DNA from: Pseudomonas sp. LS44 | Lineage (GTDB): Bacteria > Pseudomonadota > Gammaproteobacteria > Pseudomonadales > Pseudomonadaceae | Reading direction: 5' to 3' | NCBI RefSeq assembly: GCF_024730785.1 | Contig: NZ_CP102830.1 | Coordinates: 4,068,001-4,132,000 of the forward strand | DNA: 64,000 nt | In this document: positions 1-64,000 of the stretch, in pieces | Numbering within the stretch: position 1 is the first letter of the stretch | Layout: each line of letters begins with the position of its first letter | The notes under the pieces: model-generated | Databases searched by the model: none | Seen by the model: the letters and a program-made list of their open reading frames with translations, nothing else | What the model was told of the DNA's origin: nothing | Program-made: the position numbers and the translations under genes

Positions 1-1015
1 TAAGAAAATCACCGTCCACGACATGTGCCTGCGCGACGGCATGCACCCCAAACGCCACCAGATCAGCCTGCAGCAGATGAAAGACATCGCCTGCGGCCTG
101 GACGCCGCCGGCGTCCCGCTGATCGAAGTGACCCACGGCGACGGCCTGGGCGGCAGCTCGGTGAACTACGGCTTCCCCGCGCACACCGACGAGCAATACC
201 TATCGGCGGTGATCCCGCTGATGAAACAGGCCAAGGTCTCGGCCCTGCTGTTGCCGGGCATCGGCACCGTCGATCACCTGCAGATGGCGCATGAGCTGGG
301 GGTCAACACCATCCGTGTCGCCACCCACTGCACCGAGGCGGATGTCTCCGAGCAGCACATCTCCTACGCCCGCAAGCTGGGCATGGACACCGTCGGCTTC
401 CTGATGATGGCCCACATGAACAGCCCGCAAGGCCTGGTCACCCAGGGCAAACTGATGGAGAGCTACGGCGCCAACTGCATCTACATCACCGACTCGGCCG
501 GCTACATGCTGCCCCATGACGTCAGCGCACGGATCGCCGCCCTGCGTGAGGTGCTCAAACCGGAGACCGAGATCGGCTTCCACGGCCACCACAACCTGTC
601 GATGGGCGTCTCCAACTCCATCGCCGCCATCGCCGCCGGGGCCACGCGCATCGACGCCGCCTGCGCGGGCCTGGGTGCCGGTGCCGGCAACACGCCGATG
701 GAAGTGCTGGTGGCGGTCTGCGACCGCATGGGCATCGAAACCGGCGTCAGCGTATTCGGCATTCAGGATGTCGCCGAAGACCTGGTGGTGCCGATCATGG
801 ACTTCCCCATCCGCAGCGACCGCGACGCCCTGACCATGGGCTATGCCGGGGTCTACGGTTCGTTCCTGCTGTTCGCCAAGCGCGCGGAGAAGAAGTACGG
901 CGTGTCGGCGCGGGAAATCCTCGTCGAGATGGGCCGCCGCGGCATGGTCGGCGGTCAGGAAGACATGATCGAAGACACCGCCATGACCTTGGCCAAACAG
1001 CGCGCCAGCGCTTAA
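1..1015 (+). CDS. 4-hydroxy-2-oxovalerate aldolase, 5' end cut by window
   Basis: This is the DmpG/BphI/MhpE-type aldolase of meta-cleavage pathways. It splits 4-hydroxy-2-oxovalerate into pyruvate and acetaldehyde, and the family normally works in a channelled complex with an acylating acetaldehyde dehydrogenase, whose gene would lie off the window. The reading frame is already open at base 2 ([13 protein letters not shown]), so the ATG at 23 is internal and only a few N-terminal residues are missing. The LRDGMH segment holds the family's catalytic Arg, Asp and His. THCTEADVS and GFHGHHNLS (metal-binding His pair) and MVGGQEDM near the C-terminus are also typical. The visible 337 residues fit the usual length of about 340. 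An MFS transporter gene follows 50 bases downstream. Confidence 0.9.
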
Positions 1016-1022
1016 GAGTCGT

Positions 1023-1050
1023 GCCCGGTTCGAGTCACCTCGAACCGGGC
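1023..1050. promoter_or_regulatory. perfect 12-bp intergenic hairpin
   Basis: Bases 1023-1034 and 1039-1050 are exact reverse complements around a TCAC loop. The hairpin fills most of the 50-base gap between the aldolase stop and the MFS start. No T-run follows on either strand, so a normal intrinsic terminator is unlikely. A 3'-end-stabilising or processing stem that lowers downstream expression is more plausible. The function is inferred. Confidence 0.5.
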
Positions 1051-1065
1051 GCCAAGGAATTCCCT

Positions 1066-2388
1066 ATGTCCAGCGCGCAATCCGCGACCGCCGGCTGGCG
1101 CAGCCATGGCTTGCTGTGCCTGATTGCCATGGTCTTTGCCGACAACTTCGTCGGGCGGCAGATCCTGGCGGTCATGATCGAGCCGATCAAGCTCGAGTTC
1201 GGCGTCGGCGACACGGCAATGGGCTTGATTTCCGGGCTGGCCTTCGCGGCGGTATACGCCGTGCTCGCCCTGCCGGCCGGCCGCCTGGCCGATCGCATGC
1301 CGCGCACTCGCCTGCTGGCCATGTCCTGCCTGCTGTGGGCCCTGGCTACCATGGCCTGCGGCCTGGCCGGCAGCTTCCTGGTGCTGGCCGTCGCGCGGAT
1401 GCTCGTGGCAGTGAGCGAGTCGCCGACCACTTCGGCGTCGATGTCGATCATCGCCGACCTATATCCCCCCCATCGACGCTCGTTCGCCATCAGTTGTTTC
1501 ACCGCTGCACCGACCTTCTCCGCCATCATCGGCCTGAGTGTCGGCGCCTGGGTGGTCGACAACTATGGTTGGCGCACGGCATTTATTGCCATCGGCCTGC
1601 CCGCGCTGCTGTTTTCCAGCCTGCTGGCGTTCATGGTCCGTGAGCCCGCGCGTGGCCGCTGGGATTTGGCCAACGCCCATGCGGCGCACCCGCTGCAAGG
1701 CATGGCCAGTGAAGCGGGCAACCTCTGGGCCATGCCCGCCTACCGCTGCCTGATTCTCGCCTGCGGCCTGACCACCCTCAGCTCCTATGCCATCGGCATG
1801 TGGAACACCAGCTTTCTGGTGCGCTCCCATGATCTGTCGCTACAACATGCGGGATTGCTGGCCGGGGTGATTTGCGGCACCACCGCCGGTATCGGCGGGC
1901 TGTTCAGTGGCTGGCTGAGCGATCATCTGACGCAACGCAATCGCCATTGGCAAATCGGCATTCCGGTAATTGGACACCTGACCGCCATCGCGGCATTGAC
2001 CGCTTACCTGTTGTGGCCGAGCGCGCTGCTGGTACAGATCGGTAGCGTGCCGGTGCCCAGCGCCATGCTCTGGTGCGCGCTCTACAGCTTCTTCGCCGTA
2101 TGGTGGGTGGCGCCCTCGTACAATCTGGTGACCCAGTTGGTACCAGCGAATCGGCGCGGCACCGCCATGGCCCTGCAGACCATCGTCTCCACCCTGCTCG
2201 GCATCGGCATCGGCCCACTGCTCACCGGCCTGTTCAGCGATGCCTTGCAGCCACTGTTTGGTATCGAGTCGCTGCGCTATGCATTGCTGCTGGTGATTCT
2301 GCCGGTTGTCGGCTCGCTGTACTTGCTATATCGCACCTACGAGCTGACGCGTGGTGAGTTACGCAGCCTTCCTGCTTATAGCCACTGA
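1066..2388 (+). CDS. MFS transporter, spinster-like 12-TM permease
   Basis: The protein has 440 residues and about 12 hydrophobic segments. The MFS loop motif between helices 2 and 3 reads GRLADRMPRTRLL, with a second version (SGWLSDHLTQR) after helix 8. The frame is open from a GTG at 1021, but that start lies before the hairpin. The ATG at 1066 has an AAGGAA Shine-Dalgarno at 1054-1059 and begins MSSAQSATAGWRSHG, so it was chosen. Position behind a meta-cleavage aldolase suggests uptake or efflux of an aromatic or carboxylic acid, but the substrate cannot be read from the sequence. It converges with the glutamine-synthetase-like gene. Confidence 0.8.
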   Translation: MSSAQSATAGWRSHGLLCLIAMVFADNFVGRQILAVMIEPIKLEFGVGDTAMGLISGLAFAAVYAVLALPAGRLADRMPRTRLLAMSCLLWALATMACGLAGSFLVLAVARMLVAVSESPTTSASMSIIADLYPPHRRSFAISCFTAAPTFSAIIGLSVGAWVVDNYGWRTAFIAIGLPALLFSSLLAFMVREPARGRWDLANAHAAHPLQGMASEAGNLWAMPAYRCLILACGLTTLSSYAIGMWNTSFLVRSHDLSLQHAGLLAGVICGTTAGIGGLFSGWLSDHLTQRNRHWQIGIPVIGHLTAIAALTAYLLWPSALLVQIGSVPVPSAMLWCALYSFFAVWWVAPSYNLVTQLVPANRRGTAMALQTIVSTLLGIGIGPLLTGLFSDALQPLFGIESLRYALLLVILPVVGSLYLLYRTYELTRGELRSLPAYSH

Positions 2389-2400
2389 CCCTCGCGCACA

Positions 2401-2458
2401 AGCCCCGCTTGAGCATCTTGCCGGCTGCGACAGCGGCAGACTCGATGCTCTTCGGGCT
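2401..2458. terminator. convergent hairpin between MFS and glutamine synthetase-like genes
   Basis: An interrupted stem pairs AGCCC (2401-2405) with GGGCT (2454-2458) and GAGCATC (2411-2417) with GATGCTC (2444-2450). It lies in the 80-base gap between two convergent stop codons. There is no clear T-run, so this is only a candidate terminator. Confidence 0.35.
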
Positions 2459-2468
2459 GCGCAACCCC

Positions 2469-3821
2469 TCAAAGAAACCAGCGGTATTCGCGCGCGCTGA
2501 TCTCCTGCATGAACGCCTGATGGTCCTGGCGTTTATTGGCGCAATAGACCATCACGAATTCGTCGCCCAGCCCGGCCCGCACGGCTGGGAAATCCTCCAT
2601 GGCGCGCACCGCGGCGAGCATGTCCTGGGGGAAGTCGATGCCACTTTGCCGGTCCTGATTGAGCGGTGCGATCGGCGCGCGCGCGGCATCCAGGCCGTGC
2701 TCCATGCCGGCCAGGATCGCCGCCAACACCAGATAAGGGTTGGCGTCAGCGCCGGCCAGGCGATGTTCGATCCGCAGGTTGCGCGGGTCGGATTCGGGGA
2801 TACGGATGCACGCGTCACGGTCTTCGAAGCCCCAGCTGGCGCGACTGGCGGCGTTGACCATGGCGCCATAGCGGCGGAAGGCGTTGTGATTGGCGGCGAA
2901 GATCGGCATGCAGTGCGGCAGCCACTCCAGGCAGCCGGCAACCGCATGGCGCAGCGGTCGCTGTTCATCGGCGGCCAGCAGATTGTTGCCGGCCGCATCG
3001 TACAGGCTGACGTGCACGTGCATACCGCTGCCCGGTGCCTGCAAATAGGGCTTGCTCATGAAGCTGGCACGATGGCCATGCTTGAGCGCCACACCGCGTG
3101 TGCTGCGGCAGAACAATGCGGCCCAATCGGCGGCGCGCAGGCCGTCGTCACAGTGGGCGAAGTTGATTTCGAACTGCCCAGGACCGAGCTCGGCGGTGAT
3201 CACGTTGGCATCCACGCCCTGCTCGCGGGCCGCGTCGACCGTCTCGTGGAGCACCTCGGAGAAGCGCGACAGCCGCTCGATGTGCATGTTCGGTTGACTG
3301 TCTTCATCGCCGCATAGCGAGTCGCGTGGGAACTGCGGCAGGCCGCCTTGCAGGTGGCGATCGAACAGATAGAACTCCAATTCAAAGGCCACCACCGGAT
3401 GGATGCCGCGCGCCGCCAGCCGTTGCAGCACCCGCGCCAGCACTTCGCGCGGCTCGAACTCGATCGGCGCGGCGGTGCCGTCCGAGGTGATCAGCATCTG
3501 GCCGAGCGGCTGGCTTTCCCAGCGCACCGGCTTGAGGGTGCCCGGCACCAGCCGGCGCACGGCATCCGGGTCACCATCGCGAAAGCAGTAGTCGCCAATT
3601 TCGTACAAGCCACCTTGGGTACCCAGCAGCACGCAGTTTTGCGGCAATTTCAGCGGGCTGCCGGCGGCGACCTTTTCGAGCATCTCGATGGGGTAACGCT
3701 TGCCGTAGAAGTGCCCGGGGATATCCAGGGAAATCAGGTCGACATAACGCACGTCGGGGTGCTCGGTACGGAAGGTCCGCACCTCGCTGAGCAGATCGGG
3801 AAACGTATCGGTGCTGGTCAT
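2469..3821 (-). CDS. glutamine synthetase family protein (gamma-glutamylpolyamine synthetase-like)
   Basis: A 450-residue glutamine-synthetase-fold ligase. The catalytic-domain metal and substrate segments are recognisable as FELEFYLF, AELGPGQFEINF, PGSGMHVHVSLYD and NPYLVLAAILAGMEHGL, with an Arg-rich ATP site at RNLRIEHRLAGAD. The length and the short N-terminal domain match the PuuA/SpuI group, which joins glutamate to putrescine or related amines in polyamine breakdown, rather than GlnA (about 470 residues with an adenylylation loop). It sits 16 bases behind an XRE/cupin regulator of the PuuR type, which supports an amine-catabolism role. The exact amine substrate is unknown. Confidence 0.8.
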   Translation of the reverse strand: MTSTDTFPDLLSEVRTFRTEHPDVRYVDLISLDIPGHFYGKRYPIEMLEKVAAGSPLKLPQNCVLLGTQGGLYEIGDYCFRDGDPDAVRRLVPGTLKPVRWESQPLGQMLITSDGTAAPIEFEPREVLARVLQRLAARGIHPVVAFELEFYLFDRHLQGGLPQFPRDSLCGDEDSQPNMHIERLSRFSEVLHETVDAAREQGVDANVITAELGPGQFEINFAHCDDGLRAADWAALFCRSTRGVALKHGHRASFMSKPYLQAPGSGMHVHVSLYDAAGNNLLAADEQRPLRHAVAGCLEWLPHCMPIFAANHNAFRRYGAMVNAASRASWGFEDRDACIRIPESDPRNLRIEHRLAGADANPYLVLAAILAGMEHGLDAARAPIAPLNQDRQSGIDFPQDMLAAVRAMEDFPAVRAGLGDEFVMVYCANKRQDHQAFMQEISAREYRWFL

Positions 3822-3837
3822 GGTGCTGATCCGGGGG

Positions 3838-4392
3838 TCAGGTGAAAACCCAAAGTACGCGGGTGGGCTGATCGGTCAGGTTGGCGTAGCGGAACTGCGC
3901 GTGCGCCGGTAGCTGGAAGCTGTCGTTGGGCTGCAGGGTCACCGGCGGCTGGTCGCCCAGCCAGAGGGTCAGCTCGCCTGCGAGGACGAAGCCGCCCTGT
4001 TCGTCGCTATCGTTCAGGTGCCCTTCGCCGCTGCTGGCGCCGGGCTCCAGATGGCTTTCAAGCATGGAAAAGCCGGCCGACATGCTCGGCGAGAGCAATA
4101 CGTCGGTAATCCCGGCGCCGTAATACAGCGTGCGACGCTCGTCGGGACGCGTCACCCAGGGCAACGCCCGGGGGCGGCTGAGGCTGTAGAAATAGGTGGT
4201 GGGCACGCCGAGCGTCGCGCTGATCGCGGTGAGATCGGCAACCGTCGGCCGCGACAGGCCTCGCTCGACTTGGGAGAGAAAACCCACCGAGCGACCAATG
4301 CGCTCGGCCAGCGCACCAAGTGTGATGTTTTTGTGTTTGCGCAGATCGCGGATCAGGATTGCCAATCCTTCGATTTCTTCCTGCATGTCCAT
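3838..4392 (-). CDS. XRE-family regulator with C-terminal cupin domain
   Basis: About 184 residues. The N-terminal helix-turn-helix (LGALAERIGRSVGFLSQVERG, roughly residues 25-45) is of the Cro/CI type. The C-terminal half is a cupin sensor (LEPGASSGEGH, GGFVLAGELTLWLG, LQPNDSFQLPAHAQFRY). This architecture is shared with PuuR, the putrescine-responsive repressor. The ATG at 4392 is taken as the start; an in-frame ATG at 4386 and a TTG at 4395 are alternatives, and no strong Shine-Dalgarno decides between them. It is the first gene of a two-gene unit with the glutamine-synthetase-like gene, and probably controls it. Confidence 0.8.
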   Translation of the reverse strand: MDMQEEIEGLAILIRDLRKHKNITLGALAERIGRSVGFLSQVERGLSRPTVADLTAISATLGVPTTYFYSLSRPRALPWVTRPDERRTLYYGAGITDVLLSPSMSAGFSMLESHLEPGASSGEGHLNDSDEQGGFVLAGELTLWLGDQPPVTLQPNDSFQLPAHAQFRYANLTDQPTRVLWVFT

Positions 4393-4657
4393 CAATACGG
4401 TCTCACTTCAGACGCACAACGCTTGCACTGCCATCACCGCGCGGAGCCATCGGTCGTTCGCGGGGTTGGCCAAACTGCTGCTGGCGGAGCAGTGGGATGC
4501 CAACGGGGAGCGTGAAGTTCTATTAATTTATTTTCATGAAATATAAACAGAAAAAATTCACGCTGGCAAGCTGCGCCCGAGGCTGGGGATGCCTCACCCG
4601 CCGGCTACTCGCTCACTGTTCAGCTCTGCCAAAGCGTGGATGGGTTTTATCGAGGCG
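4393..4657. other. intergenic region upstream of the XRE regulator, AT-rich operator-like patch
   Basis: No gene is visible. Bases 4519-4558 are much more AT-rich than the surroundings and contain the 10-bp palindrome TTTCATGAAA (4532-4541) inside a longer imperfect palindrome (about 4527-4547). This is a plausible promoter/operator for the divergently placed regulator-ligase unit, by position and composition only. Confidence 0.35.
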
Positions 4658-4686
4658 AAAAAAAGCCCCGCCGAGGCGGGGCTTTT
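4658..4686 (-). terminator. intrinsic terminator of the Rsm RNA
   Basis: GCCCCGCC (4665-4672) pairs with GGCGGGGC (4675-4682). On the minus strand it is followed by seven T residues (4664-4658). The plus strand has only TTTT, so the signal points to minus-strand transcription. Confidence 0.85.
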
Positions 4687-4795
4687 GCAGACTGAACCTG
4701 ACTTCCGTTTCCTGACATCCTTGATCCATCCGTCATCCTGACGGCATCCCAGATATCCCTGTTGGTGCTCAGCGCTTCCTGCGCGGGGTCCATGT
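4658..4795 (-). ncRNA. rsmY: Rsm-family regulatory RNA (RsmY-like), CsrA/RsmA-sequestering
   Basis: Read on the minus strand, this stretch of about 138 bases contains ten GGA motifs. Several sit in small hairpin loops, such as GCGCAGGAAGCGC and GTCAGGATGAC, and it ends in a strong intrinsic terminator. That pattern defines the Pseudomonas RsmX/Y/Z RNAs, which titrate the translational repressor RsmA/CsrA. The GCGCAGGAAGCGC hairpin near the 5' end resembles RsmY. A TATCCT -10 element (4801-4806) places the 5' end near 4793-4796, and a perfect GacA box lies 45 bases upstream of it. Neither neighbouring protein gene needs this terminator. RsmY is the best guess; RsmX or RsmZ cannot be excluded from sequence alone. 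Confidence 0.9.
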
Positions 4796-4851
4796 ACAGC
4801 AGGATAACTGTGAGCGACGAACGGCAATAGCCGCCAATATGCGGCGAATCT

Positions 4852-4869
4852 TGTAAGCCTTGGCTTACA
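4852..4869. promoter_or_regulatory. GacA upstream activating sequence
   Basis: TGTAAG (4852-4857), six bases, CTTACA (4864-4869) is an exact match to the TGTAAG-N6-CTTACA element that the response regulator GacA uses at rsm genes. The palindrome extends to 11-base arms (4849-4872). It lies about 45 bases upstream of the -10 element of the Rsm RNA, a normal spacing. Confidence 0.88.
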
Positions 4870-4966
4870 AGAAAAGCAAGCGGTTGGTTGGCTCCCCAGA
4901 ATGCTGGCCACTTGCTAGACTTTGGCTGTCCGACAATCTAACAACAAAGAATTACCAGGTGGTCCC

Positions 4967-5626
4967 ATGCGAGCCGTTGCGATTGCCCTAACTTGTCTGG
5001 CGGCGAGTGTCGCCCAGCCGTGTTTCTCAGCCGGTCAAGATCAACTGAAAGACGCCAAAGTTGCCATCGAGCAAGTGTTCTGGCCGAAGCTGTATGGCAA
5101 GGGCGGCAACACGCTGTACTGCGATCAGCCGTTCACCGGCGAAAGCAGCCAGTACACCGCCAGCGCGGTATATACCGGCAAGCAGGTCAAATCGGCCCTG
5201 CGCTGCATGACGGAAAACCAGTGCCGGGTGGTCAATCCCGCTTTCGACTACCTGCTCGCCGACCTGCACAACCTGTATCCAGAGTTGACCCGCGTCGAGC
5301 TGGCGCGGCGCAATGCGCAGTTCGGCGAGGTCGGCGACGACGTGCCGAGCAAGTTCGCCGATATCGGTTGCGACCTCAAGGCGACCTTTCAGTTGATCGA
5401 ACCGCGCGACGCGGCCAAGGGCGATGTGGCGCGAGCGATCTTCTACATGCACCAGGAATACGGTCTGCCCATCGTTGGCCAGTTGCAGATGTACCAGCGC
5501 TGGAACGAGTTGGACCCGCCGGATGCCGCCGAGAAAACCCGCAACGAGCAGATCGAAATGCTCCAGGGCAACCGCAACGCGTTCATCGACAATCCCGAAT
5601 TGGCCAAGAACCTGAAACAGGATTAA
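4967..5626 (+). CDS. secreted endonuclease I family protein
   Basis: The product has 219 residues with an N-terminal signal peptide (MRAVAIALTCLAASVAQPCFSA), so it is exported. The rest matches the EndA/endonuclease I fold: FWPKLYGKGGNTLYC near the mature N-terminus, then AIFYMHQEYGLPI, QMYQRWNELDPPDAAEKTRNEQI and QGNRNAFIDNPEL, which carry the conserved metal-site Asn/His/Glu pattern of this nuclease family. The frame is open from a TTG at 4922, but the ATG at 4967 has AGGTGG (4957-4962) before it and opens a proper signal peptide. It is divergent from the Rsm RNA, and the GacA box lies in the shared upstream region. Likely role: periplasmic or extracellular DNA degradation. Confidence 0.85.
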   Translation: MRAVAIALTCLAASVAQPCFSAGQDQLKDAKVAIEQVFWPKLYGKGGNTLYCDQPFTGESSQYTASAVYTGKQVKSALRCMTENQCRVVNPAFDYLLADLHNLYPELTRVELARRNAQFGEVGDDVPSKFADIGCDLKATFQLIEPRDAAKGDVARAIFYMHQEYGLPIVGQLQMYQRWNELDPPDAAEKTRNEQIEMLQGNRNAFIDNPELAKNLKQD

Positions 5627-5656
5627 TAGGTTCGCTGCAGACGCTTCAGCGCGCAT

Positions 5657-5685
5657 AAAAAAGCCCCGCATCAGCGGGGCTTTTT
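5657..5685 (+). terminator. intrinsic terminator after endonuclease I
   Basis: AGCCCCGC (5662-5669) and GCGGGGCT (5674-5681) form a stem followed by TTTTT (5681-5685). It begins about 30 bases after the stop codon. The A-run at 5657-5662 makes it potentially bidirectional. Confidence 0.85.
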
Positions 5686-5700
5686 GCATCACGGCACCGT

Positions 5701-5846
5701 TAGCAGTCCGTTGAAAAACTACTGCGCTCGGCTATACCGCGTTGAAATCAGGCTAAAAATGCTCATTTACCGCTCGTAAACTGCGCTTTTTCGCCTGATT
5801 TCGCCTTGTCTAGCCTTCGCTCGCTACGTTTTTCAACGGCCTGCTA
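5701..5846. repeat. 146-bp palindromic repeat with terminal inverted repeats (MITE-like)
   Basis: The ends 5701-5718 and 5829-5846 match as inverted repeats at 17 of 18 positions, and internal segments (around GAAATCAGGC and GCCTGATTTC) also pair, so the element can fold into one long hairpin. The right end contains the stop codon of the neighbouring acyl-CoA dehydrogenase. There is no transposase. It looks like a non-autonomous repeat element. Confidence 0.7.
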
Positions 5847-7622
5847 GAACTGGTTGGCGTCGAGCAGGAACAGCGACTCGCTGCCGGCCTTGACCGAGGC
5901 GGTCAGCGAGTGGATACGCGGCAGCAGGCGGGCGAAGAAGAAGCGCGCGGTGCCCAGCTTGCTGACGTAGAACTCGCCCTGATCCTGCTTGGCCAGCGCG
6001 GCCCGTGCCATCAACGCCCACATGTAGGCGTAGGCGGTGTAGCCGAACACCTGCAGGTACTCGACCGAGGCGGCGCCGATTTCGTTCGGGTTGGCCTTGG
6101 CGCGTTCCAGCAGGTCGGCGGTCATCTGCTCGAGGTTGGCGATTGCCTGTTTCAGCGGCTCGACGAACTCAGCCAAGGAGGCATCGGCCGAATCGGTGAA
6201 GGCTTTGATCTCGTCGGCAAAGTGCTTGTAGAACGCCCCGCCGCTACCGACCACTTTGCGGCCGACCAGATCGAGCGACTGGATGCCGTTGGTGCCTTCG
6301 TAGATCTGCGTGATGCGGCAGTCGCGCACCAGCTGCTCCTGGCCCCACTCGCGGATGAAACCATGGCCGCCGAAAATCTGCTGGCCGTGCACGGTGGTTT
6401 CCAGCGCCATGTCGGTGAGGAACGCCTTGGCCACCGGCGTCAGCAGGGCGACCAGCTCTTCGGCGCGCTTGCGAGTAGCGGCGTCTTCGCTGTACTTGGC
6501 GGTATCCAGTTGCATGGCCACATAGCTGGAGAAGGCGCGGCCGCCTTCGTTCAGCGCTTTCATGGTCAGCAACATGCGGCGCACGTCCGGGTGCACGATG
6601 ATCGGGTCGGCGGCTTTGTCCTTGGCCACCGGGCCGGTCGGCGCGCGGCTCTGGATGCGATCACGGGCGTATTCGATGGCGCTCTGGTAGGAACGCTCGC
6701 CGAGCGCCAGACCCTGAATGCCGACGCCCAGACGCTCGTAATTCATCATGGTGAACATCGCCGCGAGGCCTTTGTTCGGCGCATCGACGATCCAGCCGGT
6801 GGCGCCGTCGAAGTTCATCACGCAAGTCGACGAGGCCTTGATGCCCATCTTGTGCTCGATCGAGCCGCAAGCCACGGCGTTACGCTCGCCCAGCGAACCG
6901 TCGACGTTGACCATGAACTTCGGCACCAGGAACAGCGAAATGCCTTTCGGCCCAGCCGGCGCGTCGGGCAGCTTGGCCAGCACCAGGTGGATGATGTTCT
7001 CGGCCAGATCGTGCTCGCCGCCGGTGATGAAGATCTTCGTGCCGCTGACCTTGTAGCTGCCGTCGGCCTGCGGTTCGGCCTTGGTGCGAATGATGCCGAG
7101 GTCGGTGCCGGCATGCGCTTCGGTCAGGCACATGGAGCCGGACCAGACGCCGGCATACATGTTCGGCAGGTACTTTTCCTTCAGCTCTTCGCTGGCGTGG
7201 GCGTTGATCGACAAGCACGCGCCGGCGGTCAGCATTGGATACAGACCGAACGACAGGTTGGCCGAGTTGACCATTTCCTCGACCTGCGCGGAGATCACCT
7301 TGGGCATGCCCATGCCGCCGAACGCCGGGTCGCCGCCGACGCCGACCCAACCGCCCTCGGCGTAGGTCTGGTAGGCCGCCGGGAAACCTTGCGGGGTGGT
7401 CACCACGCCGTCGTTCCAGCTGCAGCCTTCTTCGTCACCGCTGCGATTCAGCGGGGCGATCACCCCGCCGGTGACTTTGCCGGCTTCTTCGAGAATCGCC
7501 GCCGCCGTTTCTTCGTCGACCACCTCGGCCAGACCCGGCAGCTGGGCCCAAAGCTTGGAAACCTCGAAGACTTCGTTGAGAACAAAGCGCATATCGCGCA
7601 GGGGTGCTTTGTAGTCAGCCAT
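5844..7622 (-). CDS. acyl-CoA dehydrogenase, FadE-like (paralogue 1)
   Basis: The 592-residue product is a long-form acyl-CoA dehydrogenase: N-terminal helical domain, FAD-binding beta domain (MCLTEAHAGTDLG at 165-177, KVSGTKIFITGGEHD at 191-205), helical C-domain, and the extra C-terminal domain of the bacterial 600-residue group. The catalytic base is Glu442 in IYEGTNGIQ. It oxidises acyl-CoA to the trans-2-enoyl-CoA in beta-oxidation, in the cytoplasm. It is one of three paralogues here, and by order it corresponds to PA0508 (FadE2) of P. aeruginosa, recalled rather than checked. The start ATG has GAGGAA upstream. The stop codon lies inside a repeat element. Confidence 0.92.
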   Translation of the reverse strand: MADYKAPLRDMRFVLNEVFEVSKLWAQLPGLAEVVDEETAAAILEEAGKVTGGVIAPLNRSGDEEGCSWNDGVVTTPQGFPAAYQTYAEGGWVGVGGDPAFGGMGMPKVISAQVEEMVNSANLSFGLYPMLTAGACLSINAHASEELKEKYLPNMYAGVWSGSMCLTEAHAGTDLGIIRTKAEPQADGSYKVSGTKIFITGGEHDLAENIIHLVLAKLPDAPAGPKGISLFLVPKFMVNVDGSLGERNAVACGSIEHKMGIKASSTCVMNFDGATGWIVDAPNKGLAAMFTMMNYERLGVGIQGLALGERSYQSAIEYARDRIQSRAPTGPVAKDKAADPIIVHPDVRRMLLTMKALNEGGRAFSSYVAMQLDTAKYSEDAATRKRAEELVALLTPVAKAFLTDMALETTVHGQQIFGGHGFIREWGQEQLVRDCRITQIYEGTNGIQSLDLVGRKVVGSGGAFYKHFADEIKAFTDSADASLAEFVEPLKQAIANLEQMTADLLERAKANPNEIGAASVEYLQVFGYTAYAYMWALMARAALAKQDQGEFYVSKLGTARFFFARLLPRIHSLTASVKAGSESLFLLDANQF

Positions 7623-7761
7623 GATGATTCCTCAAGCGTTGCGACGGGGCCTTGCGGGCAGGAATGAAACGAGGCTGCCGAGTTTACTTAACAACTTTTA
7701 CGGGACATAGAGTCGTGTCATGACCACTCAGTCACCGCTAAATACGCCGGCCCAAGAACGC

Positions 7762-7787
7762 AAAAACCCGCCTAAAGGCGGGCTTTT
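7762..7787 (-). terminator. intrinsic terminator of the second acyl-CoA dehydrogenase
   Basis: CCCGCC (7767-7772) pairs with GGCGGG (7777-7782) around TAAA, and on the minus strand five T residues follow (7766-7762). It separates the two dehydrogenase genes, which are therefore probably transcribed independently. Confidence 0.8.
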
Positions 7788-7806
7788 GCGACGCTTCTAC
7801 CGTTGA

Positions 7807-9600
<1,794 letters not shown>

Positions 9601-9704
9601 GACAGTTCTCCATCGGCAGGTCGGCCGAGCGCGGCGGGAAAACTGCAGGCTACTGCCGATGGCGCGGAGCGACAATTACACTGGGCCGGCTGAATAGGGC
9701 TCTA

Positions 9705-11009
9705 TCAGCGAGTGACAGTGGCGGCGCCCGATTGGCGTTCGCGCACCGCGCCGCGACGCTGCTGGCCATGCGCGCGCACGCAATTGCGGCCGGCCGCCTT
9801 GGCCGCATAAAGCGCCTTGTCGGCGGCGCGAATCACCGGTTCAAAGCCGGGCTGCTGATGGCGCTCGGCGACGCCGATGCTGATCGTCACCGACACGCTG
9901 GCGGCCTTGCCGGCGCCGCGCCGTTGCCGACCTTGCTGATCGTCGCGCGGCCGCTGGCCCTTGTCGCGCAACTGCAGGGCATAGCCGGCGACCGCCTCAC
10001 GCACGGCCTCCAGATGCGGCAGGCATTCCTCCAGACTCTTACCGGGGAACAGCAAGGTGAATTCCTCGCCGCCATAGCGGTAGGCAGTGCCGCCACCACC
10101 GACCTTGCGCAGCTGACTGGCGACCAGGCGCAGCACCTGATCGCCGATGTCATGGCCGTGGGTATCGTTGAACTGCTTGAAGTGATCGACATCCGCCATG
10201 GCGATCACATAGCTGCGCCCGAGGCGCTGCAAGCGCTCGTTCAAGGCGCGGCGTCCCGGCAAGCCGGTCAGCTCGTCGCGATAGGCCATCTGATAGGCCT
10301 CATGCACCACGGCCGCGACCAGCATGAGCATCACCTGACTGCTCATGATGTTCAGCGCGAACGGCAGGCTGAAGGTCTTTGGCAGCATCCACAGCAAGCC
10401 GAACAACCCCAGCAATTGCGCCGCATGCAGCGGCCGCGGGTGGCGCAGGTACTGGACCACCAGCAAGCCGAAGGCGAGCAGAAACAGGCCGTAGGCGGGT
10501 TGGATCAGCGGCATCCAGCTTGCGTGCAACAGCGGCCAGCGAACTTCCGTCAGCCAGCCGAGTAAGGCCTGCGGATAGCGTTGCGCCAAGCCGGCCGCGA
10601 CACTGCCAAAGGCCAGCAGCACGGCGCCACGGGCGACCAGATCCTGCAACAAGTGCGAGCGCTCCTGCCAGGACGCGTACAGGCCATAGAGCAGCGGCAG
10701 GAGCAACGAGCAGAGGTGAAACACCAGCGCCGCGTCCGGTAACGGTTTGCCGTGTTCGCGGAAGTAATCGGCCTGGCTGTCGAGAAAGAAATACGCCAGG
10801 TACACCGCGAGGAGCAGGAAGGCTTCGCGCTGGCGGCTGTAGACCAGGCAGAAGGCGCCGCCGAGCAACAACAGCAGGGTCGGCAGTACATTAAACAGCG
10901 AGTTGAAGAATTCGCTCAAACCGCCCAGATTCGCTGCCACCAGACCGCCGCCGAGCAGCAGCGCAGAGGGCAGAAAATGGCTGAATTTGAAGGCAGCAGA
11001 GGAAGGCAC
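9705..11009 (-). CDS. membrane-bound GGDEF diguanylate cyclase
   Basis: 434 residues. The first 240 form about seven hydrophobic segments with an Arg/Lys-rich loop pattern, and are followed by a GGDEF domain starting at DELTGLPGRRAL (245-256). The signature is GGEEF at 313-317, a permitted active variant, and ADVDHFKQFND supplies the metal-site Asp. The residues where the RxxD inhibitory site would lie are GGGG, so product inhibition by that site is not expected. It should make cyclic di-GMP at the inner membrane. The start is GTG at 11009 with GGAG five bases before it. It interrupts the row of acyl-CoA dehydrogenase genes. An 11-residue basic stretch (about 357-370) before SVTISIGVA is an unusual insertion. 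Confidence 0.88.
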   Translation of the reverse strand: MPSSAAFKFSHFLPSALLLGGGLVAANLGGLSEFFNSLFNVLPTLLLLLGGAFCLVYSRQREAFLLLAVYLAYFFLDSQADYFREHGKPLPDAALVFHLCSLLLPLLYGLYASWQERSHLLQDLVARGAVLLAFGSVAAGLAQRYPQALLGWLTEVRWPLLHASWMPLIQPAYGLFLLAFGLLVVQYLRHPRPLHAAQLLGLFGLLWMLPKTFSLPFALNIMSSQVMLMLVAAVVHEAYQMAYRDELTGLPGRRALNERLQRLGRSYVIAMADVDHFKQFNDTHGHDIGDQVLRLVASQLRKVGGGGTAYRYGGEEFTLLFPGKSLEECLPHLEAVREAVAGYALQLRDKGQRPRDDQQGRQRRGAGKAASVSVTISIGVAERHQQPGFEPVIRAADKALYAAKAAGRNCVRAHGQQRRGAVRERQSGAATVTR

Positions 11010-11143
11010 GCGAGCTCCGGACTTAATCGACAGGATAGAAAGCTGGCATTTTGCCTTATCTGCTGACCATTGATTGGGGAAACCGCGTTTCGCCGTGACT
11101 CGGGACTCTCTGTAGGAGCGCCCGGAAGGTCTATTGCACCAAC

Positions 11144-11175
11144 AAAAACGCCGCCTACCTCGCGGTAGGCGGCGT
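11144..11175 (-). terminator. intrinsic terminator of the third acyl-CoA dehydrogenase
   Basis: A perfect 12-bp stem (11148-11159 with 11164-11175) closes a TCGC loop. On the minus strand it runs into TTTTT (11148-11144). It is 22 bases after the stop codon. Confidence 0.85.
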
Positions 11176-11197
11176 TTCGAGTCGACCCGCGTAAGGC

Positions 11198-13003
11198 TTA
11201 GTAGCCCAGTGCGAAATCTTCTTCGGCCATTTCCATCAGGTTGCTGGCACCCGACAGCATGGTTTCCACATGCGCGCGGGTCCGCGGCAGGATACGCGCG
11301 AAGTAGAAGCGCGCGGTCTGCAGCTTGGCCTTGTAGAACGCCGCGTCTTCGCTGCCGGCGGCCAGCTTCTCAGCAGCCACGCGCGCCATGTCGGCCCAGA
11401 AGTAGGCCAGGCAAACGTAGCCGGAGTACATCAGGTAATCCACCGAAGCGGCGCCGGCCTCTTCGTGGTCCTTCATCGTGGCCATGCCGATCTTCATGGT
11501 CAGCTCGCCCCACTCTTTGTTCAGCTGGGCCAGTTGCGCGACGTAGCCCTGCACGGCTTCGTTGCCTTCGTTGGCCTGGCAGAACTTGTGGATGATCTTG
11601 GTGAAGCCTTTCAGCGCAGCGCCCTGGGTCCCCAGGACTTTACGCCCGAGCAGGTCGATCGCCTGCACGCCGGTGGTGCCTTCGTACAACATGGAAATCC
11701 GCGCATCGCGAACGTTCTGTTCCATGCCGTGCTCGGCGATGAAGCCGTGACCACCAAAGATCTGCACGCCGTGGTTGGCCGATTCGAAACCGACTTCGGT
11801 CATGAACGCCTTAGCGATCGGGGTGAGGAACGCCAGCAGCGCATCGGCGGCTTTGCGCTCTTCTTCATTCTGGCTGCGCTGAACGATGTCGACCTGCTTG
11901 GCGGTGAAGTACACCATCGCGCGGTTACCTTCGGCGAAGGCCTTCATGGTCAGCAGCATGCGGCGCACGTCCGGATGCACGATGATCGGGTCAGCGGGTT
12001 TGTCCGGTGCTTTCGGGCCAGTCAGCGAACGCATCTGCAGACGCTCGCGAGCGTACTTGATGCCACCCTGGAAACCGATTTCGGCGTGGGCCAGGCCTTG
12101 CAGCGCGGTACCCAGGCGAGCGGTATTCATGAAGGTGAACATGCAGTTCAGACCCTTGTTCGCCGGACCGATCAACCAACCGGTGGCGGCGTCGAAATTC
12201 ATCACGCAGGTCGCATTACCGTGGATGCCCATCTTGTGCTCGAGCGAGCCACAGGACACCGGGTTGCGCTCGCCAACCGAACCGTCGGCTTGCGGCAGGA
12301 ACTTCGGCACGATGAACAGCGAGATACCTTTGGTACCGGCCGGCGCATCGGGCAGACGGGCGAGGACGATATGAACGATGTTGTCGGCCATATCGTGTTC
12401 ACCGGCGGAGATGAAGATCTTGGTGCCGGTAATTTTGTACGAGCCATCCGCCTGCGGCTCGGCCTTGGTGCGCAACATGCCCAGGTCGGTGCCGCAATGC
12501 GGTTCGGTCAGGCACATGGTGCCAGTCCATTCACCGGAGACCAGTTTGGTCAGGTAGGTGTGCTGCTGATCCGGGGTGCCGTGGGCGGAGATGGTGTTCA
12601 TCGCGCCGTGCGACAGGCCCGGGTACATGCCCCACGACCAGTTGGCTTGGCCAACCATTTCGCTGACGGCCAGGCCCAGGGATTCCGGCAGGCCTTGGCC
12701 GCCATGTTCGACGTCATGGGCCAGGCTCGGCCAGCCGCCTTCGACGAACTGCTGATAAGCAGCCTTGAAGCCGGTCGGGGTTTTCACGCCTTCGGCGCTC
12801 CAGGTGCAACCTTCCAGATCGCCCACGCGGTTCAGCGGCGCAATCACCTGCTCACAGAACTTGGCACCTTCATCCAGGATGGCGTTGACCATGTCCGGGG
12901 TAGCGTCCTCGCAACCGGGCACGCTCTGATAGTGAGCTTCGTAGCCGAGCAGTTCGTCACGAACGAAGCGGATATCACGCAAGGGGGCCTTGTAATCAGG
13001 CAT
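11198..13003 (-). CDS. acyl-CoA dehydrogenase, FadE1-like (paralogue 3)
   Basis: The 601-residue product shares the full architecture of the other two: [12 protein letters not shown] start, [13 protein letters not shown] (163-175), catalytic Glu441 in LYEGTTGVQ, and the C-terminal extension. It is closest to the biotin operon, the position of PA0506 (FadE1) in P. aeruginosa as recalled. It alone of the three has a PsrA-type operator upstream (13117-13130), so induction by long-chain acyl-CoA or fatty acid through PsrA is likely. AGAGG precedes the ATG by 8 bases, and a strong terminator follows the stop. Confidence 0.92.
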
Positions 13004-13116
13004 ATCGATAAACCTCTAACGGTGTGTTCCTGGATGTAAAGACCTGGAGGGTCGCTTGGGTTGTGGCTCCCAACTACCAGGCAACAGAACGCGGCCCAGC
13101 AGTAAAACAGGTGTTT

Positions 13117-13130
13117 GAAACATACGTTTG
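13117..13130. promoter_or_regulatory. PsrA-type operator
   Basis: GAAAC-ATAC-GTTTG matches the Pseudomonas PsrA box (G/C)AAAC-N2-4-GTTT(G/C). PsrA is a TetR-family repressor released by long-chain fatty acyl ligands, and it is known to control beta-oxidation genes. The site is 114 bases upstream of the third acyl-CoA dehydrogenase start. No similar site was found before the other two paralogues. Confidence 0.7.
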
Positions 13131-13244
13131 CGTCGATTCCTTGTCAAGCATCGTCCTGCAACCGACGCGCGCGCAGTCCATGCCTTCGTACGACATTGGC
13201 TGAACGGTCAGCGGGCGAGTGAAAGTGCGAGAGCGGTCGAACGA

Positions 13245-13487
13245 TCAGGCGTGGGTATCGAGCAACGTGCCCAGCACATCGTCGGCGGTTTGCAGCAGCT
13301 TGGCGCCCGCTTGCGCCTGCAGCGTGCCGATATCGAGTTGCACCATGGAGGTCGCCAGATCGGCGGAATCGCGAGTCGAAGATGAGTGCGGCAAAGCCGC
13401 TTGGGCGATATCCGCGGCGGCGCGCTCGGTCCGCTGGACGGCGGACTGGAAGGTATTCAAACCGGCAGTGAAGGCGCTGATCTGCAT
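13245..13487 (-). CDS. small protein with flagellar rod/hook-like C-terminal helix
   Basis: 80 residues from the ATG at 13487, with GGGA 8 bases upstream. The frame is open much further upstream, but only by antisense overlap with bioD. The C-terminal half (ATSMVQLDIGTLQAQAGAKLLQTADDVLGTLLDTHA) resembles the C-terminal helix of flagellar rod/hook proteins such as FlgC and FlgG, where such a segment mediates coiled-coil packing. The N-terminus (MQISAFTAGLNTFQSAVQRTERAAADIAQAA) is also typical of the start of these proteins. The middle domain is absent. P. aeruginosa has a small hypothetical gene at this place (PA0505, recalled). Function unknown. Confidence 0.65.
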   Translation of the reverse strand: MQISAFTAGLNTFQSAVQRTERAAADIAQAALPHSSSTRDSADLATSMVQLDIGTLQAQAGAKLLQTADDVLGTLLDTHA

Positions 13488-13573
13488 GGCATCGTTCCCG
13501 AAAAATTCTTGGCCTATGGTGAAGCAGGCCACTGGGGAAAGCGTAGCGGGAAAGCGTCGAGGCGGCGAATGGA

Positions 13574-14263
13574 TTACGCGGTCACGCCCAGCGGACGCAG
13601 ATCGAGATACGCGGCGACTGCCGCCGGAGTCGCCTGCGCCAGACGCGGCACCCGGCCCAGACACGGCGCGGGCAGGCGTTCGGCGAGACTGGCGAGGTTG
13701 TCGTCCAGCCGCGAAGTCTCGGCATCGACCACGTTGGCGACCCAGCCGGCCAGCTGCAAACCGTCGCGCAGGATCGCCTCGGCGCTGAGCAGCGCGTGGT
13801 TGATGCACCCCAGGCGCACGCCGACCACCAGGATCACCGGCAAACCGAGGCTGATCGGCAAATCGGACAGCGTGGCCTGCCCGGCCAATGGCACGCGCCA
13901 CCCGCCGGCGCCCTCGACCAGAGTGAAATCGGCGCCCTTCGCCAAGATCGCCTGGACCGGACCGCGCAATGCCTCGACGCTCAGCGTCACGCCGGCCTCG
14001 CGAGCAGCCAGATGTGGCGCGATAGCCGGGGCGAAGGCCAGCGGATTGACCTCTTCGTACGCCAACGCCAGGTTGCATTCGCCGAGCAACGCCAAGGCAT
14101 CGCTGTTGCGCAAACCGGCGGCGGTCATTTCGCAGCCCGACGCCACCGGCTTGGCCGCGGCGGTGCTCAACCCGGCGCACCGCGCGGCGTGCAGCAGGCC
14201 GGCGGCAATGGTGGTCTTGCCGATTTCAGTATCGGTGCCGGCGACGAAATAGGCACGACTCAC
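13574..14263 (-). CDS. bioD: dethiobiotin synthetase
   Basis: BioD closes the ureido ring of dethiobiotin from 7,8-diaminopelargonate, CO2 and ATP. The 229-residue protein starts SRAYFVAGTDTEIGKTT, with the P-loop right at the N-terminus, and carries EGAGGWRVPL and GLPVILVVGVRLGCINHALL, both family hallmarks. The start is GTG at 14263, preceded by GAGGG at a spacing of about 8. An in-frame ATG at 14299 would add twelve residues (MRLAVLHPRAKP) that lie inside a duplicated segment. The GTG overlaps the stop of a short upstream frame as GTGA, so translation is probably coupled. Last biosynthetic gene of the bio operon. Confidence 0.93.
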   Translation of the reverse strand: MSRAYFVAGTDTEIGKTTIAAGLLHAARCAGLSTAAAKPVASGCEMTAAGLRNSDALALLGECNLALAYEEVNPLAFAPAIAPHLAAREAGVTLSVEALRGPVQAILAKGADFTLVEGAGGWRVPLAGQATLSDLPISLGLPVILVVGVRLGCINHALLSAEAILRDGLQLAGWVANVVDAETSRLDDNLASLAERLPAPCLGRVPRLAQATPAAVAAYLDLRPLGVTA

Positions 14264-14364
14264 AGGCTTTGCCCTCGGATGCAATACAGCCAACCGCATG
14301 GTCTTGCCGGCTCTTTAGCCAGGATCAGGGTATCGGTACCGGCGATGAAGTAGGCACGACTCAC
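14260..14364 (-). CDS. short coupled reading frame before bioD (copy B, 34 aa)
   Basis: GTG at 14364, overlapping the stop of copy A. It encodes the same 34-residue pattern with substitutions and ends in a TGA overlapping the GTG of bioD. Ribosomes finishing this frame are placed exactly at the bioD start, so it may act as a re-initiation leader. Confidence 0.4.
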   Translation of the reverse strand: MSRAYFIAGTDTLILAKEPARPCGWLYCIRGQSL

Positions 14365-14465
14365 AGGCTTTGCCCTCGGGTGCAATACAACCGACCGCAT
14401 GGTCTTGCCGGCTCTTTAGCCAGGATCAGGGTATCGGTACCGGCGATGAAGAAGGCGGCACTCAT
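14264..14465 (-). repeat. two tandem 101-bp copies of a decayed bioD start
   Basis: Bases 14465-14365 and 14364-14264 (minus strand) align without gaps over 101 bases with about eight mismatches. Each begins with a start codon and codes for the BioD N-terminus (MS, then A or R, then A, then F or Y, FIAGTDT), then diverges from BioD. The intact bioD GTG follows directly as a third, partial copy. The duplication lies entirely between bioC and bioD. Confidence 0.85.
14361..14465 (-). CDS. short coupled reading frame before bioD (copy A, 34 aa)
   Basis: ATG at 14465, two bases after the bioC stop and behind the strong GGAGG at 14472-14476. It encodes MSAAFFIAGTDT followed by a non-BioD tail and ends in a TGA that overlaps the next start as GTGA. 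This is probably the ancestral bioD start, now cut off from the rest of the gene. Whether the peptide has any role is unknown. Confidence 0.4.
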   Translation of the reverse strand: MSAAFFIAGTDTLILAKEPARPCGRLYCTRGQSL

Positions 14466-14466
14466 T

Positions 14467-15279
14467 TCATTCCTCCCGGCGCAGCACGCCGTAGACCACT
14501 TGATAGGTGGCCGGCAGGCCCTGCGGCTGACGGAACCGTTCGTAAGCCTCGATCAGCGCCAGAATTCGCGCACGCCCGGTCAGGCCACCGGGGCGCCCGG
14601 GATTGAGGTTGTGCGCGCCAAGCGCCTTGAGTTCATGGGTCAGGCTGCGCACATCGGGAAAATGCAGCACTTCGGCGTGCCGTTCGAGGCTCACCAGTTG
14701 CAAGCCACTGGCGTCGCACAGCGCCTGGTAATCCTCGAAGTGGCGGAAGCGGTTGACGTGGACCATGCCATCTACCGCCTGCCAGCTGTCGCGCAGCTCC
14801 TGCAAGGTGCCGACGCACAGGCTGGCGAAGGCGAACATCCCGCCCGGCTGCAAGACCCTCCGCGCCTCGCTGAGCACGGCGGCGAAATCGGCGCACCACT
14901 GCACCGCCAGACTGGAAAAGATCAGTCCGCAACTTGTTGCCCGCAGCGGCAGACGCTCGGCATCGCCGGCGATAAAGCGGGTGGCGCCGCCCAGCGGCAG
15001 CGCGTGTTGCAGCATGCCTTCGGCGATATCCAGGGCAATCCCTTCGGCCGGCGGAAAACGCTTGGCGAGGAGGCGACTGAAATGCCCGGTGCCGCAGCCC
15101 AGGTCCAACCAGCGCGACGGTTGTAGATCGGCCGACACACGTGCCAGGAGTTGGCTGCCGATCAGCCGCTGCAATTCGGCGACGCCGTCGTAGCTGGCCG
15201 CCGCGCGCGAGAACGAGGCGGCGACCTGATGTTTGTCCGGCAGGCCGCCGGCCTGTGGTGACGGCAGATGCTCAGTCAT
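14467..15279 (-). CDS. bioC: malonyl-ACP O-methyltransferase
   Basis: BioC methylates the free carboxyl of malonyl-ACP so that the pimeloyl chain can be built by fatty acid synthesis. The 270-residue protein has an SAM-binding fold: [15 protein letters not shown] (motif I), [11 protein letters not shown] (motif II) and [11 protein letters not shown] (motif IV), and the [17 protein letters not shown] start typical of BioC. It overlaps bioH by 8 bases and ends just before the bioD duplication. The GGAGG at its own 3' end serves the following frame. Confidence 0.93.
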
Positions 15280-16003
15280 CGCCGGCCTCGGTCAGAAAAG
15301 CGTGGATCGCCGCCGCCACTTCATGGGCGCGCTCGATGACGAAGGCGTGACTGGTCTGCTCGAGCAGGCCGATTTCGGTATCCGGCAGCACCTCCAGCAA
15401 CGCACCGGCCGCCTCCCCCGGCACCAGCGCATCGGCGCCGGCGAACAGGTGCAGCTGCGGCCCGTCGAAACGCTGCAAAGCGGCGCGCGTATCCAGCGCC
15501 GCCAACACATCGAGCCCGGCCACTAACGAGGTTGCTTGCGCCGCCGGCGTGGCGGCGGCAAGGCGGCGGGCAATCCCGCGCGAATCTTCCGCACCCTGCG
15601 CGCAGAGCAGGGCAAAGCGCTTCAACGTCGCCGGCGCGTCGTCGGCGCAGCCAGCGCGGAACGCCGTGAAGGTCGCGCCCGGCATAGCGCTGGGCCAGCC
15701 GTCGCGGGCGACGAAACAGGCGTTGCTGGCCAGGGTCAGCAAACCGCAGCAATGCTCGCCACGGCGTGCCGCCAACTCAGCGGCGAGCATGCCGCCGAAT
15801 GACCAGCCACCGAGCCAGACGTCTTGCGGCAGGCGCGCGTCCAGCTCGTCGAGCCAATCCTGCGGATCGACCGAGGCGAGGTTCGGCAGCGCCTCGATCT
15901 GCACCCGCAGATGCTCGTCCAGGCCACTCAAGGCGACCATCAGCGGCACCAGCGGCGCAGTACCCAGGCCCCAGCCGGGAAGCAGAACCAGCCGATCACG
16001 CAT
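15272..16003 (-). CDS. bioH: pimeloyl-ACP methyl ester esterase
   Basis: BioH removes the methyl group from pimeloyl-ACP methyl ester, ending chain growth for biotin. The 243-residue alpha/beta hydrolase has the nucleophile elbow GGWSFGGM (Ser), an acid in FAGADALVP and the catalytic His in QTSHAFVI. It begins with the oxyanion-hole sequence LPGWGLG, as BioH does. It overlaps bioF and bioC by 8 bases each, so the three are translated together. Confidence 0.92.
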
Positions 16004-17168
16004 CGCCGTGCTCCAGCAGCGGCCAGCATTCGGCCAGGCCTTCCAAGAGACGTTCCAGCTGCGCTTCGCTGTGCGCCGCGGACAGCGTCACCCGCAGGCG
16101 CGCGCTGCCGGCCGGCACGGTCGGTGGCCGGATCGCGCCGACCAGCAGGCCGCGCGCCTTGAGCAGCGCAGTGAGCTGCAGGGCGCGGGCGCTGTCGCCG
16201 ACCAGGATCGGCTGAATAGGCGTCGGGCTGTCCATCAGGGTCAGGCCGATCTCGCTGGCGCCCTGGCGGAAGCGCGCGATCAGCTTATTCAGATGCTCGC
16301 GCCGCCAGCTTTCGCGGCGCAGCAATTCCAGGCTCTTCAACGTGGCGCAGGCCACTGCCGGCGGCTGACTGGTCGTGTAGATGTACGGGCGGGCGAACTG
16401 GATCAGCGTCTCGATCAGCTCTTCGCTGCCGGCGACGAAAGCGCCGGCGGTGCCAAAGGCTTTACCCAGGGTGCCGACCAGCACCTGTACATCATCCATT
16501 CCCAAGCCGAAGTGCTCGACGATGCCGCCGCCGTTAGCGCCCACCGGACCGAAGCCGTGGGCGTCGTCGACCATCACCCAGGCGTTCTTCTGCTTGGCCG
16601 CCGCACAGAGTGCCGGCAGGTCGGCGAGGTCGCCGTCCATACTGAACACCCCATCGGTCACCACCAGGGTATTGCCGGTGGCTTTCTCCAGACGGCTGGC
16701 GAGGCTGGCCGCGTCGTTGTGCAGGTAGCGCGAGAACCGCGCGCCGGAGAGCAGGCCGGCATCGAGCAGCGAGGCGTGGTTGAGGCGGTCTTCCAGCACC
16801 GTGTCGCCCTGGCCGACCAGTGCGGTGACAGCCGCGAGGTTGGCCATATAGCCGGTGGAAAACAGCAGTGCGCGCGGCCGCCCGGTGAACTCGGCGAGCG
16901 CTTCTTCCAGCTGGTGATGCGGCGAGCTGTGGCCGATCACCAGATGCGCGGAACCGCCGCCGACGCCCCACTTGTCGACGCCCTCGCGCATCGCCCGAAT
17001 CACCTCGGGATGATTGGCCATGCCGAGGTAATCATTGGAGCAGAAGGCCAGCAACGGCTTGCCGTCGACCATCACTTCTGGAGCTTGCGGGCTGTCCAGC
17101 AGCGGGCGCTGGCGATAGAGGTGCGCCGCGCGACGTTCGGCGAGGCGGGAGGTGAGATCAAAAGGCAT
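15996..17168 (-). CDS. bioF: 8-amino-7-oxononanoate synthase
   Basis: BioF condenses pimeloyl-ACP (or CoA) with L-alanine, using pyridoxal phosphate. The 390-residue product has AFCSNDYLG near the N-terminus, [10 protein letters not shown], the DDAHGFG Asp/His pair that binds the cofactor, and the Schiff-base Lys in [11 protein letters not shown]. The frame extends to 17207, but those codons lie in a palindromic repeat. The ATG at 17168 ([20 protein letters not shown]) is the homologous start and has AAGG upstream. Confidence 0.93.
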
Positions 17169-17178
17169 GGGCAATACC

Positions 17179-17242
17179 TTGTAGGAGCCAGCTTGCTGGC
17201 GATCCACGGATCGTCAGATCGCCAGCAAGCTGGCTCCTACAA
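17179..17242. repeat. REP-like palindrome between bioF and bioB
   Basis: Perfect 26-bp inverted repeat (17179-17204 with 17217-17242) around a 12-base loop. The core GTAGGAGCCAGCTTGCTGGC is a common Pseudomonas REP type. It occupies most of the 85-base bioB-bioF gap, where it can form a very stable mRNA hairpin. Confidence 0.85.
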
Positions 17243-17253
17243 CAAAAAGCAGA

Positions 17254-18312
17254 TCAGGCCGAAGTGGCGTCGTAGAACAGCTTGGAGTCGCGCTGTTCGA
17301 CCAGCGCCTGCTCGATGGCCGCCTGGTGCACTTCGTCGGCGTGCTCTTCGCGCTCTTCCGGCTTGATGCCGAGGCGGGCGAACAGTTGCATATCCTTGTC
17401 GGCCTGCGGGTTGGCGGTGGTCAGCAGTTTCTCGCCGTAGAAAATCGAGTTGGCGCCGGCGAAGAAGGCCAGGGCCTGCATCTGCTCATTCATCTGCTCG
17501 CGGCCGGCGGATAGGCGCACGTGGGATTTCGGCATCATGATCCGCGCCACGGCCAGGGTGCGGATGAAGTCGAACGGATCGACGTCCTGCTCCTTCTCTA
17601 GCGGCGTGCCCTTGACCTTGACCAGCATGTTGATCGGTACCGACTCCGGGTGGTCCGGCAGGTTGGCCAGCTGGATCAGCAGGCCGGCGCGGTCGTCGAC
17701 CGACTCGCCCATGCCGAGGATGCCGCCGGAGCAGATCTTCATCCCCGACTCACGCACATATGCCAGGGTCTGCAGGCGCTCGGAGTAGGTGCGGGTGGTG
17801 ATGATGTTGCCGTAGAACTCCGGCGAGGTATCGAGATTGTGGTTGTAGTAGTCGAGGCCGGCATCGGCCAGCGCCGCGGTCTGATCCTGATCGAGTCGAC
17901 CGAGGGTCATGCAGGTTTCCAGGCCGAGCTTCTTGACGCCTTTGACCATCTCCAGCACGTAGGGCATGTCCTTGGCGGACGGATGCTTCCACGCCGCGCC
18001 CATGCAGAAACGGGTCGAACCGATGGCCTTGGCCTCGGCAGCCGCCTGCAGGACCTTCTGCACTTCCATCAACTTCTCTTTTTCCAGCCCGGTGTTGTAG
18101 TGGCCGGACTGCGGGCAGTACTTGCAGTCTTCCGGGCAGGCGCCGGTCTTGATCGACAACAGGGTCGAGACCTGTACGCGATTGGCGTCGAAATGCGCAC
18201 GGTGCATGGTCTGCGCCTGGAACAGCAGATCGTTGAACGGCTGCTCGAACAGGGCTTTGACGTCGGCGAGGGTCCAGTCGTGGCGGGTGGCCAGGGAAAC
18301 GGATGCATTCAT
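17254..18312 (-). CDS. bioB: biotin synthase
   Basis: BioB inserts sulfur into dethiobiotin as the last step of biotin synthesis. It is a radical SAM enzyme: the 4Fe-4S cluster Cys residues are in [10 protein letters not shown]. Other family marks are [25 protein letters not shown] and [10 protein letters not shown], the last holding the Arg ligand of the 2Fe-2S cluster. 352 residues, as usual. It heads the operon bioB-F-H-C-D. The promoter region holds a BirA-type operator that lies within the start of the divergent comF gene. Confidence 0.96.
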
Positions 18313-18397
18313 TCGGTCATTCTCTTTTTGTTGGCTCGCACCCGACTGCTAGAGTCGACCGGCACGACACGGATGTGCGGATATTTAGGGAAGCCAA

Positions 18398-19132
18398 ATG
18401 CGCTGTCAACCAGAACGCGGACACCTGGTTTACATCTGGACAAAAAACAATCAATTCTGCGCATTATGCGACGAACCGTCAGGGGTCGAGCGGGACTTAT
18501 GCGGCCCCTGCGAAGACGAACTGCCGTGGTTGCATGACCAATGCAGCATCTGCGCCCTGCCCCTGTTGGTCGACGGAATGGCCTGCGGCGAATGCCTGCA
18601 ACGGCCGCCTGCCTTCACCCGAGTGGAAACGCCCTGGCGCTATGACTTCCCGCTCGATGCTCTGGTCACACGCTTCAAGCACCAGGGCAAATGGCCGCTC
18701 GGCCGCTTGCTCGCCGATGGCCTGGCCCGCCACCTGTTGCACGCTTACGGTGAAGGCCTGCCACGCCCGGACTGCCTGTTGCCGGTGCCGCTGGCCAAGC
18801 GACGCCTGCGTCAGCGCGGCTTCAACCAGGCGACGTTACTGGCCCGCTGGCTGGGCGCGCAGCTACAGCTGCCCGTCGACGAACAGCTACTCCGACGTAC
18901 GCTGGAAACCCCGCCCCAGCAGGATCTGGATGCCGCCACCCGGCAGCGCAACCTGCGCAAGGCGTTCGCCCTGAGCCATCAGGTCGAGCTGCGCGGCCGG
19001 CATGTGGCGCTGGTCGACGATGTACTGACCACCGGCGCCACCACGCAGAGCCTGGCGCGCTTACTGCGCAAGGCCGGCGCGGCGCGGGTCGATGTGTATT
19101 GTCTGGCGCGCACGGCCAAACCCGGCGATTGA
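18398..19132 (+). CDS. comF: ComF-family phosphoribosyltransferase-like protein
   Basis: 244 residues. The N-terminal part has two zinc-ribbon-like pairs (CALC...CGPC and CSIC...CGEC). The C-terminal half is a type I phosphoribosyltransferase fold with the PRPP loop VALVDDVLTTGATT. ComF proteins support natural DNA uptake where studied; enzymatic activity is not established. The ATG at 18398 has AGGGAAG before it. No later in-frame ATG, GTG or TTG occurs before the first Cys pair, so this start stands even though it overlaps the BirA site. Divergent from bioB. Confidence 0.85.
   Translation: MRCQPERGHLVYIWTKNNQFCALCDEPSGVERDLCGPCEDELPWLHDQCSICALPLLVDGMACGECLQRPPAFTRVETPWRYDFPLDALVTRFKHQGKWPLGRLLADGLARHLLHAYGEGLPRPDCLLPVPLAKRRLRQRGFNQATLLARWLGAQLQLPVDEQLLRRTLETPPQQDLDAATRQRNLRKAFALSHQVELRGRHVALVDDVLTTGATTQSLARLLRKAGAARVDVYCLARTAKPGD
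18404..18434. promoter_or_regulatory. BirA-type biotin operator
   Basis: TGTCAACC (18404-18411), 15 bases, GGTTTACA (18427-18434) matches the bacterial biotin-repressor operator TTGTAAACC-N14-16-GGTTTACAA with one change in the first half-site. It sits about 95-125 bases upstream of bioB, overlapping the first codons of comF. Known role in relatives: BirA with biotinyl-AMP represses bioB transcription here. Confidence 0.75.
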
Positions 19133-19207
19133 AGGCGGGGCGATTGACGCCTGGGGCGATTCCGGCAACCCTCGACGGCTACTTCCTCGGTTATCGACAT
19201 TGCTGCC

Positions 19208-19972
19208 ATGTCCGTCCTCACCACCCTCGCCCAGCACATCAGCCGCCGTCCGCAACGCATGGCGCTGCTCGAACAGATCGCCGTGCAAGGCTCGATCACC
19301 CGCGCGGCCAAGGCCGCCGGGCTGAGTTACAAGGCGGCCTGGGACGCCATCGACGAACTCAACAACCTGGCGGAACAGCCGCTGGTCGAGCGCACCGTGG
19401 GTGGCCGTGGCGGTGGTGGCGCGCGCCTGTCGGCGGAAGGCGAACGCCTGCTGGCCCTCTATCAGCGCCTGGAAGCCTTGCGGGCGCAGGTGCTGCAGGC
19501 CGCCGAGAGTGATGCCGACCTGCAAGTACTCGGGCGACTGATGCTCAAGACCAGCGCGCGCAACCAACTCAGCGGCCGGGTCAGCGCGATTCGCGCGCAA
19601 GGCCGCAACGACCTGATCGACATAGAACTGCCTGGCGGTCTGCGCCTCACCGCGCAGATCACCCATCACAGCACCGAGCGCCTTGAGTTGCAGGCCGAGT
19701 CCACCGTGGTCGCGCTGATCAAGGCCGGCTGGGTCACGCTGCAACCGCTGAGCGCCACAGCGCCGGCCGAACTCAACCAGCTGCAGGGGCGGATCGACGA
19801 GATCACCGCCGATCCCGAGGGGCCCAGCGAGGTGCGCATCGGCCTGCCCAGCGGGCAGACCCTGTACGCCTTGATCGAGGCCGGACGGCTGGCCGGCTTC
19901 GGTTTGCAGCTCGGCGATCCGGTGCGCGCCCTGTTTGCCTCGGGCCAGGTATTGCTCGGCACCCAGCTCTAG
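19208..19972 (+). CDS. modE: ModE-type molybdate-responsive regulator
   Basis: 254 residues with a LysR-like winged helix at the N-terminus (ITRAAKAAGLSYKAAWDAIDELNNL) and two Mop/TOBE domains (TSARNQLSGRVSAIRAQGRNDLIDIEL and a second copy to residue 190, with a third related stretch to the C-terminus). ModE binds molybdate through its TOBE domains and then represses molybdate transport genes. No mod transport genes are in the window, so it acts at a distance, or its partner genes lie elsewhere. A TTTGGCGGTG-like match to a ModE operator was not seen nearby. Confidence 0.85.
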   Translation: MSVLTTLAQHISRRPQRMALLEQIAVQGSITRAAKAAGLSYKAAWDAIDELNNLAEQPLVERTVGGRGGGGARLSAEGERLLALYQRLEALRAQVLQAAESDADLQVLGRLMLKTSARNQLSGRVSAIRAQGRNDLIDIELPGGLRLTAQITHHSTERLELQAESTVVALIKAGWVTLQPLSATAPAELNQLQGRIDEITADPEGPSEVRIGLPSGQTLYALIEAGRLAGFGLQLGDPVRALFASGQVLLGTQL

Positions 19973-20058
19973 AACCGCGCGCGACGGCTGCGCAAGCCTG
20001 GACGCGAGCGGCGTGCGATGCGCGTACACTGGGGCGCCCCACGCTGCGGAATCGCCCG

Positions 20059-21033
20059 ATGCCTCATCCATTTGCCGCCCTGACGCCTGACCTGGTGCTC
20101 GATGCCGTCGAGAGCCTGGGCTTCGTCAGCGACGCCCGCGTGCTGGCCCTGAACAGTTACGAAAACCGCGTCTACCAGGTGGGCATCGACGAAAGCCAGC
20201 CGCTGATCGCCAAGTTCTATCGGCCGCAGCGCTGGAGCGATGCGGCGATCCGCGAGGAACATCAGTTCAGCTTCGAGCTGGCCGAGTGCGACGTGCCGGT
20301 GGTGGCGCCGCTACTGCGCGACGGCGAGAGCCTGTTCGAACACGCCGGCTTTCGTTTCGCGCTCTTCCCCCGGCGTGGCGGGCGGGCGCCGGAGCCCGGC
20401 AATCTCGACCAGTTGTATCGCCTCGGCCAATTGCTCGGCCGTGCGCACGCGGTCGGTGCCAGCCGGCCGTTCCAGCACCGCGAAGCGCTGGCGGTGCAGA
20501 ACTTCGGCCACGACTCGCTGGCCACTCTGCTGGATGGCGGCTTCATCCCACGCAGCCTGTTGCCAGCCTACGAGTCGGTGGCGCGCGATCTGCTCGGCAA
20601 AGTCGAAGCGCTGTACGCGCGCAGCACCTTCACCAGCATCCGCCTGCATGGCGACTGCCATCCCGGCAACCTGCTGTGCCGAGACGACACCTTCCATATC
20701 GTCGACCTCGACGACTGCCGCATGGGCCCAGCGGTACAGGACTTGTGGATGATGCTCGCCGGCGACCGCCACGAGCGCTTGTCGCAGGTCGCCGAGCTGA
20801 TTGATGGCTATCAGGAATTCCACGATTTCGAGTCACGCCAGCTACCGCTGATCGAGGGGCTGCGCGCCTTGCGCCTGATGCATTACAGCGCCTGGTTGGC
20901 GCGCCGCTGGGACGACCCGGCCTTCCCCATGAGCTTTCCCTGGTTCGGCAGCGAGCGCTACTGGGGTGAGCAGATTCTGGTTCTACGTGAGCAGATGGCG
21001 GCTCTCGACGAAGAGCCGCTGCGGCTGTTTTAA
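20059..21033 (+). CDS. srkA: stress response kinase A (YihE/SrkA family)
   Basis: A 324-residue protein kinase-like enzyme of the aminoglycoside phosphotransferase fold. LHGDCHPGNLL supplies the catalytic Asp and Asn, and HIVDLDDCRMGPAVQDLW the metal-binding Asp. The N-terminus, including LNSYENRVYQVGID, is diagnostic for SrkA. In E. coli this Ser/Thr kinase counteracts MazF-linked death under stress. It is read alone, 86 bases after the ModE gene. Confidence 0.9.
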   Translation: MPHPFAALTPDLVLDAVESLGFVSDARVLALNSYENRVYQVGIDESQPLIAKFYRPQRWSDAAIREEHQFSFELAECDVPVVAPLLRDGESLFEHAGFRFALFPRRGGRAPEPGNLDQLYRLGQLLGRAHAVGASRPFQHREALAVQNFGHDSLATLLDGGFIPRSLLPAYESVARDLLGKVEALYARSTFTSIRLHGDCHPGNLLCRDDTFHIVDLDDCRMGPAVQDLWMMLAGDRHERLSQVAELIDGYQEFHDFESRQLPLIEGLRALRLMHYSAWLARRWDDPAFPMSFPWFGSERYWGEQILVLREQMAALDEEPLRLF

Positions 21034-21099
21034 GGGCGCCATTAGCGGACAGGCGAGCTAACCTTGTTAGTCTCACCCGCTCCGCCGGAGGAGCTCATC

Positions 21100-21465
21100 A
21101 TGACCAGACTAATGCTCGCGGCCGTCGGCATTCTCGCCGCTACGGCCGGCTGCGCCGCCAGTGAAACCTACCAGACCTTCGCCGACCAGCCGCTGGTCGC
21201 CCAGGTCCACAAGGGCATGAGCCAGCAAGAGGTACAGAATATCGCCGGGGTGCCGACCGCGACCCAGGAGCGCGGCGCCGATCCGGGCAGCTGCAACGAC
21301 TACCTGCTCAGCAAGGCCGGGCGCCAGCAGGCCTACCACGTCAGTTTCGATGAGACCGGGCGGGTCGACCACACCGGCTTCCAGAGCTGCAGCGAGCGCG
21401 AGAGCGAGGAGCGCGCCCGCGCCAGCGGCGGCTACGGCGGCATGGGTGGCGGCGGCGGTTACTAG
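21100..21465 (+). CDS. OsmE-like lipoprotein (paralogue 1)
   Basis: 121 residues. The start is ATG at 21100 with GGAGGAG upstream; an upstream TTG at 21064 was rejected. A lipobox (LAATAGC) directs lipidation at Cys. The fold is the SmpA/OmlA/BamE type: VHKGMSQQEVQNIAGVPT and the conserved CNDYLLSKAGRQQAYHVSFDETGRVDHTGFQSC match OsmE, an osmotically induced envelope lipoprotein. It has a Gly/Tyr-rich tail (GGYGGMGGGGGY) missing from the paralogue at 24558. Next gene starts 20 bases downstream, so they may be one unit. Confidence 0.8.
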   Translation: MTRLMLAAVGILAATAGCAASETYQTFADQPLVAQVHKGMSQQEVQNIAGVPTATQERGADPGSCNDYLLSKAGRQQAYHVSFDETGRVDHTGFQSCSERESEERARASGGYGGMGGGGGY

Positions 21466-21485
21466 CGCCGCGCCAGGCGACCCGC

Positions 21486-22214
21486 ATGACCCGCGCCACG
21501 TTCCGCTTCTACGAGGAACTCAACGACTTCCTCCCGGCCGAACGCCGGCGCCAGGCGTTCACCTGCATCTGCGCGCGGGCGGCGACGGTCAAGCACATGA
21601 TCGAGGCGCTCGGCGTGCCGCACACCGAGGTCGAGTTGGTGCTGGTCGACGGTGAGTCGGTGGGCTTCGAGCGCCTGCTGTACGACGGCGACCGCGTCGC
21701 CGTCTACCCCAAGTTCGAGGCCCTGGACATCAGCCCGCTGCTGCGGGTGCGCGGCCTGCGCTTCGTCGCCGACGCGCAACTCGGCGGCCTCGCCCACCTG
21801 CTGCGCATGAGCGGCTTCGACACCCTCTACGACAACCACTTCGCCGACGAGCAGATCGCCGCCATCGCCGAGCAGCAGGGGCGCATCGTCCTGACCCGCG
21901 ACCGCGAGCTGCTCAAGCGGCGGATCATCAGCCACGGCTGCTACGTGCATGCGCTGAAGCCGGCGCAGCAGCTGCGCGAGCTGTTCGAGCGCCTGGACCT
22001 GGCACGCAGCGCGCGGCCGTTCAGCCTGTGCCTGCATTGCAACCTGCCACTGCACAGCATCGACAAGGAGGAAGCCGCCGAACGCCTGCCGAGCCGGCTC
22101 TGCGCCTGCTACTCGCGCTTCTACACCTGCGACGCCTGCCACCGGCTGTTCTGGGAAGGCAGCCACTGGCGCAGTATGGTCGCCCTGCTGGGGCCGCTGC
22201 TGGACGACCGTTAG
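21486..22214 (+). CDS. Mut7-C RNAse domain protein with N-terminal ubiquitin-like fold
   Basis: 242 residues. The first 80 look like a ThiS/ubiquitin-type beta-grasp domain (FRFYEELNDFLPAERRR through DRVAVYP), and residues about 85-240 form a Mut7-C domain: DAQLGGLAHLLRMSGFDTLY, IVLTRDRELLKRR, and paired Cys motifs (CLHCN, CDACHRLFWEGSHW) that suggest zinc binding. Mut7-C is a PIN-fold nuclease domain; the catalytic Asp residues D in VADAQ and TRDRELL are present. Substrate RNA is unknown. Its stop overlaps the convergent cysteine synthase gene. Confidence 0.78.
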   Translation: MTRATFRFYEELNDFLPAERRRQAFTCICARAATVKHMIEALGVPHTEVELVLVDGESVGFERLLYDGDRVAVYPKFEALDISPLLRVRGLRFVADAQLGGLAHLLRMSGFDTLYDNHFADEQIAAIAEQQGRIVLTRDRELLKRRIISHGCYVHALKPAQQLRELFERLDLARSARPFSLCLHCNLPLHSIDKEEAAERLPSRLCACYSRFYTCDACHRLFWEGSHWRSMVALLGPLLDDR

Positions 22215-23185
22215 CCGGCCCGCAGGCCCTTCTCGCGCAACCAGGCGGGATTGAACAGACGCTGGAAATACAGACCGCCGCGGTCGCACAGCAGGGTCAC
22301 CACGGTATGCCCGGGGCCCAGCTCGCGCGCGACCTGCACGGCGGCGGCGACGTTGATCCCCGAGGAGCTGCCGAGGCACAGGCCCTCTTCGCGCAGCAGG
22401 TGGTAGACCATGTCCACACAGCACTGGTCGTCGACCTGCACGGCGGCGTCGATCGGCGTGCCCTCGAGGTTGGCGGTGATCCGCGTGGTGCCGATGCCCT
22501 CGGTGATCGAACTGCCCTCGGCCGCCAGCTCGCCACACTGCACCCAGTGGTAGAGCGCACTGCCCATGGGGTCGGCGAGGACGATGCGCAGCGCCGGGTT
22601 CTGCGCCTTGAGATAGCGGGCGACGCCGGCCAAGGTGCCGCCGGTGCCGGTGGCGCAGACGAAGGCATCGAGCCGGCCGCCGGTGTCGCGCCAGAGCTCC
22701 GGGCCGGTGGTCTCGTAGTGCGCCTGGCGGTTGGCGAGGTTGTCGAACTGGTTGGCCCAGATCGCGCCCGGCAGTTCGGCGGCCAGGCGGCCGGCGATCT
22801 TCTGGTAATTATCCGGGTCGCGGTAGGGCTTGGCCGGCACTGAGCGCACCTCGGCGCCGAGCACGCGCAACAGCTCGAGCTTCTCCGGCGACTGGTTGTC
22901 GGGAATCACGATGATGCAGCGGTAGCCGCGCGCCGCGCTGATGTGCGCGAGGCCGATGCCGGTGTTGCCGGCGGTGCCCTCGACTATGGTGCCACCGGCC
23001 TGCAGGCTGCCACGGCGCTCGGCGTCGCGGACGATGTACAGCGCCGCGCGGTCCTTGACCGAACCGCCGGGGTTGAGGAACTCCGCCTTGCCGAGGATTT
23101 CGCAGCCGGTCTCGGCGCTCAGCTTGCCGAGGCGGATCAGCGGGGTGTTGCCGATGCTGCCGATGAAGCCGTCCTGAATAGGCAT
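22211..23185 (-). CDS. PLP-dependent cysteine synthase family protein
   Basis: 324 residues of the fold-type II PLP family. The Schiff-base Lys is in NPGGSVKDRAAL, the phosphate-binding loop is GTAGNTGIGLA, and the substrate loop is ATGTGGTLAGVARYL. This family joins sulfide (or a related nucleophile) to O-acetylserine; a cystathionine synthase-like or other beta-replacement role is also possible, since this sequence is not clearly CysK or CysM. The frame extends to 23227, but ATG 23185 has GGAGGTG upstream. It converges with the Mut7-C gene: both stops share four bases. Confidence 0.82.
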   Translation of the reverse strand: MPIQDGFIGSIGNTPLIRLGKLSAETGCEILGKAEFLNPGGSVKDRAALYIVRDAERRGSLQAGGTIVEGTAGNTGIGLAHISAARGYRCIIVIPDNQSPEKLELLRVLGAEVRSVPAKPYRDPDNYQKIAGRLAAELPGAIWANQFDNLANRQAHYETTGPELWRDTGGRLDAFVCATGTGGTLAGVARYLKAQNPALRIVLADPMGSALYHWVQCGELAAEGSSITEGIGTTRITANLEGTPIDAAVQVDDQCCVDMVYHLLREEGLCLGSSSGINVAAAVQVARELGPGHTVVTLLCDRGGLYFQRLFNPAWLREKGLRAG

Positions 23186-23294
23186 TGCGCACCTCCCCCC
23201 GTGCGGGGCGGGAAAGGCTGGACTCACCGTTTCAGTCTAGCCCCGCGCTCCATTCGGAGCGCTGAGTACCAGTTAAGTGTTGCGCCCAGCTTTT

Positions 23295-23391
23295 GTGGGT
23301 TAGCCGCGTAACGGCGTAACCCACCATCCATGCCACCATGGACACCGGCGTCCTGCAGGGGCGGTGGGTTACGCCTATGGCTAACCCATCC
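23295..23391. repeat. pair of GTGGGTTAGCC-type palindromes
   Basis: Two palindromes of one family lie head to head: GTGGGTTAGCC...GGCGTAACCCAC at 23295-23324 and GGTGGGTTACGCC...GGCTAACCCA at 23363-23391. The same unit recurs at 24914-24945, 25091-25126, 39193-39228 and 39260-39294. REP-like, intergenic. Confidence 0.75.
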
Positions 23392-23434
23392 GAATCGTCG
23401 CACTGCCTTCGCTCGGCGACTTTCCGTACAGCAC

Positions 23435-24328
23435 CTAACAGCCGTCCGCCTGCAGCCGCGCCGCATGCTCGAGGAACACCGCGACCGGGTCGGCACCCAA
23501 GCCGACCAGGCCGTGGCTCTGATTGACGATGTCGAGGTGGTCGAACGGGTAGTCATCGCGGATCACCCTTCCGAGGTGCGAGCTGTAGCGTCCGACCATG
23601 CCGTCGCACTGCCCGGCCTCGCGCACGAAGCTGCGGGCGAACAGGCGGCAGAAGCGGTTGGACAGGTCGAAGCGGTTGCCGCCGCGGTCGCTCAACCCCG
23701 GCTGCAGGGTGCCGGACCAGGAGTAGTAGCGCACGCCCTGCACCTCGGCGGGCCCCTCGCCGCCCCACCGCGCGGGCAGGCCCTGCGGAAACTCTTGGTT
23801 GAAGGCCGCCACCCCGGCGGTGGTCAGCGACTGGTGCGCGGCGCGGCTGTCCAGCGGCAGGGGCGGCCCGCGGTAGCCGCGCTCCAGCCAGGCCAGCAGG
23901 CGGGCGATGCCGTGCATCAGCAGGCCGATCAGACGCTCGCGCCAGCTGCCGGGCGGCGCCTGGCGGTACAGGTAATCGGCCAGCTCCGAGCCATGATTGG
24001 GGCCGGCCACCGAGGTCACCGAGGCCACCCAGTCGGGACGCAGCGCGGCCACGTAGCGGGCGGTCAACGCGCCCTGGCTGTGGCCGAGCAGATTGACCTT
24101 TGCGGCACCGGTCTGGCTGCGGATGCGCTCCACTTCGCGCAGCAGCTGCTCGCCGCACACCTCGCTGGTATGCAGCGCGGAGACGGCCACCGGATGCACG
24201 CTGGCGCCGCGTCGGCGCAAGGCCGACTCGATGCCGTACCAGTAGGGATAATCCGGCAAGCGGATGAAACCGAGCAGGCCAGGGACCAACACCAGGGGAT
24301 ACCGCGGGTTCGCTAACGATGACGACAT
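23435..24328 (-). CDS. triacylglycerol lipase-like alpha/beta hydrolase
   Basis: 297 residues. The start LVLVPGLLGF is the oxyanion hole, the nucleophile is in LLGHSQGALTARY, an Asp lies in RGGNRFDLSNR or near DDYPFDHLD, and a His follows in NQSHG. The layout is that of Pseudomonas family I lipases, which hydrolyse long-chain triacylglycerols and need a foldase. Unlike secreted LipA/LipC, no signal peptide is seen from the ATG at 24328 (GAGGATG upstream); an upstream extension has no leader either. No lipase foldase gene is nearby. It may act inside the cell or be an esterase. Confidence 0.78.
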   Translation of the reverse strand: MSSSLANPRYPLVLVPGLLGFIRLPDYPYWYGIESALRRRGASVHPVAVSALHTSEVCGEQLLREVERIRSQTGAAKVNLLGHSQGALTARYVAALRPDWVASVTSVAGPNHGSELADYLYRQAPPGSWRERLIGLLMHGIARLLAWLERGYRGPPLPLDSRAAHQSLTTAGVAAFNQEFPQGLPARWGGEGPAEVQGVRYYSWSGTLQPGLSDRGGNRFDLSNRFCRLFARSFVREAGQCDGMVGRYSSHLGRVIRDDYPFDHLDIVNQSHGLVGLGADPVAVFLEHAARLQADGC

Positions 24329-24557
24329 AGGACATCCTCGCAGAGCCGCGGACGCTGAGCGGGCGCGCGCTGGCACCGTGAATGTAGCAGCGGCGCACGG
24401 CATCCGTTGCGCGTCGGGCGGCACACGCGAAGCGAACTCCCGCCGCCTGCCAGTGTCCTCAACTAGGCTTGTTCAACCGTGCGGAGCACCGTGACGGACA
24501 GCTCCTCCAGGGTTTCAACGCGGGGTAATCCTCGCCCTCATGACAAGGAAAGACAGC

Positions 24558-24905
24558 ATGTATAAGCACACTCTTGCAGTGATTACCGTACTGGCCACCA
24601 TGGCTGGCTGCGCCGGCAAACCGGAGAACCCGGTGGACTACGTGACCTATCGCGACGCGCCGCTGGTCAAGCAGGTCGAGGACGGCATGAGCAAACACCA
24701 AGTGCTGAGCATTGCCGGCACGCCCTCCAGCGAAGTGCCGCGCACCGTGCATCCGGGCTCCTGCAACAACTACATCCTCAACAAGGAAGGTCACCAGCAG
24801 GCCTACTACGTCACCTTCGACTCGGCTGGCAAGGTCGACAGCAAGGGGTTCATGACCTGCGAGCAACATGAAATCAATCAACGCGAAGAGGACAAGCTCT
24901 ACTGA
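24558..24905 (+). CDS. osmE: osmotically inducible lipoprotein OsmE
   Basis: 115 residues, ATG at 24558 with AGGA 8 bases before it; the ATG at 24540 is less well placed. A signal peptide ends in a lipobox (LATMAGC). The mature part matches OsmE: VKQVEDGMSKHQVLSIAGTPSSEV, then PGSCNNYILNKEGHQQAYYVTFDSAGKVDSKGFMTC. Anchored envelope protein, BamE-like fold. It shares the repeat DNPGSCN-type core with the paralogue at 21100 and stands alone. Confidence 0.87.
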   Translation: MYKHTLAVITVLATMAGCAGKPENPVDYVTYRDAPLVKQVEDGMSKHQVLSIAGTPSSEVPRTVHPGSCNNYILNKEGHQQAYYVTFDSAGKVDSKGFMTCEQHEINQREEDKLY

Positions 24906-24913
24906 GCCTGATC

Positions 24914-25126
24914 GGTGGGTTACGCCTATGGCTAACCCACCCTACGGATCGCCCTCTCCTCGTTGGGGAGAGGGTTCTGTCCGCGTGGCCTGTCTGTGCC
25001 ACGGGAATCAACGCAAAGGCCTAAATGAACGGCATTACGGCACTTGCCGGGCTTTTCCATGACCATCGGTTCGCGTTGCGCGGCGCTTTTGTAGGGTGGG
25101 TTAGCCGCGTAGCGGCGTAACCCACC
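24914..25126. repeat. further copies of the GTGGGTTAGCC palindrome family
   Basis: Copies at 24914-24945 and 25091-25126 flank 145 bases that include a GAGAGGG-type repeat (about 24952-24970). This is the spacer between osmE and the convergent AsmA gene, and no gene was seen in it. Confidence 0.7.
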
Positions 25127-25171
25127 AGCAGTGCCGACCTGACCTGAGCCCGCCGAGCAGGCACAGCCGGT

Positions 25172-27241
25172 TCAGCGCGACGGCTGCGCCTTCTCCACCT
25201 TCTGCAAGCGCTGCAACAGTGGCGCGCATTGGTTCGGCTGATCGCTGCCGCTCGGGGCAACCAGCGCCAGCAAGCCGGCCGCCGGCGCCACCATCGCCCC
25301 CAACACCACCAGCCCGGCACCACGCGCCAACAACGGCAAGGTTTGCACCCCGGCTTCCGGCGACTTGAAGGTGCCGCGCACATACAGCGGCGAGCGCAGC
25401 GAGATGATCCGCACGCCTTTCGATTCCGGACGCACGCGCAGGTCCAGTTGCTCGGTCTTGAGGTTCGCCGAGCCGTCGACGTGGATGACCGCGTTCTCGG
25501 TGTCGAACACCATCAACCATGGACTCAGCAACCCGTCCTTGATGCCCACATCGGCCACCGCGCAATTGATCCGCACCGGCTTGTCGCCGAACATTTTTCC
25601 CAGCAGATAGTTGCCGACGTTGAGCCCGGCGATTTCCATCAGATCGCGGCTCACCGCACCATCGTTGATCAGCAGTTTGAGGTCGCCGTTGGCGCTGCCG
25701 AGCAGTGCCGCCACCGAATTGCCGCGCCCGCGGAGGTCCACATCGCCATTCAGCGCACCGAGACTGGTGCGCATCGGTTCGAAGCCCGGAAACAGCTGCT
25801 TCAGCTTGAACTCACGGGCCTGCACCTGCGCGCGGCCCTGCAACGGCGTCACCCCGCCGTTGAGCTGGATGCGCGCCTCCAGCCGGCCACCGGCCATCGA
25901 GAAGCGCAACGGTTCGAGACTCAGCTGGCCGTCGTTGAGCAGCAGATGGGTGGACAGATTGTCGATCGGCAGCTTGGCGCTGTGCACGATGCGCTTGCCG
26001 GTGAAACTGACGTCAGCATCCATCGCCCGCCAACGCTCGGTGCGAAATGCCTCGACCGGCAGCACCTTGTCGGCCGGCTGGCGATTGGCGACGCCGCGCT
26101 GCTGCTTGTCGGCATTCGAATCGGCGCCGATCAGCGGGGCGAGGTCGGCGAACAGCAGCTGATTAGAGGTCAGCGTCCCAGATAGCTTGGGCCGCGGCTG
26201 GCGGGCGACGAAGGTCAGATCGCCATGGATATCACTGGCGCCGATCGTCCCGTTGAATTTCTCATAACGAAACAGCGCGCCACCGGGCTCGTGCAGCTGC
26301 GCGAGCAGATGGCCATCGGTGGCATATGCCGGGGTCTCCGGCAGCGTCACGCCCGTCAGCGGATACAACTGAGCCAAGCTGCGGCCGCTGAGTTGCAGGC
26401 GCAGATCGAGGCTACCGAGGTTCTGCGGATCACGCAGGATGCCGGCGAGCACGATACGCGTGGTGCCGATGCGCACGTCGGCCTGCACCGGAAACGGCTG
26501 ACTGGCGTCATGCAGGGCCAGCAGGCCGCCGACCTTGCCAGCGCCACTCAGCGCCTGACGCTGGTAATGGCCCTTGAGTTGCCAGGCGAAGGCATAAGCT
26601 TGCGGCGCGATGCCGGCGGTATCCGCCCGCGCGGCGACCTTGGCGCCGACTAGCTGCTTGAACGGGATCGGCTCGCCGAGCGGCTCGACACGCAGATCGA
26701 GCTGGCTTTCCAGCTTGCGGTCGTCGAGATGAATCAAGCCCTGGTCGAAGCCGATCACGCCAATATCCAGGGTCCACGGGCTGGGCTCCTGATCCTCCGG
26801 CTCCCGAGCGCCAAGGTCGAAGGTCCAGGTATTGCGGCCATCGGCCAAGCGCTCGAAATTGGCCGCTGCCTCGCTGAGCTGAATGCTTGGGATACTCAAC
26901 TGCCTCCACAGCAGCGGTAGCAGTGCCAGGCGTGCCTCGACCCGTTTGAGGGTGACGAACTGCTTGCTCTTGGCCCAGCTCGGATTGCCCAGGGTCAGAT
27001 CCTCGGCGATCACATGCGGCCAGGGCAGCAGCGCGTTCCAGCCGCCACTCTGCGGCTCGCGGCGCCAGACCACAGTCAGGTTGCCATTGATGGCGAAGGG
27101 CCGATCGAGGGCGATCGAGGCCTTTTCATTGATGGTCGGCTTGAGCCGATTCCAGTCGAGGGTGGCGATCACGATCGCCAGGATCACCAGCAGTAAAACC
27201 AGCACGGCAACACTGCGGCCGAGCACGCGACGGACACTCAT
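25172..27241 (-). CDS. AsmA family protein
   Basis: 689 residues. One N-terminal transmembrane segment (SVAVLVLLLVILAIVIATLDWNRL) anchors a large periplasmic part. The start matches AsmA proteins (DWNRLKPTINEKASIALDRPFAINGNLTV), and GLNVGNYLLGKMFGDKPVRINCAVADVGIKDG near the C-terminus is the AsmA C-terminal repeat. AsmA-like proteins are thought to bridge lipid transport between the membranes. ATG 27241 is used because GGAG sits 8 bases before it; a GTG at 27247 is too close. An odd C-terminal hydrophobic patch (AGLVVLGAMVAPAAGLLALVA) is present. Confidence 0.88.
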   Translation of the reverse strand: MSVRRVLGRSVAVLVLLLVILAIVIATLDWNRLKPTINEKASIALDRPFAINGNLTVVWRREPQSGGWNALLPWPHVIAEDLTLGNPSWAKSKQFVTLKRVEARLALLPLLWRQLSIPSIQLSEAAANFERLADGRNTWTFDLGAREPEDQEPSPWTLDIGVIGFDQGLIHLDDRKLESQLDLRVEPLGEPIPFKQLVGAKVAARADTAGIAPQAYAFAWQLKGHYQRQALSGAGKVGGLLALHDASQPFPVQADVRIGTTRIVLAGILRDPQNLGSLDLRLQLSGRSLAQLYPLTGVTLPETPAYATDGHLLAQLHEPGGALFRYEKFNGTIGASDIHGDLTFVARQPRPKLSGTLTSNQLLFADLAPLIGADSNADKQQRGVANRQPADKVLPVEAFRTERWRAMDADVSFTGKRIVHSAKLPIDNLSTHLLLNDGQLSLEPLRFSMAGGRLEARIQLNGGVTPLQGRAQVQAREFKLKQLFPGFEPMRTSLGALNGDVDLRGRGNSVAALLGSANGDLKLLINDGAVSRDLMEIAGLNVGNYLLGKMFGDKPVRINCAVADVGIKDGLLSPWLMVFDTENAVIHVDGSANLKTEQLDLRVRPESKGVRIISLRSPLYVRGTFKSPEAGVQTLPLLARGAGLVVLGAMVAPAAGLLALVAPSGSDQPNQCAPLLQRLQKVEKAQPSR

Positions 27242-27454
27242 CCGCACTTCTCCTTCTCGGCGGCCGAAAATGGGTAGGCCGCTGGGTACGTCACCTTAAC
27301 CGACGGCAAATACGGACAATGATTCCCCGCGAGATAGAGCCTGCGGTGGAACAATCAACTTCATCGATAGTTACCATTATCCAGATGAACTTTTATATCA
27401 AATTCGTCCGAATACTATAGGCCCCGTAGCCCTTCAACCGCCCGGAGCCTTCCT

Positions 27455-27742
27455 ATGAAAAGCCCTATTTTTGCCACTCTGATCCTCGCCGGCCTGACTT
27501 CCAACGCCTTAGCCCTGCCCGCCGATGACCATCCGCAACCACCCGAAATGCGCCAGCCCAGCGCCGAAGTGATGGTCGCCGGTGATGGCTTCGAACGTAC
27601 CGGCGGTAAAGCCGCATCGGACTTGCGCGACGATCTGCAGCGCCTCGAAGTCGCCGGCGATGGTTTCCAACGTACCGGCGGCAAAGTCGAGCCGAACCTG
27701 CGCCGCGCTGGGCAACCTCTCGAAGTTGCGCAGAGTGCCTGA
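27455..27742 (+). CDS. small secreted protein with internal repeat
   Basis: 95 residues with a clear signal peptide (MKSPIFATLILAGLTSNALA). The mature part contains a tandem repeat: VAGDGFERTGGK, about 24 residues later VAGDGFQRTGGK, each followed by a short basic/acidic stretch. GGAG precedes the ATG. The upstream 150 bases are unusually AT-rich. No family recognised; by charge and size it may be an envelope or extracellular peptide. The ureE gene follows 265 bases later. Confidence 0.7.
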   Translation: MKSPIFATLILAGLTSNALALPADDHPQPPEMRQPSAEVMVAGDGFERTGGKAASDLRDDLQRLEVAGDGFQRTGGKVEPNLRRAGQPLEVAQSA

Positions 27743-28007
27743 ACCGTCCGCGGCGCAGCACTGCCGCCTTATTCGCCCCGCCAAGCCCGATGCAGAACCC
27801 TGTGCATTGGGCTTTTTTCTGGCCTAAATGCACCACTAAAGCGCACCAATTTAACTCGCGCACCACGAAGTTCCCGCTCTGCGCCCCATCCGCTGGCATG
27901 CCAGGCGTAGATCGCCGGCAAACCGCGTGTTGCCAAGCCTTGGCAAGCGCCTTGCTCTAGTCCGGACATAACACTGTCTGGAGCCAACTGATGGCCGGGA
28001 AAAACCC

Positions 28008-28508
28008 ATGCTGGTGATTCACCAGCGCATCGCCGCGCAAACTGCCTGGGACGCCGAACTGCACCTCAGCTTCGAGGCACGCAGCAAAAGCCGCCTGCGC
28101 TGCTTCAGCGCCACGGGCGAAGACATCGGCTTGTTCCTCGAACGCGGCCAGACACCGCTGTATGACGGCGAATGCCTGCGCGCCGAGGATGGCCGCGTGG
28201 TGCGCGTCTGCGCGCTGGCCGAGCAACTGCTGCACGTCACCTGCCGCAGCGCCTTCGAGCTGACCCGCGCCGCCTATCACCTGGGTAATCGCCACGTCGC
28301 CCTGCAGCTTGGCGACGGCTGGCTGCGCCTGCTCGACGACTACGTGCTCAAGGCCATGCTCGAGCAGCTCGGTGCGCAGGTAGAGGCCATTCAGGCGCCG
28401 TTCCAACCGGAGCATGGCGCCTACGGTGGCGGCCATCACCACTCCCACGCCGGCGAAGCCGAGTTCAGCTATGCGCCGCGTCTACATCAATTCGGCGTGC
28501 GCAAATGA
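28008..28508 (+). CDS. ureE: urease accessory protein UreE (nickel chaperone)
   Basis: 166 residues. UreE brings nickel to the urease assembly complex. It has the N-terminal peptide-binding-like domain and the metal-binding domain (HLGNRHVALQLGDGWLRL, DYVLKAMLEQLGAQVEAI). A short His-rich tail, GGGHHHSHAGE, should bind more nickel. The ATG at 28008 has GGGA upstream. The stop overlaps ureF as ATGA. UreA, B, C and D are not in the window. Confidence 0.95.
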   Translation: MLVIHQRIAAQTAWDAELHLSFEARSKSRLRCFSATGEDIGLFLERGQTPLYDGECLRAEDGRVVRVCALAEQLLHVTCRSAFELTRAAYHLGNRHVALQLGDGWLRLLDDYVLKAMLEQLGAQVEAIQAPFQPEHGAYGGGHHHSHAGEAEFSYAPRLHQFGVRK

Positions 28509-29200
28509 ACGCCAATCTGGCGCCATTCGCGGGTGCCTGGCAGTTGTTGCGCCTGGCCAGTCCGCAGTTGCCGATTGGCGGGTTCAGCTATTCGCAAGGC
28601 CTGGAAATGGCCGTGGAACAGGGCCTGGTGAGCGATTCACCGAGCGCCGCGCGCTGGATCGCCGACCAGCTGCTGCTCAACCTGGCGCGCTTCGAAGCGC
28701 CGCTGCTGCTGGCGCTGTGTCAGGCCGCCGCCGCCAGCGAGTGGGAGCGGCTCGAACAACTCGCCGCCGAGCAGCGCAGCAGCCGGGAAACCCGCGAGTT
28801 GCAGCAGGAAAGCCGGCAGATGGGCTACTCGTTGCAGCAATTGCTGGAAGGTCTGCCCGAGCTGGACGACGAATGCCGCGCCCTGTTCGCCCGCCAACCC
28901 ACGCCGAGCCTGGCCCTGGGCTGGGCACTGGCGGCACGCGCCTGGACCATCGCGCCGCAGGAGGCTCTGGCGGCCTGGTTATGGGGCTGGCTGGAGAACC
29001 AGTTGGCGGTGCTGATGAAAACCCTGCCGCTCGGCCAGCAAGCCGCGCAGCGCCTGACCTCCGAGCTGTTGCCGACGCTCGCCACAGCGCAGCGTCTGGC
29101 CACCGATACGCATCCCGAACACTGGGGCAGCGCCGCCTTCGGCCTGGCGCTGACGAGCATGGCGCACGAGCGTCAGTACAGCCGGCTGTTTCGCTCGTAA
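28505..29200 (+). CDS. ureF: urease accessory protein UreF
   Basis: 231 residues, all-helical. Typical marks are [27 protein letters not shown] and [12 protein letters not shown] near the end. UreF gates GTP hydrolysis by UreG and bridges UreG to UreD/UreH on apo-urease. Coupled to ureE by a 4-base overlap. Confidence 0.94.
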
Positions 29201-29273
29201 AGCGCAAAAACCCAGAAACCCGATTAGCCAACAAGCGGCGACTGTCCGCCTTGAACATGGAGTAACCCGCGAT

Positions 29274-29888
29274 ATGAACAGCCAACCCCTGCGCGTCGGC
29301 ATTGGCGGCCCGGTCGGTTCCGGCAAGACCGCGCTGACCCTGGCGCTGTGCCTGGCGCTGCGCGAGCGCTACAACCTGGCAGTGGTGACCAACGATATCT
29401 ACACCCAGGAAGATGCGCAGTTCCTGGTGCGCAACGAAGCGCTGGCGCCGGAGCGGATCATCGGCGTGGAAACCGGTGGCTGCCCGCACACGGCGATCCG
29501 CGAGGACGCCTCGATCAACCTCGAAGCGGTCGACCAGCTCAATCGGCGCTTCCCCGGCCTCGAGCTGATCATCGTCGAATCCGGCGGCGACAACCTGTCC
29601 GCCACCTTCAGCCCGGAACTCTCCGACCTGACCATCTATGTGATCGACGTGTCGGCCGGCGACAAGCTGCCGCGCAAGGGCGGCCCGGGCATCTGCAAGT
29701 CCGACCTGCTGGTGATCAACAAGATCGACCTGGCGCCGCTGGTCGGTGCCTCGCTGGAGGTCATGGACCGCGATGCGAAGAAGATGCGCGGCGACAAGCC
29801 GTTCGTGTTCAGCAACCAGAAAGTCGGCCAGGGTCTCGACCAGATCATCGCCTTCATCGAACGCCACGGCATGCTCAACGCCGCATGA
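29274..29888 (+). CDS. ureG: urease accessory GTPase UreG
   Basis: 204 residues. A SIMIBI-class GTPase that powers nickel insertion into urease: P-loop [13 protein letters not shown], the metal-binding CPH motif in [15 protein letters not shown], and NKIDLAP for guanine recognition. It starts 73 bases after ureF. GGAGT precedes the ATG. Confidence 0.95.
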
Positions 29889-29921
29889 GGGGCGAATCCT
29901 CTCGGCAAGCCTGTGCATAAC

Positions 29922-29981
29922 CTCCCCTCTCCCGCCTTTCTTTATGAAGAGCAGGAGAGGGACCGGGGGAGAGGGTCCCGC
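29922..29981. repeat. CTCTCCC-type imperfect palindrome
   Basis: CCCCTCTCCC near 29923 pairs with GGGGGAGAGGG near 29965-29975, around a middle copy of GGAGAGGGA. This is another repeat family of this chromosome, also seen at 43390-43495 and 47946-48052. It lies between ureG and hupE. Confidence 0.55.
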
Positions 29982-30009
29982 CCGCCCCAAAATCTGTCAG
30001 GAGACACCC

Positions 30010-30582
30010 ATGAACCTACGCAAAACCCTGTTCAGCCTCGCCCTGTTTCTCTCCCCGGCGCTGGCCTTCGCCCACCCCGGCCACGGCGACAGCGGCCTGG
30101 CGGCTGGCCTGGCCCACCCGGTCTTCGGCCTCGACCATCTGCTGGCGATGCTCGCGGTCGGCCTGTGGGCAGCACAGCAACAGGGCGCCGCACGCTGGGC
30201 GCTGCCGAGCGCCTTTGTCGCGAGCATGCTGCTGGGCGGCCTGCTCGGCTTCGAAGGCCTGCAGCTGCCGTTCATGGAAACCGGCATCGCCGCTTCGGTG
30301 CTCGCCCTCGGCCTGCTCGTGGCGCTGGCCGTGCGCCCGCCGCTGGTGCTGGCGCTGATGGTTACTGCGCTGTTCGCCAGCGCGCATGGCGTCGCCCACG
30401 GCCTGGAACTGCCGGCACTGACCAGCCCGTGGGGTTACGCCGCCGGTTTCATCGCCGCCACCGCTGCCCTGCATGGCGCCGGTTACGCCGTGGTGCGGCT
30501 GCTGCCGCAAGCCGCTGCACCGCTGGTGCGCCTCGCCGGGCTGGCCTCGGCCGGGACCGGGGCCTGGCTGCTGGCCGGCTGA
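30010..30582 (+). CDS. hupE: HupE/UreJ nickel permease
   Basis: 190 residues. A signal-like start ends at ALAFA and is followed by HPGHGDSGLAAGLAHPVFGLDHLLAMLAVGLWA, the HupE/UreJ metal-binding signature (HX5DH). About six transmembrane segments follow. It should move nickel (or cobalt) into the cell for urease. The frame extends back into ureG, but ATG 30010 has AGGAGA at 29999-30004 and is the homologous start. An overlap with ureG is therefore not needed. Confidence 0.88.
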   Translation: MNLRKTLFSLALFLSPALAFAHPGHGDSGLAAGLAHPVFGLDHLLAMLAVGLWAAQQQGAARWALPSAFVASMLLGGLLGFEGLQLPFMETGIAASVLALGLLVALAVRPPLVLALMVTALFASAHGVAHGLELPALTSPWGYAAGFIAATAALHGAGYAVVRLLPQAAAPLVRLAGLASAGTGAWLLAG

Positions 30583-30604
30583 GCCTGTGGGTTGGCGCTG
30601 GACT

Positions 30605-30684
30605 GTAGGTTGGCGCTGAGCGCAGCGATGTCCAACTGTGGGAGCGGCAATCGTTGGGCATCGCTGCGCTCAGCACCAACCTAC
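30605..30684. repeat. 80-bp inverted repeat, GTAGGTTGGCGCTGAG type
   Basis: The arms 30605-30636 and 30653-30684 pair with few mismatches. The motif reads GTAGGTTGG...GCTGAGCGCAGCGATG. A half-copy occurs at about 54433-54465. It lies between hupE and the phosphodiesterase gene in a 267-base gap with no gene. Confidence 0.75.
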
Positions 30685-30849
30685 GGAGCACCGTAGGGCG
30701 GATGCATTTGTTCGCGATGCCAGGTTCGCGAATCAATTCGCTCCTGCACCGTCACGCCCTGGCGACAATTCGCTCCCCTAAGCGCGCACCATTTGTCATA
30801 GTCGTCGGGTTTGATTCGCACGCTCGTCCCTGCTTGCTGGAGCCCCGTC

Positions 30850-31764
30850 ATGCTGCGTTTCGCCCGTTTTCTGCTTATCCCGCTGCTGCTCCTCGCCGTC
30901 GTAGTAGCCGGCCTGGCCCTGACCAGCCGGCCGATCACGCCACCGGTGGTGCTCAGCGGTTTCGGCGAGAAACCACTGGTGATTGCCCATCGCGGCGGGC
31001 GCGGCTTGTGGCCGGAGAACAGCCTGTTCGCCTTCGAGCGCGCCAGCGCGCTGGGCGTCGACATGCTGGAGATGGATCTGCGCCTCAGCCGCGACGGCGA
31101 ACTGGTGGTGATTCACGACAAGAAGGTCAATCGCACCACCGAGGGCAGCGGCCTGGTCGCCGACCTCGATCTCGCCGAACTGCAGGCGCTGGACGCCGGT
31201 TACCGCTGGAGCGCCGATGGCGGCGAAAGCTTCCCCTATCGCGGCCAAGGCGTGCGCATCCCGACCTTCGCCGAAGTGCTGCAGCGCTTTCCCGAGCGAG
31301 CCAAGGTAATCGAGATCAAGGTGCCGAATGTCGGCATGGAAGAGTCGCTGTGCGCCCTGCTCGATCACTATCGGCAGCGCGACAAAGTCATCGTCGGCAG
31401 CTTCTACGACCGCACCTTGCAGCACTTTCGCGAAGTCTGTCCGGGCGTCGCCACCTCCGCCGGACCGACCTCGGTACGCCTGCTGGTCGCGCTCGAGTGG
31501 CTGGGCCTGGGGCGCTTGCTATCGCCGTCCTACCAGGCGCTGCAAATCCCTCCGGCCAGTGACGGCATCACCGTGGCCAGCCCTGGCCTGCTGCGCACCG
31601 CCCGCGAACGCGGCCTGAACGTGCAGCTGTGGACCATCAACGAGCAGCCGATGATGAGCCACTTGCTGGAGATGGGCGCACAAGGACTGATCACTGATTA
31701 TCCCGACCGGGCCTTGCAGCTCCTCGGTCGTTCGACAAGCATCAGCTCCGTGAGCGACCAGTAA
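30850..31764 (+). CDS. glycerophosphodiester phosphodiesterase family protein
   Basis: 304 residues with an N-terminal membrane anchor or signal (FLLIPLLLLAVVVAGLALTS). The catalytic motifs of the TIM-barrel GDPD family are AHRGGRGLWPENS and EMDLRLSRDGELVVIHD, followed by the metal-site EIKVPN. The family splits glycerophosphodiesters into glycerol-3-phosphate and alcohol; with the anchor it likely works at the periplasmic face. A start at 30811 would add 13 residues; ATG 30850 directly before the signal is preferred. Confidence 0.87.
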   Translation: MLRFARFLLIPLLLLAVVVAGLALTSRPITPPVVLSGFGEKPLVIAHRGGRGLWPENSLFAFERASALGVDMLEMDLRLSRDGELVVIHDKKVNRTTEGSGLVADLDLAELQALDAGYRWSADGGESFPYRGQGVRIPTFAEVLQRFPERAKVIEIKVPNVGMEESLCALLDHYRQRDKVIVGSFYDRTLQHFREVCPGVATSAGPTSVRLLVALEWLGLGRLLSPSYQALQIPPASDGITVASPGLLRTARERGLNVQLWTINEQPMMSHLLEMGAQGLITDYPDRALQLLGRSTSISSVSDQ

Positions 31765-31884
31765 CTAGCCCGATCCAGATGAGCCGCTGCGTTCGCTCGG
31801 GGCGACTGTAGCGGGCACCGCCAGCGGCTTTGCACAGCGTTGCAACCCCACATGGCCACCGCGCAGCAGACCAAGGGCAGGGGC

Positions 31885-33283
<1,399 letters not shown>

Positions 33284-33359
33284 GTAGGAGCGAATTCATT
33301 CGCGATCGGCGCGATGGCTATCGCGAATGAATTCGCTCCTACAAAACGGGTTTGAACCG

Positions 33360-33717
<358 letters not shown>

Positions 33718-33948
33718 CCCGTCGTCCCCGGGGTTCAGGGGAAAGTCGCCACCTCGACTACCCACTGCGCCACAACGCTCTACACTCCCCACGACAATGG
33801 CGGCAGTAGAGCTGCCACTGAGTCAGGGGGAATGGCTCACTAGCTGTTGTACCGCGTTTCAGCCTCGCCGAGGCATCGGACGCCACACCCGTAACGGATA
33901 ACCGCCCCGCCGCCCAAGGCCGCGCGGGCAAAGGCAGATGGAGAATGG

Positions 33949-35079
33949 ATGATGAAGCGTTACCTAGGGCTCACCCTTGGCGTGAGCATGCTGACTTGCG
34001 CCAGCCTGGCCGGCGCCGCCCAAAGCCCGCAGCAAGCGACGCGACCAGTTGAAGCGGATCTGCCCTTTGGCAACACCGTCCAGAACGGCTACCGCCACGA
34101 GCTGCAACTGGCGCAGAACGATGCGAACGGCAACGCGGCAGCGAACCCCGCTGCATCCGACAAGTGCGCACGCATGCAGAACGACTTCGACATCGACCTG
34201 CACGAGCTGGTCAAGGCCGGCTGCCAGCCATCCCAGGCGCAGATCGGCAAGCTGATGGACAACCCGGTCGGCAACCTGGTGATCCTCCAAAACCAGTTCG
34301 ACTACACCGCACTGAAGGGGCCGAACAGCAACGGCACCCACTACATGGGCAAATACAGCTTCATACCGACCTTCCCGACCGAGCTGGGCGAGGACTGGAA
34401 CCTGATCCACCGGATTCCCATCTCCTACACCGATGCGCCGGTGAACAAGGATTTTGGCGACCTCGCCGGCATGGGGCCGGACACCATCATCCACTCCCCG
34501 GAACTGCCGGGTCTGCTGGAAAACCCCTACGACCGCACGCATGGCATGGGTGACCTGGGCTATGTCGGCATCGCCTCGCCCAAGGCACCAATCAAGCTCG
34601 CCAACGGCGCCAAGGTGGTGTGGGGCGTGGGCGGCACCGCGCTGTTCCCCACCGCCGAATACGATGTGCTCGGCCAAGGCAAGTATTCCGTCGGCCCGAG
34701 CGCCGTGGCCGCCTACCTGGGCACGGACTGGACCTTCGGGGTATTCCCGCAGCACTGGTGGTCGGTGGCCGGCGATGACGACCGCGACGATGTCAGCCTG
34801 ACCAACATCCAGTACTTCATCGTCCACTCGATCCCCGGCGACGCCCAGTGGCGGGTCGGCATGACGCCGAACGTCACCGTCAACTGGAAGGCCACCAGCG
34901 ACAACAAGGTCACCTTCCCGGTCGGCCTAGGCATCTCCCGGCTGTACAAGTTCGGCCAGCTGCCCGTGCGCCTGGGCGCGGAAGTCCAGTACTCGGCGAT
35001 CCACCCGGAAGACCAGTTGGGCAGCCGCTGGAACTTCCGCCTCATCTTCGTCCCGGTGATTCCGACCTTCCTGTTCTGA
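33949..35079 (+). CDS. outer-membrane beta-barrel protein (MetA-pathway/neuromedin-U-like family)
   Basis: 376 residues with a signal peptide (MMKRYLGLTLGVSMLTCASLAGAA). The body reads as alternating amphipathic strands and ends in Phe (VIPTFLF), the usual sorting signal of barrel proteins. The patterns GDLGYVGIASPKAP, VVWGVGGTALFPTAEYDVLGQGKYSVGP and WWSVAGDDDRDDVSL match the Pseudomonas family filed as phenol-degradation MetA-like transporters (also called neuromedin U). Role likely a pore for hydrophobic or aromatic solutes. It sits between two copies of the livF 3' end. GGAG lies five bases before the first ATG (33949); ATG 33952 is an equal candidate. Confidence 0.75.
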   Translation: MMKRYLGLTLGVSMLTCASLAGAAQSPQQATRPVEADLPFGNTVQNGYRHELQLAQNDANGNAAANPAASDKCARMQNDFDIDLHELVKAGCQPSQAQIGKLMDNPVGNLVILQNQFDYTALKGPNSNGTHYMGKYSFIPTFPTELGEDWNLIHRIPISYTDAPVNKDFGDLAGMGPDTIIHSPELPGLLENPYDRTHGMGDLGYVGIASPKAPIKLANGAKVVWGVGGTALFPTAEYDVLGQGKYSVGPSAVAAYLGTDWTFGVFPQHWWSVAGDDDRDDVSLTNIQYFIVHSIPGDAQWRVGMTPNVTVNWKATSDNKVTFPVGLGISRLYKFGQLPVRLGAEVQYSAIHPEDQLGSRWNFRLIFVPVIPTFLF

Positions 35080-35098
35080 CCGGCAACCGCACCACCCT

Positions 35099-35121
35099 GG
35101 GCCGGCGCTTGCCGCCGGCCC
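35099..35121. terminator. 9-bp hairpin between convergent omp and livF ends
   Basis: GGGCCGGCG (35099-35107) and CGCCGGCCC (35113-35121) pair around a five-base loop. It lies between two convergent stops and has no T-run, so it is a weak bidirectional candidate. Confidence 0.4.
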
Positions 35122-35159
35122 GGCCTCCCCCTCGCGCGCCTTCGCGCATGACCGCAGCG

Positions 35160-36741
<1,582 letters not shown>

Positions 36742-36745
<4 letters not shown>

Positions 36746-38022
36746 GGCGCCACCCCCTTGCGCGGCGCGAAGCCGCTGCGGCTGATGCGGATCAGGCCGC
36801 GCGGCCGCCAAATCATCATCGCCACCATCAGCACACCGAATAGCAGCACCCGGTAGTCGGCGAAGGTGCGCAGCAGCTCCGGCGCCACGGTGAGGACGAA
36901 CGCGGCGATCACCACGCCAACCGTCGAGCCCATGCCGCCGAGCACGACGATGGCGAGGATCAGCGCCGACTCGAAGAAGGTGAACGACGACGGGTTGACG
37001 AAGCCCTGGTAGGTGGCGAAAAACACCCCGGCCAGGCCGGCAGTGGAGGCGCCGAGGGTAAACGCCGAGAGCTTGACCAGCACGTGATTGAGGCCCAGCG
37101 AGCGACACGCTACTTCATCTTCGCGCAGGGCTTCCCAGGCGCGGCCGACCGGCATCTTGGTCAGCCGGTGCTTGAGGTAGAGGACCACCAGTACCACCAG
37201 AAACAGCACGATGTAGATAAACAGGAACTTGATATTGGGGTTGTAGCTGAGGCCGAAAAACTCGTGGAACGGCACGCCGCCGTCTTTGGCGCGGCGGGTG
37301 AATTCCAGGCCGAAGAAGCTCGGCGACGGCACCGACATGCCGTTCGGGCCGCCGGTGAAGCTCAGCCAGTTGTTCAGAATCAGGCGGATGATCTCGCCGA
37401 AGCCGAGGGTGACGATGGCCAGGTAATCGCCATGCATGCGCAACACCGGGAAGCCCAATATCGCTCCAGCCAGCGCCGCCAGGAGTGCCGACAGCGGCAG
37501 CACGCTCCAGAAGCCCAAGCCGAGGTAGTGATAACCGAGCGCCAGGCCGTAGGCGCCGATCGCGTAGAACGCCACGTAGCCCAGATCGAGCAGGCCGGCG
37601 AGGCCGACCACGATGTTCAGGCCGAGGCCGAGCAGCACGTAGATCAGCCCGAGAATCACCACGGTGAGCAGGTATTTGTTGGCGAAGAACGGGAAGATCA
37701 GCGCCAGCAGCAGAATCAGCGGGATGATCCAGCGCAACTGGCTCTGGTAGCCCGGCGCCCGCACATGCACGCCGGAGCCGCTGGTTTCGAAGCCGGCAAG
37801 CAGCTTGCGCCCCACGCCGCTGTGCAGGAACAGGCTGAACAGGAAGCGCCCGGCCATCACCGCGCCGACGATCCAGGCCAGGCGCTGCGGTTGCAGGTTG
37901 AAGCTGTAGCCGTCGAGGACCACGCCGATGATCGGGCCGAACACGATCAGCGCGATCAGGCCGGCGAGGACGGCATCGATCAGGCTGCGCTTGAGGTCGA
38001 GGGAAGTCGTTTTGGCAGTCAT
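36742..38022 (-). CDS. livM: Liv-type ABC transporter, permease LivM
   Basis: 426 residues with about ten hydrophobic segments. The permease motif EAWEALREDEVACRSLGLN is typical of LivM. ATG 38022 has AGGGG 7 bases upstream; the open frame reaches 38046 without a Shine-Dalgarno. It starts 10 bases after the livH stop. Confidence 0.92.
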
Positions 38023-38032
38023 GCTCAGCCCC

Positions 38033-38947
<915 letters not shown>

Positions 38948-39192
38948 GACTCAGTCTCGTCTTTTGGGCAACCGGCCATGGGGATGACCGGACCGCGAGT
39001 TGAAATCAGACGGGTACTACTGAACTGAACGACACCGGCAGCGGACTGCCCGGCGAGGTGAAACGGACTTCAGCAGTGCCCCGACATACACCGACCGACC
39101 AGACGCGTGGAACGTCTGGCCGGCCAGTCAGCGTGTCGCTCTTATTGATCAGGCCCGCTGAAGTTTGAACTTTCAGCCGGCACTCCGCAGTC

Positions 39193-39294
39193 GTAGGGCG
39201 GGTTAGCCGCGTAGCGGCGTAACCCGCCATGGATCTCGGCAGGCATCCTGCGGCCGGCCGGTGGGTTACGGCCTGCGGCCTAACCCACCCTACG
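39193..39294. repeat. two GTGGGTTAGCC palindromes between livK and livH
   Basis: Copies at 39193-39228 and 39260-39294 lie in the gap 38948-39363, in which no gene was seen. Hairpins here can protect the upstream livK message and let it exceed the permease genes, a common arrangement for binding proteins. This is inferred. Confidence 0.7.
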
Positions 39295-39363
39295 AAAATC
39301 AAAACATCAAAAGGCCGGATCAATAGACCCTGTTTACGATCTCGCGAGATCGCAAGCAGGTTC

Positions 39364-40485
39364 TTACTGCTGGTGGTATTTACCCTTGTCGTCCCACTCA
39401 TACATCACATAGTCGGAGACTTTCAGGTCGCCCTTGGCATCGAACTCCTTCTTGCCCATCACGGTGCTGACCGGGTGGGCCTTCAGCCATTCGCTGGCCT
39501 TGGCGCCATCGGTACTTTTCGCGCCGTTGAAGGCGGCGGCGAGAGTTTGCACGGAGGCGTAGGCATACAGGGTGTAGCCCTCCGGCTCGAAGCCACCGGC
39601 GCGGAATTTATCGATCACCGCCTTGCCGTCGGCAATCAGCCGCGGGTCGGCGCCGAACGTCATCAGCACGCCCTTGGTGTATTGCGGGCCACCGGCAGTG
39701 GTGACGAATTCGTCGGTCACTACGCAGTCGCCGGAAATAAAGGTCGCGGTCACCCCCTGTTCGCGCATTTGCCGCACCAGCGGACCCGCCTCAGGGTGGC
39801 AGCCACCGAAATACACCACTTCGGTACCGGCGGCGCGGATCTTGGTGACCAGCGCGTTGAAGTCTTTCTCGCCACGGGTCAGGCCTTCATACAGCACCGC
39901 CTCGACGCCATTCTTGGCCAGCTGCGCCTTGGTCGCATCAGCCAGGCCTTGGCCGTAGGTGTCCTTGTCGTGGATCACCGCGACCTTCTTGGCCTTAAGT
40001 GTGTTGGTGATGTAGTCGCCGGCGACGATGCCCTGCTGATCGTCACGTCCGCACATGCGGAGCATGCCGTTCAAGCCGCGCTCGGTAACCGCCGGGTTGG
40101 TCGAGCCGGGGGTGATGGCGATGATCCCGGCCTCGTCGTACACCTCCGACGCGGGAATTGTCGAAGACGAGCAGAAGTGCCCGACCACGCCGACCGCTTT
40201 GTCCTGATCGATCAGCCGGTTGGCCACCGCCACGGCTTGCTTCGGCTCGCAGGCGTCGTCGGCCTTGACCAGTTTGATCTTCTCGCCGTTGACCCCACCG
40301 GCGGCGTTGATGTCCTCGGCAGCCTGGGTCGCGCCGCGCCAGTACTGCTCGCCAAAGGTGGCGTTGGCACCGGTGTGCGGACCGGCCACACCGATCACCA
40401 CATCCGCCTGCGCCAGTGAAGAAACGCCGAATGCGGCGGTGACGGCGAGCGCCAGAAAACCCTTTCTGAAAATCGTCTGCGACAT
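39364..40485 (-). CDS. livK: Liv-type periplasmic substrate-binding protein
   Basis: 373 residues. A signal peptide (MSQTIFRKGFLALAVTAAFGVSSLAQA) precedes a Leu/Ile/Val-binding fold: GVAGPHTGANATFGEQYWRG, DDACEPKQAVAVANRLI, GHFCSSSTIPASEVYDEAG and YGQGLADATKAQL. It differs from the classical P. aeruginosa BraC in its binding loop, so the ligand may be another amino acid or an amide; the close genes for urease and the sigma-54 promoter point to nitrogen supply. It is the first gene of its operon. Confidence 0.92.
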   Translation of the reverse strand: MSQTIFRKGFLALAVTAAFGVSSLAQADVVIGVAGPHTGANATFGEQYWRGATQAAEDINAAGGVNGEKIKLVKADDACEPKQAVAVANRLIDQDKAVGVVGHFCSSSTIPASEVYDEAGIIAITPGSTNPAVTERGLNGMLRMCGRDDQQGIVAGDYITNTLKAKKVAVIHDKDTYGQGLADATKAQLAKNGVEAVLYEGLTRGEKDFNALVTKIRAAGTEVVYFGGCHPEAGPLVRQMREQGVTATFISGDCVVTDEFVTTAGGPQYTKGVLMTFGADPRLIADGKAVIDKFRAGGFEPEGYTLYAYASVQTLAAAFNGAKSTDGAKASEWLKAHPVSTVMGKKEFDAKGDLKVSDYVMYEWDDKGKYHQQ

Positions 40486-40554
40486 GGAAGTTGTGCTCCT
40501 GAGGTGGGGTTTGCTGCAAGTTGTTGTTTGATCAGCTTTTCAGCGATGGACACG

Positions 40555-40570
40555 AGCAAGGGACGTGCCA
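40555..40570 (-). promoter_or_regulatory. sigma-54 promoter of the liv operon
   Basis: Minus-strand TGGCACG (40570-40564), four bases, TTGC-T (40559-40555). The invariant GG and GC are 10 bases apart, as the RpoN consensus TGGCACG-N4-TTGCW requires. The predicted transcript starts near 40544, leaving a leader of about 60 bases before livK. Sigma-54 control implies an activator such as NtrC. Confidence 0.85.
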
Positions 40571-40845
40571 TGCAGTTTTTATTCGGGATAACTCACCAGA
40601 ATGTCGATGGCCTCCTTGCTGTCTTGTCGTAGGGATCGCCGCTCGAACCGCAACCGCCGCCACGAGCGGGACAGGCGCGAACGTGTAGTAACAATAGCCA
40701 GCGCCCCGCGCTTTGCACGCGACTGGTGCGCAGCCGCGGGACGGGCGCACTGGGAAGGTATCTGCGCAGGGCATCCCAGGCGGACTGCGACTTTCGGCTA
40801 AGGCGGGAAATGGATGGCTTGGAAATACGCGCGCAACCCAGCAAC

Positions 40846-40923
40846 GTAGCCCGGATGCAATCCGGGAAGGGTTCTGCGCAAACGCCATTTCTGGCCGTTT
40901 TTCCCGGATTGCATCCGGGCTAC
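40846..40923. repeat. GTAGCCCGGATGCAATCCGGG palindrome
   Basis: Exact 22-bp arms at 40846-40867 and 40902-40923 enclose 34 bases. Halves of the same family occur at 33226-33248 and 54318-54377. It ends 10 bases before the methyltransferase stop. Confidence 0.8.
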
Positions 40924-40932
40924 TGGCAGGGA

Positions 40933-41685
40933 TTACCCTTCGACTACGCCCAGATTAATCATCAACGGCCAACGTACTGTGCGCACCTGCTCGGCATCGC
41001 CCCAAGCGCTAGCGAGCTGCGCGTGCAGGCGCTCGAGCGGGTCGACGCCCTCGGCCGCGCGGTAGGCGGCGAGCGCCGACCAGCTCTGCAGGTAGCCGAT
41101 CAGATGCGCCAGAGTCCAACGCGCCTGCAAGTCGAACGCCGGCACCGTAACCCGGCGAAACGGGAAGGGTAAATCCGCATAGCCGTTCTCCACATGCCTA
41201 CGCCCGCCCGCCCAGTAGTCGCCGAGGATGTCGTGATAGAGATGATTGACCAACGCATCGAGCGGCGCATCGATCTGCAGCAGGTTGTACGACAGCACCG
41301 CCAGCAGCGCACCGGGCCGCGAGACGCTGCGCACTTCGGCATAAAAGGCCTCGACATCGAACCAGTGCAGCGCCTGGGCGACCAGGGTCAGATCGACGCT
41401 AGCCGGCGCCAGCGAACTGCCTTCGGCGGACTCGCAACGGTACTCGACGTTGCCCAGAGCGGGCGCCTGATCGAGTTGTGCTTGGCTAATATCGCTGGCC
41501 ACCACCTGCTGGAAATACCCAGCCAGATCGACAGTCGCCTGGCCGGAGCCGCACGCGCAGTCCCACGCCAAGCCACGCCCTGGTGCCTGCGCGGCGAGCC
41601 AGGCGAACAACTCGGGGTCATAGGTCGGGCGGAAGGCCCGATAGGCATCGGCTTGGCGCGAGAACAGTTGGCGATTATCGGACAT
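40933..41685 (-). CDS. class I SAM-dependent methyltransferase
   Basis: 250 residues. The SAM site is WDCACGSGQATVDLAGYF with DISQAQLDQA, and the motif LTLVAQALHWFDVEAF is typical of the small methyltransferase-11 group. It starts SDNRQLFSRQADAYRAFRPTYDPELFAWLA, as in many such enzymes of unknown substrate. Flanked by repeats, single gene. Confidence 0.82.
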   Translation of the reverse strand: MSDNRQLFSRQADAYRAFRPTYDPELFAWLAAQAPGRGLAWDCACGSGQATVDLAGYFQQVVASDISQAQLDQAPALGNVEYRCESAEGSSLAPASVDLTLVAQALHWFDVEAFYAEVRSVSRPGALLAVLSYNLLQIDAPLDALVNHLYHDILGDYWAGGRRHVENGYADLPFPFRRVTVPAFDLQARWTLAHLIGYLQSWSALAAYRAAEGVDPLERLHAQLASAWGDAEQVRTVRWPLMINLGVVEG

Positions 41686-41700
41686 GGCAACGGCCCGCTT

Positions 41701-41779
41701 TTGTAGGGTGAATGGCGCTCCAGCGCCTGATCATCCACCGACAAGCCGGTGGATGTACAAAGCGACATCCACCCTACAA
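41701..41779. repeat. 79-bp inverted repeat, GTAGGGTG type
   Basis: TTGTAGGGTG at 41701 pairs with CACCCTACAA at 41770-41779, with further pairing inside (AATGGCGCT with AGCGACAT and CATCCACCG with CGGTGGATG). It lies between the methyltransferase and azurin genes. Confidence 0.65.
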
Positions 41780-41788
41780 AGGCCGGCG

Positions 41789-42238
41789 TCAGTCCACCAG
41801 GGTGACGGTGCCTTTCATCATCGCCACATGCCCGGGGAACGAGCAGAAGAACATGTATTGCTCGCCCGCGCTGAGCTTGCTGAGATCGAAGCTCACCGAA
41901 TCTTTCTCGCCGCCGCCGATGATTTTGGTGTGGGCGATCACTCGCGCGTCGTCCGGCTTCAGGTAGTCCTTATCGAGCCCGGCGCCCATGCCGTCGGTGG
42001 CGACCGGCTGCATGTCGGCGGCCTTGGTCAGCACCCAGTTATGGCCCATGACGTTCTTCGCCAACTTGCCGTCGTGGGTGAGATTGACCGTGAAACTCTT
42101 GCAGCTCTTACTGATCTTGATGTCTTGGGTATCGAAGGTCATCTGATCGGTGGAATTCACCGTCACCGCACAATCGGCGGCGAACACCTGGACGCTGGCC
42201 AGAGCCAGGACGGATGCAACAGCAAGCTTGCGGAACAT
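41789..42238 (-). CDS. azu: azurin
   Basis: 149 residues. A 20-residue signal peptide exports the protein to the periplasm; the mature part is a blue copper protein. The ligands are all present: Gly45 and His46 in MGHNW, Cys112, His117 and Met121 in [14 protein letters not shown]. Cys3 and Cys26 can form the disulfide. It passes electrons between cytochromes and other redox proteins. No ANR site was seen upstream. Confidence 0.96.
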
Positions 42239-42453
42239 GACGAACTCCTTGGCAGGATGGGCAACATTGCCCTGACGGCCCGAAGGCCGGTGGGAACCGC
42301 CGCACCTCTAGCTCGGCAGTTCTAGGAAGACGTTATTAACACAGGCGAGTTCCCCGTCAGGCGAGGCAAAAGGCCGCACGACCAAAGTAGAAGGTCGCCC
42401 TGACCTTTCATCCGCAGGTACCCTGTAGCGCTTATTCACCTGCGGAGAAGACG

Positions 42454-43041
42454 ATGTCCCTGCGTACGATTTGCGTGTTCTGCGGCGCCAGCACCGGCGC
42501 CAAACCCCTTTATCGTGAAGCCGCCGAGGCACTTGGGCGCCATCTGGCCGAGCGTGGCATTCGCCTGGTCTACGGCGGTGGTGCGGTCGGCTTGATGGGC
42601 ATCGTCGCCGACGCCGCGCTGGCCGCCGGTGGTGAGGTGATCGGAATCATCCCGCAGAGCCTCAAAGACGCCGAAATCGGCCATCCGGGCCTGACCCGCC
42701 TGGAAGTGGTCAGCGGCATGCACGCCCGCAAAGCGCGCATGGCCGAGCTATCCGACGCCTTCATCGCTCTGCCCGGGGGCCTCGGTACCCTTGAGGAGTT
42801 GTTCGAAGTCTGGACCTGGGGCCAACTCGGCTACCACGCCAAACCGCTCGGCCTGCTCGAGGTCGACGGCTTCTACGCCAAGCTCACGGGTTTCCTTGAT
42901 CACCTGGTCGAGGAGCGCTTCGTCCGACTGCCGCACCGCGAGATGCTGCAGATCGACGAATCGCCGGCGGCACTGATCGAGCAACTGGAAAACTGGCAGC
43001 CGACCGTGGCGCCGAAATGGGTCGACCGCCAACCGGGCTGA
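42454..43041 (+). CDS. LOG family protein (nucleotide 5'-monophosphate nucleosidase-like)
   Basis: 195 residues. [19 protein letters not shown] and the [20 protein letters not shown] motif (PGGxGTxxE) mark the LOG/YgdH family, which hydrolyses cytokinin riboside 5'-phosphates or other purine nucleotides. GGAG lies 6 bases before the ATG. It diverges from azurin with a 215-base gap. Confidence 0.9.
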
Positions 43042-43109
43042 CCATCTGGACCGAGGCTGGCCCAGCGCCACCTCCTACACTGCCAGGACCACCGTCGCGA
43101 GGGCCGAAG

Positions 43110-43352
43110 ATGAACGTTGAGCTGATCCAGCACTTTCTGTTGTGGAGCCTGGGCATCAACTACGCGGTATTGCTGACCTGGTTCGCCGTGTTTCGCGGCG
43201 CCCACGACTGGCTGTACCGCCTGCATGGCCGCTGGTTCCGGCTCTCGACGGAAAGCTTCGACGCCCTGCACTACGGCGGCATGGCGATCTACAAGATCGG
43301 CGTACTGCTGTTCAATCTGACCCCGCTGCTGGCGTTGTGCCTGGCCCGCTGA
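43110..43352 (+). CDS. small membrane protein, DUF6868-like
   Basis: 80 residues with two transmembrane segments (FLLWSLGINYAVLLTWFAVF and YKIGVLLFNLTPLLALCLA). ATG 43110 has GAGGG 7 bases upstream; the frame continues to 43017 only over the LOG gene tail. Conserved in Pseudomonas next to LOG genes, as recalled. Function unknown. Confidence 0.7.
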   Translation: MNVELIQHFLLWSLGINYAVLLTWFAVFRGAHDWLYRLHGRWFRLSTESFDALHYGGMAIYKIGVLLFNLTPLLALCLAR

Positions 43353-43389
43353 GGCGCTCGATTGTCAGCTTGCATTCGGGGAGCGCCGC

Positions 43390-43495
43390 CCTCTCCCATA
43401 AATGGGAGAGGGTACTGAGCGGTGTGTGTTCAAACACCGAGCCTGAGCAAAACGTCACCCCTCGCCCATGTATGGGAGAGGGGCCGGGGGAGAGG
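43390..43495. repeat. CTCTCCC-type palindromes
   Basis: CCTCTCCCATAAATGGGAGAGG (43390-43411) and CCCTCGCCCATGTATGGGAGAGG followed by GGGGGAGAGGG (about 43458-43495). They fill the gap between the convergent small membrane protein and MscS genes. Confidence 0.6.
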
Positions 43496-43523
43496 GAGCG
43501 CGGCGATCAGCGCTTACAGAGTG

Positions 43524-44372
43524 TTAGGCGGGAGACTGCATGATCACCGTCGAAGCCGGCATTGGCGCCGGGAAGCCGGCTTCGGCGAGGGCGTCCTTGA
43601 GGATCCGGTTGGTGTCGAAATACACCTGCCAATAGTGATCGTTGTGGCAATACGGGCGCACCGCCAACACCGGACCAACCAGGTTGAACTCGAGGATTTC
43701 CACGTCCACCGACGGCTCGGCCAGCACGTTAGGCACCGCGGCAATCCGCTCCTTGAGCAGGACGATCGCCGCCTTATAGTCCGCCGCCCCGGACAGCTGG
43801 GTGTGCAGATCGACGCGGCGGAATGGGTTGTGGGTGAAGTTCTGGATGTTGTCGGAGAATATCTTGTTGTTGCCCACCAGGGTCAGCACGTTGTCCGGCG
43901 TGTTGATCGCGGTGACGAACAGGCCGATTTCAGTGACCGTACCGGTGACGCCGCCAGCGCAGATGAAATCGCCGACCTTGAACGGCCGCAGCACGATGAT
44001 GAACGCACCGGCCGCCAGGTTGGCCAGCAGCCCCGACCAGGCCATACCGATGGCCAGACCGACCGCGGCGATCAACGCGGCGAAGGTGGTGGTCTGCACG
44101 CCGAGGTAACCGAGGATGCCGATCACCAGAATGATGTTCAGGGTCACGGTGATCACCGAGCCGACATAGCGCAGCACGGTGGGGTCGACCTTCTGACGGC
44201 CGAGGGATTTCTGCACCATGCCGACCGCGAAACCGATCAGCCAGCGGCCGATGACCCAGAAGGCCACGGCGGTGAGGACTTTCACGACGAACGCGGCGCC
44301 GTACTGCTGCGCCATCGCCAGCAGGGCGTTGAACTTCTCGGTACCGACGTTAACGATGGTTGTTTCATCCAT
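43524..44372 (-). CDS. small-conductance mechanosensitive channel, MscS family
   Basis: 282 residues. Three transmembrane helices precede the pore helix region AALIAAVGLAIGMAWSGLLANLAAGAFI, and then the beta and alpha-beta domains (RPFKVGDFICAGGVTGTV, NNKIFSDNIQNFT). Short MscS proteins of this length form heptamers that open on osmotic downshock. Start ATG at 44372. Confidence 0.9.
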   Translation of the reverse strand: MDETTIVNVGTEKFNALLAMAQQYGAAFVVKVLTAVAFWVIGRWLIGFAVGMVQKSLGRQKVDPTVLRYVGSVITVTLNIILVIGILGYLGVQTTTFAALIAAVGLAIGMAWSGLLANLAAGAFIIVLRPFKVGDFICAGGVTGTVTEIGLFVTAINTPDNVLTLVGNNKIFSDNIQNFTHNPFRRVDLHTQLSGAADYKAAIVLLKERIAAVPNVLAEPSVDVEILEFNLVGPVLAVRPYCHNDHYWQVYFDTNRILKDALAEAGFPAPMPASTVIMQSPA

Positions 44373-44467
44373 GATGTGGCTCGCTTAATGAGGGATCGAC
44401 CTCAACACGCTAGCACGGCCCACCCAGCCCGCCAGCGCGGCGCGCACACGCGCCTGAAACTATCGGT

Positions 44468-45391
44468 CTAGAGCGCGATTTCGACCAGTGGCAGGACCGT
44501 CACGCGGACATCCGGATCATGGCTGCCGCCGCCGAGAATCACCCCGCGTAGCGGCGACACATCGGAAAAGTCGCGGCCCCAGGCCAAGGTGATGTGTTCC
44601 AGATCGGGCAGCACATTGTTGGTCGGATCGAAGTCCACCCAGCCATGCCGCGGGCAATACACCGACACCCAGGCGTGCGAGGCGTCGGCGCCGGTCAGTC
44701 GCGGCTGGCCGGGCGGCGGCTGGGTCAGCAGATAGCCACTCACGTAACGCGCGGCGAGGCCGTGCGAGCGCAGACAGGCGAGCATCAGGTGGGCGAAATC
44801 CTGGCAGACGCCGCGCCGCCGCTCGAGCACTTCGGTGAGCGGCGTGGCGACGTGGGTCGCCTCGGCATCGAAGGCGAATTCGCCGTAGATCTTCGCCATC
44901 AGCGCCGCCACCGCCTCCAGCAGGGGTCGGCCGGGCGCAAAGCAGCCGGTCGAAAACGTACTGAACTGACGCTTGATGCGCACGTACGGCGACTCGACGC
45001 GATAGCGGCACAGCTCCAGCCGCTCGGCGCTGAATGGCTCGCCGCTGAAGCGCAGACTGGCCGCCACCGCGTCCCAGGCCGGCGAGTTGGCGAGCACGCT
45101 GGGCGCATGGGCGAGCACTTCGACATGCAGACGCGCGCTGACCCGCAACTCGTCGTGCGGGCGCTCGAACGCAAGGCGGGTCAGCGGGTTGCCGAACACG
45201 TCCAGGCCATCGCTGCGCTGCGTCGGGCTTGGGGTGATCTCCAGACTCTGTGCCAGGCGTCGCTGCCAGACGCAGTCGCGGGGCCACAGATGGGCGAGTT
45301 GATGGGCCAGCGACACCGGCGCGGCATAGCGGTAGTGGGTGTCATGAAACACCTCGTAACGCACGGCGGTCGCAGGCGCGGGCGGGCGCAT
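44468..45391 (-). CDS. transglutaminase-like protein (307 aa) of the ATP-grasp cluster
   Basis: 307 residues. The N-terminal beta domain (YEVFHDTHYRYAAPVSLAHQL) and the papain-like core with Cys196, His239 and Asp255 (GVCQDFAHLML, ADASHAWVSVY, WVDFDPT) are intact. Such enzymes are predicted proteases or amide-transfer enzymes. The ATG overlaps the stop of the preceding ATP-grasp gene by one base (TGATG), so translation is coupled. The open frame up to 45793 lies within that neighbour and is not real. Confidence 0.85.
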   Translation of the reverse strand: MRPPAPATAVRYEVFHDTHYRYAAPVSLAHQLAHLWPRDCVWQRRLAQSLEITPSPTQRSDGLDVFGNPLTRLAFERPHDELRVSARLHVEVLAHAPSVLANSPAWDAVAASLRFSGEPFSAERLELCRYRVESPYVRIKRQFSTFSTGCFAPGRPLLEAVAALMAKIYGEFAFDAEATHVATPLTEVLERRRGVCQDFAHLMLACLRSHGLAARYVSGYLLTQPPPGQPRLTGADASHAWVSVYCPRHGWVDFDPTNNVLPDLEHITLAWGRDFSDVSPLRGVILGGGSHDPDVRVTVLPLVEIAL

Positions 45392-47889
45392 CAGGCGGAC
45401 ACCGTTTGCTGGCTGATATCGTCGACATGGGCAAAGTAGCGCAGGCCCAGGCGGTCGGACAGCTGGCCGACCGTCGCGGCGACTTCCTCGAGCAAACCGG
45501 CCAGGCCGGCGAGCACTTCGTCGATGCTCGCGGCGCCGAATAGTGGGTTTTCCAACGCACCGAGATCGAAGTCCAGCAGGCGGCCGATCAGGCCGCTGAG
45601 CTGCAGCTCCGGCGGCGCGCCGGAATCTTTGTGCAGACGCCCTAGCGAGCGCTCCAACGCCTGCAACTGAAAGCACAACGCGTGCGGATTCTGGTCGTGC
45701 AGCAGCAACAGATCGAGCACCGGAATCAGCTGCGGCGCGGCCAAGTAGCGCGAGCGATAGGTGATGGTGCTGTTGCCCAGTTCCAGCAGCCATTCCAGGC
45801 TGCCGGCATGCCAGGCAGAGCCGCCGCGCAGGAAGCCGGCGAGGCTGTCAGCAAAGAACCGCACGCGCTCGATACGCCGACCAATCATCAGAAAGCGCCA
45901 GCCCTCATCGCGGGTCATGTCGTCCAACGCGAAGCCGGACAGCGCCGCCAGCGACATCAACAGGCGGCCGAGAAAATCCAGCGCTTCGCCGAGATCGGTG
46001 CGCGCCGGGTCGAGCTGCTGGGCGTCGCGCTGCAACTCCAGCACCGCATGCCAATTCTCCCGCGACAAGCGCCCGCGCACTTGCGCCGCCGCCCAGTGCA
46101 GCCGGCGCAGGTTGGCGCGCAGGCTGAACGGCCAATCGTCACTGAGCAGCGCGGCGAGCAGCCGTCCATCCAGCGGCGCGTCGTTTTCGGGCAGCAAGCC
46201 GAGGCGGTCGCCGAGCTGCAAGGCCGAGCGCAGCGCACGTTCGTCGCCATCGGCATCCACGTAGCGCGACAGCACCACGCGCAACAGCCGCGCGCCATCG
46301 TCGCAGCGCTCGCAATAGCGGCCGAACCAGAACAGGTTTTCCACCACCCGCGAGGGCAGATACGGGTCCTGGCGAATCAGGTCGGCCACGCCGAGGTTGC
46401 GCGGGCGCAGCGGCTCGCCATGCACCGCGCGCTCGGCGAGCACCCAGGTGTCCTTGCTCGCCCCGCCACGCTGCATCGACACTACAGTGGCCTCGGCCTC
46501 GGCTGCCACCCGCGTCAGCCCGCCGGGCATCACCCAGTAACCGCCGTCGGCGGTGGCCACGGCGAACACGCGCATACCGATGGCGCGCGCGTGCAATTCG
46601 CCACCCTGCGCGCTGGGCTGCCAGATCGGCGCTTGCGAGAGCTGCGCCAGGGCTTGCGACACGTAGGCTTGCGGACGCTCCTGCAGGCGTTTGGCGAGCG
46701 CCGCCAAGCCCGCGGCATCCTGCGCAGGACCGAACTGCGGCTCGAAACTCTGCGACAGAAACGCCGGCTTGATCACCCGGTGCGGCAAGTCCTCGAGGGT
46801 CGCGGCCAGCGCACCCGGCGCGCCGCACCAGCTGGTATCCAGCGACGGCAGCAGCAGTGGCTCGCCGAACAAATGCTCGTTGATGCGCGGCAGAAAGCCG
46901 AGCAGACCGGGCGATTCGAGTACCCCGCTGCCCAGCGCATTGGCCACCAGCACGCGGCCGCGGCGCACCACGGCGAGCAAGCCAGCCACGCCGAGGGCCG
47001 AGTCGGTGCGCAGCTCCAAGGGATCGCAGAAGTCGTCGTCGAGGCGGCGCAGCACCGCATGCACGCGCTGCAGACCACCGAGGGTCTTGAGGTACAGGGT
47101 GTCGTCGCGCACCGTCAGGTCGTGGCCTTCGACCAGCGGAAAGCCGAGCTGGCGGGCCAGGTACAAGTGTTCGAAATAGGTTTCGTTGAAGCGCCCCGGG
47201 GTCAGCAGCACCACCAGCGGTGTCTCGCCGTCGCTCGGCGCCTGGCGGATCAGGGTTTCCTGCAGGGTGCGGAAGTAGCCGGCCAGGTACTGCACGCGCA
47301 GGTCGCGGTACAGCTCGGGAAAGGCCCGCGAGACTATCTGCCGGTTCTCCAGCGCGTAGCCGGCACCGGACGGCGCCTGGGTGCGATCGGCGAGCACCTG
47401 CCAACGGCCATCGACGCCACGCACCAGATCCACCGCGTAGCTGTGCAGGAACACGCCGCCGGGCGGTGCCACGCCTTGGCAGGGCCAGAGGAAATTGGTG
47501 TGGCCGTAGATCAGCTCGCTGGGCAGCAGGCCGGCGCCGAGCAGGCGTTGTTCGCCGTAGATGTCGGCCAGCACGCGGTTGAGCAGCTGCGCACGCTGCG
47601 CCACGCCGGCGGCGATCGGCTGCCATTCCTCGGCGGACAGCACATTGGGCAGCAAATCCAGCTGCCACGGCCGGTCGCTGCCCTTAGGGTCGGCATAGAC
47701 GTTGTAGGTCACGCCGTTTTCCTGGATCTGCCGCGCCAACAACGCCTGGCGCTGGCGCAACTGCGCGGCGCTGCTGCGTTTCAGCTGCTCATACAGGCGT
47801 TGCCAATGCGGTCGCACCTGACCGTCGCGGGACAGCAACTCGTGGTAGGCGGCGCGGTGCAGCGGGTAATTGGCTAGCAGGTCGGACAT
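45391..47889 (-). CDS. circularly permuted ATP-grasp plus alpha-E protein
   Basis: 832 residues. About the first 480 form a circularly permuted ATP-grasp type 2 ligase (NGVTYNVYADPKGSDRPWQLDLLPN, ELIYGHTNFLWPC, GRFNETYFEHLYLARQLGFPLVEGHDL, HRVIKPAF). About 515-820 is the helical alpha-E domain (PSRVVENLFWFGRYCERCD, FLMIGRRIERV, HDQNPHALCFQLQALERSL). The two domains are usually separate neighbouring genes; here they are fused. Predicted to form amide bonds to make small peptides or tag proteins. Product and acceptor are unknown. Confidence 0.85.
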   Translation of the reverse strand: MSDLLANYPLHRAAYHELLSRDGQVRPHWQRLYEQLKRSSAAQLRQRQALLARQIQENGVTYNVYADPKGSDRPWQLDLLPNVLSAEEWQPIAAGVAQRAQLLNRVLADIYGEQRLLGAGLLPSELIYGHTNFLWPCQGVAPPGGVFLHSYAVDLVRGVDGRWQVLADRTQAPSGAGYALENRQIVSRAFPELYRDLRVQYLAGYFRTLQETLIRQAPSDGETPLVVLLTPGRFNETYFEHLYLARQLGFPLVEGHDLTVRDDTLYLKTLGGLQRVHAVLRRLDDDFCDPLELRTDSALGVAGLLAVVRRGRVLVANALGSGVLESPGLLGFLPRINEHLFGEPLLLPSLDTSWCGAPGALAATLEDLPHRVIKPAFLSQSFEPQFGPAQDAAGLAALAKRLQERPQAYVSQALAQLSQAPIWQPSAQGGELHARAIGMRVFAVATADGGYWVMPGGLTRVAAEAEATVVSMQRGGASKDTWVLAERAVHGEPLRPRNLGVADLIRQDPYLPSRVVENLFWFGRYCERCDDGARLLRVVLSRYVDADGDERALRSALQLGDRLGLLPENDAPLDGRLLAALLSDDWPFSLRANLRRLHWAAAQVRGRLSRENWHAVLELQRDAQQLDPARTDLGEALDFLGRLLMSLAALSGFALDDMTRDEGWRFLMIGRRIERVRFFADSLAGFLRGGSAWHAGSLEWLLELGNSTITYRSRYLAAPQLIPVLDLLLLHDQNPHALCFQLQALERSLGRLHKDSGAPPELQLSGLIGRLLDFDLGALENPLFGAASIDEVLAGLAGLLEEVAATVGQLSDRLGLRYFAHVDDISQQTVSA

Positions 47890-47945
47890 CGGTTACTCGG
47901 CAGTCGGATGGCAGCGGTATCTCTGGTTATTGGCAGTTTTTTCCT

Positions 47946-48052
47946 CCCCTCTCCCGTTTACGGGGGGACGCCTAGTCGAGAGGGGCCGGGGGAGAGGGTA
48001 AGGCGGCAGCCACTGCCCTCTCCCCAGCCCTCTCCCACCAGTGGGAGAGGGA
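47946..48052. repeat. CTCTCCC-type repeats between the two cluster genes
   Basis: Three copies of CCCTCTCCC and its complement GGGAGAGGG form overlapping palindromes in the 230-base gap between the large transglutaminase gene and the ATP-grasp gene. The gap means these two may be read from one long message or from two. Confidence 0.6.
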
Positions 48053-48120
48053 GCAGTCCGTGTGTGGCTCTGATTTCGTGCTTTACGCGGATTGAGCTGC
48101 GCCTCCGGCAGCACCGCACG

Positions 48121-51100
48121 CTACCCGCGACGCAAATCCAGGGTCATCGGCAACTCAGCATTGCCGATCGCCGCCACCTGCGCCAGCGGTCCCGGGCTAT
48201 GGCCGATTCGGAAGAAGCGCGCCAGCCGCCGGCTCTCCGCCTCGTAGGCATTCACCGGCAGGGTTTCGTAGTTGCGCCCACCCGGATGGGCGACGTGGTA
48301 CTGACAGCCGCCCAGCGAGCGCTGCATCCAGGTATCGAGCAGGTCGAAGGTCAGCGGCGCATGCACGCCAATCGTCGGCTGCAAACAATTGGCCGGCTGC
48401 CAAGCGCGATAACGTACACCGGCGACGAACTCGCCGACCTTGCCGGTCGGCTGCAGCGGCACCGGCCGGCCATTGCAGGTCAGTTGATAGCGATCCGGCG
48501 CCAGGCCGTTGAGGCGCACTTCGAGGCGCTCCAGCGAAGCGTCGACATAGCGCACGGTGCCGCCGGCGCTGCCTTCCTCGCCGAGCACATGCCAAGGCTC
48601 CAGCGCCTGACGCAATTCGAGGGCGATGCCCTTGACCTGGTAGTCGCCGATTTTCGGAAAGCGGAACTCGAAATGCGGCGCGAACCAGTCGCCGCGCAGC
48701 GAATAACCGGCGGCCTGCAATTCTTCCAGCACATCGGCAAAATCCTGCTCGACGAAATGCGGCAGGAGGAAGCGGTCATGCAGTTCGGTGCCCCAGCGCA
48801 CCAGCTTGGCCGGCGCATAGGGCTGCTTCCAGAAGCGCGCCACCAGCGCGCGCAGCAATAACTGCTGAGCCAGGCTCATCTGCGCATGCGGCGGCATTTC
48901 GAAGGCGCGCAGTTCGAGTAGGCCGAGGCGCCCGCTGGCGGAATCCGGCGAGTACAGTTTGTCGATGCAGAACTCGGCGCGGTGGGTGTTGCCGGTGATG
49001 TCCACCAGCAGGTTGCGTAGCAGGCGGTCGACCAGCCAGGGCGGGCATTCGCGGCCCGGCTCGGGCATTTGTGCGAAGGCGACTTCCAGCTCGTACAACG
49101 CATCGTTACGCGCCTCGTCGACGCGTGGCGCCTGCGAGGTCGGGCCGATGAACAACCCGGAAAACAGGTAGGACAGCGACGGGTGGTTGTGCCAGTAGCT
49201 GATCAGGCTGCGCAGCAGATCGGGCCGCCGCAGGAACGGCGAGTCGCCCGGCGTGGCGCCGCCGAGGACAAAATGGTTGCCGCCGCCGGTACCGGTGTGG
49301 CGGCCGTCGAGCATGAATTTTTCATTGGCCAGGCGGGTCAGCCGCGCCGCCGCATAGAGGAACTCGGTGCGCTCGACCAACTCGCCCCAAGTGGTCGAAG
49401 GCTGGATATTGACCTCGATGACGCCGGGGTCCGGGGTTACCCGGAAGTTGCGCAGGCGCGGATCGCTCGGCGGCTCGTAGCCTTCCAGGAGCACCGGGCA
49501 GCGCAGTTCGGCGGCGGTCGCCTCGATGGCGGCGACCAGCGCCAAATAATCCTCCAGCTCGGCCAGCGGCGGCATGAACAGATACAGGCGGCCATCGCGC
49601 GGTTCGGCGCACAGCGCGGTGCGCACGACGTTGGCCGCCGACTCGAAGGGTTTGGGCGCGGCCGGCGGCGCCACCGCGTCGCGCGCCCGCGAGGGAAATA
49701 GCGGGGTGCGCAGATGGCGCTCGAGCTGCTGGCGCGCCGGCAAACTGGGGAAGTTCTGGTTCGGATCCGGCGCCTGCACGTAGGGATAGTCGGCAGCGCT
49801 GACCCACGGCTGCGAGTCCAGCGGCAGGCGATAGCCAAGCGGCGAATCGCCAGGAATCAGCCGGCAGTGCTCGTCGCGCAAGAACCACTGGCCGCTCTGC
49901 CAGTGCCGGCCATCGTCGCTGCGCTTGAGCGGCAGGATGTGCCCGACCACTTCGCCGAGGCCGCGGCAGAACACCTTGCGCAACCGCTCGCGCTCCAGCG
50001 GATCGGCGAGTCGCGGATCGTCCGGGCTGACATTGGCCGGCAGGCGGCGCTCGCGCCACAGGTAATACAACCAGTCCTCGTAGGCGGGAAAGACCGGCTC
50101 GCCGTCGAGGCCCAGGTGCCCGGCCAGGGTGCTGAGAAAGCGTCCAGCGAGGCGCGCGTCGGCGCCATAGTAGCGGCTTTCGTCGGCATACAGCGCCGGA
50201 TCGTGCCAGATCGGTTCGCCGTCCTGGCGCCAGAAACAGTTCAGCGACCAGCGCGGCAATTGCTCGCCGGGATACCACTTGCCTTGGCCAAAATGCATCA
50301 GGGCGTGCAGCGCATAGTGCGCGCGCAGGCGATGGAACAGTTCACCGGCCAGTTGGCGCTTGTTCGGCCCCAGCGCGTCGGTGTGCCACTCCGGATCATC
50401 GGGGTGATCGATGGACACGAAGGTCGGTTCGCCGCCCATGGTCAGGCGCACGTCGCCCTTCTCCAGTTCGGCGTCGATGCGCTCGCCGAGGTCGACGATG
50501 GCCTGCCACTGCTCCTCGCTATACGGCTTGGTGACGCGCGGCGCCTCCCAGATCCGCTCGACGCGCATCTCGTGGACGAACGCGCACTCGCTCTGCTCCA
50601 CCGCGCCGCTGATCGGTGCCGCCGACGACGGTTCCGGACTGCAGGCCAGCGGAATATGGCCTTCGCCGGCGAACAGCCCGCTGGTGGGGTCGAGGCCGAT
50701 CCAGCCAGCGCCGGGCAAGTACACCTCGCACCAGGCGTGCAGGTCGGTGAAGTCCACGTCGGTGCCGGATGGGCCGTCGAGGGCTTTCACGTCGGCGCTG
50801 AGCTGGATCAGATAGCCGGAGACGAAGCGCGCGGCCAATCCCAGATGGCGAAACAGCTGGACCAGCAACCAGGCCGAATCGCGGCATGATCCCGAGGCTT
50901 TGACCAGGGTTTCCTCGGGCGTCTGCACGCCGGGTTCGAGACGGATCAGGTAACCGATATCGGCCGCCAAGCGCTGGTTGATGGCGACCAAAAAATCCAC
51001 GCTGGGGGTCGGCGTCAGATCGATTTTTTCCAGGTATTCGGCGAACACCGGTTTGGCCGGACGCTTGACCAGATATGGGGCCAACTCGAAGCGTTCGCTG

Positions 51101-51423
51101 GCGGTGTAGCTGAAGGGAATTTTTTCGGCGTAGGGTTCGAGGAAGAAATCAAACGGGTTGAACACCGCCATCTCGGCGACCAGATCGACCTCAATCTTCA
51201 GTTCGCGGGTTTTCTCGGGGAACACCAGGCGCGCCAGGTAGTTGCCCTGCGGGTCCTGCTGCCAGTTGATGAAATGCTCGGCGGGCGACACGTTCAGCGT
51301 GTAGGAGAGAATCCGCGTACGGCTGTGCGGGGCCGGCCGTAGGCGCACGACCTGCGGCCCGAGGGTCACTGCCCGGTCATAGCGGTAGTGACTGACATGG
51401 TGCAGCGCAACATGAATGGACAC
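48121..51423 (-). CDS. transglutaminase-like protein with DUF2126 (1100 aa)
   Basis: The N-terminal 280 residues hold a bacterial transglutaminase N domain and a papain-like core with Cys180, His229 and Asp245 ([34 protein letters not shown]). The remaining 800 or so are the DUF2126 region ([70 protein letters not shown]). Start is GTG at 51423 with GGAGG six bases upstream, which fits the homologues better than the frame start at 51456. It is the first gene of the three-gene cluster. No signal peptide is visible, so it is probably cytoplasmic. Confidence 0.88.
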   Translation of the reverse strand: [1100 protein letters not shown]

Positions 51424-51867
51424 AGCAAGCCTCCTGCGAGCCAGAGCGAGAACCATAGCCGCGCAAGACTTATGCCAGCACCTGGTGCAGCCGCTCCGGG
51501 CTTACGTCGCAGCAGGCGGGCACTGGAACGGGGCTAGCGCCGCTCAAGTGGGCCGGCGCTGCACGAAAATGGTTCGCAAGGACAGGGTATGGGCAGGCGC
51601 AACGCTAGGTTGCCCGGCTGTAGCGGGTGAGATCCGCGGCGGGTTGCACCCGCCCTACTTCGTTTCACGCAAAATTTTGGAAAAGGAGCCTACTTCACTG
51701 CTTGCAATAGCTGGTGAGGAGCACTGATCGCTTGGGCTGCCCACCCTGTAGGAGCGAATTCATTCGCGATCAGGCTGTCGGTGGTCGCGAATGAATTCGC
51801 TCCTACAACATGCTGCTCAGCAGGTACATAGGGCGGGTGAAACCCGCGGCGGGTTGCCCCGCCCTTC
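51424..51867. other. gene-free region with three repeat types
   Basis: There is no convincing gene. It contains a GCGGGTTGCACCCGC-type palindrome near 51620-51662, the GTAGGAGCGAATTCATTCGC inverted repeat at 51748-51806 (22-bp arms), and a GGCGGGTGAAACCCGC-type one at about 51829-51864. Confidence 0.65.
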
Positions 51868-52983
51868 TTAGCAGCCGCCGTCCAAGCTGCTGATCCAGCG
51901 CACCAGCAGCTCCACGCCCTCGCGGTGCGCGACCGAGCGGCCGAGCTCCGGCATCATCACGCTGGGGTCGGTGCTTTCCACCCGGTAGATCAGCACCGAG
52001 GCGTCCGGTTGACCGGGATGAATATCCACCAGCCGATCACCCGAACCCTTGCCCGCCGCCACTGGCTGTTTGCACAGACCACTGGCGATGCTGGTCGGGG
52101 TGCCCGGATCGAGCATCAAGCCCGAGGTGCGCGCCGGCCCCTTGGGGTTATGGCAGTGCGCGCAATTGGCGTCCAGATAGCTGCGCGCCTGCTGCTCGAG
52201 GGTCTCCCCGGCACGCGGATGGTCCCACTGGGCATTCTGCGGTACCCCAGCCAGCCCGGCCGGCAGGCCGACCAGAAAGCCGCGCTGCTGCCAGCGCTGC
52301 AGCTGGTTGGCGACGCCATCGGCATAGGCGAAATCCTTGTTCAGATGGCGCGCCTTGGGCCCCAGCGGGTTGATGCCCTGACCATGCCGCTCTTCGTGGC
52401 AACCGGCGCACTGGTTGGCATCCGGCACCTGATAATCCACCGCCAAAGTCGCGCCGTGAGCGTCGCGCAGGGTCAAATCCTGGCTGGCACCAGCCCACTC
52501 CAGAGTCGCCTCACGCTGCTCGGCGTCCCACACATAGGGCAAGGCGACCCAGCCGTCTTTCTGTTTCAGCAGGATGCGCGTCTCGATCAACTGCACGTGC
52601 TTGAGTTCGAGGCCCTGCTGCGGATCACGGTCGTCAGTGGCGCTTTGCAGCGTCCGGCCCTGGTCATTCTTGGGGTAGTAGAAGGTCTTGCTCAGCACCG
52701 TGCCGACTGGGAAGTCGAAATGCTCCTCGCCGTAGGCCGCCGCCTGGCCGTCGGGTATCCACAGGGTGCGCAGCTTGTGCGCGTAGTCGGTGAACAGCGC
52801 GGTGTTGAGGTCATACGGCAGCACTGCGGCGGCCGGCTTCAGGTGGCCGCCACTCTGCTCCAGCACGTGCCAGTCGCTGAGCTTCTCCGGATACTGCTCA
52901 CCCTCCGGCAGGTACAACGGCGCCGCCTGCTTGCCACATCCGGCGAGCAGCAGCGCCAACCCGAGTCCCAGCAGTCGACTCAT
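51868..52983 (-). CDS. lipoprotein with two CxxCH haem-type motifs (HNE_0200 family-like)
   Basis: 371 residues. A lipoprotein signal ends in LLLAGCGK. Two class I cytochrome c motifs are present: CAGCH (about residue 194) and CAHCH (about 274), so it may bind two haems in the periplasm; Met/His axial ligands are not assigned. The flanking text (NTALFTDYAHKLRTLWIPDG, DFPVGTVLSKTFYYP) matches an uncharacterised family found beside parallel beta-helix lipoproteins (SO2930/HNE_0200, recalled). Translation is coupled to the upstream beta-helix gene by an ATGA overlap. The reading frame beyond 52983 belongs to that neighbour. Confidence 0.82.
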   Translation of the reverse strand: MSRLLGLGLALLLAGCGKQAAPLYLPEGEQYPEKLSDWHVLEQSGGHLKPAAAVLPYDLNTALFTDYAHKLRTLWIPDGQAAAYGEEHFDFPVGTVLSKTFYYPKNDQGRTLQSATDDRDPQQGLELKHVQLIETRILLKQKDGWVALPYVWDAEQREATLEWAGASQDLTLRDAHGATLAVDYQVPDANQCAGCHEERHGQGINPLGPKARHLNKDFAYADGVANQLQRWQQRGFLVGLPAGLAGVPQNAQWDHPRAGETLEQQARSYLDANCAHCHNPKGPARTSGLMLDPGTPTSIASGLCKQPVAAGKGSGDRLVDIHPGQPDASVLIYRVESTDPSVMMPELGRSVAHREGVELLVRWISSLDGGC

Positions 52984-54230
52984 GCGCCCTGCCCTTCCTC
53001 GGCCGAGGCCAGTTGCACGGCGGGCAGTTTCGGCAGGTTGCAGCGATGGCTGCTGATATCGGTGCTGATGTTCTTGTAGCCATTCGCCGCGTCGACGTTG
53101 AGCACCCCTGCTTCGCCGTTGTCGATGCAGATCGCCAGATCCGCCGGCATCTTGCCGTCGACCAGCTTCTGCGGATTGACGTAGCCGTCCCAGAGAATGT
53201 CCGGCAGACGTCCGGACAGGCCGTATTTGGCCAGCTTCAGGGCCTTCAGCTCGAGATTGTCCGGGCTGTCGCCACCCGGACCGAAGCGGTTGGCGTAGAT
53301 GTAGATGCTTTCCGGATAGGGGTCGAAGTTCTCCTGGGTGGAGAGGTTGGTGTAGCCGGTACTGAAGTAACTGCTGACGATCAGGTTGGCGGTTTTGTGC
53401 TCGCCGATGTCGTTGTCGAAGATTTCCACCTGGTCGTTGGAGTTGATCACCACGCCGGAGCCGGCTGGCACGCTGGCCACCGGGGTGCCCTTGTGGCCGA
53501 AGTTGTCGTGATTGTTGCCCTGTATCTGGTTCTTGTAGACCCGCGTGCCATGCCCCGGCTGCTGCAGGTTGGGCATGTTGAACACCAGGATGCCGCCGGT
53601 GTTGCCGGTGGCGACGTTGCCGTAGACGTCGGCGCCGATGGTGTTCTCGATCTCGATGCCGGCGACGTTGCGCTCGGCGCGGCTGTTGCGCACCACCACG
53701 TTGCGCGACTGGCCGACATAGATGCCGGCGTCCGACGCGCCGATCGCCACCGCGCCCTCGATCAGGGTGTTCTCGGTCTGCACCGGGTAGATGCCGTAGG
53801 CGCCATTCTCGGTGGCCGGGCCGTTGGTCCACTCGGTGCGCACGTTGCGAATCACGATGTTCTTGCCGCCGACCACTTTCAGCGCATCGCCCTTGGTGTC
53901 TTCCAAGGCCAGGCCCTCGATGGTGAAGTCCGAGGCGGACACCAGCAGGCCTTCGGCGCCGCTCTTCTGGCCCTTGAAGTTGAGGATGGTCTTGTCCATC
54001 CCGGCGCCCTTGATGGTCACGCCGTTGGCCTTGAGGCTCAGACTGCGATCCAGCTGGTAGGTGCCGGCCGGAATCTCGATTACCTCACCAGCCTTGGCCT
54101 TGATCAGCTTGGTCTGCAGCTCTTTCTGGAAGTCGACATGCGTGGTGGCAGGCGGCGGCGCCTGCTGGTCTTCACCGCAGGCAGCGAGCAATACGGACAG
54201 GGCAATCAGGGTCAGGGCGGCAGTACGCAT
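52980..54230 (-). CDS. parallel beta-helix repeat lipoprotein
   Basis: 416 residues. A lipoprotein signal ends in LLAACGED. Repeated beta-helix rungs follow (KANGVTIKGAGMDKTILNF, VSASDFTIEGLALEDTKGDALKVVGGKNIVIRNV, ASDAGIYVGQSRNVVVRNSRAERNVAGIEIENTIGADVYGNVATGNTGGILVFNMP), as in the family paired with the haem lipoprotein downstream. Such folds often bind polysaccharides or carry carbohydrate-active sites, but no catalytic residues can be assigned. First gene of the pair. Confidence 0.83.
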   Translation of the reverse strand: MRTAALTLIALSVLLAACGEDQQAPPPATTHVDFQKELQTKLIKAKAGEVIEIPAGTYQLDRSLSLKANGVTIKGAGMDKTILNFKGQKSGAEGLLVSASDFTIEGLALEDTKGDALKVVGGKNIVIRNVRTEWTNGPATENGAYGIYPVQTENTLIEGAVAIGASDAGIYVGQSRNVVVRNSRAERNVAGIEIENTIGADVYGNVATGNTGGILVFNMPNLQQPGHGTRVYKNQIQGNNHDNFGHKGTPVASVPAGSGVVINSNDQVEIFDNDIGEHKTANLIVSSYFSTGYTNLSTQENFDPYPESIYIYANRFGPGGDSPDNLELKALKLAKYGLSGRLPDILWDGYVNPQKLVDGKMPADLAICIDNGEAGVLNVDAANGYKNISTDISSHRCNLPKLPAVQLASAEEGQGA

Positions 54231-54256
54231 GACGGGGCTCCAGCTTTATCGTTATG

Positions 54257-54280
54257 ATTTTGGCACTATAGTTCCAAAAT
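54257..54280. promoter_or_regulatory. palindromic operator upstream of the beta-helix/haem pair
   Basis: ATTTTGGCACTA-TAGTTCCAAAAT is a 24-base palindrome with one mismatched pair. It is 26 bases upstream of the first start codon and in an AT-rich patch. The symmetry resembles a TetR-type operator. The regulator is unknown, and no regulator gene is next to it. Confidence 0.6.
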
Positions 54281-54317
54281 ACCTCAAAGCCAAGCCCTGC
54301 GCGGGATGCGGATCAAC

Positions 54318-54377
54318 GTAGCCCGGATGAAATCCGGGGAAACAGGCAGCCCCAGTCCCGGTTTACATCCGGGCTAC
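54318..54377. repeat. GTAGCCCGGAT-type palindrome
   Basis: GTAGCCCGGATGAAATCCGGGG (54318-54339) faces CCCGGTTTACATCCGGGCTAC (54357-54377). A further half-copy of the GTTGGCGCTGAG-type repeat lies at about 54433-54465. Both fall between the operator and the ygiQ terminator. Confidence 0.7.
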
Positions 54378-54463
54378 CGACTGCGGCACCGCCGTCTGCC
54401 GGCCAATCACTTGCTGCCCGCCTCGCCGATCGTTGGGTATCGCTGCGCTCAACGCCAACCTAC

Positions 54464-54492
54464 AAAAAACGCCAGCTCAGGCTGGCGTTTTT
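54464..54492 (-). terminator. intrinsic terminator of ygiQ
   Basis: ACGCCAGC (54469-54476) and GCTGGCGT (54481-54488) pair around TCAG. On the minus strand T6 follows (54469-54464); on the plus strand there is T5 as well. It separates ygiQ from the beta-helix operon. Confidence 0.85.
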
Positions 54493-54515
54493 ATCGTGCG
54501 TCACAGGATGACCGA

Positions 54516-56825
<2,310 letters not shown>

Positions 56826-56962
56826 GGCGAGGACCGATAGATGGCTGGGCTAAAAAGCGGGCGCGGAATATAGCACAAATTTTAACCAAATCCGACTGCC
56901 GGACTTGGTCGTTTGGGTTGCTACGATGCCGCGCAACGGCATGGATGGGCGGGTTCGGCGGG

Positions 56963-58357
56963 TTATTCGTCGTCGAACTGATAGCTACCCGGCGCCAGGT
57001 TCTCGAAGCGCGAGTACTTGCCGAGGAAGGCCAGGCGGGTGGTACCGATCGGCCCGTTACGCTGCTTGCCGATGATGATTTCGGCCACGCCCTTGAGCTC
57101 GGTCTCGGGGTGATACACCTCGTCGCGGTACACGAACATGATGATGTCGGCGTCCTGCTCGATGGCTCCGGATTCCCGCAAGTCGGAGTTGATCGGGCGC
57201 TTGTTCGGCCGCTGCTCAAGCGAGCGGTTGAGCTGCGACAGGGCGATAACCGGGCAATTGAACTCTTTGGCCAGCGCCTTAAGCGAGCGGGAAATCTCGG
57301 AAATCTCGTTAACCCGGCTGTCGCTGCTGGAGCCGGGGATCTGCATCAGCTGCAGGTAGTCGACCATGATCAGGCCGATCTCACCGTGCTCGCGAGCCAG
57401 ACGGCGGCTACGTGCACGCATCTCCGACGGACTGATGCCGGCGGTGTCGTCAATGAACAACTTGCGGTCGTTGAGCAGGTTGACCGCCGAGGTCAGGCGT
57501 GGCCAGTCATCGTCGTCCAGCCGCCCAGCGCGCACTTTGGTCTGATCGATGCGACCCAGCGAGGCGAGCATACGAATCACGATGGATTCGGAGGGCATCT
57601 CCAGGGAAAACACCAGAATTGCCTTGTCGCTGCGCATCAGGGCGTTTTCTACCAGGTTCATCGCGAAGGTGGTCTTACCCATCGACGGACGACCGGCGAC
57701 GATCACCAGGTCGGCCGGTTGCAGGCCGCTGGTTTGCGCATCCAGATCGTCAAACCCGGTAGACAGGCCGGTGATCGCATCGCCGTTGTTGAACAGGCTG
57801 TCGATGCGGTCAATGGCCTTGACCAGGATGTCGTTGATGCCCACCGGGCCGCCGGTTTTCGGCCGCGCTTCGGCGATCTGGAAGATCATCCGCTCGGCTT
57901 CGTCGAGGATTTCCGAGCCGGTCCGGCCCTGCGGCGCGTAGGCGCTGTCGGCAATTTCCGAGCTGATGCCGATCAGCTGACGCAGGGTCGCGCGCTCGCG
58001 AATGATCTGCGCATAGGCTTTGATGTTGGCAACCGACGGGGTGTTCTTGGCCAGCTCACCAAGGTAGGCGAGACCGCCGACCTGGCTCAGCTGACCCTCC
58101 TTGTCCAGTTGCTCGGACAGGGTCACCACGTCGAAGGGGTGATTGCGTTCGGCCAGTTTGAAGATGGCACGGAAAATCAGCCGATGGTCGTGGCGATAGA
58201 AATCGCCATCGGAAACCTGATCGAGTACGCGCTCCCAGGCATTGTTGTCGAGCATCAGGCCACCCAGAACCGCCTGTTCGGCCTCGATCGAATGCGGCGG
58301 CACTTTGAGAGCCGTAGTTTGCAGATCGTATTGTTCAGGCAGGCTGATATCGTTCAT
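56963..58357 (-). CDS. dnaB: replicative DNA helicase DnaB
   Basis: 464 residues. The N-terminal DnaG-interacting domain, a linker, and the RecA-like motor with GRPSMGKTTFAMN (Walker A), LIMVDYLQLMQ (Walker B) and ALSQLNRSLEQRPNKRP (arginine finger region) are all present. It unwinds DNA ahead of the replication fork as a hexamer. ATG 58357 gives the normal length; the frame extends to 58369. Confidence 0.97.
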   Translation of the reverse strand: MNDISLPEQYDLQTTALKVPPHSIEAEQAVLGGLMLDNNAWERVLDQVSDGDFYRHDHRLIFRAIFKLAERNHPFDVVTLSEQLDKEGQLSQVGGLAYLGELAKNTPSVANIKAYAQIIRERATLRQLIGISSEIADSAYAPQGRTGSEILDEAERMIFQIAEARPKTGGPVGINDILVKAIDRIDSLFNNGDAITGLSTGFDDLDAQTSGLQPADLVIVAGRPSMGKTTFAMNLVENALMRSDKAILVFSLEMPSESIVIRMLASLGRIDQTKVRAGRLDDDDWPRLTSAVNLLNDRKLFIDDTAGISPSEMRARSRRLAREHGEIGLIMVDYLQLMQIPGSSSDSRVNEISEISRSLKALAKEFNCPVIALSQLNRSLEQRPNKRPINSDLRESGAIEQDADIIMFVYRDEVYHPETELKGVAEIIIGKQRNGPIGTTRLAFLGKYSRFENLAPGSYQFDDE

Positions 58358-58394
58358 GAGGCTCGACAAAAAAACAGGATTTCAGAAAGACAAA

Positions 58395-58425
58395 GGGCAC
58401 GACCCGCCGAGGCGGAGCCGTGCCC
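58395..58425 (-). terminator. hairpin between rplI and dnaB
   Basis: GGGCACG (58395-58401) pairs with CGTGCCC (58419-58425) with further GC pairing inside. On the minus strand it runs into TTTGTCTTT. Either an attenuator that lowers dnaB expression behind the ribosomal genes or a true terminator. Confidence 0.65.
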
Positions 58426-58470
58426 GATGTTAACCGCCCAGACCCGAAGGTGCTAGGCGATCGATGTTGC

Positions 58471-58917
58471 TTAAGCGGCTACCACGACAACGCGAACGGT
58501 CGCTTCAACGTCGGTGTGCAGGTGCACAGCGATGTCGAATTCGCCCACGTTACGGATGGTGCCGTTCGGCAGACGAACTTCGCTTTTCGATACTTCGACG
58601 CCAGAGGCGGTCAGCGCATCAGCGATGTCGTGAGTACCGATCGAACCGAACAGCTTGCCTTCATCGCCCGCGGTAGCGGTGATGGTGACTTCCAGCTCAG
58701 CCAGTTGCGCAGCGCGCGTCTCAGCAGATGCTTTCTTGTCGGCAGCGGCTTTTTCCAGCTCGGCACGGCGCGCTTCAAACGTTGCGATGTTCGCAGCGGT
58801 AGCAGCGGTAGCTTTGCCTTGCGGCAGCAGGTAGTTGCGGCCGTAACCGGACTTGACGTTCACCTTGTCGCCCAGGTTGCCCAGGTTGGCGATTTTTTCC
58901 AGCAGGATAATTTCCAT
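58471..58917 (-). CDS. rplI: 50S ribosomal protein L9
   Basis: 148 residues. [36 protein letters not shown] is the L9 start, followed by the long connecting helix (Ala/Glu-rich) and the C-terminal domain. L9 is part of the large subunit near the L1 stalk. It is in the row rpsF-rpsR-DUF2232-rplI-dnaB. Confidence 0.97.
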
Positions 58918-58938
58918 TTGGTCTTACCTCTTAAACTT

Positions 58939-59832
58939 TTAACCTTCACCGTTCGCAGGACCGGCGCCGTTCTTGCGCGCCTGGCGTCCGCGAAAATCAA
59001 TCAGACTGTCGACAATGGCTAACACCACCAGTAACGGATAAATCAGCTGCATAAACAGCAGCAGGGTCACATACAGCCCGACCAGCCAGAAACGGCCCAG
59101 TCGCCCGTCCGCCACCAACCCATGCATCAGGGCCAGTCCGGCGAACCCCAGCGGTACGCTGCACAGCGGCGTCAGCATGGCTGCCTGCATCCCCAGATTG
59201 GGACCGAGCAGCATGCCGGCCAGCAACAACATCGCTAGAGCCGGCGGCAGCTTCACGGCGCGAAACTCACGACCGAAACCACCCGGGTTGTACAACGTCG
59301 CCTGCCAGAACCGCCCAAGCATCAGGCAGAGCAGGCTGACAACTTGCAGCAGAGCTGCCAGCAATCCAGTCAGTACAGGCGCTAACAAGGCATCTAGACG
59401 GGCCCGCTCATCCACCGACAACTGTTGGTGGAGCTCACCGAGCGCCTGCGGCATGAGTTTCTGCAACTCCGTCACCACCGCATCGATGAGTTCGCGAAAC
59501 ACCGAACCCAATACCAAGCCATACACCAGGCCAACAACCACACTAGCGAGCAAAACCCTGGCCCAGGAATGGCCGGCGCGCAGGAGCAGCGCCAACCCGA
59601 GCGAACCGAACAGCATCATCAAGACGCGCGGATCACCGAAGTACCACCAGCCAACAGCCGGCAGCAAAGCCCAAACCAGGATGCTCAACGCATCGTTGAG
59701 ACCGCGCCGCAGTAGCACTAGGCATCCAGCGGCAGCACTTAACCAGAACAGCAGCGGCAATGCCGCAGAACCCACCACTACGAGAGTGGCTTGCATGCGG
59801 CCGCGCATGATGAACTCAGCCAAGGCACGCAT
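58939..59832 (-). CDS. DUF2232 family membrane protein
   Basis: 297 residues with seven or eight transmembrane helices (ATLVVVGSAALPLLFWLSAAAGCLVLL, VLLASVVVGLVYGLVLGS, LIYPLLVVLAIVDSLIDF). It lies between rpsR and rplI in many Pseudomonas. The resemblance is to the YybS family, membrane parts of transport or signalling systems. Function unknown. No signal of a recent event in the reading frame. Confidence 0.82.
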   Translation of the reverse strand: MRALAEFIMRGRMQATLVVVGSAALPLLFWLSAAAGCLVLLRRGLNDALSILVWALLPAVGWWYFGDPRVLMMLFGSLGLALLLRAGHSWARVLLASVVVGLVYGLVLGSVFRELIDAVVTELQKLMPQALGELHQQLSVDERARLDALLAPVLTGLLAALLQVVSLLCLMLGRFWQATLYNPGGFGREFRAVKLPPALAMLLLAGMLLGPNLGMQAAMLTPLCSVPLGFAGLALMHGLVADGRLGRFWLVGLYVTLLLFMQLIYPLLVVLAIVDSLIDFRGRQARKNGAGPANGEG

Positions 59833-59867
59833 GCGATTTAATCCTTACTGCTAGTCGACATCCGGTC

Positions 59868-60098
59868 TCAGCGGCCGTGGCTGTCGGTGTAGGGCAGCAG
59901 GGCCAGGAAACGGGCGCGCTTGATCGCGGTGCCCAGCTGACGCTGATAACGAGCCTTGGTACCGGTGATACGGCTAGGAACGATTTTGCCGGTTTCCGAG
60001 ATGTAGGCCTTCAGAGTGTTGAGATCTTTGTAATCGATCTCCTTCACGTCTTCAGCGGTGAAACGGCAGAATTTACGACGACGGAAAAAACGTGCCAT
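59868..60098 (-). CDS. rpsR: 30S ribosomal protein S18
   Basis: 76 residues, [76 protein letters not shown] in shape: the S18 core with a Cys (KFC). Partner of S6 on the platform of the small subunit. 28 bases after rpsF. Confidence 0.98.
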
Positions 60099-60126
60099 GA
60101 GAGTGGCTCCTCAATAGATCCGTGGA

Positions 60127-60549
60127 TTACTCGTCAGCGTTATCGCTGTCGCTGTTGTCACTGTCATCGCCATCGACGGAGTCAGCGCTTTCAGGACGAT
60201 CACGACGCTCGCGGCGCTCGCTACGGTTTTCCTCAGCCTTAAGCATCTCGGACTGGCCAGTTACGGCTTCGTCGCGACGGATGACCAGGTTACGGAGCAC
60301 GGCATCGTTGTAACGGAAGTTGTCTTCCAACTCAGCCAGGGCTTTGCCGGTGCACTCAACGTTCAGCATCACGTAGTGAGCCTTGTGAACATTGTTGATT
60401 GCATAGGCCAGTTGACGACGGCCCCAATCTTCCAGGCGGTGAATCTTGCCGCCGTCTTCTTCGATCAGCTTGGTGTAACGCTCAACCATGCCGCCGACTT
60501 GCTCGCTCTGGTCCGGGTGAACCAGAAAGATGATTTCGTAATGACGCAT
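60127..60549 (-). CDS. rpsF: 30S ribosomal protein S6
   Basis: 140 residues. [49 protein letters not shown] is the S6 fold. The C-terminus carries an acidic tail ([15 protein letters not shown]); S6 tails are targets of glutamate ligases in some bacteria. First gene of the operon. Its leader can hide the Shine-Dalgarno sequence. Confidence 0.97.
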
Positions 60550-60554
60550 AAATG

Positions 60555-60600
60555 CTCCTTACGGGTTGTAGCCTGCCGCCAAGGGCGGTCAGGCAAGGAG
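60555..60600 (-). promoter_or_regulatory. rpsF leader structure (S6:S18-type autoregulation)
   Basis: On the minus strand, CTCCTT (60600-60595) is complementary to the Shine-Dalgarno AAGGAG (60560-60555), and between them GCCTGACCGCC and GGCGGCAGGC pair (60594-60571), with one bulged A. This closes the ribosome site. S6:S18 leaders in other bacteria are known to work like this. The conserved CCG element that S18 recognises is present in the stem, but I did not check it against an alignment. Confidence 0.6.
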
Positions 60601-60666
60601 TGAATGACACTGTTTGCCTTGCCAAGCAACGGGCGCAAACACACCCGCCTAGCGGCAAGGGGCGCC

Positions 60667-60695
60667 ATTCTAGAGAAGCCCCATTAGCCACGCAA
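60667..60695 (-). promoter_or_regulatory. sigma-70 promoter of the rpsF operon
   Basis: TTGCGT (60695-60690) and TAGAAT (60672-60667) are 17 bases apart on the minus strand. Both are one or two changes from consensus. The spacing to the rpsF leader is right. Confidence 0.65.
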
Positions 60696-60738
60696 GGAAA
60701 TTGGTGATTATTTGAACAACGCGCCCAGGGCGGACGCG

Positions 60739-61491
60739 CTATGCAGAGGTCTTGGCCTGACGCTGCCGTACCGCTTCGAACAAGCACACACCAGTGGCTA
60801 CCGAGACGTTCAAGCTGCTGACACTGCCCGACATCGGCAGCTTGACCAGATAGTCGCAAAGATCGCGCGTCAGCCGACGCATGCCTTTACCCTCTGCGCC
60901 CATGATCAACACGGTTGGACCGGTCAGGTCCTGCGCGTAGATGTCCTGCTCGGCCTCGCCCGCGGTACCAACCACCCAGAGTCCGCGCTGGCGCAACTTC
61001 TCCAGACTGCGCGCGAGATTGGTCACCGCCACCAGCGGAATTACCTCGGCAGCGCCACACGCGACCTTGCGCACAGTGGCATTGAGCGTCGCCGATTTGT
61101 CCTTCGGCACGATCACCGCCAGCGCGCCGGCGGCATCGGCCGTGCGTAGGCAAGCGCCGAGGTTATGCGGATCGGTCACGCCGTCCAGCACCAGCAGCAA
61201 CGGCGCCCCTTCACTGCGATCGAGTAGCTCCTCGAGCATCGCCTCGCCCCAGACCTGGCTGGGGCTGACCTCCGCCACTACGCCCTGGTGCACGCCCTCG
61301 ACCCAGACATCCATCTCCCGCCGCTCAGCCTGACCGACCGCCACACGAGCCTGCGCCGCCAACTCGAGAAGAGTCTGCACGCGCGGATCACTGCGCCCTT
61401 CCGCCAGCCACACCTGTTTGACGCGTTTCGGATGGTGACGCAGCAAGGCTTCCACTGCGTGCACGCCGTAGATCTTTTCCAATTGACTCAT
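60739..61491 (-). CDS. rlmB: 23S rRNA 2'-O-methyltransferase RlmB
   Basis: 250 residues. SpoU/TrmH family: an N-terminal L30e-like substrate domain and the trefoil-knot SAM fold (LVLDGVTDPHNLGACLRTADAAGA, GAEGKGMRRLTRDLCD, SGSVSSLNVSVATGVCLFEAVRQR). It methylates G2251 of 23S rRNA. It overlaps rnr as ATGA. Confidence 0.95.
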   Translation of the reverse strand: MSQLEKIYGVHAVEALLRHHPKRVKQVWLAEGRSDPRVQTLLELAAQARVAVGQAERREMDVWVEGVHQGVVAEVSPSQVWGEAMLEELLDRSEGAPLLLVLDGVTDPHNLGACLRTADAAGALAVIVPKDKSATLNATVRKVACGAAEVIPLVAVTNLARSLEKLRQRGLWVVGTAGEAEQDIYAQDLTGPTVLIMGAEGKGMRRLTRDLCDYLVKLPMSGSVSSLNVSVATGVCLFEAVRQRQAKTSA

Positions 61492-64000
61492 GATTTAGCC
61501 TTGGCCCTACCGCTTCGAGCGGGCTTGGCCGGTCCTTTGCGATGCTTGCTGGGCTTATCGCCCTTCGCCTGGCCGCTCGGAGCCGCGCCGGCAGCGGACT
61601 TGCTCTTGCTGCGCCCGGCCGCTTTGGCTTCGGCCAACAGGGCCTGTTTCACTTCACGACTGCGCGTCACATCGGTATTGCCGGCAGCACTTTCACGCTT
61701 GCCCGCACTGCGTTTCTCGGTTCGCCCGGCGCGCTCTCGACTCGTCGTATCGCCCGCTTCGCGATTACGCGGACCGAGCTTGCCCGTTTCGCCAGGAGCC
61801 AGCTCGAAATCGATCTTGCGCTCGTCCAGATCGACGCGCATGACCCGCACTTCAACGCTATCGCCGAGACGGAAACTGCGCCCACTGCGCTCACCCGCCA
61901 GGCGGTGATGCACTGGATCGAAGTGGTAGTAATCACCCGGCAGCGCGGTGACATGCACGAGGCCTTCGACATAGATATCGGTCAGTTCGACGAAGATCCC
62001 GAAACCGGTTACCGCCGTGATTACCCCGGCAAAGGTTTCGCCGACCCGATCTTTCATGAACTCGCATTTCAGCCAATTGACCACATCACGTGTGGCCTCA
62101 TCGGCGCGCCGCTCGGTCATCGAGCACTGTTCGCCCAACTGCTCCAATGCAGGCTCGTCGTACGGATAGATGCGCGCTTTGGGAATGCTTACCGCCCCCG
62201 CCCGCTGCACATGCGGAGTATCAACCTTGGAGCGGATCACGCTGCGAATCGCCCGATGCACGAGCAAATCGGGATAACGGCGGATCGGCGAGGTGAAGTG
62301 GGTATACGCCTCGTAATTCAGGCCGAAATGCCCCTGATTGTCGGCGCTGTACACCGCCTGACTCAGCGAGCGCAGCATCACGGTCTGGATCAGATGGAAG
62401 TCCGGGCGCTCGCGGATCGCTTCCAGCAGCCCCTGATAGTCTTTCGGTGATGGCGACCCCTTGGCCTTGCCGCGGTGCAGCGACAACCCCAACTCGGTCA
62501 GAAATGCCTTGAGCTTCTCCAGGCGCTCCGGCGGCGGCCCGTCGTGCACCCGATACAGCGCAGGAACTTCATGCTTCTTGAGAAACTCGGCAGTTGCCAC
62601 GTTCGCGGCCAGCATGCACTCCTCAATCAGCTTGTGCGCATCGTTGCGCTGGGTCGGCAGGATTTCTGCAATCTTGCGCCCGGAGCCGAAAATGATGCGC
62701 GTCTCCTGCGTTTCGAAGTCGATCGCGCCGCGCTCGTGACGAGCAGCCAGGAGCACTTGGTAGAGCGCATACAGCTGCTTGAGATGCGGCAACACATCGC
62801 CGTAGTCCGCCCGCAACGCTTTGGCCGGCGCGCTTTTCGGTTGCTCGAGCAGGGTGCTGACCTTGTTGTAGGTCAGCCGCGCGTGGGAGTGGATCACCGC
62901 TTCGTAGAATTGATAGTCGAGCATCTTGCCGGTCTTGGAGATCGACATCTCGCAGACCATGGCCAATCGATCAACGTGCGGATTCAACGAGCACAGACCG
63001 TTCGACAGCTCTTCCGGCAGCATTGGCACTACGCGCTCGGGGAAATACACCGAGTTGCCGCGGCTCTTGGCTTCTTCGTCCAGCGCCGAACCGATCTTGA
63101 CGTAGTGCGACACGTCGGCGATGGCCACGTAGAGCTTCCAGCCACCGGAAAACAGCCGCCAGTTACTGCCATTTTTTTCACAGAAAACCGCATCGTCAAA
63201 ATCGCGCGCATCCTCGCCATCGATGGTGACGAAAGGCAAATGGCGCAGATCGACGCGCTTTTCCTTGTCCTTTTCTTCGACTTCCGGCTTGAGCTTGGCA
63301 GCCTCTTTGACGACAGCATCAGGCCAGGTGTGCGGAATATCGTATGTGCGCAGGGCAACATCGATCTCCATGCCTGGCGCCATGTAATTGCCGATCACTT
63401 CGACCACATCGCCCTGCGGCTGGAAACGCGGGGTCGGCCAATGGGTGATCTTCACCTCGACGAACTGACCTTGCCTGGCATTCAGATTACGGCCAGCGGT
63501 GATCAACACTTCCTGCTGAATTTTCGGATTGTCGGGCATGACGAAACCGATGCCGCTTTCCTCGAAATAGCGGCCCACGACTGTTTCGTGTGCCCGCGAG
63601 ATCACTTCGACAATGGCGCCTTCGCGGCGACCGCGGCGGTCCAGCCCGGACACTCGCGCCAATGCGCGGTCACCATCGAAAACCAGGCGCATCTGGGCGG
63701 GACTGAGGAACAAGTCGTCGCTCCGGTCATCCGGAACCAGAAAACCAAACCCATCGCGATGGCCGCTGACACGACCGAGGATCAGATCCAGCTTGTCCAC
63801 CGGCGCGTAGGTGCCACGACGGGTATAGATCAACTGACCGTCGCGCTCCATTGCGCGCAAACGGCGGCGAAGAGCTTCCAGTTGCTCTTCGGTGATCAAA
63901 CCAAATTCTTCCACCAACTGCTCGCGACTGGCTGGCGCGCCGCGCTCGTCGAGGTGATGCAGGATCAGCTCGCGGCTGGGGATGGGATTTTCGTATTTTT
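61488..64000 (-). CDS. rnr: ribonuclease R, 5' end cut by window
   Basis: About 837 residues are visible, of an expected 880-910; the reading frame runs through the window end (KYENPIPSRELIL at the start), so the ATG at 63917 is internal. The RNB active site is DGEDARDFDDAVFCEKN, with cold-shock domains before it and an S1 domain near VGETFAGVITAVTGFGIFVELTDI. A long Lys/Arg-rich C-terminal tail is present. It is a processive 3'-to-5' exoribonuclease for structured RNA, in the cytoplasm. It precedes rlmB in one operon. Confidence 0.96.
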   Translation of the reverse strand, partial: KYENPIPSRELILHHLDERGAPASREQLVEEFGLITEEQLEALRRRLRAMERDGQLIYTRRGTYAPVDKLDLILGRVSGHRDGFGFLVPDDRSDDLFLSPAQMRLVFDGDRALARVSGLDRRGRREGAIVEVISRAHETVVGRYFEESGIGFVMPDNPKIQQEVLITAGRNLNARQGQFVEVKITHWPTPRFQPQGDVVEVIGNYMAPGMEIDVALRTYDIPHTWPDAVVKEAAKLKPEVEEKDKEKRVDLRHLPFVTIDGEDARDFDDAVFCEKNGSNWRLFSGGWKLYVAIADVSHYVKIGSALDEEAKSRGNSVYFPERVVPMLPEELSNGLCSLNPHVDRLAMVCEMSISKTGKMLDYQFYEAVIHSHARLTYNKVSTLLEQPKSAPAKALRADYGDVLPHLKQLYALYQVLLAARHERGAIDFETQETRIIFGSGRKIAEILPTQRNDAHKLIEECMLAANVATAEFLKKHEVPALYRVHDGPPPERLEKLKAFLTELGLSLHRGKAKGSPSPKDYQGLLEAIRERPDFHLIQTVMLRSLSQAVYSADNQGHFGLNYEAYTHFTSPIRRYPDLLVHRAIRSVIRSKVDTPHVQRAGAVSIPKARIYPYDEPALEQLGEQCSMTERRADEATRDVVNWLKCEFMKDRVGETFAGVITAVTGFGIFVELTDIYVEGLVHVTALPGDYYHFDPVHHRLAGERSGRSFRLGDSVEVRVMRVDLDERKIDFELAPGETGKLGPRNREAGDTTSRERAGRTEKRSAGKRESAAGNTDVTRSREVKQALLAEAKAAGRSKSKSAAGAAPSGQAKGDKPSKHRKGPAKPARSGRAKAKS

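Follow-up and report, generated by a model that had tools for sequence, protein, structure and literature searches.

The region described here lies in a 64,000-nucleotide stretch of the Pseudomonas sp. LS44 chromosome (contig NZ_CP102830.1), which we call the window and whose coordinates are used below unless genome coordinates are specified. On the minus strand it holds rsmY, which ends in a terminator and is preceded by a -10-like element and a palindromic GacA box. Beyond the box, on the plus strand, lies a divergent gene of the endonuclease I family (Table 1).

Table 1. Features of the rsmY–endonuclease I region, with window positions and the evidence for each.
Feature	Position	Strand	Evidence
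rsmY, 132-nt RsmY small RNA with ten GGA	4662..4793	-	RF00195 match and GGA count; 5' end is Rfam model position 1, not a mapped start
First hairpin, GGA in loop	4772..4784	-	Rfam structure line; stem invariant in 23/23 aligned sequences
Second hairpin, GGA in loop	4730..4744	-	3/5 pairs altered on both sides; outermost pair broken in 15/23
12-nt insertion relative to the Rfam model, one extra GGA	4696..4707	-	Alignment to Rfam consensus
Intrinsic terminator, hairpin (about 4661-4686) and T run	4658..4686	-	Fold; partial stem in pattern scan
-10-like element of rsmY, TATCCT	4801..4806	-	Sequence
GacA box TGTAAG-N6-CTTACA, perfect	4852..4869		Sequence; spacing to rsmY kept in 29/29 loci
TTGCTAGACT, probable extended -10 of the nuclease gene, outside the rsmY unit	4912..4921	+	TAGACT upstream of the nuclease in 29/29 loci; promoter reading inferred
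Endonuclease I family gene, divergent neighbor	4967..5626	+	Pfam PF04231 Endonuclease_1, 78.9 bits (cut-off 25)

A reading made earlier from the sequence alone had placed an Rsm small RNA of the GacA-controlled type at this locus and proposed a covariance search with the Rfam models. The search agreed and was more exact: the RsmY model (RF00195) scored 76.8 bits (cut-off 57), and the match covered model positions 1–121 of 121. RsmY was the best-scoring member of its Rfam clan here. No other match in the 64 kb window rose above an Rfam gathering score, and no other RsmY match in the single-contig 4.46 Mb genome passed the cut-off. The RNA does not belong to RsmZ, as the genome's single RF00166 match lies elsewhere (genome 3074489–3074622, 122.3 bits). 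The sequence-only reading had also counted ten GGA motifs in about 138 minus-strand bases, and we obtained the same number between 4658 and 4795, with every motif inside the RsmY match. No other 132-base stretch of the window reached ten GGA (plus-strand maximum 8; means about 1.5). RsmY scores in a sample of the Pseudomonas family reached 133.8 bits, and the window RsmY scored below most RsmYs of this analysis because of its 12-nt insertion.

We assembled 23 sequences for the analysis of covariation, comprising the window, 18 of 28 named loci and 4 of 30 further fetched loci. Pairing in the second hairpin was maintained across this set despite the two-sided changes. None of 500 shuffles equaled its covariation score or its percentage of paired sequences, whereas two others of the five measures were unexceptional (two-sided pair changes, 20/500 shuffles; pair types, 269/500). 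Folded as a single sequence, the window RsmY gave only a modest gain over shuffled controls (z = -2.64; 4/200 equally good), and its long-range pairs were not trusted. In the predicted ensemble four GGA were unpaired more than half of the time, among them both hairpin-loop GGA. The predicted fold also agreed with the earlier claim of a terminator at the 3' end, placing a hairpin directly before a T run; a pattern scan gave weak evidence, since its single terminator-like site did not exceed the 1.0 obtained from shuffles.

Allowing up to two mismatches, the window contained two GacA-box matches against 0.38 expected (two or more in 5/100 shuffles), and one of these was perfect. Across the 4.46 Mb genome there were two perfect boxes, one single-mismatch box, and no match to a reversed control pattern; the second perfect box was centered about 180 bases upstream of RsmZ. 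The -10 element and the distance of 45 bases from it to the box had both been described correctly in the sequence-only reading. A scan for sigma-70 patterns found no promoter match at rsmY at the stringency used, its sole promoter-like site lying elsewhere (4540–4569); support for the rsmY promoter comes from conserved spacing. The distance from box center to rsmY 5' end was 66.5 bases in 27 of 29 loci, and 65.5 and 67.5 bases in one locus each. These 29 loci are the window and 28 loci scanned with Rfam; many of them are closely related, which leaves fewer than 29 independent observations. Three of the 29 boxes carried one mismatch (P. carbonaria, P. thermotolerans, and the metagenome Pseudomonas L009).

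The remainder of the Gac/Rsm pathway was sought in the genome. GacA is encoded (312.4 bits, cut-off 280) by an ortholog that adjoins uvrC, and CsrA/RsmA is encoded by the one match in the genome (120.1 bits, cut-off 73). A search for RsmX (RF02144) gave no match among the 150 of 953 candidates that were scored, and the control genomes likewise gave none. Two candidates for a third Rsm RNA were rejected. One, at genome 913829–913947, had a sub-cut-off RsmY score of 24.7 bits and at most five GGA per 130 bases in its 3.1 kb locus; the other, at the one-mismatch box (locus L005, genome 1539511–1539528), had at most six GGA per 130 bases nearby. That box is possibly a chance occurrence and possibly another GacA target. 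RsmY and RsmZ are the two Gac/Rsm output RNAs identified for this genome.

We compared the locus among relatives using 29 named loci that were collected via the nuclease, of which 28 were scanned with Rfam and one (L034) was left out. All 28 had an RsmY above cut-off divergent from the endonuclease I gene, and L034 had a perfect GacA box. Judged by the nuclease protein, the nearest named loci were those of P. insulae, P. carbonaria and P. thermotolerans, in a search that may not have included the window's very closest records. RsmY was above cut-off in 248 of 298 sampled family genomes. A further 42 of the 298 had only a weaker RsmY (E of 0.001 or better), and two unrelated control genomes matched at that level too; we therefore relied only on the 248. 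No nuclease was found within about 1.5 kb on each side of RsmY in the 30 best-scoring loci of the family sample, and the rsmY–nuclease pairing is thus not universal. No title concerning an rsmY–endA pair or an RsmY with ten GGA was found in a title-level literature search, in which subscription journals mostly fell outside coverage.

The sequence beyond the rsmY terminator varied. Downstream of rsmY, at 2469–4395, the window encodes a regulator of the helix-turn-helix/cupin type and a protein resembling glutamine synthetase. In P. carbonaria and P. insulae this place is taken by a convergent gene for a globin-FAD-NAD protein, presumably a flavohemoprotein; the gene after it in P. carbonaria encodes a GAF/sigma-54 activator that is presumably NorR-like. 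The two flanks of rsmY evidently differ in history. In two loci of the P. mendocina group (L023:4269–4565 and L025:1480–1776), group II intron domains (RF02001, RF01998) occurred on the rsmY strand no more than about 90 bases beyond the rsmY match, which may reflect an insertion past the rsmY terminator.

The length of the window RsmY set it apart from most relatives. Among the 29 loci, a long RsmY of 130–132 nt with ten GGA was found in the window, P. carbonaria, P. insulae and P. thermotolerans, and extra alignment columns at the position of the window's insertion were also present in these three species. The remaining 25 loci had an RsmY of 118–122 nt with six or seven GGA. Similarly, 49 of 51 further loci, all picked for high score, had an RsmY of 111–122 nt with seven to nine GGA, counted on whichever strand had more GGA. 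Of 398 genus genomes sampled, 391 gave a match to a model built from the four long RsmYs. Among the matches listed, the three highest scores belonged to the window genome (146.7 bits), a genome whose RsmY is the same as in P. insulae (144.2 bits), and one with an RNA of 131 nt and 11 GGA (128.8 bits); the fourth scored 87.7 bits. Overall, the long form measured 130–132 nt with 10–11 GGA, as against 111–122 nt with 6–9 in the other loci counted. The long form appears to be restricted to one clade, and it is the one unusual feature of the window RsmY.

We considered whether the long RsmY exposes more GGA and rejected this idea. Seven chosen RNAs were compared: the window RsmY had four GGA predicted to be more than half unpaired, and the other six, four long and two ordinary, had five apiece. 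It is conceivable, though doubtful, that in a small clade (P. carbonaria, P. insulae, P. thermotolerans, the window genome, and one or more further relatives) the enlarged RsmY holds more RsmA and shifts the balance between RsmY and RsmZ. The exposure prediction, computed on single sequences without RsmA, does not support a larger RsmA load. The longer RsmY of this clade is a modest natural variant that could serve to examine how many of the GGA are important.

The divergent gene fits the endonuclease I family and falls far below the NCBIfam cut-off for deoxyribonuclease I (55.8 against 372). The sequence-only reading called its product secreted, for which the basis is an N-terminus that looks signal-like by eye. 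By comparison with consensus sequences, we read TTGCTAGACT as a probable extended -10, which may be of the RpoS type, and the nuclease gene appears to have its own promoter. The distance from TAGACT to the nuclease start codon was 49 to 70 bases across loci (the start in L007 being estimated). By eye, many of loci L008–L032 share a TTTTTTGTGACG-like block just before TTGCTAGACT or TTGTTAGACT, to which a different regulator of the nuclease may bind. On the 3' side of the gene, an imperfect inverted repeat was seen at 5703–5845 (arms near 5703–5719 and 5828–5845, by eye) that might represent one copy of a repetitive element.

The sequence-only reading had suggested that this nuclease might fall under GacA control. 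In its full form the proposal is that the box acts bidirectionally, so that GacA would activate the endonuclease I gene as well and couple the Gac/Rsm switch to extracellular DNA turnover. The box is palindromic and within a shared upstream region, in the window alone it is roughly equidistant from both start regions, and the pairing held in 28/28 scanned loci, though these loci were found via the nuclease itself. Comparison among the 29 loci argued against this proposal. The distance from box center to the nuclease TAGACT took 15 distinct values from 40.5 to 130.5 bases, a range of 90 bases, as against 65.5–67.5 to rsmY; spacing that is fixed toward rsmY and drifts toward the nuclease is the pattern expected of a box serving rsmY alone. 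In addition, the nuclease leader in the window (4922–4966) contains no GGA, and no relative of the nuclease was found near RsmY in those 30 fetched genus and family loci. Given the fixed spacing, the drifting spacing and the leader without GGA, we regard GacA control of the nuclease as unsupported and a bidirectional box as very unlikely. The relatives show that adjoining a GacA box does not suffice to put the nuclease under GacA. Slighter still is the chance that the window holds a decaying or silent RsmY copy whose role RsmZ has assumed. The low model score would fit such decay, as would the single-mismatch boxes in three of 29 loci, but the box in the window itself is perfect and its hairpins and terminator are intact. 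The second hairpin of the window RsmY also shows a compensatory exchange of U-A for C-G, and three related named species retain ten GGA, which likewise speaks against decay.

RsmY is a well-studied small RNA, thought to sequester a repressor protein once a sensor system turns the RNA on. The best explanation of the locus as a whole, to which we assign a probability of about 95%, is that it is a Pseudomonas rsmY, activated from the box by phosphorylated GacA and yielding a 132-nt RNA that titrates RsmA. Phosphorylated GacA would bind the palindrome centered about 67 bases upstream of rsmY and activate transcription of the RNA; its exposed GGA would then bind RsmA and free the mRNAs that RsmA targets. 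Family membership, the box, the terminator hairpin, the promoter spacing, the covarying hairpin, and the presence of gacA, csrA (rsmA) and rsmZ are read from the genome sequence. Transcription of the window RsmY, its GacA dependence and its RsmA binding are expected by analogy with RsmYs tested in other Pseudomonas. In P. stutzeri A1501, according to the available part of PMC8249394, RsmY bound RsmA with a Kd of 55 nM, mutation of the GGA abolished binding, and RsmY was strongly reduced in a gacA mutant.

The window RNA resembles RsmY (RF00195) in its full-length match, GGA-loop hairpins, terminator and perfect upstream box. The GacA box, its position and the GGA counts are described in the available portions of PMC4353343 and PMC4950607, and general background is given in PMC2375449, also available in part. 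In P. aeruginosa the RsmY box is placed at -75 and the RNA has seven GGA (PMC4950607, in part), whereas the window box spans 59–76 bases upstream of the 5' end and the RNA has ten. The RsmY of P. fluorescens SS101 is 118 nt long with eight GGA (PMC4353343, in part), compared with 132 nt and ten. The neighborhoods differ as well, with pqqH, cynR3 and dnr regulators named in the Figure 1 legend of PMC4353343 and endonuclease I in the window. RsmZ/PrrB (RF00166) shares an Rfam clan with RsmY and is likewise GGA-rich with a GacA box, but it has another sequence and locus, and its box is centered about 180 bases upstream. RsmX (RF02144) and RsmW are also GGA-rich, RsmA-binding RNAs of Pseudomonas, and multiple RsmX copies occur in P. 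mendocina ymp and P. stutzeri A1501 (both from the available text of PMC4950607). Set beside these systems, the window RNA is an ordinary RsmY, orthologous to an RNA that has long been known and showing a minor local difference in length.
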